From an uncultured Oscillospiraceae bacterium (GTDB lineage Bacteria; Bacillota; Clostridia; Oscillospirales; Oscillospiraceae): a stretch of 42,806 nt of DNA. The stretch is from assembly GCA_947623875.1 (NCBI GenBank), contig CANQII010000005.1, positions 1 to 42,806 of the forward strand, read 5' to 3'. The translations under genes and the position numbers were made by a program. Within the stretch, counting starts at the first letter, position 1; each line of letters begins with the position of its first letter. Positions 1-42,806 of the stretch are shown here, piece by piece. The notes under the pieces were generated by a model, which did no database searches, was not told the origin of the DNA, and worked only from the letters and a program-made list of their open reading frames with translations.

Positions 1-64
1 TCGGTTTTATTGTTGTAAAACCAACCGTCCAAACTTTACCAAATAATCGTTGTTAAGGTGTTGC

Positions 65-1846
65 CTACGGCACGCCGTTGGCGAAGAGCTCCACCTCCGG
101 CAGGTTGGAGTATACCGTTACCTTCGTAACAGCTTCCACCCGGTCCACGTAGCGCTTGCCGCAGATGTGGACGAAGGGATCGTCCGAGAGCCACGCCTTG
201 TACGCATAGAAGGCGTCCTTCTTGTACTTCCGGTCTATTGTAACGAGGCCTTTGTGGTTCTGGCCGTTCTCCCCGCCCTCCATCCGCTGGTCTGCGGCGA
301 AGTCGAACATGTTCCAGACGTGGGTGGCCCAGAGATAGGGGCGAGCGAAGAGCTGTTTGATATACTCCTCGTGGAAGTGGGCCTGGTACTCCTCGGAATA
401 GTCCCAGACCTTGGGGTCCGAGTTGTGCCAGTTCAGCGCCTCTGCCCCGTACTCCGAGCAGCCCACCGGGATGTCCGGGTGCCGGGCGTGGAAGTCGTCC
501 AGAGCCGGGCCCACCTGGTCTGTGGTGCCCACATACCAGCCGAAGTAGTGGTTCCAGGACACCACGTCCGGAATCTGGAGGTATTTCGCATCGGGATTGC
601 AGGCCTGGAGCAAGGCCATGGTGGTGCGGCGGGTGGGGTCCAACTGATGGGCCAGATCGTTGAGGAGACGGTGGTTCTCCATCATGTCCTCGTCATCCTC
701 CGGGGTGAACATGGTGATCTCGTTGGAGAGACCCCAAACCACAATGGAGGGGTGGTTGTAGCTCTGGGTGATAAGCTCCCGCATCATGGAGAGGGTGTTG
801 GCCCGGCCGCCTGGCATGTGCCGGGAGATGTACGGGATCTCCGCCCAGACGATCATGCCCTTCTCATCGGCGAGGTCGTAGAAGTACTGAGACTGCTGAT
901 AGTGGGCGAGACGGATGGTGTTGGCCCCCACCTCGCAGATCAGCTCCATATCCTCCCGGTGGTGCTCCGGAAGCAAGGCATTGCCGATGCCCCAGCGATC
1001 CTGGTGCCGGCAGACGCCGTGGAGGGGATAGGACTCGCCGTTGAGGAAGAAGCCCTTTTCCGGGTGGATCTCGAAGGTGCGGCAGCCGAACCGGGTGGAG
1101 ATGCGGTCCAGAACCGTGCCGTCTCCGTCCAGCAGCTCGGCCGTGGCGGTATAAAGGTACGGATCCTTCCGGCCGTGCCAGCGGTGAACCTTGGGAATGG
1201 TGAGGACGGCGGTGCCGGCGCAGATCGTCTCTGCCACGGGGCAGCCGCAGAGGTCTGTGAGGGCGATGCGTACCTGCTGTCCCGGCTGAAGGGGTGTGGT
1301 CCAGGTTTCCACCTTCACTTCGGCGTCTTCCCCTTGGATCGTTGGCGTGACGTGGATGCCGGGGCCGTCGTATGTGAGGAGGTCGAAATGGGACGCCGGC
1401 ACGCAGATCAGGTTCACATCCCGGTAGAGACCGCCGTAGAAGGTGAAGTCTGCGTTCTGGGGATACACTGTCTCGCTGATCCCGTTGTCTACTGTGATCA
1501 CCAGGAGATTCTCCTCCGTCATGGCCTCGGAGACGTCCACCCGCCAGGTGGAGTATCCGCCGTCGTGGTGGGCGAGATGGGTGCCGTTCCAGTACACATC
1601 TGCAGAGGCATTGGCGCCGTTCAGCTCCAGAAAGTACCGGGGACTGTCTGGGAGATCCCGTTTGGAGATGTGCTTGGCGTAGGTGCCGACGCCGCGGTAG
1701 TAGTCGTTATTGCCGTCCTGGCCGTCTATGCCGTTCCAGGTGTGGGGAAGGTTTACGAAGTTCCACCGGGGATTCACTTCGGTGGGAATGGTGTCTGCCT
1801 CCTTGGTGAAGGCCCATTTGGCGTTCAGGCTGACGATGGCTCGCAA
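65..1846 (-). CDS. Glycoside hydrolase family 2 enzyme (beta-galactosidase/glucuronidase-like), short C-terminus
   Basis: A 593-residue GH2-type glycosidase. The order is an N-terminal sugar-binding jelly roll (about 1-160, with FYGGLYRDV at 137-144), an immunoglobulin-like domain, and a TIM barrel from about residue 260. The acid/base pair is N375-E376 in WGLSNEI and the likely nucleophile is E465 in SEYGAEA. The substrate cannot be told from sequence; beta-galactoside or beta-glucuronide is typical. The start is TTG at 1846, chosen because GGAGG lies 8 nt upstream and the motif-containing reading begins there. It follows azlD by 36 bp on the same strand. No signal peptide is seen, so it is probably cytoplasmic. 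The protein stops right after VELFANGVP, where many clostridial relatives continue with another beta domain; the DNA beyond is AT-rich. The barrel is intact, so activity is possible. Confidence 0.88.
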   Translation of the reverse strand: MRAIVSLNAKWAFTKEADTIPTEVNPRWNFVNLPHTWNGIDGQDGNNDYYRGVGTYAKHISKRDLPDSPRYFLELNGANASADVYWNGTHLAHHDGGYSTWRVDVSEAMTEENLLVITVDNGISETVYPQNADFTFYGGLYRDVNLICVPASHFDLLTYDGPGIHVTPTIQGEDAEVKVETWTTPLQPGQQVRIALTDLCGCPVAETICAGTAVLTIPKVHRWHGRKDPYLYTATAELLDGDGTVLDRISTRFGCRTFEIHPEKGFFLNGESYPLHGVCRHQDRWGIGNALLPEHHREDMELICEVGANTIRLAHYQQSQYFYDLADEKGMIVWAEIPYISRHMPGGRANTLSMMRELITQSYNHPSIVVWGLSNEITMFTPEDDEDMMENHRLLNDLAHQLDPTRRTTMALLQACNPDAKYLQIPDVVSWNHYFGWYVGTTDQVGPALDDFHARHPDIPVGCSEYGAEALNWHNSDPKVWDYSEEYQAHFHEEYIKQLFARPYLWATHVWNMFDFAADQRMEGGENGQNHKGLVTIDRKYKKDAFYAYKAWLSDDPFVHICGKRYVDRVEAVTKVTVYSNLPEVELFANGVP

Positions 1847-1882
1847 GGGAATAGCCTCCTTCTATGGGGTGGGAAGCTGATA

Positions 1883-2197
1883 TCAGAGGATGAGCAGTTC
1901 TGTGAGGAAGACGGTGAGGCAGCAGAGCACGGCCACCGGGAAGAGGCCGGACCCTAGCCAGGAGGCGATGATGCCCACGATCAGGGCAGCGGCCCCGGAG
2001 ATGGGGCTGCGGGTGGCGGTGATCATGGCGGGGACCGTCATGAGAGCGAGAGTGACGTAGGGCACGTAGTACAGGAAAGAGCGGAGAAAGCGGCTCTTGA
2101 TCTGTTTGCGCAGCAGGGTGATGGGCGTCACCCGAATGGCGAAGGAGACCAGCGCCATCACGATGAGGTAGATATAGATGTTGTGGGTCTGATTCAA
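1883..2197 (-). CDS. azlD: AzlD-family branched-chain amino acid exporter subunit
   Basis: A 104-residue membrane protein with three or four hydrophobic helices and the AzlD-type segment IRVTPITLL near the N-terminus, the usual length for the family. AzlD works with the larger AzlC in exporting branched-chain amino acids. The start is taken as TTG at 2197, which overlaps the azlC stop (TTGA) and has GGAGG 10 nt upstream; the longer ORF in the track is not supported. The overlap indicates translational coupling with azlC. Confidence 0.85.
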   Translation of the reverse strand: MNQTHNIYIYLIVMALVSFAIRVTPITLLRKQIKSRFLRSFLYYVPYVTLALMTVPAMITATRSPISGAAALIVGIIASWLGSGLFPVAVLCCLTVFLTELLIL

Positions 2198-2949
2198 GAG
2201 GTGGTCGCCTCCGTTTCTCCCTCTGCGTTCTCTTGGATGGGGAAGAGGATTGCGCCGGCAGCGGCGATAAGGACGGTGAGAAGGATGGTCTGGGTGCCCT
2301 TGGGGATGGCATTGAGAATCGGCAGGGCAGAGCAGATGGCGCTGGCGGCAAAGGAGACCAGTACCAGAAGGGCCACCGCCCGGTCTCCCCGGGCGGCGGG
2401 GATGATGATGGCGAGAAACATCCCGTAGATGGCCACGCTGAAGGCGGAGGCCAGTGCCGGCGGCAGGGAGTTGCCTGCGATGACGCCCAGGGCGGTGCCG
2501 ATGGCCCAACAGGGGGCGGCCACCGAGATGGCGCCATAGGAGTAGAAAGGATCCAGGTTGCCAGGCCTTGCGATGGCGATGGCAAAGAGCTCGTCCGTGA
2601 TGTAGAAGCCCACCAACAGACGGTGTCGCAGCGGCAGGTCCGGCGCCATTCGCTGACTCAGAGCGCAGCTCATGAGGAGGTAGCGGGCGTTGGCGATGAG
2701 GGTCATGAGGGCGAGCTCCAGATAGGTGGCATTGGCTGCAATGAGGGTGAGCACAGCGTACTCACCGGCAGAGGCATTGCCTAAGGCGCTGAGCAGAAAA
2801 CCCTGCAGCGGTGAGAGACCCACATCTTTGGCTGCGATGCCCAGAGAAAAGGACACGGCAAAGTATCCGAGCCCGATGGGGATGCCCGCCTGGATGCCGG
2901 AGCGAAAGACGGCCCGCCGGCTGCTGGGGAGGGTATTGTTGGGAGGCAT
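2194..2949 (-). CDS. azlC: AzlC-family branched-chain amino acid exporter
   Basis: A 251-residue polytopic membrane protein with AzlC hallmarks: an N-terminal GIPIGLGYFAVSFSLG helix, the NARYLLMS motif near residue 87, and the YITDELFA segment. AzlC is the main membrane subunit of a branched-chain amino acid (or azaleucine) efflux system partnered by AzlD, which overlaps its 3' end. I chose the ATG at 2949 rather than 2958 because AAAGGA sits about 8 nt before it, whereas it abuts the first ATG. First gene of a minus-strand cluster azlC-azlD-GH2. Confidence 0.9.
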   Translation of the reverse strand: MPPNNTLPSSRRAVFRSGIQAGIPIGLGYFAVSFSLGIAAKDVGLSPLQGFLLSALGNASAGEYAVLTLIAANATYLELALMTLIANARYLLMSCALSQRMAPDLPLRHRLLVGFYITDELFAIAIARPGNLDPFYSYGAISVAAPCWAIGTALGVIAGNSLPPALASAFSVAIYGMFLAIIIPAARGDRAVALLVLVSFAASAICSALPILNAIPKGTQTILLTVLIAAAGAILFPIQENAEGETEATTS

Positions 2950-3225
2950 GGTACACATCCTTTGTTTGATATGAGAGATGGCTAAAGTATAGCGAAGTCT
3001 GGGGGAAAAGGAAAGAGGAAATTTTGCAGGTGAAGGGCTGCAAGAGACTGGGTGCTGGCCTCTGGGCAGCTCTTTTTTTGTGGCTTTACAGGGAAGCTGT
3101 GCGGCGGAATTTGTTTGACAGATGTATGCAAAGTAGCGGAATTTGTATTACAAATGCTATCTATTGTATTACACTAAATGAGTTAAAACATGCAGATGTG
3201 AGATGTATCGGCGAGGAAAAATGTA
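2950..3225. other. Divergent intergenic region, no gene
   Basis: No convincing gene is seen between azlC (minus) and the small plus-strand genes. The first 50 bases contain a minus-strand TATACT (plus AGTATA at 2986-2991) that could be the azlC -10 element but lacks a clear -35. The remainder is AT-rich compared with its surroundings. Confidence 0.5.
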
Positions 3226-3254
3226 TTGACTGTTGCGCTGCGATAAGCTATAAT
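3226..3254 (+). promoter_or_regulatory. Sigma-A promoter for the small Rpn-S-like genes
   Basis: TTGACT (3226-3231), a 17-nt spacer and a perfect TATAAT (3249-3254). The predicted leader of about 120-140 nt contains a possible 7-bp stem, CGCCTAT (3269-3275) with ATAGGCG (3301-3307). Confidence 0.85.
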
Positions 3255-3401
3255 ACGGGGTGAAAACTCGCCTATGTTGTTTGAAATGATTGCAGCATGG
3301 ATAGGCGTGGAAGAGGAAACATGCCGGGATGAGGCACTGCTATCAGCGGCACGCATTCAGTAATATGAGGTGACAGCGCAGTGAGACGAAAAGAGGAAGC
3401 C

Positions 3402-3752
3402 ATGTGTGGATCCATTCAATTGATCATTGAGGATGAGGTAAAGAAGGAATTGGAGCGGCGCAGAAAGGAACGGCAAAAGGCGGCAAAGAAGGCAGCGCAG
3501 CAGGCTGTGGCTGCGGCAAAGAAGGCAGAGCGGCAGGCTGCAGCTGCGGCAAAGAAGCGGGTTGCAGCTGCAGTAAAGAAGGCGTATGAAGATCGCATGG
3601 TTTCCTGCCTTCTGAAAGTGATGAAGAATTATCCCTGCAGTCTGAAAGGCGCCATGGATCTATTGGGAGTCCCAAAGAACATGCGGCCCAAGTACGGGAA
3701 ATTGGTGAAGAAGGCACGCGCTGTGCAAACGGACGAGACAGCAGCATCGTGA
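3402..3752 (+). CDS. Small protein with Lys/Ala-rich coiled coil and Rpn C-terminal-like tail
   Basis: A 116-residue protein. It starts MCGSIQLIIED, like the MCDSMRALIEK start of the next gene, and ends in AMDLLGVPKNMRPKYGKLV...ARAVQTDETAAS, which lines up with AMDFYEIPEEERPKYAALI...ARAAQTSAATAAS at the end of the Rpn nuclease gene at 4701. Between these is an insertion of about 45 residues built of AAAKKAERQ-like repeats, very basic and predicted helical. The ATG at 3402 is chosen by homology; GTG at 3381 with GAGGTGA upstream is an alternative. It lies 14 bp before the next gene, probably in one transcript from the promoter at 3226. By family it may be a stand-alone Rpn-S-like inhibitor or DNA-binding accessory; this is inference. 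Confidence 0.7.
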   Translation: MCGSIQLIIEDEVKKELERRRKERQKAAKKAAQQAVAAAKKAERQAAAAAKKRVAAAVKKAYEDRMVSCLLKVMKNYPCSLKGAMDLLGVPKNMRPKYGKLVKKARAVQTDETAAS

Positions 3753-3766
3753 AAGGACGTGTACTC

Positions 3767-3982
3767 ATGTGTGACTCAATGCGGGCACTGATCGAAAAGA
3801 AGAACCGTGAGCATGATGAAAAGAACAATGTCAGCTATATCATCCGGCTGGTAGATGAGATAGGCTTGACGGAGTCTCGGGCCATGGACATCTTCAAAAT
3901 CCCGGAGGAAGAGCGGCCCAGGTATGCAGCGCTGGTAGCAGCAGCACGCGCCGCGCAGACAGACGAGATGACAGCACCGTGA
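3767..3982 (+). CDS. Stand-alone Rpn C-terminal-domain protein (RpnS-like)
   Basis: A 71-residue protein, MCDSMRALIEKKNREHD... to ...QTDEMTAP, nearly identical to the last 68 residues of the Rpn nuclease encoded at 4701-5717 apart from a three-residue difference in length after NREHD and scattered substitutions. The start ATG has AAAGGA 9 nt upstream, and the DNA around it (GACGTGTACTCATGTGTGAC) is identical to that around the internal ATG of the nuclease gene. It therefore encodes as a separate gene what the nuclease gene can make by internal initiation. In studied Rpn systems the short C-terminal product restrains the nuclease; a stand-alone antitoxin role here is inferred. Confidence 0.75.
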   Translation: MCDSMRALIEKKNREHDEKNNVSYIIRLVDEIGLTESRAMDIFKIPEEERPRYAALVAAARAAQTDEMTAP

Positions 3983-4629
3983 GAAGATGAAAAAGAACGC
4001 CCAGGCTCAACTATCCACAAACAACACTAAACGAAATGAAAATTGAGTTTTTAGTGCAAGCATGGATACATGGTTGAAACTCAGATGGAAGCCCGTGACA
4101 TTACTGAAAGTGGCACGGGGTGATTAAGTAGATAGGAGAGTCTTGCAAATACGAATATAAGATATGTCGTTGAAACGATGACAACATTTGAATGGGCAGC
4201 CAGAGGTCTGAGACTGCGGCTGGCAGGCTTCTTCAACCGCAGCTGGGCGTAGACAGCCATCTGAAATCTGCTAACACCTTACTGAAGACATAATGAAAAG
4301 ATGGGAACTAAACAATACAAATGGACTCTATTGATCAAAAAACGAGGTGCTTGATGTAAAAGCAAAAGAAAATTAGACTAACTTTGCGAGAAAAGAACGA
4401 TATGTTGTTTTACTTGATTAAAATAGGAAATGAGCGCACATGTGCTGCACACTGAAAAAGTTTTTCTTTGGAGACGGAGGAGCCCAGACGAAGAAGAGTC
4501 CCGTTTATGGGACTATTGTCTGAAAAGGTTTGCAAAACGAAACGTTCTATCCCAAAACGGCAGAGATAAAGCAACAAAAAGTAGGAATTTACGTTTCCAA
4601 TATCCTTGGAAAAACTTTTATGAAGCTGC
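3983..4629. other. AT-rich intergenic region with an orphan operator-like palindrome
   Basis: About 650 bases with no supported gene; the ORFs listed here are shadows or lack ribosome-binding sites. At 4498-4513 lies GTCCCGTTTATGGGAC, one base away from the perfect 16-bp palindrome found upstream of four DUF5688 units at 38.6-41.6 kb. Unlike those, no extended -10 follows at 8 nt. Confidence 0.5.
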
Positions 4630-4658
4630 TTGACAGCCACCCCGCTCTGTTGTATAAT
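4630..4658 (+). promoter_or_regulatory. Consensus sigma-A promoter of the Rpn nuclease gene
   Basis: Perfect TTGACA (4630-4635), 17-nt spacer, perfect TATAAT (4653-4658). Start of transcription is expected near 4665, giving a leader of about 36 nt with GAGGGTGA before the ATG at 4701. Confidence 0.9.
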
Positions 4659-4700
4659 ACCGCCGGAAGCCAAAAGAGAGCAGAGAAGAGGGTGAGTACC

Positions 4701-5717
4701 ATGGGTATGATTGACGACCTGGCGAAGAACTACTTTGACGATGACGCTGTGGTCGCAGACACATTCAACTACTTTCTTCGGAAGATGGGATGCACCACCT
4801 TGATTGATCCGAAACAGCTTTCCAAAATAAGCACAGAGCTGGAAGTCAGCATTCGAGTGAATCGCACTGTGAGAACGATGAACCGAATTAGGGATATCGC
4901 TCGGGAGTGGACAAGGCCCGATGGCACGAAACAGATACTGGTTCTTGGCTTGGAACTGCAGTCGTTCATTCACTACGCACTGCCTCTGAAAATCTTGACC
5001 TACGATGTGTTCACCCATATCGCGCAAGCCGAGATAATCGCAGCTCCTTTGAAGGATCCTGTCAAGATTGAGAAAGGAAGCGATGGCAAACCGAAGCTGC
5101 AATTCACGGAGGACGAATTCCTCTCTAAGTTCCCGAAAGGTGCAAAGCTGGATGACGTCCTGACACTCACAGTGTACCTCGGGGAGAAGCCTTGGGACGC
5201 ACCGCTGACGTATTTCGAATCGCTCAACATGAGCGAGGACGCGAAGAAGTACAAAAGCGATATCAGGTTCTACCTCATCGACCCCAGGGAAATCGATGAG
5301 GCCGATTTCGAGGGCTTCGAGACCGAGATCGGTGATGTGTACCGCTTTCTCAAATATCGGGACGAACAATTCGTTGATTCCCTGGATGACTTCCTGCAAA
5401 CCCACATAGGGATGACTCTCAGTGAGAAAGGCGCTAAGCTACTTCTCGCTTGCGGAGTTGAAGCGAACATAACGAAACCGACTTACACAGTGAAAGGGGG
5501 ACGTGTACTCATGTGTGACTCAATGCGGGCACTGATCGAAAAGAAGAACCGTGAGCATGATGTCAACCATATCATCCGGTCAGTGGATGTGCTGGGCTGG
5601 ACGGAGTCTCAGGCCATGGACTTCTACGAGATTCCGGAGGAAGAGCGGCCCAAGTATGCAGCGCTGATAGCAGCGGCACGCGCTGCGCAGACGAGCGCCG
5701 CAACGGCTGCTTCCTGA
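4701..5717 (+). CDS. rpn: Rpn family recombination-promoting nuclease / PD-(D/E)XK nuclease (putative transposase type)
   Basis: A 338-residue protein of the Rpn (PDDEXK_2) family. The N-terminal nuclease domain shows DAVVADTFNYFL (15-26), the RDIAREW strand with D65, and the ExQ motif E85-L-Q87 in LGLELQSFIHYALP. A central part has LTLTVYLGEKPWDAPLT (154-170) and the family segment IRFYLIDPREIDEADF. A C-terminal module from M271 carries MDFYEIPEEERPKYAAL. The ATG at 4701 is chosen for its GAGGGTGA Shine-Dalgarno and its place behind a consensus promoter. Rpn proteins are DNA endonucleases linked to recombination and, in studied cases, phage defence. It stands alone, followed by a strong hairpin terminator. 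Confidence 0.88.
   Translation: MGMIDDLAKNYFDDDAVVADTFNYFLRKMGCTTLIDPKQLSKISTELEVSIRVNRTVRTMNRIRDIAREWTRPDGTKQILVLGLELQSFIHYALPLKILTYDVFTHIAQAEIIAAPLKDPVKIEKGSDGKPKLQFTEDEFLSKFPKGAKLDDVLTLTVYLGEKPWDAPLTYFESLNMSEDAKKYKSDIRFYLIDPREIDEADFEGFETEIGDVYRFLKYRDEQFVDSLDDFLQTHIGMTLSEKGAKLLLACGVEANITKPTYTVKGGRVLMCDSMRALIEKKNREHDVNHIIRSVDVLGWTESQAMDFYEIPEEERPKYAALIAAARAAQTSAATAAS
5511..5717 (+). CDS. Internal in-frame start producing a C-terminal Rpn short form (RpnS-like)
   Basis: Within the Rpn gene, an ATG at codon 271 is preceded by a strong Shine-Dalgarno (AAAGGGGG, 5494-5500, about 10 nt upstream). Translation here gives a 68-residue protein starting MCDSMRALIEKK. The same start context occurs at 3767 as a separate gene, which supports real use. 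Internal initiation giving a short C-terminal inhibitor is described for Rpn genes in enteric bacteria; extension to this gene is inference. Confidence 0.65.
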   Translation: MCDSMRALIEKKNREHDVNHIIRSVDVLGWTESQAMDFYEIPEEERPKYAALIAAARAAQTSAATAAS

Positions 5718-5760
5718 CCGGCCACGATCTTCGGTTCCTGCACAATACCCATACTATCGC

Positions 5761-5800
5761 TGTGCGGGGAGGAGAAATCCTCCCCGCACATGTCATGTCT
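5761..5800 (+). terminator. Hairpin terminator after the Rpn gene
   Basis: TGTGCGGGGAGGA (5761-5773) pairs perfectly with TCCTCCCCGCACA (5778-5790) around a GAAA loop. Only a weak T-rich stretch follows. Confidence 0.7.
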
Positions 5801-5894
5801 TGGACAGAATGGGAGATCATTGTACCGGATACGGGAAAACCACCAAACGCCAGGTGGCCTTGTGAAGAAATTCGGCAAAATCACAAATTTGTTG

Positions 5895-5924
5895 TTGACA
5901 GCACCCGGCTTCATCCCATATAAT
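5895..5924 (+). promoter_or_regulatory. Sigma-A promoter of the glycine cleavage operon
   Basis: Perfect TTGACA (5895-5900), 18-nt spacer, perfect TATAAT (5919-5924), about 75 bases before the first glycine aptamer. Confidence 0.9.
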
Positions 5925-5995
5925 ATTCTCTGGCAAACCTCCCTCCCAGGCAAAAGGAGAGGGGGAGAGGCACAGGGAATTGAATATGGTTCGGG

Positions 5996-6155
5996 TGATG
6001 AAACCGAGAGAGACCGTGCAGAACGGCGCCGAAGGGGAATGCAGAAACTCTCAGGTACAAGGATCGGTTTCGGACGAAACTCCGGAAAGCATTGCGCACC
6101 GACGAGGCAATCTGTCCCCAGGGACGGAGAATCTTTCAGGTTTTGGTACGGAGGC
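5996..6155 (+). ncRNA. Tandem glycine riboswitch (two aptamers)
   Basis: Two glycine aptamers in series. Aptamer 1 has GAGAGA, GCGCCGAAGGGGAA and AAACTCTCAGGTACAAGGA, closed by GAAACCG (6000-6006) with CGGTTTC (6065-6071). Aptamer 2 has GCACCGACGAGGCAA and AATCTTTCAGGTTTTGGTACGG, closed by CTCCG (6080-6084) with CGGAG (6149-6153). The 3' side of this last helix overlaps the 5' arm of the terminator at 6150, so glycine binding should block termination and switch on the glycine cleavage operon. The arrangement matches the known ON-type glycine riboswitch class. Confidence 0.93.
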
Positions 6156-6205
6156 ACAGATCCTGCTTATTTTATAGGCGGGAACCTGTGTCTCCATGTT
6201 TTTTT
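6150..6205 (+). terminator. Riboswitch-controlled intrinsic terminator
   Basis: GGAGGCACAG (6150-6159) pairs with CTGTGTCTCC (6186-6195, one G-U) and is followed by seven T (6199-6205). Its 5' arm is shared with the closing helix of glycine aptamer 2. Confidence 0.88.
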
Positions 6206-6285
6206 GCTGTGCTGTCTTCTGAGAACGCAGCAGCTGGCAAGCGCAGAAACAGAGCACTGAAAACTTGAAAGGAAGTGTTTGTACC

Positions 6286-7374
6286 ATGGAACGGAAGACC
6301 CCGCTGTACGACATCCATGTGGAGGAGGGCGGCAAGATTGTCCCCTTCGCCGGCTACCTGCTGCCGGTGCAGTACGGCACCGGCGTGATCAAGGAGCACA
6401 TGGCCGTGAGACAGGCCTGCGGCCTCTTTGATGTCTCTCACATGGGAGAGATCCTCTTCACCGGTCCCACGGCTCTGGCCACCCTGAATCACCTCATCAC
6501 CAACGATTATTCCACCATGCCGCTGTACAAAGTCCGCTATGGCGTGATGTGCAACGAGAACGGCGGTACCATAGACGATCTCGTGGTATACAAGTTCGGG
6601 GAGGAGTGCTACCTGGTGGTGGTGAACGCCTCCAACCGGGAGAAGGACTACGCCCATATGTGCGCCAATCTGCTGCCCGGCACCACCGCAGAGGACATCT
6701 CTGCCGGCGTGGCGCAGCTGGCCCTTCAGGGACCCAAGGCACCGGCCATTCTGCAGAAGCTGCTGCCGGAGGACCAGATCCCCAAGGGGTACTACACCGC
6801 TATCCCCAACGTGGAGATCGGTGGGATGCGCTGCATGATCTCCCGCACCGGATACACCGGAGAGCTGGGGTATGAGATCTACACCGCGGCGGAGAACGGG
6901 GTGGCGCTCTGGAAGCTGCTGCGGGAGGCCGGAGTGGAGTACGGACTCATTCCCGCAGGCCTGGGGGCCCGGGACACCCTGCGCCTGGAGGCCGCCATGC
7001 CCCTATATGGCCACGAGATGGATGAGACCATTACCCCGCTGGAGGCCGGACTGGACTTCGGCGTGAAGCTGGGCAAGGCGGAGTTCATCGGCCGGGACTC
7101 CCTCATCGCCGCCGGCAAGCCCCAACGGGTGCGGGTAGGACTGGAAGTGGTGGGCCGGGGCATCGTCCGGGAGCACCAGGACCTGTATCTAGGCGAGGAG
7201 AAGATCGGCCACAGCACCTCCGGTACCCACTGCCCCTATCTGGGCAAAGCCGTGGCCATGGGCCTTATCGATGCCGCCCACGCTGCAGTAGGTACCGAGC
7301 TGGAGGCAGACGTCCGGGGCCGCCGGGTGGCTGTGAAGGTTGTCCCGCTGCCCTTCTACACCAGGGCAAAGTAA
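6286..7374 (+). CDS. gcvT: Aminomethyltransferase, glycine cleavage system T protein
   Basis: A 362-residue T protein. It takes the aminomethyl group from lipoyl-H protein and, with tetrahydrofolate, makes methylene-THF and ammonia. Family motifs seen are TPLYDIHVEEGGKIVPFAGY at the N-terminus, VSHMGEI, the ISRTGYTGELGYEIY folate-site segment, and GLGARDTLRLEAAMPLYGHEM. Full family length. The ATG at 6286 is preceded by AAAGGAAG about 10 nt away; an in-frame TTG at 6265 is less likely. First gene of the operon below the glycine riboswitch. Confidence 0.97.
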   Translation: MERKTPLYDIHVEEGGKIVPFAGYLLPVQYGTGVIKEHMAVRQACGLFDVSHMGEILFTGPTALATLNHLITNDYSTMPLYKVRYGVMCNENGGTIDDLVVYKFGEECYLVVVNASNREKDYAHMCANLLPGTTAEDISAGVAQLALQGPKAPAILQKLLPEDQIPKGYYTAIPNVEIGGMRCMISRTGYTGELGYEIYTAAENGVALWKLLREAGVEYGLIPAGLGARDTLRLEAAMPLYGHEMDETITPLEAGLDFGVKLGKAEFIGRDSLIAAGKPQRVRVGLEVVGRGIVREHQDLYLGEEKIGHSTSGTHCPYLGKAVAMGLIDAAHAAVGTELEADVRGRRVAVKVVPLPFYTRAK

Positions 7375-7439
7375 ATCATACAGGCTCTTTCTTTTGCCGG
7401 GGCACGGCAGAAGCATCATTATTATAGGAGGAAACTATC

Positions 7440-7823
7440 ATGTATGTCACACCCGTTGATCTGAAGTATACCAAGTCCCACGAGTGGGTGAGCGAGGAGA
7501 ACGGCCTCACCGTCATCGGCCTCACTGACTATGCCCAGAGCGCTCTGGGCGACATCGTGTTCATCAACCTGCCCGAGGTGGGCGATGAGGTCACAGCAGG
7601 AGAGCCCTTCTCAGACACCGAGTCTGTCAAGGCCGTGTCCGATGTCTTCAGCCCGGTCACCGGCACGGTGGCAGAGGTGAACGAGGACCTGCTGGACAAC
7701 CCCGCCCTGGTGAATGAGTCCCCCTATGAGGCCTGGCTCATCAAGGTGGAGAACGTCACCGAAACCGAGGATCTCCTGAACGCGGAGGAGTACGAAGCCG
7801 TGGTGGCCGCCGAGGAGGGCTGA
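7440..7823 (+). CDS. gcvH: Glycine cleavage system H protein
   Basis: A 127-residue lipoyl carrier protein that shuttles the aminomethyl intermediate between P, T and L proteins. The lipoylation site is K64 in ESVKAVSD, in the expected place of the hammerhead fold; KYTKSHEWV near the N-terminus is also diagnostic. It is preceded by TAGGAGGAAA and ends one base before gcvPA. Lipoate is likely attached by the LplA encoded downstream. Confidence 0.97.
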
Positions 7824-7824
7824 T

Positions 7825-9141
7825 ATGGGAAAGTACATTCCCGCCACACCGGAAGAGCGGCAGGGCATGCTGGAGGCCATCGGCCTCACCAGCACCGAGC
7901 AGCTCTACGATGTGGTCCCCGCCTCCGTGCGGGTGCAGGAACTGCACCTGCCCTCCGGGCTGAGTGAGCTGGAGGTATCCCAGAAGGTCTCCGCCCTGGC
8001 GGAGGCCAATGAGACCTTCCGGAGCATCTTCCTGGGCGCCGGCGCATACCACCACTATATCCCCGCCATCGTGAAGAGCATTACCAGCAAGGAGGAGTTT
8101 CTCACCGCCTACACCCCCTATCAGGCGGAGATCAGCCAGGGCGTCCTCCAGTCTATCTTCGAGTACCAGACCCAGATGTGCGAGCTCACCGGCATGGATG
8201 TGTCCAATGCCTCCGTCTACGATGGCGCCACCGCCGCTGCGGAAGCGGTTCTGATGTGCCAGGAGCGGAAGCGGAAAAGCGTCATCGTGTCCGGCGCGGC
8301 GGATCCCCAGGTGATCACCGTGATCCGCACGTACTGCGAGAGCCGGGATGTGCCGGTTACCGTGGTGCCCGCAGAGGGCTGCGCCACCGATCCCGCCGCC
8401 ATTCGGGCCCTGCTCACCAAAGAGACCGCTGCAGTCTACGTGCAGAACCCCAACTACTACGGTGTCATCGAGGACGTGGCCGCCATCACCAATGCGGCAC
8501 ACGAGGCCGGCGCCAAGATGATCGTGGGGGTGAACCCCATCTCCCTGGGCATCCTCAAAACCCCGGGCGAGTACGGCGCGGACATCGCCGTGGGCGAGGG
8601 CCAGCCGCTGGGGTTGCCCCTCTCCTTTGGCGGCCCCTATCTCGGTTTCATGACCTGCAAGTCCGCCATGATGCGCAAGCTCCCCGGCCGCATCGTGGGC
8701 CAAACCACAGACCACCAGGGGAGACGGGCCTTTGTGCTCACCCTTCAGGCCAGAGAGCAGCACATCCGCCGGGAGAAGGCGTCCTCCAACATCTGCTCCA
8801 ATGAGGCCCTCTGTGCCATGACTGCCTCCGTGTACCTCGCCGCCATGGGACCCAAGGGTCTCCGCCAGGTGGCGGAGAGCTCCCTGTCTCACGCCCACTA
8901 CCTGGCGGCGGAGCTGGGCAAGCGCGGCTTTACCCTTCGCAGCGGAGACAAGCCCTTCTTCCATGAATTTCTCACAGATTGCCCCGTGGATCCGGTGGTT
9001 CTCAACGCCAAATTGGCGGAGAAGGGGATTCTGGGCGGACTGCCCGTGGACGGCGGCATCCTCTGGTGCTGCACCGAACTGAACAGCAAGGCTGAGATAG
9101 ACCGCCTGGTATCCATCGTGGAGGAGGTGTGTGCCCAATGA
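7825..9141 (+). CDS. gcvPA: Glycine dehydrogenase (decarboxylating) subunit 1
   Basis: A 438-residue N-terminal half of the split P protein, which decarboxylates glycine using PLP and passes the aminomethyl group to H protein. Motifs include YIPATPEERQGML, FLGAGAYHHYIPA, TAYTPYQAEISQG and NEALCAMTASVYLA. It lacks the PLP lysine, which is in gcvPB, as expected for the split form. The gene overlaps gcvPB by ATGA, implying coupled synthesis of the two subunits. Confidence 0.96.
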   Translation: MGKYIPATPEERQGMLEAIGLTSTEQLYDVVPASVRVQELHLPSGLSELEVSQKVSALAEANETFRSIFLGAGAYHHYIPAIVKSITSKEEFLTAYTPYQAEISQGVLQSIFEYQTQMCELTGMDVSNASVYDGATAAAEAVLMCQERKRKSVIVSGAADPQVITVIRTYCESRDVPVTVVPAEGCATDPAAIRALLTKETAAVYVQNPNYYGVIEDVAAITNAAHEAGAKMIVGVNPISLGILKTPGEYGADIAVGEGQPLGLPLSFGGPYLGFMTCKSAMMRKLPGRIVGQTTDHQGRRAFVLTLQAREQHIRREKASSNICSNEALCAMTASVYLAAMGPKGLRQVAESSLSHAHYLAAELGKRGFTLRSGDKPFFHEFLTDCPVDPVVLNAKLAEKGILGGLPVDGGILWCCTELNSKAEIDRLVSIVEEVCAQ

Positions 9142-10571
9142 AACTGCTCTTTGAACGCAGCTGTCCCGGACGGGGCAGCGATCTGCTGCCGCCCTGCGAT
9201 GTGCCTGTAACTCAGCTGCCTGCAGACCTCTGCCGGGAGAGCGCACCCCAACTCCCGGAGATCTCGGAGGTGGACCTCAGCCGGCACTACACGGAGCTGG
9301 CCAAGCAGACCCACGGCGTGAACGATGGCTTCTATCCCCTGGGCTCCTGCACCATGAAATACAACCCCCGCATTGATGAGGAGATGGCGGCCCTGCCCGG
9401 CTTCACCAATCTCCACCCCCTGCAGAGTCTGGATACGGTACAGGGCGCCCTGGAGGTGCTCCACACCGCCGAGCAGTATCTCTGTGAGATCACCGGCATG
9501 CATGCCATGACCTTCCAGCCCGCCGCCGGCGCCCACGGCGAGTACACCGGCCTGCTCCTCATCCGGAAGTACCACCAGTCCCGGGGGGACGCCGCCCGGA
9601 CCAAGATCCTGGTGCCGGACTCCGCCCACGGCACCAACCCGGCCTCCGCCACCATGGCGGGGTTCACCGTGGTCCATGTGCCCTCCAATGCCCAGGGCGG
9701 GGTGGATCTGGACGCCCTGAGAGAAGTGGCGGGCCCGGACACCGCCGGCCTCATGCTCACCAATCCCAACACCGTGGGCCTCTTCGATCCCAACATCCTG
9801 GAGATCACCCAGATCGTCCACGATGCCGGCGGCCTCTGCTATTATGACGGCGCCAACCTGAACGCCGTCATGGGCCACGTCCGCCCCGGGGACATGGGCT
9901 TCGACTGCGTCCACATCAATCTCCACAAGACCTTCGCCACGCCTCACGGCGGCGGCGGTCCCGGCAGCGGCCCGGTGGGCTGCAAGGCCTTCCTGGCGGA
10001 CTTCCTGCCGGCCCCTCGGGTGGTGGAGAAGGACGGGGTATATGCCCTGGAGACCCCCGCCCACACCATGGGACAGGTGCGCAGCTTCTACGGCAACTTC
10101 CTCGTGGTGGTGAAGGCCCTCACCTATATCCTCACCCTAGGCAAAGAGGGCATCCCCGAGGCCTCCGCCGGTGCTGTGCTCAACGCCAACTACCTGATGA
10201 AAAAGCTTGCAGACCGGTACACCATGTCTTATAATACCCTCTGCATGCACGAGTTTGTCATGAGCCTGGAGCCCCAGAGCCACGCCATCGGGGTAACCGC
10301 CATGGACATCGCCAAGCGCCTGCTGGACTTCGGCATCCATCCGCCCACGATGTACTTCCCCCTCATCGTCCACGAGGCCCTGATGGTGGAGCCCACCGAG
10401 ACGGAGAGCCGGGAAACCCTGGATGAGGCAGCTGAGATCTTCCTCAAGATCCTGGATGAGGCGGAGAAAGACCCGGAGGGCCTGCACGCGGCGCCCCACA
10501 ACACCGCCATCGGCCGGCCGGACGAGGTGGCGGCGGCACGCAATCCCATCCTCCGCTATACCGCACCCTGA
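9138..10571 (+). CDS. gcvPB: Glycine dehydrogenase (decarboxylating) subunit 2
   Basis: A 477-residue C-terminal half of the split P protein. The PLP-binding lysine is K264 in NLHKTFATPHGGGGPGSGP, a glycine-rich active-site loop typical of the family. Also seen are GSCTMKYNP and HGTNPASA. The ATG at 9138 overlaps the gcvPA stop and has GGAGG 10 nt upstream; the track start at 9129 is not needed. It ends three bases before lplA. Confidence 0.96.
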   Translation: MKLLFERSCPGRGSDLLPPCDVPVTQLPADLCRESAPQLPEISEVDLSRHYTELAKQTHGVNDGFYPLGSCTMKYNPRIDEEMAALPGFTNLHPLQSLDTVQGALEVLHTAEQYLCEITGMHAMTFQPAAGAHGEYTGLLLIRKYHQSRGDAARTKILVPDSAHGTNPASATMAGFTVVHVPSNAQGGVDLDALREVAGPDTAGLMLTNPNTVGLFDPNILEITQIVHDAGGLCYYDGANLNAVMGHVRPGDMGFDCVHINLHKTFATPHGGGGPGSGPVGCKAFLADFLPAPRVVEKDGVYALETPAHTMGQVRSFYGNFLVVVKALTYILTLGKEGIPEASAGAVLNANYLMKKLADRYTMSYNTLCMHEFVMSLEPQSHAIGVTAMDIAKRLLDFGIHPPTMYFPLIVHEALMVEPTETESRETLDEAAEIFLKILDEAEKDPEGLHAAPHNTAIGRPDEVAAARNPILRYTAP

Positions 10572-10574
10572 TCT

Positions 10575-11567
10575 ATGGGAGATACCGCTATCCAAAAACT
10601 CTATACCATTGAGACCGCATCCACGGACCCCTGCCGGAATCTGGCCGTGGAGGAGTATCTCCTCCATGCGGTACAACCGGGAGAGTGTATCCTGTACCTC
10701 TGGCAGAACCAGCACACCGTGGTGATCGGACGAAATCAAAACGCAGCGGCAGAGTGCCGCTACGAGGCCCTGGAGGCAGACGGCGGACATCTGGTCCGCC
10801 GTCTCTCTGGGGGCGGGGCGGTGTACCACGATCTGGGCAACCTGAACTTCACCTTCCTGGTGCAGCGCAGCGGCTACGATCTCGAAAAGCAGACGGAGAC
10901 CATCCTGCAGGCGGTTCAGAGCGTGGGGATCCACGCCGAGCGCAACGGCCGCAATGACCTCACCGTGGACGGGGGCAAGTTCTCCGGTCATGCCTATTAC
11001 CGCACCGGAGAGCAGTGCTATCACCACGGCACCATCATGCTGGACGTATCCGTGGCTGCTCTGGAGAAGTATCTGCAGGTCTCGCCCCTGAAGCTGGAGG
11101 CCAAAGGGGTGAAGTCTGTCCGCTCCCGGGTGACCAACCTCCGCCAATACCGGACGGACCTTACCGTCCAGGAGATGAAAGCGGCGCTGATTGCCGCCTT
11201 CCAGAAGGTCTATGGGCTGCCGGCCCAGCGGCTGGATGAGAGAGACCTGCCCCAGGACGCCATCGCAGCGGGAACAGCCCGGTTTGCAGACCCCGCCTGG
11301 CGGTATGGAGACGCCGCCCCACTGCCCAATTCCCGGGAGGCCCGCCTGGACTGGGGCCTCCTCCGGATCGACTATGCCCTGGAAGACAACATCATCCGCA
11401 AGGCCGCTGTCTACTCAGACGGCCTGGACGCGGATTACCTCAGCGCTGTTCCCGGCCTTCTTCAGGGGTGTCCCCTGGAGGAGACCGCCCTGCGGCGTGC
11501 CCTCACCCGCCTGGAGGCGCCGGACCCGGTGCTCCAGGGTGTTCTGAATCTTCTCACGAGGAAGTGA
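10575..11567 (+). CDS. lplA: Lipoate-protein ligase A
   Basis: A 330-residue ligase that activates free lipoate with ATP and attaches it to the H-protein lysine. It has RRLSGGGAVYHDLGNLN (75-91), the VDGGKFSGHAYY motif with the likely catalytic K135, and the C-terminal accessory domain (about 250-330) present in two-domain bacterial LplA. Its place between gcvPB and lpdA implies a role in maturing GcvH. It suggests lipoate scavenging; no lipA/lipB is present in the window. Confidence 0.95.
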   Translation: MGDTAIQKLYTIETASTDPCRNLAVEEYLLHAVQPGECILYLWQNQHTVVIGRNQNAAAECRYEALEADGGHLVRRLSGGGAVYHDLGNLNFTFLVQRSGYDLEKQTETILQAVQSVGIHAERNGRNDLTVDGGKFSGHAYYRTGEQCYHHGTIMLDVSVAALEKYLQVSPLKLEAKGVKSVRSRVTNLRQYRTDLTVQEMKAALIAAFQKVYGLPAQRLDERDLPQDAIAAGTARFADPAWRYGDAAPLPNSREARLDWGLLRIDYALEDNIIRKAAVYSDGLDADYLSAVPGLLQGCPLEETALRRALTRLEAPDPVLQGVLNLLTRK

Positions 11568-11572
11568 TCCCC

Positions 11573-12934
11573 ATGACGTTTGATATCGCCATCATCGGCG
11601 GCGGCCCCGGCGGATACACCGCAGCGGAAAAGGCGGCCAAAGAGGGACTTTCTGTGGTGCTCTTTGAGCAGGACCTCATCGGCGGCACCTGCCTGAACCG
11701 GGGCTGTATCCTCACTAAGGCGCTGCTCCACGCAGCAGAGGCCTATGCCGCCCTGGCAGACGCCGAGTCGCTGGGCATCCATGTGGAAAACGTCTCCATG
11801 GACTTTGCAGCCATGCACCGGCGCAAGGACAGCGTGGTGACCACCCTGCGGCAAGGGGTGGAGAAGCTGATGAAGGCCAACAAGGTTACGGTTGTTACCG
11901 GCACTGCCTGCATCCAGGCCCCCGGCATGGTCTCCTGCAACGGCGAGACCTACGAGGTACGGGACATCATCATCGCCACCGGCTCCAAGGTCTTCTACCC
12001 GCCCATCCCTGGTATTCACGGGCCTGGGGTCTATAACAGCAATGATCTCCTGGAGGGCGAGGGCAAAGCACTCCACTCCCTCGTGATCATCGGCGGCGGG
12101 GTAGTGGGCGTGGAGTGCGCCTGCCTTTACCGGGATCTGGGCTGTGAGGTTACCATACTGGAAGTGGCAGATCACATCCTGCCGCCTATGGACCGGGAGA
12201 TCGCCCAGCGGCTCACCATGTTCCTGAAGAAGCAGGGGATCACCGTGGCCACCAAGGTCTCTGTGGAGAAGATCGAGGGAGAGCCCGGCGCCATGTCCGT
12301 CACCTACCAGGACAAGAAGGGCACTTCCTATACCGTGCAGGCGGAAGGTGTGCTGGCTGCCACCGGCAGACGGGCCAATCTGGAGGGCCTGCTCTCTGAT
12401 GGGCTGGACCTGCAGCTGGAGCGGGGCGCCGTGGTGGGAGACGAGGCCGGATGTACCAGCATCCCCCACATCTATGTGATCGGAGACGCCAAGGCCGGCA
12501 ACATCCAGCTGGCCCATGTGGCCTCCGCCCAAGGCGAGAATGCGGTGGCCCACATCGTTGGCAAGCCGATGCCCTTGGACACCTCTGTGATCCCCAGCTG
12601 CGTGTACACCAACCCGGAGATCGCCTCCGTGGGCCTCACCGAGGACGAGGCGAAGGCTATCGGCATCAAGCCCAAGTGCGGCAAGGTGCTCACTGGCGCC
12701 AACGGCAAGTGCCTCATCGAAGGGGCGGAGAGCGGCTATGTGAAAGTGATCTCAGACAGCGAGACCGGCCGCATTCTGGGCGCCCAACTGGTGTGCCCCC
12801 GGGCAACCGACATGATCGGGGAACTGGCGGTGGCGGTACAGAAGAAGCTCACGGCCGCTGAACTGGCAGCGGTTGTCCACGCCCATCCCACCTTCGGTGA
12901 GATGGTGTACGGCGCGGTGGAAGGGCTGCGCTGA
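11573..12934 (+). CDS. lpdA: Dihydrolipoyl dehydrogenase, glycine cleavage system L protein
   Basis: A 453-residue flavoprotein that reoxidises dihydrolipoyl-H protein using NAD. It has the FAD motif IGGGPGGYTAAEKAA (8-22), the redox disulfide C40-x4-C45 in GGTCLNRGCILTKALLH, an NAD motif IIGGGVVGVECACL, VIGDAKAG, and the dimer-interface HPTFGE near the end. The residue after CI is Leu, where Pro is common. Real start is ATG 11573 with AGGAAG 8 nt upstream, not the track start inside lplA. Last gene of the operon, followed by a terminator. Confidence 0.96.
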   Translation: MTFDIAIIGGGPGGYTAAEKAAKEGLSVVLFEQDLIGGTCLNRGCILTKALLHAAEAYAALADAESLGIHVENVSMDFAAMHRRKDSVVTTLRQGVEKLMKANKVTVVTGTACIQAPGMVSCNGETYEVRDIIIATGSKVFYPPIPGIHGPGVYNSNDLLEGEGKALHSLVIIGGGVVGVECACLYRDLGCEVTILEVADHILPPMDREIAQRLTMFLKKQGITVATKVSVEKIEGEPGAMSVTYQDKKGTSYTVQAEGVLAATGRRANLEGLLSDGLDLQLERGAVVGDEAGCTSIPHIYVIGDAKAGNIQLAHVASAQGENAVAHIVGKPMPLDTSVIPSCVYTNPEIASVGLTEDEAKAIGIKPKCGKVLTGANGKCLIEGAESGYVKVISDSETGRILGAQLVCPRATDMIGELAVAVQKKLTAAELAAVVHAHPTFGEMVYGAVEGLR

Positions 12935-12953
12935 GGACCGAAATAAGCGAAAA

Positions 12954-12992
12954 CGCCCAGCAGATGGGGGAACCTCATCTGCTGGGCGATGT
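12954..12992 (+). terminator. Terminator of the glycine cleavage operon
   Basis: CGCCCAGCAGATG (12954-12966) pairs perfectly with CATCTGCTGGGCG (12976-12988), followed by a short T-containing run (ATGTTTCTATTTG). Confidence 0.8.
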
Positions 12993-13102
12993 TTCTATTT
13001 GTCTTCTGAATCATGTAAAAGAATGGTGCACAATTGAACCTTGCATCTTGACACTTTTGGGCCTGCGCTGTGTTCTGGCAGAGCAGCGGCACAGCCTGTG
13101 GC

Positions 13103-13786
13103 TCACTCTGCAGCGAAGACGGCATCCAGGTCTATTTCCAGGGGCGGGAAGCTGGATACAGGCACAGTTCCAAAGCGATAGATCTGCTGCCGATAGCTCC
13201 CGTGTTCCATAAGGCAGACGGTGAGCTTTTGCTGGTATGAATCTACGATCCAGCACTCCTGGACCCCGGCGGCCTGGTACAGGTCCAGCTTCTCGCCGAA
13301 GGCCATGTCTTCCTCCCCCTGGGATAAAACCTCCACCACCAGATCTGGAGCACCCAGGCAGCCCACCTCTCCGATTTTGGATCGGTCTTCGATCGCAAAG
13401 AAGTCTGGCTGCAGTACGGTGCCGATCTTCGTGTACGGCGTCTCTGATGTGGCAAACGGCATCACCAGATAAGGAACTGCCCGAACGAGAGGGACTTTCC
13501 CGCGCAGGAAAGAGACAAATGAACAGAGAAGCTCGCCGAGGACGGCCTGGTGACGGTCTGTTGGGTGGGGCAGTTTCCAGAGCTTGCCCTGGTGCAGCTC
13601 GAAGAGGCCGTTTTCCGGCATGGCCCAGAGGTCTTCCAACGTATACCGGACGCCATCTGGAAGCTCCAGGAGATGGCCATCGCTCATGCGGCGGGGGATG
13701 CCGTCAATGAGTTCATACAGGTCCAGTTCCGGCATGGCCAGCAGATCTGCCAGGGTGTATCGCCGATCTGAGGCGAAGAGGTCCAT
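13103..13786 (-). CDS. Uma2-family (DUF820) endonuclease-like protein
   Basis: A 227-residue restriction-endonuclease-fold protein. The PD-(D/E)XK residues are D128 in QPDF, E152 in APDLVVEVLS and K166 in GEKLDLY, followed by AAGVQECWIVD, the classic Uma2 ending. The N-terminus holds two copies of the YTL-D-L-AMPE-x-LYEL-x-G-K module (about 10-34 and 48-74), where one is usual. The start at 13786 is set by GAGGTG 7 nt upstream and by the MDLFASD/MDIFAPD match to its upstream neighbour. The two genes are 10 bp apart and probably co-transcribed. Function of Uma2 proteins is poorly known. Confidence 0.85.
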   Translation of the reverse strand: MDLFASDRRYTLADLLAMPELDLYELIDGIPRRMSDGHLLELPDGVRYTLEDLWAMPENGLFELHQGKLWKLPHPTDRHQAVLGELLCSFVSFLRGKVPLVRAVPYLVMPFATSETPYTKIGTVLQPDFFAIEDRSKIGEVGCLGAPDLVVEVLSQGEEDMAFGEKLDLYQAAGVQECWIVDSYQQKLTVCLMEHGSYRQQIYRFGTVPVSSFPPLEIDLDAVFAAE

Positions 13787-13796
13787 GGTGCCCACC

Positions 13797-14486
13797 TCAC
13801 GCGTTCTGGCAGCGGCGGAAGACACGGTCTAGATCGATCTCCAGGGGCGGGAAGACGGTAACCGGGACTGTGCGGTCCCGATAGACCTGCCTCCGGTATC
13901 TCCCGTGTTCCAGGAGACAGACGGTGAGCTCCTTTCGATGCGGATCGGCGATCCAGTACTCCCGAACCCCGGCGGCCTCATAGAGATCCAACTTCTCGCC
14001 GAAATCGAAGTCCTCCGCCCCCGAGGTCAGGACCTCCACCACCAGTTCCGGCGCCCCAAAGCAGCCATCGTCTGAGACCCTGGACCGGTCTCGGATGGCG
14101 CAGAAGTCCGGCTCCAGGACGGTGTCTATCTCGTCATAGGGGGTCTCCGGAGTTGCAAACGGCATGACGAATACCGGGAAAGACAGCCAGTACACGCCCA
14201 TCTTGTCCAGGGGATCCATCAGCGGATAGCAGAGATCTTGAAGCACTCTGATGTGGGTGAGGGTGGGGCGCGGCAGCTTGCGCAGTTTCCCATGGAGCAC
14301 TTCGAAATAGCCGTTCTCTGGTATGGCGAGGAATTCGTCAATGGTGTACTGTACGCCCTCCGGCAGTTGGATGGCCTTGCCACCGTACTTGGGGTACAGA
14401 AGGCCGTCTATGAACTCATAGGGTCCCAACGGCGAGGCGATGAGGTCCGCCATGGTACAGTGGTGATCTGGGGCGAAGATGTCCAT
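13797..14486 (-). CDS. Uma2-family (DUF820) endonuclease-like protein, paralog
   Basis: A 229-residue paralog of the downstream gene. Putative catalytic residues are D127 (EPDF), E151 (PELVVEVLTS) and K165 (GEKLDLY), then AAGVREYWIADP. As in its paralog, the N-terminal module is doubled (TMADLIASPLGPYEFIDGLLY and YTIDEFLAIPENGYFEVLHGKL). ATG 14486 has GGAGG 8 nt upstream; GTG 14501 has no ribosome-binding site. First gene of a two-gene minus-strand operon behind a TTGACA/TATAAT promoter. The pair probably arose by tandem duplication. Confidence 0.85.
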   Translation of the reverse strand: MDIFAPDHHCTMADLIASPLGPYEFIDGLLYPKYGGKAIQLPEGVQYTIDEFLAIPENGYFEVLHGKLRKLPRPTLTHIRVLQDLCYPLMDPLDKMGVYWLSFPVFVMPFATPETPYDEIDTVLEPDFCAIRDRSRVSDDGCFGAPELVVEVLTSGAEDFDFGEKLDLYEAAGVREYWIADPHRKELTVCLLEHGRYRRQVYRDRTVPVTVFPPLEIDLDRVFRRCQNA

Positions 14487-14506
14487 GATGCAGTCCTCCA
14501 CTTGAC

Positions 14507-14524
14507 AATTAAATATACTTAATT
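14507..14524. promoter_or_regulatory. Palindrome in the 5' leader of the Uma2 operon
   Basis: AATTAA-ATATAC-TTAATT, perfect 6-bp arms, between the predicted transcription start and the ribosome-binding site of the Uma2 pair. It may be an operator; the binding protein is unknown. Confidence 0.45.
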
Positions 14525-14538
14525 ACATTACTAGCTCT

Positions 14539-14568
14539 ATTATACAACAAAGGAAAGGGCCGTGTCAA
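14539..14568 (-). promoter_or_regulatory. Sigma-A promoter of the Uma2 operon
   Basis: On the minus strand TTGACA (plus 14563-14568), an 18-nt spacer and TATAAT (plus 14539-14544), both perfect hexamers. Confidence 0.85.
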
Positions 14569-14606
14569 GGAGGGAGGACTGGGGCAAACTCCAAAAAAGG
14601 AAAAGC

Positions 14607-14635
14607 TTGCACAATTTCGGCTGGCGTACTATACT
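14607..14635 (+). promoter_or_regulatory. Promoter of the ISKra4-like gene
   Basis: TTGCAC (14607-14612), 17-nt spacer, TATACT (14630-14635); GGAGG follows before the ATG at 14660. Confidence 0.65.
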
Positions 14636-14659
14636 CCAAGATATCGGGAGGCGAGATGT

Positions 14660-16156
14660 ATGGCAGACATGGATGCGGAGAAGCTGCAGCGTGCGGTGGA
14701 CCGGGCGAAAATGGACCTCGATGAGACCTTGGAGCGCTATCGCGAGGCGGTGCACAATGCGGTCCAAAGTGCAGACGGCGTATCGGTGATCTGCCAGATC
14801 CAACCTCTCTGGAGTGCTCTGGACGGGGAACTCCGGGAGATCACTGCCCAGCTGATCGGCGGCACCATTGGCTCTATCCGGGAACGCAGCTTCATAGCGG
14901 ACCGGCGGAGGGAATACGAGGAGAAAGGCGTGCTGCTCAAAAACATCGGCGCATCCCAGCGGGAGATTATTGGTGTCTTTGGAAAGGTCCCATACAGCAG
15001 GACTGCGCTGTACCCGGCGGATCCGGAGAGCGCCATGAGATTTCAGGAGATGGCTGGTGCCAAAAGCGTCTATCCCTTGGATGGGGTGCTTGGTCTGGAC
15101 AGACTGCCATACAGGATCACCTGCGACATGATGTGTAGGTTGGCGCGAGAGGCTGTTCGGGCTGTGTCCTATGAATGTGCCGCAGAGCAGATCCAGCATG
15201 TGTACCAGGTCTCGATCAGTTCAACGCAGGTGAAGTCTGTTACGGAATTTGTGGGGAGCTGCGTGCTGGAAGAGCAGGCAAAGCTGGTTGCAGCGGCGGA
15301 ACAGAATGGGTGCAAGAAACCCGATCAGGGGAGGCGCCACAGGCGCCCCAACGACATCCTCTACCTGGAGATCGGCGCCGGTCCGGTGTGCCTTCGGGAC
15401 CTGCCTGGGAAAGAGGTCTGGGGAACCTGCCAGGGGGCTATGGCCTTCCACAGCTCCCGGGTGCAGACCGGTCCAGTCCGGCATGGGAAGACCATCTGCA
15501 GGGTGATGGAGCGAGACTGCATCGGATATGTGGGCTCTCCCGAGGAGTTCCGGTCCCATTTGTTGGCCCTGACGCAGAGAAACGCCTGGGATCAGTGCTC
15601 GGAGGTCGTGGTGCTCAGTGATGGCTCTCCCTGGGCCCGGGAGATGGCAGCCCAGTGGCTGCCGGGGAGCCGGATCATCGTAGACCTCCATGCCCTCCGG
15701 GGGACGGTGGGGAAGTACGCCGCCGCCATGGTGGACGAGACAGAGAACGAGGCCGTTGCCGCTGAGATCTGCGGCCTGGTGGAAACGGGCAGTTTGGACG
15801 AAGCTTTGCAGCGGCTGGAGACGTATCGAAAGAAGCGGCTGGCCAAGGGAATCCCAGATGCAGTTGCTTTCCTTACGGAGAACCGGAATGCTATGGATTA
15901 TCCCCGATACCGGGCGAAGGGGTATCTCGTAGACAGTGATGCCTTGGAGGGCGGCAGTGTCCGCACCGTGCTGGACCGCCTGAGCCTCCACGGCAGCCGT
16001 TGGACCACAGAGGGAGCCCGGCGGATGCTGGCGCTGCAGGCCCGGTATGTGTCCGGGAATTGGGACAGCGTGTGCCGCCTGGTGCGGCGAAAGCTGTATG
16101 GAGAGGGGACTCCAAAACAGAGACAGGGAGGGAAACAGTGTGGCAGCCATGGATGA
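14660..16156 (+). CDS. ISKra4-like (UPF0236-related) transposase homolog, possibly inactive
   Basis: A 498-residue protein. After a predicted coiled N-terminus (about 1-75), it shows FGKVPYSRTALY, YPLDGVLGLD, CAAEQIQHVYQVSISSTQVKSV, and the ISKra4-like VVLSDGSPWAREMAAQWLPGSRIIVDLHAL with D321, then NRNAMDYPRYRAKGYLVDSDALEGG (E430) and SRWTTEGARRMLAL. In active relatives the first catalytic Asp is expected in a V-D-G strand; the matching place here reads LYLEIGAG, with G239 where Asp would be. No terminal repeats were found, so it may be a domesticated or dead copy. ATG 14660 has GGAGG 8 nt upstream. A deleted paralog overlaps its end. Confidence 0.75.
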   Translation: MADMDAEKLQRAVDRAKMDLDETLERYREAVHNAVQSADGVSVICQIQPLWSALDGELREITAQLIGGTIGSIRERSFIADRRREYEEKGVLLKNIGASQREIIGVFGKVPYSRTALYPADPESAMRFQEMAGAKSVYPLDGVLGLDRLPYRITCDMMCRLAREAVRAVSYECAAEQIQHVYQVSISSTQVKSVTEFVGSCVLEEQAKLVAAAEQNGCKKPDQGRRHRRPNDILYLEIGAGPVCLRDLPGKEVWGTCQGAMAFHSSRVQTGPVRHGKTICRVMERDCIGYVGSPEEFRSHLLALTQRNAWDQCSEVVVLSDGSPWAREMAAQWLPGSRIIVDLHALRGTVGKYAAAMVDETENEAVAAEICGLVETGSLDEALQRLETYRKKRLAKGIPDAVAFLTENRNAMDYPRYRAKGYLVDSDALEGGSVRTVLDRLSLHGSRWTTEGARRMLALQARYVSGNWDSVCRLVRRKLYGEGTPKQRQGGKQCGSHG

Positions 16157-16497
16157 AAAGAAACTGGATGAGGCCCTGGACCGGGCAAAAGCGGACGTTG
16201 AGGAGGCGGTCCAGCGGTATGGCGAGGCGCTGAGACAGGCGAAGTTCGGCGAAGGTGTGCCGGGGATCTATGTGTTTGAAAAGCTCTGGAGCGAGCTGGA
16301 CGGGGAGCTCCGGAGGATCCATGCCCAGCTGATCCGCAGCACCATCGGTTTCATCCGGGAGGATGAGGACAATGCGGCCATAGAAGAGAGTACCGAATAG
16401 GCGGCGATGCCCTGGAGGGGCGGAGACGTCCATACCGTGCTGGGATGGCTGAACCTGCACGGCGGGCAGTACAGCCAACTGCGATGGAAAGGGGAGT
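16140..16497 (+). pseudogene. Internally deleted copy of the ISKra4-like gene
   Basis: GTG at 16140, with GGGAGGG upstream, opens an 86-codon frame (to 16400). Its product VAAMDEKKLDEALDRAKADVEEAVQRYG...LWSELDGELRRIHAQLIRSTIG matches the N-terminus of the preceding gene (MADMDAEKLQRAVDRAK...LWSALDGELREITAQLIGGTIG). After the stop, 16405-16470 encodes GGDVHTVLGWLNLHGG in another frame, matching GGSVRTVLDRLSLHGS near the C-terminus of the full copy. So the copy has kept both ends but lost about 350 codons and is frameshifted. The 86-residue N-terminal fragment could still be expressed. Confidence 0.75.
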
Positions 16498-16503
16498 TCA
16501 GAT

Positions 16504-17136
16504 ATGGCATTGGAAAGCGCAGTGAAACGCCTCTTTGCAAAGCTGTCCCCCCAGGGGAGCAAGCCAGACAGTGCGGAGAAGAAAGTGACGGAAGGGCCGC
16601 CCATTCCCCATGGCTGGGACAGCGACATGATCCCCGCGTCCAATGGCAAGGGACAGAGGGTGGAGCACTCCGGGGGCGGCGGGTACTCCAGCTCCGGCTC
16701 TGTCCGGATTCAGTGGGTGAGCCGGGAGACAGACGCTGAGGGCAAGCCGCTTCGGGAGCGGAGGCCGTCCCCCGCAGAGGTGAAGCAGCTGGATGTGGGG
16801 TTTCGGGCGGCTGGCAAGATCTACCCGGACCTCTCCAAGCTCACGGTGCAGGAGGAGAAGAACGGTCCCTGGGCCCTGGACATGTACGGCCGCACCGTGC
16901 TGGCCCTCCGGGAGCGCTTCCCTTGTTTCGATAGCGAGGACTTCCTCTACGAGCACCGCTACTTCCGCTGGTTCTACCTCTTCCAAGACGGCAAGCTCAC
17001 CTGCGTGTACCACACGGACGAGAGCCATACGGTAACCGTCACGGAGGACGTGCTGGACATCGAGGATCAGTGCTGGCGGGAGATGCAGGAGCTGGACTGC
17101 TTCCGGGAGAGGCGGGACCAGAACAAGGAGACCTGA
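16504..17136 (+). CDS. Hypothetical protein
   Basis: A 210-residue protein I do not recognise. Residues 1-60 are polar and probably disordered (SAEKKVTEGPPIPHGWDSD), followed by a glycine/serine stretch (HSGGGGYSSSGS, 56-67). The C-terminal half looks folded: WALDMYGRTVLALRERFPCFDSEDFLYEHRYFRWFYLFQDGKLTCVYHTDE, rich in aromatic and charged residues. No signal peptide or membrane segment. ATG 16504 follows GGGGAG. It starts just after the deleted ISKra4-like copy and is closed by a strong terminator. Codon use resembles the surrounding genes. Confidence 0.7.
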   Translation: MALESAVKRLFAKLSPQGSKPDSAEKKVTEGPPIPHGWDSDMIPASNGKGQRVEHSGGGGYSSSGSVRIQWVSRETDAEGKPLRERRPSPAEVKQLDVGFRAAGKIYPDLSKLTVQEEKNGPWALDMYGRTVLALRERFPCFDSEDFLYEHRYFRWFYLFQDGKLTCVYHTDESHTVTVTEDVLDIEDQCWREMQELDCFRERRDQNKET

Positions 17137-17147
17137 GTGCATGGAAA

Positions 17148-17190
17148 ACGGGCCTTTCGTGGATGGCGAAAGGCCCGTCTGTTGTTGCTG
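17148..17190 (+). terminator. Intrinsic terminator
   Basis: ACGGGCCTTTCG (17148-17159) pairs perfectly with CGAAAGGCCCGT (17167-17178), followed by CTGTTGTTGCTG. Confidence 0.8.
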
Positions 17191-17202
17191 ATTTTCACTG
17201 AA

Positions 17203-17220
17203 ATATTGACGGTTTTTTAA
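17203..17220 (+). repeat. Left terminal inverted repeat of the IS
   Basis: ATATTGACGGTTTTTTAA; mirrors 19780-19797 with one mismatch. Confidence 0.75.
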
Positions 17221-17260
17221 ATCGCGCATTTTAGCTCGTCTGCACGGCGCGATTGTATCG

Positions 17261-19618
17261 CTAGCTCTCATCCGGACGATTCTCTTGCTGTCCAGTGGTC
17301 TTTCTGCTGGGCCTTTTGTAGGAATCTTTGCTTCCTAGAGGGCGTCCTCTTTTGGAAGAGCCAGTTTTGGGAGGGCTTTTCTTTGGAGGATATTTCGTTG
17401 GCTTCCCCAACTCCGCATTCGTCCTTCTTGTTCGCGGCTGTGAATCCTTAGAACCCGTTGGGCGCCCGCGTTTCCGTGAACTCTCCTGAGGAGAGACTGG
17501 TACGGTGTTGGTCTGCACGCGTTCTTCACGAATTGTATCACGCACAATGGAATCAAGCTCAGGTTCTGTAGTCTCTTCATTGGCGAGCAATCCCTCAGCA
17601 CTCTCATCAGGTTCGCGATCCGATTCTTCTGGGATGATTGAACCACTGTCCTGCAATGGACTCGGAGTATTTTGAACGTCAGCATTGTAGCAGGAAACAC
17701 AATTGCCTTGAGGGCTGCCTTTTCCTGCATCGATAGCACAACAGCCATTCTGTTCTTCCTGATCCGAAGGGCAAATGAGAAAATCCCACACGTCCTGGTT
17801 TGAAGGATCTGGAATTTCAGGAATGCTGAGCACGGGGGTTTTCACTAGTATGAGACATTCTTCCAATGTAGTACACGAGCTGCTCCGTTGATCTAAATTT
17901 AAGTATCGTTTATTCACTATGGGTTCATATTCTCTGAGCGTGTCTTCGCTGATGCCAAACTCTTGTAACAGAACCCTCACTTTCGGACTCAAATTGTTGG
18001 AAAACACATATACATTGTTCGATAGCAGGTAAAATATTGTATCAAGCTCTAGAACGGCATCTGAAGGATCCATGCCAAGAGAGATACAGGTATTTGCTAG
18101 CTCGGTATAAATACTCGCAGCAATTTCATCAACAAAAATCTTTGCTCTGGAGCCAACACTGGTGTGCGTTCTAACGCTCTTTTCTCCCTGTGGTGCTTTA
18201 AAGTACTTGCGTGCAAGTTCCGATGCTTTTCTTAGGTCATAAATGTCGCTGATCTCCTTAGCGCTCTTATCCTCGGAAGATGCTATGGCGGAAAAACCAA
18301 TTGCATTCATTGCTTTATAAAGCTTTTTATAGTGAATGGTAACCTCTGCTGGCTTGCTGTTTTCTTCAATTTCTTTGCCTATTATGCCGTTCTTGCCATC
18401 TTTACCTATCATCAAATACTGCGCATATTTCTTTGGTATTTCATACTTTGTATCATTGGCAAGGGCTTTTTCAACTGCCAGCTTTGCTTGATATGTTCCA
18501 CTCATGAGATCCGTTCTCTGGAAGGCCGCAGCGATCGGATCACAAATCAGCGCAACATGCGCTGTAATATCATCATTTTGGAATACTTTAACATGACCTA
18601 CCGTTCCATACCGGTTTCTATCGATACAATACGCAGGATTCTCACGGATCTCTTCGCCGTGTTCCTGAACCATCTGAGTATGGCCATCTACCTGATCGGC
18701 CATCATAATCGTAAAGGGCAATCCTGTATTCGGAAGTTCTCTCATCATAGTTGCTGTGCAATAGCCCTGATCAAGGAGGGAACCTTTCGTTTCTAACGCG
18801 TAGGTTTTCAACTTGGCAGCTACTTGCTGTATTGCTGTGCAATCGGGTTGAGAACCTTGATAAGCAACGTGCGCAATCGGAATCCCCTTATACGCCCCGC
18901 TGGCAATAACAACCCACAGGAACGAGAGGATGGGATTGTGCTTGCCCGTCTTGTCTGGTCCTTGCTGCGCATCTTCCCTCTCTTCAGATGCGCAGGCGAT
19001 GTCAGCACGGTCAACAATTACGTAAGCATCCTCTACGCCCTTGCTGCGCCACAACCGAATCCAAGCATCCTGAAACAAGTTGTTCTTTGCGATCCATGCC
19101 TTGTCTCGAGACAACGCAGAATACCAGGAGTCGCGATTAACTGGCGATGCGAATAATACATGATCATGCCCTTCGAAAGTCAATCGGCTCGCGGAATTGA
19201 CGGAACATGCAATCAAAAAGCATGCATAATCTAAAATGGCACATGCAGCATTGATGCCATGGGTCTGTACCAATATTGGAAGGATTCCAAGTTTCATTGC
19301 AATGGCACATACAATCGCAAAGATCCCTGCTTTTCGCACAGGGCAATTCGGTTTCACGCTTTCCTTTGCTATGACCTTGCCCTCTTGCAGCTGGTCCGTA
19401 TGCTCACGGCCAAAGAGGGCAAAGTACTTCTGGTTTGGATGCATCATCCCGGGGGTATCGGATTTCACGCCCACACGTTGGAACTGTCTCTCTTTACCGG
19501 AACCGCTGACGTAGACGAGGTTGATCCGTCCAGTACCACGCACGCTGGGATTGCTGTCCTTGTGTTCTTTCACACAGGCTGGAATGGGTACCAGAACATC
19601 GTGCATGATCTTGGACAT
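17261..19618 (-). CDS. IS4/IS1634-like DDE transposase with C-terminal AT-hook tail
   Basis: A 785-residue transposase. The DDE core includes DAYVIVDRADIACASEE near residue 200, IPIAHVAYQGSQPDCTAIQQV about 260-280, and GSLLDQGYCTATMMREL, a layout like IS1634-type IS4-superfamily enzymes. Unusually, a tail of about 180 residues is low in complexity and ends with two AT-hook-like motifs, RKRGRPTGSKD and SKRGRPLGSKD, which in other proteins bind the minor groove of AT-rich DNA. ATG 19618 has GGAGGG 7 nt upstream. The reading frame is intact, so the element may be active. Subfamily is my best guess. Confidence 0.78.
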   Translation of the reverse strand: MSKIMHDVLVPIPACVKEHKDSNPSVRGTGRINLVYVSGSGKERQFQRVGVKSDTPGMMHPNQKYFALFGREHTDQLQEGKVIAKESVKPNCPVRKAGIFAIVCAIAMKLGILPILVQTHGINAACAILDYACFLIACSVNSASRLTFEGHDHVLFASPVNRDSWYSALSRDKAWIAKNNLFQDAWIRLWRSKGVEDAYVIVDRADIACASEEREDAQQGPDKTGKHNPILSFLWVVIASGAYKGIPIAHVAYQGSQPDCTAIQQVAAKLKTYALETKGSLLDQGYCTATMMRELPNTGLPFTIMMADQVDGHTQMVQEHGEEIRENPAYCIDRNRYGTVGHVKVFQNDDITAHVALICDPIAAAFQRTDLMSGTYQAKLAVEKALANDTKYEIPKKYAQYLMIGKDGKNGIIGKEIEENSKPAEVTIHYKKLYKAMNAIGFSAIASSEDKSAKEISDIYDLRKASELARKYFKAPQGEKSVRTHTSVGSRAKIFVDEIAASIYTELANTCISLGMDPSDAVLELDTIFYLLSNNVYVFSNNLSPKVRVLLQEFGISEDTLREYEPIVNKRYLNLDQRSSSCTTLEECLILVKTPVLSIPEIPDPSNQDVWDFLICPSDQEEQNGCCAIDAGKGSPQGNCVSCYNADVQNTPSPLQDSGSIIPEESDREPDESAEGLLANEETTEPELDSIVRDTIREERVQTNTVPVSPQESSRKRGRPTGSKDSQPRTRRTNAELGKPTKYPPKKSPPKTGSSKRGRPLGSKDSYKRPSRKTTGQQENRPDES

Positions 19619-19779
19619 ACAATCCCTCCTTTAAAATCCTATTTTGGCACAGCTGCGATACAGCAACCGCAACACCCCAACAACTACGCTATGTTCTTTG
19701 AAGGCCACGCCTCCTCCGAACTTCTCCTGCAAAGTGCGGACGGGATTTTCAGCCACACAGATCACCAAGACAAGCGGGA

Positions 19780-19797
19780 TTGAAAAACCGTCAATAT
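19780..19797 (-). repeat. Right terminal inverted repeat of the IS
   Basis: TTGAAAAACCGTCAATAT; see the left repeat. Confidence 0.75.
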
Positions 19798-19827
19798 CGT
19801 ATTGGAAGTCTTGGGATGTATGGGGGG

Positions 19828-20037
19828 TCAGAGGGTGAAGTCCTCGTTGTCAAACTTGGAGAAGGAGGCCGCCAAGGGCTTGGGGGGCACCCGCTTGAGA
19901 GGGTCGTAGCGGAAGCGGCGGCAGGAGCCGGCGGCGGAGACGATGCCCTTTTTCACGCAGATCACCTGTTCCTCGTCCAGCCGCTCCCCGCGGGTGCAAT
20001 AGGCACATCTGGGTTCAATGTCCTTGTTAAACAGCAT
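19828..20037 (-). CDS. Small four-cysteine protein (clostridial conserved type)
   Basis: A 69-residue protein with C11-x2-C14 (CAYC), C27 and C39, probably a zinc-binding knuckle, followed by SCRRFRYDPLKRVPP and ending in EDFTL. Small proteins of this pattern occur in many Clostridia but have no known function to my knowledge. ATG 20037 has GAGGG 7 nt upstream. It lies 31 bp from the ylbJ stop on the same strand and may be co-transcribed with it. The IS inserted about 30 bp beyond its 3' end. Confidence 0.75.
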   Translation of the reverse strand: MLFNKDIEPRCAYCTRGERLDEEQVICVKKGIVSAAGSCRRFRYDPLKRVPPKPLAASFSKFDNEDFTL

Positions 20038-20068
20038 GGGGCATCCCTCTCTCCCTGAGATGGGCCCA

Positions 20069-21247
20069 TTATACACGAGTCCTGCCCCGTTTTCCACACC
20101 TTTTTGAGAGCGCCACCCCACAAAATATGGTAAAGAGCAGCCAGACCCCGCAGGCGGACACTGTGGAGATGGCGAGGGCGGAGGAGAAGTCCAGGGTGGC
20201 AATCTGCTCCGTCTGGTCTGCCAGATATTCAGACACCGGCGCGGTGAGATTCCAAAACCGAGCCAGTACCGCCGTGAGTCCCGCTGCAATGAGACCATGG
20301 CACAGTTTGCCTGCAAGATATACCCTTGGCGAGAGCCCGCTGTCCACCAGAAAAGCCAGCACCTGGCAGTGGACGGAGAGCCCCGCCCACCCCAGCATAA
20401 AGGCGGCCATAGAGATCCGGCCTGTCAGGTCCGCCTCACCCCGGAGGGAGGACACGCCGGAGGAGAGCTCCAGTAAGCCGGATACCAGGCGCTTTGCCCA
20501 CTGAGGCTGGAATCCCAGAAGAGACAAGCCTTTCGCGGCGAGACTGAGCACCCCGTATTTGGAGAGCAGCCGCAGCACCACGGCGAAGAACACCACAAAG
20601 CCGCAGATGCTGAGGGTGCTCTGTACCGCCCGGGACACCGCCCCGGTAAAGGCCGCCGGGACGGTAACCGCCTCGATGGGTTTCGGCTTGGACACCGGCT
20701 TCTGGGTGTGTTCTTCTCTACGGGGCTCATAGAAGCGAAAGAGCAGCCCGGTGAGAAGAGAGGCGGCTGCGTGGGTGAGATAGAGGAGCAGGCCCACTCT
20801 GCCGTCCCCGAAGACCCCGGCCCCCACCACACCCAGAATGAACGCCGGGCCAGAGTTGTTGCAGAAGGCCAAGAGCCGCTCCGCCTCGGTGCGGGTGCAT
20901 AGCCCCTGCTGATAGACTTGCAATGCAGTCCTGGCCCCCACTGGATATCCGCCCACAAACCCTAACGCCACCGCCGTGGCGCAGCTGCCGCTCACCCGGA
21001 AGAGGGGGCGCATGATCCCCTCCATAGCCCGGCCCAGGTAGGCGGCGAGGCCCAGATCCACCACCAGGGCGGAGAGGACGAAGAAGGGGAAGAGGGAGGG
21101 GACGATCACGTTGAAGCAGAGCTCCAGCCCGTCTCTCGCTCCGGCGGCGGCCTCTTGCGGTGCCGCCACCAGGGCCGCCGCGGCGAGAAGCAGCGCCAGC
21201 CCCAAGGCCCCGTCCCGAAATCCCTTTGCCCGTACCAATGCCAGCAT
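20069..21247 (-). CDS. ylbJ: Sporulation integral membrane protein YlbJ-like
   Basis: A 392-residue polytopic membrane protein with two nucleoside-transporter-gate-like halves. YlbJ signatures are the N-terminal LCFNVIVPSLFPFFVLSALVVD, GFVGGYPVGARTAL and CNNSGPAFILGVVG, then a second half with SSGVSSLRGE and GWAGLSVHCQVLAFL. YlbJ is required for normal spore formation in Bacillus and is a common marker of endospore formers. ATG 21247 with GGAGG 7 nt upstream replaces the longer track start. A hydrophilic linker (about 180-205) separates the halves. Confidence 0.88.
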   Translation of the reverse strand: MLALVRAKGFRDGALGLALLLAAAALVAAPQEAAAGARDGLELCFNVIVPSLFPFFVLSALVVDLGLAAYLGRAMEGIMRPLFRVSGSCATAVALGFVGGYPVGARTALQVYQQGLCTRTEAERLLAFCNNSGPAFILGVVGAGVFGDGRVGLLLYLTHAAASLLTGLLFRFYEPRREEHTQKPVSKPKPIEAVTVPAAFTGAVSRAVQSTLSICGFVVFFAVVLRLLSKYGVLSLAAKGLSLLGFQPQWAKRLVSGLLELSSGVSSLRGEADLTGRISMAAFMLGWAGLSVHCQVLAFLVDSGLSPRVYLAGKLCHGLIAAGLTAVLARFWNLTAPVSEYLADQTEQIATLDFSSALAISTVSACGVWLLFTIFCGVALSKRCGKRGRTRV

Positions 21248-21312
21248 AGCCTCGCCTCCTGAAGGGGAGTCTATGCGGAGAAGTGGAAAAACTTGCCTGT
21301 CCCAATCTGGCC

Positions 21313-21352
21313 GGGAAAACAGCAAGGGCAGCGCCGTGGCGGCGCTGCCCTT
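21313..21352 (-). terminator. Terminator of the antiporter operon
   Basis: Read on the minus strand, AAGGGCAGCGCCG (plus 21340-21352) pairs perfectly with CGGCGCTGCCCTT (plus 21324-21336) across a 3-nt loop, followed by GCTGTTTTCC. Confidence 0.78.
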
Positions 21353-21388
21353 GGATTTTGGATTGTTGGGTTGTGCAGTCCGCCGTGC

Positions 21389-23377
21389 TCAGCGGAGGAG
21401 CAGGATGAGGATCATATACCCCATGGCCACGCAGAAGCCCACGCCGAAGAGCAGCAGGCTGTAGCTGATGGAGCTCACGATCCGCTGGGACACAAAGTCC
21501 TGCCGCTCCCGGGGCAGGAAGTTGCCGGGCTTGTAGTCCTCCTCGTTCCGGGGCGGAATGGGACGCTTGCGGAGGACGGAGTGGTTCAATAGGGAGACGC
21601 CCCAATCGGTGAGGTGGTCCAGGATCCGACACACCAGTGCGGTTACAAACGGGATGATGTACTGCACCAGAGGCCGGTACACCAGCATCTCCAGATCCAG
21701 CCAGGCGGGCCAGCGGTTCACGTAGATCTTCCGGCCGCTCTCCTGGTCCTTGGCCATGAGCAGGGTGCGGATGATGAGCAGATACACCGCCGCGCCGATG
21801 CCGAGAGAGATGGCGGCGCCTTTCAAGTTGGTGAGGCTGAACCAGGCGATGGCGTGCTCCGGGCTCTCCCCGCCGGTGAAGCCCTGAGCCATCTTGGCGA
21901 TACCGCCCATGATCTGGGTGGGCAGCATGCCCATCAGGGGCAGGAGCAGGGCGGGAATGGCGATGCAGAGGGCGGAGTGCAGGTGCATGTAGGGCTTTTT
22001 GTGTTCCTCGAAGGGATGCATGGGTTTCTCCCAGAAGATACAGATGTAGAGCTTGGTCATATAAGCTGCGGTGAGGCCGCCGCTGATGAGAAAGATCCAC
22101 TCCACACAGTGGAAGAGAGCGGTGCCGGCTCCAGCGGCCTCCAGCAGCTCGATGTACTCCACAATGGACTCGTGGAGCAGGGTCTTGCTGATATAGCCGT
22201 TCCAGAGGGGCACGCCGGTGATGCCGAGAACCCCCATCAGGAAGCAAATGTGCAGCAGGGGCTTGTTGCGGCCCCAGCCCCGGAGCTTGTTGAGGTCCAG
22301 GACGTGGAGGTTCATGAAGATGGCGCCGGCGCAGAGAAACAGCACCAGCTTCAGCATGGAGTGGTTCACCATGTGCAGTACCGTGCCCCACACCGCCAGG
22401 CTGTTGTGGTGTCCCAAGAGGCCCTGCATGCCGATGCCCACCAGGATGAACCCGATCTGGGACATGGAGGAGCAGGCCAGGGTGCGCTTGAGATCGATGG
22501 AGAACACCGCCAGAAGGGCCCCCAGGAACATGGTGATCACCCCAAGAGTGAGGATCAGGGAACCCCATGTGCCATCGTGGAAGAAGAGCCGGCCGGAGAG
22601 CACCAGCACGCCGAAGATGCCGGCTTTCGTGAGGATGCCGGAGAGCAGGGCTGATGCCGGCGCCGGTGCCACTGGGTGTGCCTTGGGCAGCCAGATGTGC
22701 AGGGGGAACATGCCGGCCTTGGCCCCGAAGCCGAAGAGGATCAGGATGCCGGCGGTGTATAGAAGCATCTGGTTGGTGCACTGTTCCGCTGCGGCCTGAA
22801 TCTCATCAAAGCTGAGGGTGCCCAGGGCACTCTGGAGCAGGAACAGGCCCATCAGCATCACCATGCCGCCGATCACGGCCACGGCGATGTAGGTCTCGCC
22901 GGCCCGCATGGCGCCGGGCTTCTCGTCGTGGATCACCAGCACGTAGGAGGTGAAGGACATGATCTCAAAGAAGACGAAGGTGGTGAAGAAGTCGTTGGAG
23001 AGGAACACCCCCACCGTGGCCCCGCAGGTGAGCAGGGTGAAGAGGTAGTAGCGGTTCCGGTTGCGGTAGTGCTCGAGATACTCCCCGGAGAAGACAGTGG
23101 TGGACATCCACATCAGCGCTGCCACTGCGGCGTAGAGGGCCCGGAAGCCGTCCAGTTTGAAGGTGAGGCCGTTGGCGCAGATGTAGGGGATGGCGAAGGT
23201 GTATGTGTGGCCCGTGGCCGCCATTGCAAAGAGAATCGCGGCGGAGACAAAGGTGGCGATGCCGAAGAGACTGGCTACAATGTCCCGGGCGGGCTTGCTC
23301 TTCCGGCCCACCAGGTACGAGACCAGAGCGCCCGCCATGGGGCAGAAAATCGGCACCAGCAGAAATGGATTGCTCAT
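21389..23377 (-). CDS. NuoL/HyfB-like proton-conducting antiporter subunit (fourth in operon)
   Basis: A 662-residue membrane protein of the complex I/Mrp antiporter superfamily. The core signature is GFGAKAGMFPLHIWLPKAHPVAPAPASALLSGILTKAG, and a conserved glutamate lies in TFVFFEIMSFTSYVLV. The C-terminal 160 residues add an amphipathic stretch and two helices (YRPLVQYIIPFVTALVCRILDHL, then a final transmembrane helix), reminiscent of NuoL/HyfB-type long forms. It is the last gene of the operon; ATG 23377 has AAGGAGG 7 nt upstream. It presumably forms one ion path of the complex. Confidence 0.9.
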   Translation of the reverse strand: MSNPFLLVPIFCPMAGALVSYLVGRKSKPARDIVASLFGIATFVSAAILFAMAATGHTYTFAIPYICANGLTFKLDGFRALYAAVAALMWMSTTVFSGEYLEHYRNRNRYYLFTLLTCGATVGVFLSNDFFTTFVFFEIMSFTSYVLVIHDEKPGAMRAGETYIAVAVIGGMVMLMGLFLLQSALGTLSFDEIQAAAEQCTNQMLLYTAGILILFGFGAKAGMFPLHIWLPKAHPVAPAPASALLSGILTKAGIFGVLVLSGRLFFHDGTWGSLILTLGVITMFLGALLAVFSIDLKRTLACSSMSQIGFILVGIGMQGLLGHHNSLAVWGTVLHMVNHSMLKLVLFLCAGAIFMNLHVLDLNKLRGWGRNKPLLHICFLMGVLGITGVPLWNGYISKTLLHESIVEYIELLEAAGAGTALFHCVEWIFLISGGLTAAYMTKLYICIFWEKPMHPFEEHKKPYMHLHSALCIAIPALLLPLMGMLPTQIMGGIAKMAQGFTGGESPEHAIAWFSLTNLKGAAISLGIGAAVYLLIIRTLLMAKDQESGRKIYVNRWPAWLDLEMLVYRPLVQYIIPFVTALVCRILDHLTDWGVSLLNHSVLRKRPIPPRNEEDYKPGNFLPRERQDFVSQRIVSSISYSLLLFGVGFCVAMGYMILILLLR

Positions 23378-23389
23378 ATGCGGGCCTCC

Positions 23390-24862
23390 TTAAAAGGTCC
23401 CCGCTGCAATGCGCCCGAGGACGTCCACCAGAGAGGCGGAGCCCATCCCCAGCGCCAGCATGGAGAGGATGAGAATCACAAAGGGAACGGTCATGTAAAG
23501 GTTGGGGTCCGAGATGTGCCGTCCCTTGGGGGGCACGCTGTCCCGGGCGGGGAAGAAGGCGTTGCACACCGGGATGAAGAGGTAGGCTGCGGTGAGGACA
23601 GCGGAGATCAGAAGGGCGATCACCCCGATGAGAGGCAGCACCCCGCCGGCGTCCATGGCGGCGGTGGCAAGGCCGAACTTGCTGAGAAAGCCTGGCAGCA
23701 GGGGCACGCCCACGAGGGCCATGGAGCCCACGGTGAAGGCGGCAAAGGTGATGGGCATCTTCCTGCCGAGACCGTCCAGCTCCGGCACCCACTCTCTGTG
23801 GGTCCGGTACATCACCGCACCGGCGCAGAAGAACAATGTAATCTTCATGACCCCGTGGAACAGCATGTGGCTGAGACCGGCCGCCAGCCCCGCCGGTGTC
23901 ATGAGGGTGACGCCAAAGACAATATAGCTCAAATTGCTCACCGTGGAGTACGCCAGGCGGCGCTTCAAGTGCTGCTCCCGTAGGGCGGTGGCAGAGCCGA
24001 AGACGATGGTGAACATGGCAAAACACATGGCCACGGTCTGGGCCCAGGTGCCGGAAAGAAGGGCGGGGCCAAAGCAGTAGAAGGTGACCCGCATGATGGC
24101 GAAGACGCCGGCCTTTACCACCGCCACCGCGTGGAGCAGGGCGGTAACCGGAGTGGGGGCCACGCCGGCGGCGGGAAGCCAGCCGTGGAAGGGGAAGATG
24201 GCCGCCTTTACCCCGAAGCCGAAGAAGCAGAGCAGATACGCGCCACGGAGCAGGTTGGCCCGGGGGTCGTCCGGAGACAGGAACCCGCCGTACTCGAACC
24301 GCAGGGAGGTGTTGCCCAGCACGTACAGCACCATCATGCCCACGAAAGCCATGGCGGCGCCGCCGATGGAGTAGGTCAGGTACTTCTTGCCCGCCTTGAT
24401 GGACCGGACATCGCCGGTGTGCATCACCAGGGGCAGGGTGATCAGGGTGAGCATCTCATAGAAGAGGTAGAAGGTCATGAGATTGGAGCTCATGGCGATG
24501 CCTAAGGTGACGCCGTAGGTGCCGGTGTAGTAGGTGAAGAAGCGGTTGTGTCCGTCCTCGTGCTTGATGTACTCCAGGGCGTAGAGACTGGCCAGCGGCC
24601 AGAGGAAGGCCACGAGACCGGCGAAGACGCAGGCCAGTCCGTCCAGACGGAGGGAGATGGAGAGGTCCTCTGTGAGGCGGAGCAGCCGCAGGGTGCCCTC
24701 TGGCCGGTGGATCAGCATTGCCAGCACCAGCAGAGAGGTGGCGCACACGGAGACCATCACGATCCGCTGCCGCACTTTTGCACTTCTGGGACGGAGAAAG
24801 ACGATGAGCAGGGCGGCTGCCAGAGGCAGCAGCACAGCCACCAGCATGAAAATCCGGCTCAT
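23390..24862 (-). CDS. MnhD/NuoM-like antiporter subunit (third)
   Basis: A 490-residue, about 14-helix membrane protein. Signatures are GFGVKAAIFPFHGWLPAAGVAPTPVTALLHAVAVVKAG, the helix MTFYLFYEMLTLITLPLV with the conserved Glu, and HLKRRLAYSTVSNLSYIVFG. The ATG overlaps the stop of the preceding gene (ATGA at 24859-24862), so translation is coupled. One of four large antiporter-type subunits in the operon; whether it moves Na+, K+ or H+ cannot be told. Confidence 0.9.
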   Translation of the reverse strand: MSRIFMLVAVLLPLAAALLIVFLRPRSAKVRQRIVMVSVCATSLLVLAMLIHRPEGTLRLLRLTEDLSISLRLDGLACVFAGLVAFLWPLASLYALEYIKHEDGHNRFFTYYTGTYGVTLGIAMSSNLMTFYLFYEMLTLITLPLVMHTGDVRSIKAGKKYLTYSIGGAAMAFVGMMVLYVLGNTSLRFEYGGFLSPDDPRANLLRGAYLLCFFGFGVKAAIFPFHGWLPAAGVAPTPVTALLHAVAVVKAGVFAIMRVTFYCFGPALLSGTWAQTVAMCFAMFTIVFGSATALREQHLKRRLAYSTVSNLSYIVFGVTLMTPAGLAAGLSHMLFHGVMKITLFFCAGAVMYRTHREWVPELDGLGRKMPITFAAFTVGSMALVGVPLLPGFLSKFGLATAAMDAGGVLPLIGVIALLISAVLTAAYLFIPVCNAFFPARDSVPPKGRHISDPNLYMTVPFVILILSMLALGMGSASLVDVLGRIAAGTF

Positions 24863-26349
24863 GGGATCACCTCCCCAAAGAGGGTGCCGGAGATGGACGT
24901 TGCGGCCTCCAGAATGGGCTGGGGCAGCAGACCGAGAAGCAGGGTGCCGGCTGCCAGCACCACCAGGGGAAGCACCATCCACACGGTGGGCTCATGTTTC
25001 TGTACCGTGTCGTAGTGGAAGCTGGCCCCGGGGAAGAAGGCCTGAATGGTGATGGAGAAGAGATAGCCCGCGGTGAGCAGGGCACTGGCCAGAAGGATCA
25101 CCGGGCCCAGCCAGCTTACTACCTGCAGTCCGGAGTCCAGAGCGCCCATGGCGAGATACCACTTGCTCACAAAGCCGCCGAGAGGCGGAATGCCTACGAG
25201 ACCCAGGGAGCAGATGGTGAAGCACCACATGGTGATGGGCATCTCCTTGCCGATGCCCCGATACTGGTCCACCGCCTTGCGTCCGGTGCGGCAGATGATG
25301 GCGCCGGCGGTGAAGAAGAGGCCGTCCTTGATCACGGAGTGGTACACCACATGGAGCAGGGCGCCGATAAAGGCGGTCTTCTGCATGAGGGCCAGGCCGA
25401 AGAGCACGTAGGACACCTGGCTCACCGTGGAATAGGCCAGGCGCTTTTTGAAGAGGTTCTCCTTGTAGGCCAGCATGGAGCCCATGAGCACGGTGCAGAG
25501 GGCCAGCGCCAGCCAGGCGTACTGCACCCACGTATTGCGGAGAAAGTCCGTGCCGAACTGGTAGTACACCACCCGGATGATGCTGAGCACGCCGGCTTTT
25601 GTGATCACGCCGGAGAGCAGCGCCGATGCCGGCGCCGGGGCCTCCGGGTGGGCGGTGGGCAGCCAGGCCTGAAGGGGGAACATGCCCGCCTTGGCCCCGA
25701 AGCCCATGATGGAGAGAAATGCCACGATCTGCAGCAAGGTCTCGTTGCCGGCGATCTTGGCCGGGTCCAGCACGCCGCCGGGGGTGAACACCGTGGTGGT
25801 GCCGTAGGTGTAGATGGTGAAGAAGCCGGCGAGGCCGAGACAGGCCCCGAACACCGAGTACAGCAGGTACTTGAAAGACGCCTGCCGGGCGGCCTCCGTC
25901 TGGGTGTGGAGCACCAGGGGGACGGAGAGTATGGTCATGAACTCAAAGCCCAGATACAGGGTGACGTAGTTGCCGGCAAAACAGAGGGTGAGTAAGGCGC
26001 CCTCGGTGAGCAGCAGAAAGCCGTAGTACCGGCGCTGGTCCTCCTCGTGGGCCATGTACTCCTGGGCGAAGAGCCCGGAGAGCAGCCACATCACAGAGGC
26101 CAGAACGGCGAAGAACAGGCCCAGCCCGTCTGCCCGGAAGTACACCGTGAGGGCGGGACTGCTGCCCAAGTGAATGAGAGAGAGCTCCCCCCGGGGGCCC
26201 ACTGCGCCGGCGATCACCAGGACCAGTACCAGCGCCAGCACGCCCAGAACAGCGGGGCGGAGGGAAGAACCGTCGAAGAACTTCAGGGCCAGCAGCAGAA
26301 CGCCGCAGACCACCGGCAGCAGGGCGGCCACAAGCAGAATGATTTCCAT
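24859..26349 (-). CDS. MnhD/NuoM-like antiporter subunit (second)
   Basis: A 496-residue membrane protein with GFGAKAGMFPLQAWLPTAHPEAPAPASALLSGVITKAG, LYLGFEFMTILSVPLV and LFKKRLAYSTVSQVSYVLFG. These are the lysine- and glutamate-bearing helices of the proton-pumping antiporter family. ATG 26349 has GGGGG 8 nt upstream; the track's upstream start is in the preceding gene's spacer. The close likeness to its neighbours points to gene duplication inside the operon. Confidence 0.9.
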   Translation of the reverse strand: MEIILLVAALLPVVCGVLLLALKFFDGSSLRPAVLGVLALVLVLVIAGAVGPRGELSLIHLGSSPALTVYFRADGLGLFFAVLASVMWLLSGLFAQEYMAHEEDQRRYYGFLLLTEGALLTLCFAGNYVTLYLGFEFMTILSVPLVLHTQTEAARQASFKYLLYSVFGACLGLAGFFTIYTYGTTTVFTPGGVLDPAKIAGNETLLQIVAFLSIMGFGAKAGMFPLQAWLPTAHPEAPAPASALLSGVITKAGVLSIIRVVYYQFGTDFLRNTWVQYAWLALALCTVLMGSMLAYKENLFKKRLAYSTVSQVSYVLFGLALMQKTAFIGALLHVVYHSVIKDGLFFTAGAIICRTGRKAVDQYRGIGKEMPITMWCFTICSLGLVGIPPLGGFVSKWYLAMGALDSGLQVVSWLGPVILLASALLTAGYLFSITIQAFFPGASFHYDTVQKHEPTVWMVLPLVVLAAGTLLLGLLPQPILEAATSISGTLFGEVIP

Positions 26350-26362
26350 GTTGTCCGCCCCC

Positions 26363-27862
26363 TTACATGCCAAACATGGCGAGGCCGTCGTTGATGGCCC
26401 CTACCACATGCTGAGGGAAGGAGCCGAAGCTCAGATTCAGCGCGATGAAGATCACCACGGCCAGCACATACTCCCAGTGATAGTGGGCTTTCACGTCTTT
26501 GAACTTGTCGTCCTGGCGGTTGGTGAAGATGTTATAGAGGGTGGGGATGTAGTAGAGGGCGTTCAGCAGGGTGCTGAGGGCGATGGCGATGAGGGCGATC
26601 ACCATCCGGGGCGTGCTGGACTCCACCGCCGCCGAGGTGAGCTGCAGCTTCATGATAAAGCCGGCGAAGAAGGGGATGCCCACCGTGGAGAGGGCGCCCA
26701 CGGAGAAGGCAATGCCGCCGAGAGGATCCCGCTTTCCAGCCCCAGTGATGTCCGGCATGGCCTTGCTGCCCCCGGAGACCTCCATGAAGCCGCCGGCGGA
26801 GATAAAGAGCATGGGCTTTGTCACGGCGTGGGCTATAATCTGCACGATGGCGGCCAGCATGCCGGCCCGGCTGTTGAGGCCGATGCCCACATAGATGTAG
26901 CCCACCTGGGCCACGGAGGAGTATGCCAGAAGCCGCTTCACGTCCTTCTGGCGCAGAGCGCCCAGAGAGCCGAAGATCATGGCCACGATGCCGAAGACGA
27001 AGAGGAAGTTGGACACCTTCTCCTCCATGATGATCTCCAGGCCGAAGATGCGGTAGAAGATCTTGATGAGCACGATGATGTAGCCCTTCAGAACGAGACC
27101 GGAGAGAATGGCGCTGGAGGAGGACGTGGCGCTGCCGTGGGCCTCCGGCAGCCAGCTGTGGAAGGGGAAGAGGGCGCTCTTTACCGCGAGACCCACAGAG
27201 AAGAGGCCGATGATCACGGTGAGGGGCAGAGAGTATGTGCCCTCCGCCCAGATCCGCTGCACCTCGGCGGCGATGGGCTCCATCAGCAGCTGGCCGGTGA
27301 TGCTGTACAGGGTGACAATGCCCAGCAGGAACAGACCGGAGCCCAGAAGGCTCATCACCAGATACCGGGTGGTGGCCACCAGGGTCTTGCCGGAGTACTT
27401 CAGCATCACCAGGGCACAGGAGGCGATGGTGTTGATCTCCACGAAGACGTAGGCGGTGAAGAGGTCGTTGGTGTAGATCAGGGCGAAGAGGGAGCTCATG
27501 AGAAGGCTCGCCATGGTAAAGTAGAGGTTGATCTTCTGGCTGGGGCAGTCCTGGAAGATGTGCTCCATGCCTCCCAGAAGGGACAGGATCATCACGCCGG
27601 AGAACACGGTGGCCAGCATGGCCTCCAGAATCCCCACCCGGATCTCATTGCCCCAGGGGGCGCTCCACTTGCCCATCATATAGACGTAGGATTCCCCTGT
27701 CCTGAGGGTGTATAGGAGTGTGAGCAGCGACATCACAAAGGCTGCGGAGAGCCAGAGAAGGCACAGGCGTTTTGCCGCCTTAGGCTTCAGCACCGCGCAG
27801 AAGACGCCGCAGGTGAGACTCAACACGATGGTCAGGAAAGGAAAGTTCTGAACGAGTTCCAT
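26363..27862 (-). CDS. mnhD: MnhD/NuoN-like antiporter subunit (first)
   Basis: A 499-residue membrane protein. It carries SVGLAVKSALFPFHSWLPEAHGSATSSSSAILSGLVLKGY, AYVFVEINTIASCALVML and DVKRLLAYSSVAQVGYIYVG, typical of MnhD/MrpD. It follows the MnhC-like gene by 6 bp, the order found in Mrp operons (C then D). It probably forms the first antiporter channel next to MnhC. Confidence 0.9.
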   Translation of the reverse strand: MELVQNFPFLTIVLSLTCGVFCAVLKPKAAKRLCLLWLSAAFVMSLLTLLYTLRTGESYVYMMGKWSAPWGNEIRVGILEAMLATVFSGVMILSLLGGMEHIFQDCPSQKINLYFTMASLLMSSLFALIYTNDLFTAYVFVEINTIASCALVMLKYSGKTLVATTRYLVMSLLGSGLFLLGIVTLYSITGQLLMEPIAAEVQRIWAEGTYSLPLTVIIGLFSVGLAVKSALFPFHSWLPEAHGSATSSSSAILSGLVLKGYIIVLIKIFYRIFGLEIIMEEKVSNFLFVFGIVAMIFGSLGALRQKDVKRLLAYSSVAQVGYIYVGIGLNSRAGMLAAIVQIIAHAVTKPMLFISAGGFMEVSGGSKAMPDITGAGKRDPLGGIAFSVGALSTVGIPFFAGFIMKLQLTSAAVESSTPRMVIALIAIALSTLLNALYYIPTLYNIFTNRQDDKFKDVKAHYHWEYVLAVVIFIALNLSFGSFPQHVVGAINDGLAMFGM

Positions 27863-27868
27863 AGGGTA

Positions 27869-28252
27869 TCAGTCCTGTTCCTTTCGTGCGATGTTCGTGA
27901 TCTCATCGATATCCAGGGTGTGATACCGATCGTAGAGGCGGCAGGTGAGGGCCAGCAGGAATGCGGTCACGGAGACGGACACCACGATGCCGGTGAGCAC
28001 GAGACCTGTGGGGATGGGGTTCACATACAGGGACGGGTCTGTGCCGCTGGTTACCACCGGGGCCAGGCGGCCCTGGATATAGCCCTGGGAGGCCAGAAAC
28101 AGGTAGATGCCGGAGTCCATCAGGTTGAAGCCGATGATCTTCTTGATGATGTTGCGGTGCATCAGCAGAGATGTGAAGCCGATGCCGAAGAGGATCATGG
28201 CGGTGGTCTCATAGTAGTTGGTAAGCAGATGCTGTACGATTTCAGCGATCAT
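27869..28252 (-). CDS. mnhC: MnhC/NuoK-like subunit
   Basis: A 127-residue protein with three transmembrane helices and the MnhC/NuoK motif IIGFNLMDSGIYLFLA, followed by DPIPTGLVLTGIVVSVSVTAFLLAL in slightly altered form (NPIPTGLVLTGIVV). ATG 28252 is four bases past the previous stop. It provides the small ion-path subunit between MnhB and MnhD. Confidence 0.9.
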   Translation of the reverse strand: MIAEIVQHLLTNYYETTAMILFGIGFTSLLMHRNIIKKIIGFNLMDSGIYLFLASQGYIQGRLAPVVTSGTDPSLYVNPIPTGLVLTGIVVSVSVTAFLLALTCRLYDRYHTLDIDEITNIARKEQD

Positions 28253-28256
28253 GGGG

Positions 28257-29225
28257 TTATAGCCCTCCTTTCCGGAACAGGGCGTAGAAGCAATACATGG
28301 TGCAGGCCACTTCCAGCCCGACGACAAAGTTGATGGGCAGAATCAGACCGCCGCTGAAGATGGTGCCGGGGATGCCCAGCCAGACGTGGTCCGGCAGCTG
28401 GTTGGCGCCCATGAAGATGAAGTAGGCCATCATGGCGGCATAGGCGGTGAGGCATGCGGTCTTTACCAGGTGGTACATCTCGTCTCCGAAGAACCGCTCT
28501 GTCCGGTGGAACCCGAAGGCCACGGAATTCAGGATCAGACCGGCGCCGATGAGGGAGCCGCCAGAGAAGCCGCCGCCGGGGGACGAGGCGCCGTTCAGAA
28601 TGACGTACATGCCGAAAATGAAGGACAGGGGCACCAGAAGCTTGGCGGACTTCCGGAGGATCTCGTCGCCGTTGGGCTCAAAGTCCATGTCCTCGCCGGT
28701 CTCCGGGATGTCCAGGAGGACGCCGTGCTTCCGCTCCTCCGGGTCCACCCGCAGCAGCACGATGACGCTGCAGGCGGCCACAAAGAGCACATGGGCCTCG
28801 CCCAGGGTGTCGAATCCACGGTAGGCGGAGATCATGCCCGCCACCGCATTCACAGCGCCGGTCTCCTCCGTGCCCTTGGACACATACCGTTCCACCACCT
28901 CATTCACATCGGGGTTGGTGGGGTTGCCGAAGGGCGGCAGGGCGGCGATCACGGACAGCAGCACCGACACCAGGGTGACGCAGATGATCACGCTCATAAA
29001 GCGGTACAGGGTGGTGAAGATGTCCAGGCCCCGGGCATCGAACCAGTGGTACACCCGGGAGCGGACGGACTGCTCTTTGCCCTGATTGGCGGCCAGCCAC
29101 TTGTTGGCCGGGTTGTCTTCGGAGATGGGGGTCTTGGCCTTGTCTCCCAGGGTGTAGTTCTCCGCCCGAAACTCATCCATCTCCACGAAGTTTACGAGCT
29201 TCGCCAAAAATCCATTAGGTTTCAT
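28257..29225 (-). CDS. mnhB: MnhB-domain subunit with N-terminal MbhE-like extension
   Basis: A 322-residue membrane protein. The C-terminal part from about 195 is a MnhB domain, with LSFIFGMYVILNGASSPGGGFSGGSLIGAGLILNSVAFG. The N-terminal part has a hydrophilic stretch of about 65 residues, a helix (FMSVIICVTLVSVLLSVIAALPPFG), then NAVAGMISAYRGFDTLGEAHVLFVAACSVIVLL, which resembles the MbhE-type segment found at the end of MnhA in canonical Mrp operons. ATG 29225 overlaps the upstream gene by 11 nt. Confidence 0.87.
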   Translation of the reverse strand: MKPNGFLAKLVNFVEMDEFRAENYTLGDKAKTPISEDNPANKWLAANQGKEQSVRSRVYHWFDARGLDIFTTLYRFMSVIICVTLVSVLLSVIAALPPFGNPTNPDVNEVVERYVSKGTEETGAVNAVAGMISAYRGFDTLGEAHVLFVAACSVIVLLRVDPEERKHGVLLDIPETGEDMDFEPNGDEILRKSAKLLVPLSFIFGMYVILNGASSPGGGFSGGSLIGAGLILNSVAFGFHRTERFFGDEMYHLVKTACLTAYAAMMAYFIFMGANQLPDHVWLGIPGTIFSGGLILPINFVVGLEVACTMYCFYALFRKGGL

Positions 29226-29523
29226 CGTGGGCCTCCTCTGCCGCTGCGGGGACTGCGGGCTCCTCGTCCGGGTTCTCATCGTCCTCTGCCTTGATGGCGT
29301 GGATCTTCTTCAGGGTGGCGAAGAAGAGAAGGCTGGTGACGCCGGCACCCACAGCGGCCTCTGTGATGGCCAGATCCGGGGCCTCCAGCGTGAGCCACAG
29401 CACACTCATGATCAGGCTGAAGCTCATGAAGATGATGATGGAGGCCAGAAGGTTTCGGTTGACGCTGACGGACACCGCACAGACGATGAGGAAGATCAGC
29501 AGAATGCCTTCGATAACAGTCAT
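29215..29523 (-). CDS. MbhD/DUF4040-like antiporter subunit
   Basis: A 102-residue protein with three transmembrane helices and the MbhD signature LWLTLEAPDLAITEAAVGAGVTSLLFFATLKK, ending in an acidic tail (EDDENPDEEP). In many Mrp systems this domain is fused to MnhA; here, as in Mbh/Mrp-like modules of anaerobes, it is separate. The ATG overlaps the mnhG stop (29520-29523). Confidence 0.87.
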   Translation of the reverse strand: MTVIEGILLIFLIVCAVSVSVNRNLLASIIIFMSFSLIMSVLWLTLEAPDLAITEAAVGAGVTSLLFFATLKKIHAIKAEDDENPDEEPAVPAAAEEAHDET

Positions 29524-29966
29524 GATTTCGGCTCCTCCTTTGACGGTTTGCCGCCCTTGCCGTGGTGGGCGTGCTCGTCGTGGAAGGCACGGCGCCGCAC
29601 GGCCACGCTGGAGCGCTCCAGGCCCTGTTCGTCTGTGGCGTCCTCGTAGCGCTCCTCCTCCACCTCCGCCGCGGCGGTGCCGTTGGAGAGCTCCATCAGC
29701 ATGATGAGGTGGCTGGATACCGGGCTGGTGATCCAGACCAGAGCCACGATCAGCAGAAGCTTTAGGCTAGTGGCGTCCAGACCGTGGAAGAGGGTGATGC
29801 CCACCACCACGCCCAGAAGGCCCAAAGTGTCTCCCAGAGCCGCCGCGTGCATCCGGTTCAGGGCGAAGCGGAACTTGAAGTTGCCCACCACGGAGGAGAC
29901 GATGAAAAAGACGCCGAAGCCCAGGCAGAAGGTGCCCAGAAGAAAACGAATCCAGTGCAGTATCAT
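29520..29966 (-). CDS. mnhG: MnhG-like antiporter subunit
   Basis: A 148-residue protein with three transmembrane helices: LLGTFCLGFGVFFIVSSVVG, the family motif FALNRMHAAALGDTLGLLGVVVG, then LLLIVALVWITSPVSSHLI. The C-terminal 50 residues are hydrophilic with histidines (FHDEHAHHGKGG), longer than usual. The true start is ATG 29966, overlapping the mnhF stop by ATGA. Confidence 0.88.
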   Translation of the reverse strand: MILHWIRFLLGTFCLGFGVFFIVSSVVGNFKFRFALNRMHAAALGDTLGLLGVVVGITLFHGLDATSLKLLLIVALVWITSPVSSHLIMLMELSNGTAAAEVEEERYEDATDEQGLERSSVAVRRRAFHDEHAHHGKGGKPSKEEPKS

Positions 29967-30343
29967 TTCGACTTCCTCCGCTTCGGAAGGTCCGGCTCCA
30001 CAATAGGCTTGCGGCCAGAGCGCACTTCCCGCTCCCGGCCCTTCTTCTGGTCTACCCGCCACTGCTGATACACGCCGATGTCCATCTTGGTGAGCACCGT
30101 GACCGCCAGGAAGCTGAACATGGCGTAGATGATGGCGATGTCCACCAGCCAATTCTCATGAAGCCGCACCACCAGGCACACGATGAGGCAGATGGCCTGG
30201 GTGCCGATCATGTTGACCCCCACGATCCGGTCCGACTTCCGCGGGCCGATGAAGGTGCGCACCAGGGTGATGAGGGCCGCCACCGCCAGAATGTCCAGGG
30301 CGATGGTGACCACTATCGGCGTTAGCTCTTTCAATGGGTCCAT
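29963..30343 (-). CDS. mnhF: MnhF-like antiporter subunit
   Basis: A 126-residue protein with three transmembrane helices and the MnhF motif FIGPRKSDRIVGVNMIGTQAICLIVCLV, then LVDIAIIYAMFSFLAVTVLTK. The last 35 residues are basic (KKGREREVRSGRK). ATG 30343 has GGGAGG upstream and lies 13 nt inside the mnhE end. Confidence 0.88.
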   Translation of the reverse strand: MDPLKELTPIVVTIALDILAVAALITLVRTFIGPRKSDRIVGVNMIGTQAICLIVCLVVRLHENWLVDIAIIYAMFSFLAVTVLTKMDIGVYQQWRVDQKKGREREVRSGRKPIVEPDLPKRRKSK

Positions 30344-30804
30344 AGTCCGGCCTCCCAACGTTCCAGTTTGTCTACAAATGCGCTGTCTCCCAGATCCTCA
30401 GACATGCTGCGGTCCAGACAGTGCACCAGGAACTCCCCGTTGTGGAGGTTCCCGGTGATGGTGCCGGGGGTCATGGTGATGCAGTCTGCCAGCAGCACCT
30501 GGCCCATGGTGGTCTTCACCCGCTCCGGCTTGAACTGGACCACCACCGGGTCCGGCTTCTTGCCGCCGTAGATGTAGGGCAGCAGGGCAAAGCAGGATTT
30601 GACCACTTCCCGGAGCAGTACCGCCAGCAGCACCAGCAGCCGGGGCAGGCGCTTCAGGGAATTCCAGCCTCTGCGGGGATGGTAATAGAGAAAACGCCAG
30701 CTGAAGAGATAGAGCAGAACTGAGAGGATGGCCCCTACCGCCAGCACATCCCAGTCCAGCCTGCCGTTGAGCAGCACCCAGACGGCAAAGAACAGTACTA
30801 TCAT
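30331..30804 (-). CDS. mnhE: MnhE-like antiporter subunit
   Basis: A 157-residue protein with N-terminal membrane helices (FFAVWVLLNGRLDWDVLAVGAILSVLLYLFS) and the MnhE cytosolic domain containing LLADCITMTPGTITGNL and LVHCLDRS. First structural gene of the antiporter operon, 48 bp after the MarR regulator. MnhE is an accessory subunit needed for complex assembly in known Mrp systems. Confidence 0.9.
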   Translation of the reverse strand: MIVLFFAVWVLLNGRLDWDVLAVGAILSVLLYLFSWRFLYYHPRRGWNSLKRLPRLLVLLAVLLREVVKSCFALLPYIYGGKKPDPVVVQFKPERVKTTMGQVLLADCITMTPGTITGNLHNGEFLVHCLDRSMSEDLGDSAFVDKLERWEAGLWTH

Positions 30805-30852
30805 GAATTCGCCCCCATAATCGGGTTGTATGGCATGCCGCTTGGGCCGCCC

Positions 30853-31266
30853 TCACCCATCGTTGATATTTCTGGCCCGAGAGACCATGTGCAGCAGCAC
30901 GTCGTGAAACACGGCGGCGTCCACCGGCGGCAGCTCCTGGTGCATGGCGGTCTGCCACTTGTCCTGGATCTCCTGCTGCAGGTGCTGGTACTGGTACGCC
31001 TTTGGGGTGAGCCAGACCTGTTTGGCCCGCCGGTCTCCCGCATCCTGCCGGCGCTCCACGAGACCGCTTTGCTCCATATGCTGGAGGGTGCGGGCCGTGG
31101 CCGCCTTGTCAATGCAGTGCTCCCGCGCCAGTTCGTCCTGGGTGATGCCGTCCTGTTCGTACAGAGTCCCCAGGTAGAGAAACTCGGCAGGAGAGAGACC
31201 GCTGTCCTGCAGTTCCCGCTTGAGAAATACCATGAACTGGCGGTGTAGAATGCTGATGTTCTTCAT
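30853..31266 (-). CDS. MarR-family transcriptional regulator
   Basis: A 137-residue winged-helix regulator with the MarR core GITQDELAREHCIDKAATARTLQHMEQSGLVERRQDAGDRRAKQVWLTPKA (about 40-90). The start is ATG 31266 with GGAGGTGA 8 nt upstream. It heads the minus-strand antiporter operon, so it probably regulates itself and the operon in response to an unknown ligand. Its promoter core lies between inverted copies of CGTTGAC. Confidence 0.9.
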   Translation of the reverse strand: MKNISILHRQFMVFLKRELQDSGLSPAEFLYLGTLYEQDGITQDELAREHCIDKAATARTLQHMEQSGLVERRQDAGDRRAKQVWLTPKAYQYQHLQQEIQDKWQTAMHQELPPVDAAVFHDVLLHMVSRARNINDG

Positions 31267-31286
31267 AAACCGAGTCACCTCCCTTT

Positions 31287-31333
31287 CGTTGACGCGGCAA
31301 CCGTTATACCAGAGAAAGGGAGGACTGTCAACG
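31287..31333 (-). promoter_or_regulatory. Promoter of the marR-antiporter operon with flanking inverted repeats
   Basis: Minus strand TTGACA (plus 31326-31331), 17-nt spacer, TATAAC (plus 31303-31308). CGTTGAC (31287-31293) and its inverse GTCAACG (31327-31333) bracket the core, with the second overlapping the -35. They could be half-sites for the MarR protein. Confidence 0.7.
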
Positions 31334-31465
31334 GCAAAGAACGGGGATATCCGGGCCGTCAAAACGAAAAAAGCTGTGCAAAATGGCTGTATTTTTGGGG
31401 GCTGACAGCGAATAGGAAAATGTTGGATTGCATCGTTTGGGCGCTTCCGGGGCAGAAAACAATCG

Positions 31466-31494
31466 TTGCATGGAGAGCCAATCTGTGGTACAAT
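31466..31494 (+). promoter_or_regulatory. Promoter of the DUF2804 gene
   Basis: TTGCAT (31466-31471), 17-nt spacer, TACAAT (31489-31494). Confidence 0.65.
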
Positions 31495-31558
31495 TCAGTG
31501 GAAGAAAACGGCACCGCCAGCGTGCGGCATATCTGCAGGATGAGGGAGAGAGAAATGC

Positions 31559-32590
31559 ATGCAGCATGAGATCACCAGAGTGATTCCCCTGTTGGATGAC
31601 AAGGGGAACCTGACCGAGCCGGGATTCGCCCGGAAGTTGCTGCCCGTCTATGACCGCAATGCCGTAAAAGGCGGGCCTGCCAGGCTGAAGGAGTGGGACT
31701 ACTACTACATCGGCAACGACCGCTTCGGCGTTGCCCTCACCATCGCGGACAACAGCTACATGGGGCTGGACTCCATCTCCTTCCTGTCCTTTACCGGCAC
31801 CCCCTGGCAGATCACCAAGAGCCCCATGCGGGCCTTCCCTATGGGCGGCACCTGTCTGCCCTCTACTTCCGCAGAGGGCGTAACCGCGGTGTCCGGCAAG
31901 GGCTACGGCCTGGTGTTCATCGTAGAGGGCGGCAAGCGGGTGCTCACCGCCCACATGGACAGCTACCGGGGCACAGACCCCATCGATGTCCATGTGGTCC
32001 TCTCAGACGAGCCGGAGGAGTCCATGGTGATCTGCACCCCCTTCGACAAGCCCGGCCACTTCTACTTCAACCAGAAGATCAACTGCATGCGGGCCAGGGG
32101 CAACGTGCAGATCGGCGCCGAGCGCTACGACTTCCACCCGGAGGACTCCTTCGGGGTGCTGGACTGGGGCAGAGGGGTCTGGACGTACCACAACACCTGG
32201 TATTGGGGCTCCGCCTCGGGGCTTCTGGACGGGGTGCCCTTCGGGTTCAACATCGGCTACGGCTTCGGCAACACCCGGGCCGCCACAGAGAACATGCTCT
32301 TCTACAACGGCAAGGCCCACAAGCTCTCTGAGGTGGTCTTCCACATCCCTATGAAAGACAAGAAGGAGGACTACCTGAAGCCCTGGACCTTCTCCAGCGA
32401 TGACGGCAAGTTCGAGATGGACTTTCTCCCCATCCTGGACCGGGCCTCCAACACGGACTTCAAGGTGCTCAAAAGCGACCAGCACCAGGTGTTCGGCCGG
32501 TTCACCGGCACGGCGGTGCTGGAGGACAGCACGCGCCTCAGTGTGAAGGACCTGCTGGGCTTTGCAGAGAAAGTGGAGAACAAGTGGTGA
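31559..32590 (+). CDS. DUF2804 family protein
   Basis: A 343-residue protein with DUF2804 landmarks: ARLKEWDYYYIGNDRFGVALTIADNSYMG, ARGNVQIGAERYDFHPEDSFGVLDWGRGVWTY and NTWYWGSASG, then GFNIGYGFGNTRAATENM. No signal peptide or membrane helix. The family has no firmly known reaction to my knowledge; a beta-rich fold related to tocopherol-cyclase-like proteins has been proposed. It is a single gene between its own promoter and terminator. ATG 31559 has GAGGGAGAG upstream. Confidence 0.87.
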   Translation: MQHEITRVIPLLDDKGNLTEPGFARKLLPVYDRNAVKGGPARLKEWDYYYIGNDRFGVALTIADNSYMGLDSISFLSFTGTPWQITKSPMRAFPMGGTCLPSTSAEGVTAVSGKGYGLVFIVEGGKRVLTAHMDSYRGTDPIDVHVVLSDEPEESMVICTPFDKPGHFYFNQKINCMRARGNVQIGAERYDFHPEDSFGVLDWGRGVWTYHNTWYWGSASGLLDGVPFGFNIGYGFGNTRAATENMLFYNGKAHKLSEVVFHIPMKDKKEDYLKPWTFSSDDGKFEMDFLPILDRASNTDFKVLKSDQHQVFGRFTGTAVLEDSTRLSVKDLLGFAEKVENKW

Positions 32591-32595
32591 GGCAG

Positions 32596-32627
32596 GCGGC
32601 AGCCCCGGAGACGGGGGCTGCCGCTTT
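32596..32627 (+). terminator. Terminator after the DUF2804 gene
   Basis: GCGGCAGCCCC (32596-32606) pairs with GGGGCTGCCGC (32614-32624), followed by TTT. Confidence 0.7.
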
Positions 32628-32672
32628 CCGAGAAGCCGTATTCCGGCCGCACTGCGGCTGGTGATAAACTAT

Positions 32673-32704
32673 GGGAGGGGAGGGGCTCTGCCGCGGCAGA
32701 GCCC
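32673..32704 (+). promoter_or_regulatory. SD-bridging leader hairpin of DUF5688 copy 1
   Basis: GGGAGGGGA, then GGGCTCTGCC/GGCAGAGCCC (32683-32704, 10 perfect pairs), then 6 nt to the ATG at 32711. The hairpin separates the Shine-Dalgarno from the start by 32 nt in line but about 10 nt once folded. Same layout as the leaders at 38.7, 40.0, 40.6 and 41.7 kb. This copy lacks the GTCCC palindrome; GCCGCACTGCGGC and TGATAAACT (32662-32670) lie just upstream instead. Confidence 0.7.
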
Positions 32705-32710
32705 GCACAC

Positions 32711-33676
32711 ATGAAGAAGTTTGACCTGGAAAAGCAGATGCAGACTGCGAGACAGATCAAGGCTCTGCTGGAGCCGCAATTTGATGATCTGACCTTCGCG
32801 ATCGTGGAAAGCGAAGAGGACAAGTACGTGGAGCTCTGCGCCGATCGGCCGGGGGACGGGGTAGTCGCCTCCATCACCATGGACGAATTCCCCAAGAGAG
32901 CGTCTTTGGAAGAGAAGGCGGAGATCTTCAAAGGAATCATTGAGGAGTTGCTCTCCGATGACGATGAGGAAGAAGACGAGAAAGACGCGGACGATGGGGA
33001 CTCGGCGATAGAAGACAGGGTTTTGAACATTGTGGAGCAGTATCGCAACTGCAGCCGGGACTATATGCTGCGGCATGTGCTATTGGAGGCGGTGGACGAG
33101 AGGCAGAACGCCGAGATGCTCCAGCGTTGCACCCATGTGAAGCAGCTGGACCTGGCCGGGCTGTTTGTCTTCCCTGTGCGAGTGGACCATCATACCACAG
33201 GGGCGATGCAGCTGTCCTGGGACCAGGTGAAGGCCCTGGGCATCACGGCGGACGAGCTTTACGCCGCGGCCCGGAAGAACATGGTGCGGTATCTCCGGGT
33301 GCGGGTCTGCCCGCTGTTGAGACTGGGACATCAGGTGACGCGGCATGGCATATGGTATGGGAGAGGCCTGGAGAATGCCGACATGGACGAGGACGGCTGG
33401 TACGCCATCGGCAGCCACAGGAAGATCCTGTCCTCCGGATTCCTGTTTGTGCCGGAGGTGCTGGATGCGCTGGGAGAGAAGCTGGAGAGCAACTACTATA
33501 TCACCGCGCCCAACGTCCACGAGATGATGATTTGCCGGGAGAGCGGGGACAGGAGTATCCTGCAGGCCTATGTGGACTGGCTGAAGCAGACAAGGCAGGA
33601 CGACAAGTTCGCCCTCCCCGATCACCTCTATTTCTACGACCGCGCCAAAGGCCTGCAGAGCGTGAACCGCCTCTGA
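32711..33676 (+). CDS. DUF5688 family protein, copy 1 (long type)
   Basis: A 321-residue cytoplasmic protein. Family features are CTHVKQLDLAGLFVFPVRV, the WDQVKALGITADELYAAARKNMVRYLRVRV segment, DGWYAIGSHRKILSSGFLFVPEVLDALGEKL and a C-terminal LYFYDRAKGLQSV. A strongly acidic insert (SDDDEEEDEKDADDGDS, about 77-93) is special to this copy. It is closest in plan to the copy at 41692 (shared ENADMDEDGWY/ESADMDVDFWY). Function of the family is unknown. ATG 32711 directly follows the leader hairpin; terminator at 33705. Confidence 0.82.
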   Translation: MKKFDLEKQMQTARQIKALLEPQFDDLTFAIVESEEDKYVELCADRPGDGVVASITMDEFPKRASLEEKAEIFKGIIEELLSDDDEEEDEKDADDGDSAIEDRVLNIVEQYRNCSRDYMLRHVLLEAVDERQNAEMLQRCTHVKQLDLAGLFVFPVRVDHHTTGAMQLSWDQVKALGITADELYAAARKNMVRYLRVRVCPLLRLGHQVTRHGIWYGRGLENADMDEDGWYAIGSHRKILSSGFLFVPEVLDALGEKLESNYYITAPNVHEMMICRESGDRSILQAYVDWLKQTRQDDKFALPDHLYFYDRAKGLQSVNRL

Positions 33677-33704
33677 GCCGGTTAGATCGTTTCGGGTACA
33701 AGAG

Positions 33705-33740
33705 AGCCCAATCAGGTTTCATAAAACTGATTGGGCTTTT
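33705..33740 (+). terminator. Terminator after DUF5688 copy 1
   Basis: AGCCCAATCAG (33705-33715) pairs with CTGATTGGGCT (33727-33737), followed by TTT. Confidence 0.85.
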
Positions 33741-33804
33741 CCCATACAGGGCATGCGGATGCCCAGAACCACGGAAATTCGATGGACAGCGGGGGAAAAC
33801 TTAG

Positions 33805-34476
33805 ATGGCAGCATACAAGATCATGATCCTGGAGGACGACCCTGTGATCCGCACGGAACTGCGCAATCTGCTCCGGGGGAACGGCTACGATGCCATGGCG
33901 GTATCGGATTTCTCCAGAGCGATCCAGAAAGTCCGGGAGCAGTCGCCCCATCTCATCCTGCTGGATATCAAGCTGCCCCGGCGGGACGGCTTATCCCTGT
34001 GCGCTGAGATCCGCACCTTCTCCAATGCCCCCATTGTCTTTGTGACGGGCGCCAACACGGACATGGACGAGCTCAACAGCATCCTGCTGGGCGGCGACGC
34101 CTACATCACCAAGCCGTACAACACCGCCATTCTGCTGGCAAAGATCGCCTCCCTGCTCAAGCGGGCCTATCCCACCGGGGAACAGGCGGTGATTCCGTAT
34201 CGAAACACCATTTTGCACATGGAGAGCGGTAAACTGGAGCATGACGGACAGCAGATCGACCTCACCAAGAACGAACTGAAGATCCTCTACTACCTCTATA
34301 AACATGCGGGGAAGATCTGCTCCCGAGGCGACCTGATCGACTTTCTCTGGGACAACCAGCTCTATGTGGACGACAACACGCTCAGCGTGAACATCAACCG
34401 GATCCGGGACAAGCTGGCCTCCATCGGCCTGCACGACTTCATCCAGACCAAGCACCGGCAGGGGTACTTAATATGA
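33805..34476 (+). CDS. bceR: OmpR/BceR-type response regulator
   Basis: A 223-residue response regulator. The receiver domain has the acidic pair E10-D11-D12, the phosphorylation site D54 in LLDIKLP and the switch lysine in YITKPYN. The C-terminal winged helix runs from about 130 (LTKNELKILYYLYKHAGKICSRGDLIDFLW) to KHRQGYLI. Its overlap with the kinase gene and the BceAB-type transporter just downstream identify the Bce module, in which antimicrobial peptides acting on cell-wall lipids are sensed through the transporter. ATG 33805 follows a modest GGGGG site. Confidence 0.92.
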   Translation: MAAYKIMILEDDPVIRTELRNLLRGNGYDAMAVSDFSRAIQKVREQSPHLILLDIKLPRRDGLSLCAEIRTFSNAPIVFVTGANTDMDELNSILLGGDAYITKPYNTAILLAKIASLLKRAYPTGEQAVIPYRNTILHMESGKLEHDGQQIDLTKNELKILYYLYKHAGKICSRGDLIDFLWDNQLYVDDNTLSVNINRIRDKLASIGLHDFIQTKHRQGYLI

Positions 34477-35485
34477 ACGGAAAGCAGTACTGGAAAGAGA
34501 GAATCCCGCTGCTTCTGCTGCACGGCATCGGCATGGGGGCGCTCACCGCCTTTCTCCTGCTGAATGGGGTCAATCGGGATAGCATCCTCCTAATTTTGGC
34601 AGTCTGGGGCACGGTTTTGGCCGGCTATCTGATCTGGGTGTACTGCGCGAGGAAAGCGGAGATGGACAAGCTCCTCCGATTGGCAGAGCAGCTGGAAGAG
34701 CGCTATCTGCTCCCGGAGGTGATGGAGCGCCCTGTCCGGGCGGACGATGCGGTGTTTCCCAGCTTCTGAAGCGGTCTGGAAAGTCCATGCTGGAGCAGGT
34801 CTCGGCGGCAAAGCGGGAGCAGGCGGAATACCGGGAGTACATCGAACAGTGGGTCCACGAGATCAAGATGCCTATCACCGCCATGAAGCTGCTCTGCGAA
34901 AACCACAGAACGGAGTTTACGAAAGAGCTGCTGGTGGAACTGGAACAGACAAACCGCTATATCGAGCAGGCCCTGTTCTACGCCAGAAGCGAGCACCCGG
35001 AAAAGGACTATCTGGTGCGGGAAGTCCGCCTTTTTGATGTGGTCCATCAGGCCATTGTGGAAAACCGATATCTGCTCCGCCAGCACAGCGTGCAGGTTGA
35101 CCTGGCGGAGACCGATGTGAGCGTGTACTCCGATGAAAAGTGGCTGTGCTTTATTCTGAACCAGATCATTGTGAATGCGGTACAATATCGGACGGAGAAG
35201 CCGGTGATCCGGTTCTCTGCAGAGCTGAGCGGGAATACGGTGTCTCTCAGCATCGCGGACAACGGCATCGGCATTCCGGACAGCGACCTCCCCCGGATCT
35301 TTGAGAAGGGCTTCACCGGGGAAAACGGGCGAAGCGCCTCACAGACTGCCACAGGGATTGGGCTCTATCTCTGCAAACGCCTGTGTGAGAAACTGGACAT
35401 CGGCCTTACCGCTACCTCCGATGCCGAGACGGTGTTCCGGCTTTCGTTCTACTGCAATGATCTCATCCATCCGGTGCAGGGCTGA
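34473..35485 (+). pseudogene. bceS: BceS-type sensor histidine kinase, frameshifted
   Basis: The kinase is in two frames. Part 1 (34473-34769) overlaps bceR by ATGA and encodes two membrane helices with almost no external loop, typical of intramembrane-sensing kinases. Part 2 (about 34770-35485, frame -1) has the phosphoacceptor HEIKMPITAMKLL, NAVQYR, DNGIGIPDSDLPRIFEKGF and GIGLYLCKRLCEKL. Reading joins smoothly if one C is added to the CCC at 34758-34760 (AVF-PQLLKRSGKSMLEQ). The ATG at 34787 has no good ribosome-binding site, so a separate protein is unlikely. It may be a real single-base loss or a sequencing error. Confidence 0.82.
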
Positions 35486-35498
35486 GGCCCTGCACTTC

Positions 35499-35512
35499 TT
35501 ACATTTTTGTGA
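35499..35512 (+). promoter_or_regulatory. Putative BceR binding site upstream of bceA
   Basis: TTACA-TTTT-TGTGA fits the TNACA-N4-TGTAA pattern reported for BceR-like regulators, apart from one base. A second inverted pair GATAC-N10-GTATC (35532-35551) and a TATCAT (35557-35562) follow before the bceA start. Confidence 0.6.
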
Positions 35513-35593
35513 GATCTTTGAAAGAAAATCCGATACAAACGATCCGGTATCTCTGCTATCATGACGGCACCGACCAAATGAGGAGTGTGGACA

Positions 35594-36361
35594 ATGGGGG
35601 AGATCCTGCGCCTGGAGCACATCCAGAAGTACTACGGCAATCAGGGGAACCTGACCAAGGCCATTCGCGACATCAGCTTTTCCGTCTCAGAGGGGGAGTT
35701 TGTGGGCATCATGGGGGCCTCCGGCTCCGGCAAGACAACCCTGCTGAACTGCATCTCCACCATCGACACGGTGAGCGCAGGCCACATCTATCTGGACGGC
35801 ACAGATGTGACAGAACTCAAGGAGCGGGAACTGGCCCGGTTCCGGAGGGAGAACCTTGGCTTTATCTTTCAGGACTTCAACCTGCTGGATACCCTGACCA
35901 TCTCCGAGAATATTGCCCTGGCCCTGACCATCAACCGGGTGCCTGCGGATGCGATTGGGGCGAAGGTGGCAGAGATGGCCGCCGCGCTTAACATTTCGGA
36001 CATTCTGGACAAGTATCCCTATCAGGTGTCCGGCGGACAAAGGCAGCGATGTGCCTGCGCCCGAGCGCTGGTAAACAAGCCAAAGCTGATCCTCGCCGAT
36101 GAGCCCACCGGCGCGTTGGACAGCCACTCCTCCCAGATGCTGATGGCCACGCTGCAGAGCATCAGCGAGCAACTGGGAGCCACCATTCTCATGGTGACCC
36201 ACGATGTCTTCTCCGCCAGCTACGCAGACCGCATCCTGTTTCTGCGGGACGGGGCGATCTTCACCGAGATCCGAAGAGGCCGGGACTCCCGCAAGGTGTT
36301 GTTTGAAAAGATCCTGGGCGTGCTCACCATGATGGGTGGAGGGCAGAGCGATGTACGCTAA
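35594..36361 (+). CDS. bceA: BceA-type ABC transporter ATP-binding protein
   Basis: A 255-residue ATPase with Walker A GASGSGKTT (41-49), Q-loop QDFNLLDTLT, signature VSGGQRQR (145-152), Walker B LILADEP (165-171) and the switch histidine in MVTHD. It is of the MacB/LolD-like class that pairs with FtsX-type permeases in peptide-antibiotic resistance. ATG 35594 has AGGAG 8 nt upstream. Its end overlaps bceB by 11 nt. Expression is probably driven by BceR from the spacer upstream. Confidence 0.94.
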   Translation: MGEILRLEHIQKYYGNQGNLTKAIRDISFSVSEGEFVGIMGASGSGKTTLLNCISTIDTVSAGHIYLDGTDVTELKERELARFRRENLGFIFQDFNLLDTLTISENIALALTINRVPADAIGAKVAEMAAALNISDILDKYPYQVSGGQRQRCACARALVNKPKLILADEPTGALDSHSSQMLMATLQSISEQLGATILMVTHDVFSASYADRILFLRDGAIFTEIRRGRDSRKVLFEKILGVLTMMGGGQSDVR

Positions 36362-38453
36362 ACTGTTCCGCAGCAACATCCAAAAGGCATTTCGGGACTA
36401 CGTGATCTATTTCTTCACTTTGGTGATCAGCAGCACCCTGTTCTTCGCCTTTTTGGCCTTAACCAGTCGCTACAACGACATTTTACAGGGCAACGGGAAC
36501 TACTCCCTCTCACTGTTTCAAGACACGATCCGATACGCTGTACTGGCCATCTCCGTGATCTTCTTCGTTCTCATCCGGTACATCAACAACTATATGCTGC
36601 GGCAGCGGAGTCAGGAGTTCTCCATCTATATGATCCTGGGCATGGAGCAGCAGACGGTGGCGCGGCACTTTTTCGGCGAGACGGTTCTCTTCGGCATGGG
36701 TGCGGTGTTCCTGGGCTGCCTCACCGGCACTCTGCTCTCCGGCGTGGTGACCACTTTCGTCCTGCGGACCATGACGGAGACGGCGGCATTCCAATTCGGC
36801 TTCTATCCGGACACCATGCTGCTCACCATCCTGTTCTTCTGTGCTGCCTTTCTCCTGGTGGGGCTGGCGAACAGCCGGAAAATCAGCCGGATCAAGCTGA
36901 TCGACCTGCTCAATGAGAGGCGAAATAGCGAGGGAATGCAGACCAACAAGAGGCAGTGTTTCCTCTCGGCGCTTCTCACAGCGGTGTGCTTTGGGATCAC
37001 CGGGGCGGTGCTGGTCCAGTTCACCCGGCAAAGCGGCGTCTACGCCGGGAACATACCAGAGGAGATCAGCAACCGCTTTCAGGCGGTAGCCATCGCCGCG
37101 GCAATTGTGGGCATCTTCTCCCTGTACCGGTCTGTACAGTGGGTGCTTGCCGCCATCCGAAGGCGGAACAAGTGGAAATACCGGGGGACCAATGCCGTGC
37201 TGCTGGGGAACCTCTCTCAAAAGGTCTATTCCACGGCAAAGATCCTCTCCATCTCAACGCTGGCCATCACCATCGCTCTGGTGGCGTTTGTGATCCTGCC
37301 CATCCTGGCGGAGATCTCCACAGGCTATCTGGACTACCGGATGCCCTATGACCTCATGATCTACAACACCTATCGGTATATCGACACCATGGACCACATC
37401 CCCAACATCGACTATGCCTTTGTGCGGGACATCCTGAAGGCGCATCAGATCACGGTCTCGGAGGATGTCTCCCAACGCAGCTATTTCATCTGGGCGCGGG
37501 ACTTCAACACCGTGGCAGAGCGGGAAAACTGGAGAGACCTGCCGCGGCTGGCCATGGGCCTCTCTGATTACAACCGCATGCGGGAGATGGCGGGGAGGGA
37601 GCCGGTTTCCCTGGTAGAGGACGGCTTTTTTGTCCATCTGGACCATGAGATGGACAGGGAGGCATTCCAGAATGCGCTGGGCAGCGGAAGCCGGTCCCTC
37701 CAGTTGGACGATGGGACGGTGCTCCACCTGGCGGAGCCGGCAGTGTACAACGAGCCGCTGGGGAAATACCTGTTTCATGCAGACGACTCGATTCTCGTCT
37801 TCCCAGATGCCGTCTGCCGGAATCTCCATCTCGCTTGTACCTGCTACAACGCCAATATGGAGGAGGAAATCCCATACAGCCTTTGCAGTACAATCAGCGG
37901 CGAGATCGAGGACGCCTTCCGGCACCGATACGCCTATCTCTTTGACTGCTATGAGACCAAGTACCAGGCTGAGCGGAACTACATGAGCTTCATCGGGCCC
38001 ATCCGTTTCCGGACTCAGGAGCAGAACGACATCGCCCTCACCGCCACCAGCATGCGGCTGCTGGGCATCTACACCGGCATCGTCTTCTTCATCATCTGCA
38101 TGACGGTGCTGGCCCTGCACCTCACCACAGACGCGGTCTGCCAGCGCAGCCAATACCGCACCCTATTCCAGCTCGGGACGGACCGACAGGAGATCGTCCG
38201 TATGGTGCGGAGACAGAGCGCCCTGTACTTCTTTCTGCCCTGTGTGGCTGCCTTTCTCGTGGCGCTGCTCCTCATCTACTCCTTCATGGTCCGGTATGGG
38301 TACAAGGTGTTCACCTATATCGGCAGCGTGGGATTCCGCTATGGCGTGTGGATCCCCTCTTTTCTGATTCTGCTCATCCTCATCACCTACTACGGCGCTA
38401 CGCTCTATACGATCCAAAAAGACCTGGAGAACACCCTCTGCGATGGAAAATAG
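36351..38453 (+). CDS. bceB: BceB-type FtsX-like ABC permease
   Basis: A 700-residue permease with the BceB plan of ten membrane helices. The N-terminus is MYAKLFRSNIQKAFRDYVIYFFTL; helices follow to about 320, then a large external domain (about 330-560), which in this family contacts the peptide substrate, then three C-terminal helices. HRYAYLFDCYETKY lies at the end of the external domain. ATG 36351 has GGAGG 8 nt upstream. It acts with BceA to remove peptide antibiotics from their lipid targets and to signal to the kinase. Followed by a strong terminator. Confidence 0.93.
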   Translation: MYAKLFRSNIQKAFRDYVIYFFTLVISSTLFFAFLALTSRYNDILQGNGNYSLSLFQDTIRYAVLAISVIFFVLIRYINNYMLRQRSQEFSIYMILGMEQQTVARHFFGETVLFGMGAVFLGCLTGTLLSGVVTTFVLRTMTETAAFQFGFYPDTMLLTILFFCAAFLLVGLANSRKISRIKLIDLLNERRNSEGMQTNKRQCFLSALLTAVCFGITGAVLVQFTRQSGVYAGNIPEEISNRFQAVAIAAAIVGIFSLYRSVQWVLAAIRRRNKWKYRGTNAVLLGNLSQKVYSTAKILSISTLAITIALVAFVILPILAEISTGYLDYRMPYDLMIYNTYRYIDTMDHIPNIDYAFVRDILKAHQITVSEDVSQRSYFIWARDFNTVAERENWRDLPRLAMGLSDYNRMREMAGREPVSLVEDGFFVHLDHEMDREAFQNALGSGSRSLQLDDGTVLHLAEPAVYNEPLGKYLFHADDSILVFPDAVCRNLHLACTCYNANMEEEIPYSLCSTISGEIEDAFRHRYAYLFDCYETKYQAERNYMSFIGPIRFRTQEQNDIALTATSMRLLGIYTGIVFFIICMTVLALHLTTDAVCQRSQYRTLFQLGTDRQEIVRMVRRQSALYFFLPCVAAFLVALLLIYSFMVRYGYKVFTYIGSVGFRYGVWIPSFLILLILITYYGATLYTIQKDLENTLCDGK

Positions 38454-38460
38454 ACGGCGA

Positions 38461-38503
38461 AACAAGCCCTGGGAGCACATCGATGCGCCCAGGGCTTGTT
38501 TTC
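38461..38503 (+). terminator. Terminator of the bce module
   Basis: AACAAGCCCTGGG (38461-38473) pairs with CCCAGGGCTTGTT (38488-38500), leading into TTTTC. Confidence 0.88.
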
Positions 38504-38583
38504 TTGGCTGGCGCAGCGGGGTATGCCGGCCCATCGGACCCGGAGCAAAAATTCCATGAAAATGGGAAAGAAAGTGGAGATGA

Positions 38584-38616
38584 GTCCCATTTATGGGACA
38601 GCCCATCTGATATAGT
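38584..38616 (+). promoter_or_regulatory. Palindrome plus extended -10, unit A
   Basis: GTCCCATTTATGGGAC (38584-38599), a perfect inverted repeat with 7-bp arms, then 8 nt, then TGA-TATAGT (38608-38616). No good -35 hexamer; the palindrome covers that place. Predicted leader is about 91 nt. Confidence 0.8.
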
Positions 38617-38669
38617 GGGTCCATACAGAGGTCCGCCGCCCTGAGACGGGCCATCTCATCTCAATGGAC

Positions 38670-38705
38670 AGGAGGGAAGAGGGCTCCGCCGGATCGGCGG
38701 AACCC
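38670..38705 (+). promoter_or_regulatory. SD-bridging leader hairpin, unit A
   Basis: AGGAGG (38670-38675), 5 nt, stem GGGCTCCGCC/GGCGGAACCC (38681-38705, nine of ten pairs, GGATC loop), then 8 nt to ATG 38714. Confidence 0.72.
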
Positions 38706-38713
38706 GCAAATGA

Positions 38714-39598
38714 ATGGAACTTTTCAGCAAGGGCCAGCTTCGCCTGGAGGAGGAGCGGCAGAAGGTGCTGTCCTGGCCGCGCCAGATGTGGGAGGACGGT
38801 CTTCCTCAGGGGTGGGCGGTGGTCCACCGCTACCTGGACTTCAATGGTACGGAGCAGGTCTGCATCGAGCTGCACATGCCGAATCCGGAGTTGGCGGGGT
38901 TCAAGCAGCCGCCTGAGAGGGTGATTGTGAAGGATGATCTGGCAGACCGCCCGGACCTCATCCAGACCGCAGAGCAGCTCACCCGGGAGAAGGTGTTGGG
39001 GGAGGCAGTGGTGCGGCCGGTGCGCCGGAAGGACAGCGCCGCCATCCTGGAGACCTGCCCCCATGTGGAGGTGCTGGACCTGGCCGGCATCTTCTACGTC
39101 CCCGTGCAGCTGATGGGGAGTCTGGAGGGCATGGGGCGGCTCCGGTGGACGGACCTCAACCGCCTGGGGATCCCCCTGGAGGAACTCACCGCCGCCGCTC
39201 GCAAGAACACACTGCAGCGGGAGGGTGTGGAGGTCTCCGCCCTGGAGAAGATGAAGCGGGAGATTCTCGAGGGCGGGACCTGGCACGGCACACCCCTGGA
39301 GGAGTTCCAGGTGGGCCTCGGCAACTACTACTTCGTGAGCAACCGGGCACACAGCGGCGGCGGTGCCATCCTCTTGGTGCCGGAGATCCTGGAGACCCTG
39401 GAGCAGAAGTTGGGCGGCCCCTATTTCATCGCCTTCAGCATGCGCAACGGGGTGGAAGTGATCCGGGACATCGGCTTGCAGTACCCCTCCGAGGTGCTAG
39501 GGGTGGTGCTTGAGACGCAGCGGTGCTGGCCCTCCGGCTTTGTGGACCACCTGTACCGCTTCGACAGCGTCCACGGCCTGACGATCCCGGAGGACTGA
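38714..39598 (+). CDS. DUF5688 family protein, copy 2 (short type)
   Basis: A 294-residue cytoplasmic protein starting MELFSKGQL. Conserved parts are CPHVEVLDLAGIFYVPVQL, LRWTDLNRLGIPLEELTAAARKNTLQREGVEV, NYYFVSNRAHSGGGAILLVPEILETLEQKLGGPYFIAF and LYRFDSVHGL. It is most like copy 3 at 40594. Transcribed from its own palindrome promoter, unit A. The overlapping ATG at 38710 is in another frame and gives only a short shadow peptide. Function unknown. Confidence 0.82.
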   Translation: MELFSKGQLRLEEERQKVLSWPRQMWEDGLPQGWAVVHRYLDFNGTEQVCIELHMPNPELAGFKQPPERVIVKDDLADRPDLIQTAEQLTREKVLGEAVVRPVRRKDSAAILETCPHVEVLDLAGIFYVPVQLMGSLEGMGRLRWTDLNRLGIPLEELTAAARKNTLQREGVEVSALEKMKREILEGGTWHGTPLEEFQVGLGNYYFVSNRAHSGGGAILLVPEILETLEQKLGGPYFIAFSMRNGVEVIRDIGLQYPSEVLGVVLETQRCWPSGFVDHLYRFDSVHGLTIPED

Positions 39599-39820
39599 GC
39601 CCCACAGCGGGGCTATTGGGGGTGCAGGGCCGGCTCGGACCGGCCCTGCGCATCCAAAATCGCAAATGGGGCTGCAGATCGCCTCAGATCTCTGCGATGG
39701 GTAGCGTGCAAGGATGCAAATTGGGATGCAACGCCTGAAAGCACGCTCGCAGCACAGGGCTTTTCGCCAGCTTGTCCGCAGCTGGTCTGCGGTAGAGGAC
39801 CTTATATATAAGGATACATG
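39599..39820. other. Spacer with two hairpins and a 14-bp palindrome
   Basis: After copy 2 come two small hairpins: CCCC/GGGG near 39601, and GCAGGGCCGG/CCGGCCCTGC (39624-39649) with no T run. A direct repeat GGATGCAA occurs at about 39713 and 39727. CCTTATATATAAGG (39800-39813) is a perfect palindrome just before the terminator. No coding gene is supported. Confidence 0.45.
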
Positions 39821-39857
39821 CCCTGGAAGCGCATCAGCGCTTCCAGGGCGTGTTTTT
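39821..39857 (+). terminator. Strong intrinsic terminator
   Basis: CCCTGGAAGCGC (39821-39832) and GCGCTTCCAGGG (39837-39848) with an ATCA loop, then CGTGTTTTT. Confidence 0.88.
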
Positions 39858-39936
39858 GCTTGGCAGTTTGGAGACAGAGAGGTATCCCCAGTCTACTTCG
39901 AAGATTCCATGAAAGTTGGAAATAAAGTTGAGATGA

Positions 39937-39969
39937 GTCCCATTTATGGGACAACCCTTTTGATAAGAT
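39937..39969 (+). promoter_or_regulatory. Palindrome plus extended -10, unit B
   Basis: GTCCCATTTATGGGAC (39937-39952), 8 nt, TGA-TAAGAT (39961-39969). It drives the decayed DUF5688 copy. Confidence 0.78.
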
Positions 39970-40023
39970 GGGCTCATACAGAGGCCCGCCGCTCTGAGAC
40001 GGGCTATCTCATCTCAACAGACA

Positions 40024-40058
40024 GGAGGAAAGAGGGCTTCGCCGGAAAGGCGAATCCC
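40024..40058 (+). promoter_or_regulatory. SD-bridging leader hairpin, unit B
   Basis: GGAGG (40024-40028), 5 nt, GGGCTTCGCC/GGCGAATCCC (40034-40058, nine of ten pairs, GGAAA loop), 8 nt to ATG 40067. Confidence 0.7.
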
Positions 40059-40066
40059 GCAAAGGT

Positions 40067-40352
40067 ATGGAGTTTTTCAGCAACGGACAGATTCTCTTGG
40101 GAGAGGTGCTGTCTCGGGCGTCCCCGGTGTGGGAGCTCAGCGATGCCCTGGACGAGGTCATTGCCTCGGTCCGGAAGAACACGATGGTGAGGGCGGTGAC
40201 GGAGGTGTTCGCCGGGCTGAAGGCGTAGCAGGAGAACCTGGAGAGCGGGCTCTGGGACGCCTGTGGAAGAAACCCAGATGGACCAAAGGTACTGCTACTC
40301 TGTGAGCGGCGGACGCGGGACCATTCTCCTGGTGCTGGAGACTCTGGAGCCT
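40067..40352 (+). pseudogene. Decayed DUF5688 copy
   Basis: ATG 40067 opens a 53-codon frame, MEFFSNGQILLGEV..., whose start resembles MELFSKGQL of copy 2; it contains SVRKNTMVR, like AARKNTLQR in the middle of intact copies, and stops at 40228. Beyond the stop, YCYSVSGGRGTILLVLETLE (about 40290-40350) matches YYFVSNRAHSGGGAILLVPEILETLE of copy 2. So pieces of the family are kept in order with large deletions, while promoter and leader remain intact. The 53-residue peptide may still be made. Confidence 0.75.
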
Positions 40353-40467
40353 GACGGTCCAGGAGGCATGCGCCTGGAGCATAGCACCTCTTTGGATGAA
40401 TTTGGGAGAGGATCCAGCCGCCCCGCCCCCAAGTCATCCCAAAGAAAATTGCAAAATCCCTGGATGA

Positions 40468-40500
40468 GTCCCATTTATGGGACTTGCCTTATGGTATGCT
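40468..40500 (+). promoter_or_regulatory. Palindrome plus extended -10, unit C
   Basis: GTCCCATTTATGGGAC (40468-40483), 8 nt, TGG-TATGCT (40492-40500). Confidence 0.8.
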
Positions 40501-40550
40501 TTCATTGCGCCGATCCCGCAGCAGGGAGCGGGCGGTTTGATTCGAACATA

Positions 40551-40586
40551 GAGGAGGTAAGAGGGCTTCGCCTGCGGGTGGAGCCT
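40551..40586 (+). promoter_or_regulatory. SD-bridging leader hairpin, unit C
   Basis: GAGGAGG (40551-40557), 5 nt, GGGCTTCGCC/GGTGGAGCCT (40563-40586, ten pairs including three G-U, TGCG loop), 7 nt to ATG 40594. Confidence 0.7.
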
Positions 40587-40593
40587 GCAAAGT

Positions 40594-41478
40594 ATGGAAG
40601 TGTATAGCACGGGAGAGATCCTGAAAGAGAAGCTGCAGCAGAAGGCGCAGGTGCGCCTGCCACTGCTGCAGAAGGTGCACGGGGAGCACGCCTGGATGGA
40701 GGTCCACCGCTTCCTGGACGATGACGGTGCGGAGTGCGTCTGCGCCAGGCTGCATGTGCCCAATGTGGATGCGGTGCGGGCAATGCGGCTGCCCAAAGGT
40801 GTGGTGGTGAAGGACGAGCTGGCGATCCGCCAGTTTCTCAGCCGGACGCCTGTCCAGCCCACCCGGGAGAAAGTGCTGGAGCAAGTGATGCTGCAGGTGG
40901 TGAGCCAAAAGGGCAACGAAGATCTGCTGGGGGCCTGCCCCCATGTGGATCTGCTGGACCTGGCCGGGGTCTTCTATATTCCGGTGAAGCTGGCTGGCGG
41001 TATGCTGGACGGCTTTGGCCGGCTTCAGTGGACAGACCTCAATGATCTGGAGCTCTCCCCCGAAGAGCTCTACGCTGCGGCCAGGGAGAACACGGTGCGC
41101 CACCAGGGGGTGCGGGTGATCCCCGAGGGGAAGGTCTTCCAGCAGACCTTCCGGAACGGGAAGTGGATCGGCACCACCCTGGGGAAGGCCCAGATGCGGC
41201 GGCAGAACTGCTACGTTGTGAGCAACCGGGAGCACAGCGGCGGCGGGGCGCTCATCCTGGTGCCGGAGGTGCTGGAGGCCCTGGAGGAGAAGATGGGCGG
41301 TCCCTTCTTCATCGCGTTCACCGTGTTGGACGGGCTGATGATGATCCGGGATGACGGGGGAGAGAACCGGCCGGCGTGCACGGGGATGGCGCTCCGGGCG
41401 CTGCAGTACTGGCCCTCCGGTGTCTCGGACCGCCTGTACCGCTTCGAGCGCTCCCGGGGACTGCAGTTTGCCAGCTGA
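40594..41478 (+). CDS. DUF5688 family protein, copy 3 (short type)
   Basis: A 294-residue protein starting MEVYSTGEILKEKL. Conserved parts are CPHVDLLDLAGVFYIPVKL, LQWTDLNDLELSPEELYAAARENTVRHQGVRV, NCYVVSNREHSGGGALILVPEVLEALEEKMGGPFFIAF and LYRFERSRGLQF. It is the same length as copy 2 and its closest relative here. Unit C promoter and leader precede it; a long hairpin follows. No membrane segments; function unknown. Confidence 0.82.
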   Translation: MEVYSTGEILKEKLQQKAQVRLPLLQKVHGEHAWMEVHRFLDDDGAECVCARLHVPNVDAVRAMRLPKGVVVKDELAIRQFLSRTPVQPTREKVLEQVMLQVVSQKGNEDLLGACPHVDLLDLAGVFYIPVKLAGGMLDGFGRLQWTDLNDLELSPEELYAAARENTVRHQGVRVIPEGKVFQQTFRNGKWIGTTLGKAQMRRQNCYVVSNREHSGGGALILVPEVLEALEEKMGGPFFIAFTVLDGLMMIRDDGGENRPACTGMALRALQYWPSGVSDRLYRFERSRGLQFAS

Positions 41479-41499
41479 GCAGGAAGCCAACATGGGTTT

Positions 41500-41538
41500 G
41501 GCAGTGCGGGACCGGAACAGGTCCGGCCCCGCACTGCC
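41500..41538 (+). terminator. Long hairpin after DUF5688 copy 3, no T run
   Basis: GGCAGTGCGGGACCGG (41500-41515) pairs with CCGGCCCCGCACTGCC (41523-41538) with one mismatch. No T tract follows, so it may be a processing or attenuation structure and not a classic terminator. Confidence 0.5.
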
Positions 41539-41566
41539 CGGCAAAATCAGGATATGCTCTGGATGA

Positions 41567-41599
41567 GTCCCATTTATGGGACACACCTTATGATATTCT
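41567..41599 (+). promoter_or_regulatory. Palindrome plus extended -10, unit D
   Basis: GTCCCATTTATGGGAC (41567-41582), 8 nt, TGA-TATTCT (41591-41599). A leader hairpin GGCCCGCC/GGCGGGCC follows. Confidence 0.8.
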
Positions 41600-41646
41600 A
41601 TCGGTATACAGGGGCCCGCCGCTCTGAGGCGGGCCAGATCAAAAAA

Positions 41647-41683
41647 GAGGAGGCAAGAGGGCCTTGCCGCGATGGCGAGGCTC
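41647..41683 (+). promoter_or_regulatory. SD-bridging leader hairpin, unit D
   Basis: GAGGAGG (41647-41653), 5 nt, GGGCCTTGCC/GGCGAGGCTC (41659-41683, ten pairs with two G-U, GCGAT loop), 8 nt to ATG 41692. The AAAGG next to the ATG is too close to act as a Shine-Dalgarno. Confidence 0.72.
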
Positions 41684-41691
41684 ACAAAGGT

Positions 41692-42621
41692 ATGGAACAG
41701 AACAGCGTGAAGAAGTACAGCATGGAGGCGCTGCGGCAGACGGCGGGAGAGGTGGCTCCGCTGCTGCGGGAGATGTTCGGGGACAGCGTTGAGATCGACA
41801 GCATGGATGATCTGCAGGTGAACCGCGAGACCGTTGTGATCTACCTGCAGCTGCCGGGGTCTGTGGCGCTGCCGGCGGTGGATGTGCGGGACCTGATGGG
41901 TATGGGGACCGTGGAGGAGATGGCGGATGCGGCTGCAGCCTCGATCCAGGAGGGGTTGCGGCACCTGAAGGACGTCCGCCCGGAGAGCCTGGAAGCCATC
42001 ACGCCGGCGTATGTGCTGGCGAAGGTGATCCTGGAGACGGTGAACCGGGAGCGCAACGCCGTGATGCTGGAGCACTGCCCCCACATGGAGGTACTGGACC
42101 TGGCGGGGGTGTACTGCGTGCCCCTGAAGATGACCCGCAAGGGGGATGACATGTGCCTGCTCCGGCGGGGCAACCTGGAGACCCTGGGACTCACGGAGGA
42201 GCAGATCCACGCGGCGGCCAAGAAGAACACCCTGCGGCGTCTGCGGGTGCGGGTGAACCGCATGGACCAGATGGCCGATCAGATGGCTCGGTTCCGCCAG
42301 TCTTACGGGCACGCCCTGGAGAGCGCCGACATGGACGTGGACTTCTGGTATGTGGTGGACAACTGGCGGCACGCCGAGGGCGCGGCTTACATCCTGATCC
42401 CGGAGGTACTGGAGGCACTGGGGGAGAAGATGGGGCGGAACTACTTCATCTCCATTCCCGGCACGGACCTGATGATGGTCTATCCGGACAACGGGGATCC
42501 CGCGCTGCCGAAGCTGCTGGCGGAATGGCTCCGGGAGAACCTGCCGGACAGGCAGCTCCTCTCGGACCGCCTCTACTATTTCGACCGCCGCAAGGGCCTC
42601 CAGGCGCTCAAGAAGTTCTGA
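41692..42621 (+). CDS. DUF5688 family protein, copy 4 (long type)
   Basis: A 309-residue protein starting MEQNSVKKYSMEALRQ. Conserved parts are VNRERNAVMLEHCPHMEVLDLAGVYCVPLKM, LRRGNLETLGLTEEQIHAAAKKNTLRRLRVRVNRMDQM, DFWYVVDNWRHAEGAAYILIPEVLEALGEKMGRNYFISIPGTDLMMVYPDNGD and LYYFDRRKGLQALKKF. It pairs with copy 1 as the long subtype. The ATG at 41692 fits the leader geometry of the other units; the track start at 41554 lies upstream of the promoter. Confidence 0.84.
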   Translation: MEQNSVKKYSMEALRQTAGEVAPLLREMFGDSVEIDSMDDLQVNRETVVIYLQLPGSVALPAVDVRDLMGMGTVEEMADAAAASIQEGLRHLKDVRPESLEAITPAYVLAKVILETVNRERNAVMLEHCPHMEVLDLAGVYCVPLKMTRKGDDMCLLRRGNLETLGLTEEQIHAAAKKNTLRRLRVRVNRMDQMADQMARFRQSYGHALESADMDVDFWYVVDNWRHAEGAAYILIPEVLEALGEKMGRNYFISIPGTDLMMVYPDNGDPALPKLLAEWLRENLPDRQLLSDRLYYFDRRKGLQALKKF

Positions 42622-42806
42622 GCCTCTACAGCAGGCTGCAGATCGCAATCCCCAGGCCGGTCTCTCTGTAGAGGCAGCACATGAATTCGCCAACGGTCTG
42701 CCCGTCCTGTGATCTCGCGAGTCGCATGGACCTGAATCCGCAAAGTTTTAGGTCCGCCTAAACCTTGCAGTTCAGGTACAGTCTAGGATGTACCCGCACC
42801 GTGCGA
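42622..42806. other. Downstream spacer with a 10-bp inverted repeat
   Basis: GCCTCTACAG (42622-42631) and CTGTAGAGGC (42666-42675) form a long-range stem directly after copy 4, without a T run. Further on, TTTAGG-TCCG-CCTAAA (about 42749-42764) is another short palindrome. No gene is recognised up to the window end. Confidence 0.45.

Follow-up and report, generated by a model that had tools for sequence, protein, structure and literature searches.

Among the closest described relatives of the locus studied here are the RpnLS gene-within-gene systems (COG5464), in which a PD-(D/E)XK-like nuclease, RpnL, ends in a three-helix tail that is also made separately, as RpnS, from an internal start. 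In its published structure, RpnAS forms a bundle of three helices, the first of them long (PMC10327210). In published experiments, the length of helix 1 sets the specificity of RpnS for RpnL, a rule drawn from one E. coli protein: RpnCS lengthened by a single repeat no longer acts on RpnCL, and the action returns when the two are matched (PMC10327210). E. coli also encodes RpnS separately, downstream of rpnE (ypaA) and of rpnC; the separately encoded protein is made in E. coli, and forms in which rpn and a stand-alone tail are fused have been reported (PMC10327210).

We analyzed a 42,806-nt stretch of DNA from an uncultured Oscillospiraceae bacterium (the whole of it is called the window below), in which an rpn-type gene with a candidate internal start is preceded by two stand-alone copies of its tail (Table 1). 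An earlier note, made from the sequence alone, knew of no description of this layout, but stand-alone RpnS genes beside rpnE and rpnC have been published (PMC10327210). Within the rpnE-ypaA pair of K-12, as between the rpn gene and its nearer copy in the window, the ribosome-binding site and start region are shared (nearly identical in K-12), the stand-alone copy has exactly four more residues in helix 1 (KLEG in K-12), the ends have diverged and identity is 77%. The E. coli arrangement differs in having a single copy, located downstream and without a long Lys/Ala helix, whereas the window has two, upstream and likely in an operon. Tandem rpn arrays of Clostridia (loci L025 and L096) resemble the window in their same-direction duplication of rpn material and in tails that vary by four-residue steps, but they repeat whole rpn genes and the window repeats tails only. 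Judging from these comparisons, what appears to be new here is the recurrence of the pattern at a second rpn of the same genome, and the four-residue length steps of the copies.

Table 1. Features of the rpn locus, in window coordinates
Feature	Position	Strand	Basis or remark
Promoter-like TTGACT-17-TATAAT site of the 3402-3767 pair	3226..3254	+	11/12
Diverged RpnS paralogue of 116 aa in which Lys/Ala repeats extend helix 1	3402..3752	+	tail homology, model
In-frame tandem repeat of 33 nt (11 aa) within the 3402 gene, 2.4 copies, 91% matches	3480..3557	+	
AAAGGA, which overlaps the stop of the 3402 gene and may be the ribosome-binding site of 3767	3752..3757	+	sequence
Stand-alone RpnS paralogue (71 aa)	3767..3982	+	77% identity to the internal tail; helix 1 longer by EKNN (+4 aa)
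Promoter-like TTGACA-17-TATAAT site of the rpn gene	4630..4658	+	12/12
rpn-type nuclease gene (RpnL, 338 aa)	4701..5717	+	PD-(D/E)XK-like core with D65, E85, Q87
AAAGGGGG, possible ribosome-binding site of the internal start	5493..5500	+	sequence; 10 nt before ATG
RpnS-like product of 68 aa, internal start at codon 271 (ATG)	5511..5717	+	structure model, start conservation

The rpn gene and its internal start

The assignment of the gene to the Rpn family, proposed in the earlier note, is supported by its homologues. Residues D65, E85 and Q87 are invariant in an alignment of 35 of them, consistent with an N-terminal domain of the PD-(D/E)XK type and with a putative nuclease activity. PF04754 (Transposase_31/YhgA) is matched by 32 of these 35 homologues and the NCBIfam Rpn model TIGR01784 by 11 (both at E <= 0.01). 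The window RpnL belongs to a distant clostridial branch: its own score against PF04754 (13.5 bits) lies below the cut-off of 21, and an NCBIfam search with it gave no match. A search of the PDB with the RpnL model returned nothing significant, several of the top-ranked folds being PD-(D/E)XK enzymes at E > 0.1, and the defence-system HMMs of PADLOC-DB did not match either.

Relatives of the window RpnL are encoded at 29 loci in Clostridia genomes. The rpn family is scarce near the source organism (4 of 401 genomes of its family and 17 of 391 of its class) and far commoner in another family of the same class, that of locus L041 (99/250 genomes). Phage and plasmid records gave remote matches only, and viral contigs held no relatives with the pattern used. 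The intergenic DNA between positions 2960 and 4700 has a low G+C content (0.42-0.45, compared to 0.59 for the window), and third-position G+C is 0.63 in rpn as opposed to 0.83 in gcvT, which together suggest that the rpn block was acquired. Just downstream of rpn lie two glycine riboswitch aptamers (window 5995-6153), directly preceding glycine cleavage genes (gcvT, 6265-7374).

The predicted RpnL structure consists of an alpha/beta domain, a disordered linker of low confidence (residues 254-269) and a three-helix tail from residue 271 (helices 271-298, 302-308 and 313-337), with the structural break falling exactly at the internal start. The modelled tail agrees with the published RpnAS bundle (PMC10327210). 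The open reading frame and its coordinates confirm the earlier claim of an internal ATG behind AAAGGGGG that would give a 68-residue C-terminal product. This site is weaker than in most relatives, with a 4-nt Shine-Dalgarno match that is no stronger than synonymous codons would give, and this modest signal is what could be said for the tail being only a nuclease domain, with a fortuitous ATG and no separate product. We consider that very improbable: a [MV]C tail start and a ribosome-binding-like stretch of at least 4 bases occur at the same domain boundary in all 41 scored homologues (those with an assignable [MV]C tail start, a few others lacking the motif, and the relatives not being independent of one another), and an rpn gene of C. 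difficile was shown to make RpnS. Anatomy and conservation thus point to an internal start from which a three-helix RpnS would be translated and, by analogy with related systems, this product may inhibit the nuclease.

Tail copies upstream of rpn

The 3767 gene is an independent open reading frame with the same start context as the internal start, GTGAAAGG[GGG]ACGTGTACTCATG, as the earlier note had stated; the two leaders are identical save for the GGG indel. Its product matches that of the internal start at E = 3e-26 (77% identity over 70 aa), and at the DNA level 84% of a 215-nt stretch is shared with the rpn 3' end, which supports the earlier proposal that the tail was duplicated out of the gene. 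The similarity is unevenly distributed. There are no differences in 62 nt of the start regions (P ~2e-5 under an even spread), followed by a 12-nt in-frame insert encoding EKNN and then by about 21% DNA divergence, so that the description of the two products as nearly the same protein holds for the first 17 residues and fails beyond them. The 3767 product is 77% identical to the tail of its own neighbour vs. 33% to that of the genome's other rpn locus and, by its sequence, would be a gene of the ypaA type, separate from and homologous to the tail of the neighbouring rpn.

The 3402 gene carries a genuine, if remote, relative of the tail, in line with the diverged version with a basic Lys/Ala insert that had been noted earlier. 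Its tail matches the 3767 product at E = 5e-6 and 38% identity (identities found for 3402 are about 31-38%), a resemblance that, like that of 3767 to the internal tail, far exceeds chance, and a tail HMM built from the tails of other genomes, without any sequence from the source genome, scored both the 3402 and 3767 products above all of about 500 shuffles. The model of the 3402 product (helices 2-76, 81-88 and 92-115; pLDDT 94) predicts that the three-helix fold is kept alongside in-frame repeat growth, with a helix 1 of about 75 residues, about 48 longer than that of the internal tail. The 11-residue Lys/Ala unit that lengthens this helix differs from the usual four-residue unit. Pfam matches of the 3402 product (PIN_12, DUF4407 and others) were below their cut-offs, mirror its Lys/Ala-rich coiled composition and were dismissed.

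The two small genes had been credited with a consensus promoter each, which proved wrong: the strong site lies before 3402, and no promoter-like site of its own was found upstream of 3767. Since the 3767 gene begins 14 nt past the 3402 stop, the two are probably co-transcribed. Promoter-like sites are slightly enriched overall (5 observed vs. 3.3 in shuffles).

Recurrence and length steps at other loci

The pattern recurs in the same genome (392 contigs, completeness about 75%). A second rpn (locus L002, contig C34), 31% identical to the window gene, is also preceded by two tail copies (L002:887-1081 and 1129-1335), which derive from L002's own tail (61-74% match). Each copy is thus nearest to the tail of its own locus, indicating that duplication occurred separately at two loci of one genome. 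The first L002 copy retains 24 codons of the preceding nuclease end and a copy at L091 about 30, which suggests that such copies arose when 3' ends of rpn genes were duplicated; around the two copies in the window, the search turned up no remnant of a nuclease domain.

Helix 1 of a copy is usually longer or shorter than that of the neighbouring tail by a whole number of four-residue steps. The step is +4 for the 3767 gene, zero and +4 for the first and second L002 copies, +4 (RAEG) at L042, where the copy lies directly downstream of rpn, and -8 at L091, where it lies between two rpn genes. It is zero at L025, where rpn genes form a tandem array and the middle one, though broken, retains an open tail frame. 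In simple simulations (the copies may have been partly diverged before they separated), protein-level constraint was significant between the two L002 copies (pN/pS 0.33, P 0.014) and between the L042 copy and its internal tail (pN/pS 0.25, P 0.0008), and not between the 3767 copy and the window's internal tail (pN/pS 0.57, P 0.22).

Two further arrangements were seen. At L096 (minus strand, 1480-3880), rpn copies stand head to tail, their tails differing mainly in the number of four-residue repeats. At L004 (contig C285, minus strand, 388-1182 and 2-673), two Rpn-like genes lie in tandem. The one that is complete has a different reading of the E-x-Q motif (ALDLAYQ), ends just before the tail position and would therefore have no internal antitoxin.

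In E. coli, internal and stand-alone helix 1 were matched in length in none of the 21 strains carrying both copies (one strain, L134, was scored by eye, its sequence being variable at the marker), and the differences were multiples of four. Chance pairing would give 1.5 matches in 21, and none with a probability of 0.16, and we therefore dropped the idea that equal lengths are avoided; drift, and not function, may account for the mismatch. In BL21 (L119), rpnE and ypaA are joined as one gene with internal repeats and the ypaA end, and single-gene rpnE/ypaA forms were common among the E. coli sampled.

What the stand-alone tails may be

The reading we favor, with a probability of about 0.5, is that of a gene-within-gene rpn locus whose 3' end was copied upstream, the copies encoding RpnS-type proteins that are non-cognate, or else serving as alternative cassettes for the tail. 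The window rpn would encode the RpnL nuclease and, from its internal start, a C-terminal RpnS. At least one upstream copying of its 3' end would have left two stand-alone RpnS paralogues, joined in one operon, that keep the three-helix shape and the start signals and are altered in helix-1 length. Their products would be expressed yet non-cognate, and not redundant antidotes for the adjacent nuclease. In favor of this reading are the conserved internal start, the structural break at residue 271, the invariant catalytic-type residues, the tail copies beside rpn at L002 and in other Clostridia, the four-residue length steps and the kept fold of the 3402 product. A further point is the helix-1 length of the two copies under the published repeat rule: if the rule holds here, neither 3767 (+4) nor 3402 should neutralize the adjacent RpnL. 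Several results weigh against it, namely the lack of significant constraint on the window copy, the chance-like frequency of mismatch in E. coli, the strength of the window's internal ribosome-binding site, which is no greater than synonymous chance, and the narrow basis of the specificity rule. Were the stand-alone tails non-cognate, they would not be spare antidotes, and the retention of mismatched antitoxins next to the toxin, both in E. coli and in gut Clostridia far removed from it, would call for an explanation.

The close rival, itself somewhat unlikely, is that the copies are presently functionless relics, 3' ends that remained after rpn genes were duplicated in tandem and truncated. 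The open tail frame of the broken L025 gene, the nuclease ends still attached at L002 and L091, tail fragments at L023 and the window copy's lack of significant constraint all speak for relics. However, start signals and reading frames are intact in all window and L002 copies, the 3402 gene grew by in-frame repeats, the L002 and L042 copies are under constraint, and nuclease-domain remnants are absent near the window copies. The earlier note instead saw a three-antitoxin-like layout; read in this way, all three products would neutralize the one nuclease and the upstream operon would add to the dose. Clear homology, the identical start regions of 3767 and 5511 and the production of separately encoded RpnS in E. 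coli (PMC10327210) are consistent with such an arrangement, but one extra repeat abolishes neutralization in the published case, which makes it doubtful for copies that are longer by four and about 48 residues, the latter (3402) also being so low in identity. That the copies probably serve this nuclease as additional antitoxins is thus not supported, and diverged RpnS paralogues that are non-cognate, or duplication leftovers, explain the locus at least as well.

The cassette form of the favored reading is, taken by itself, improbable. The upstream tails would be silent or alternative cassettes, and recombination over the identical start region would swap a new tail into rpn. Nuclease tail and antitoxin would then change together, the pair staying matched and becoming insensitive to the old tails. 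The BL21 fusion looks like such a tail exchange, by deletion.
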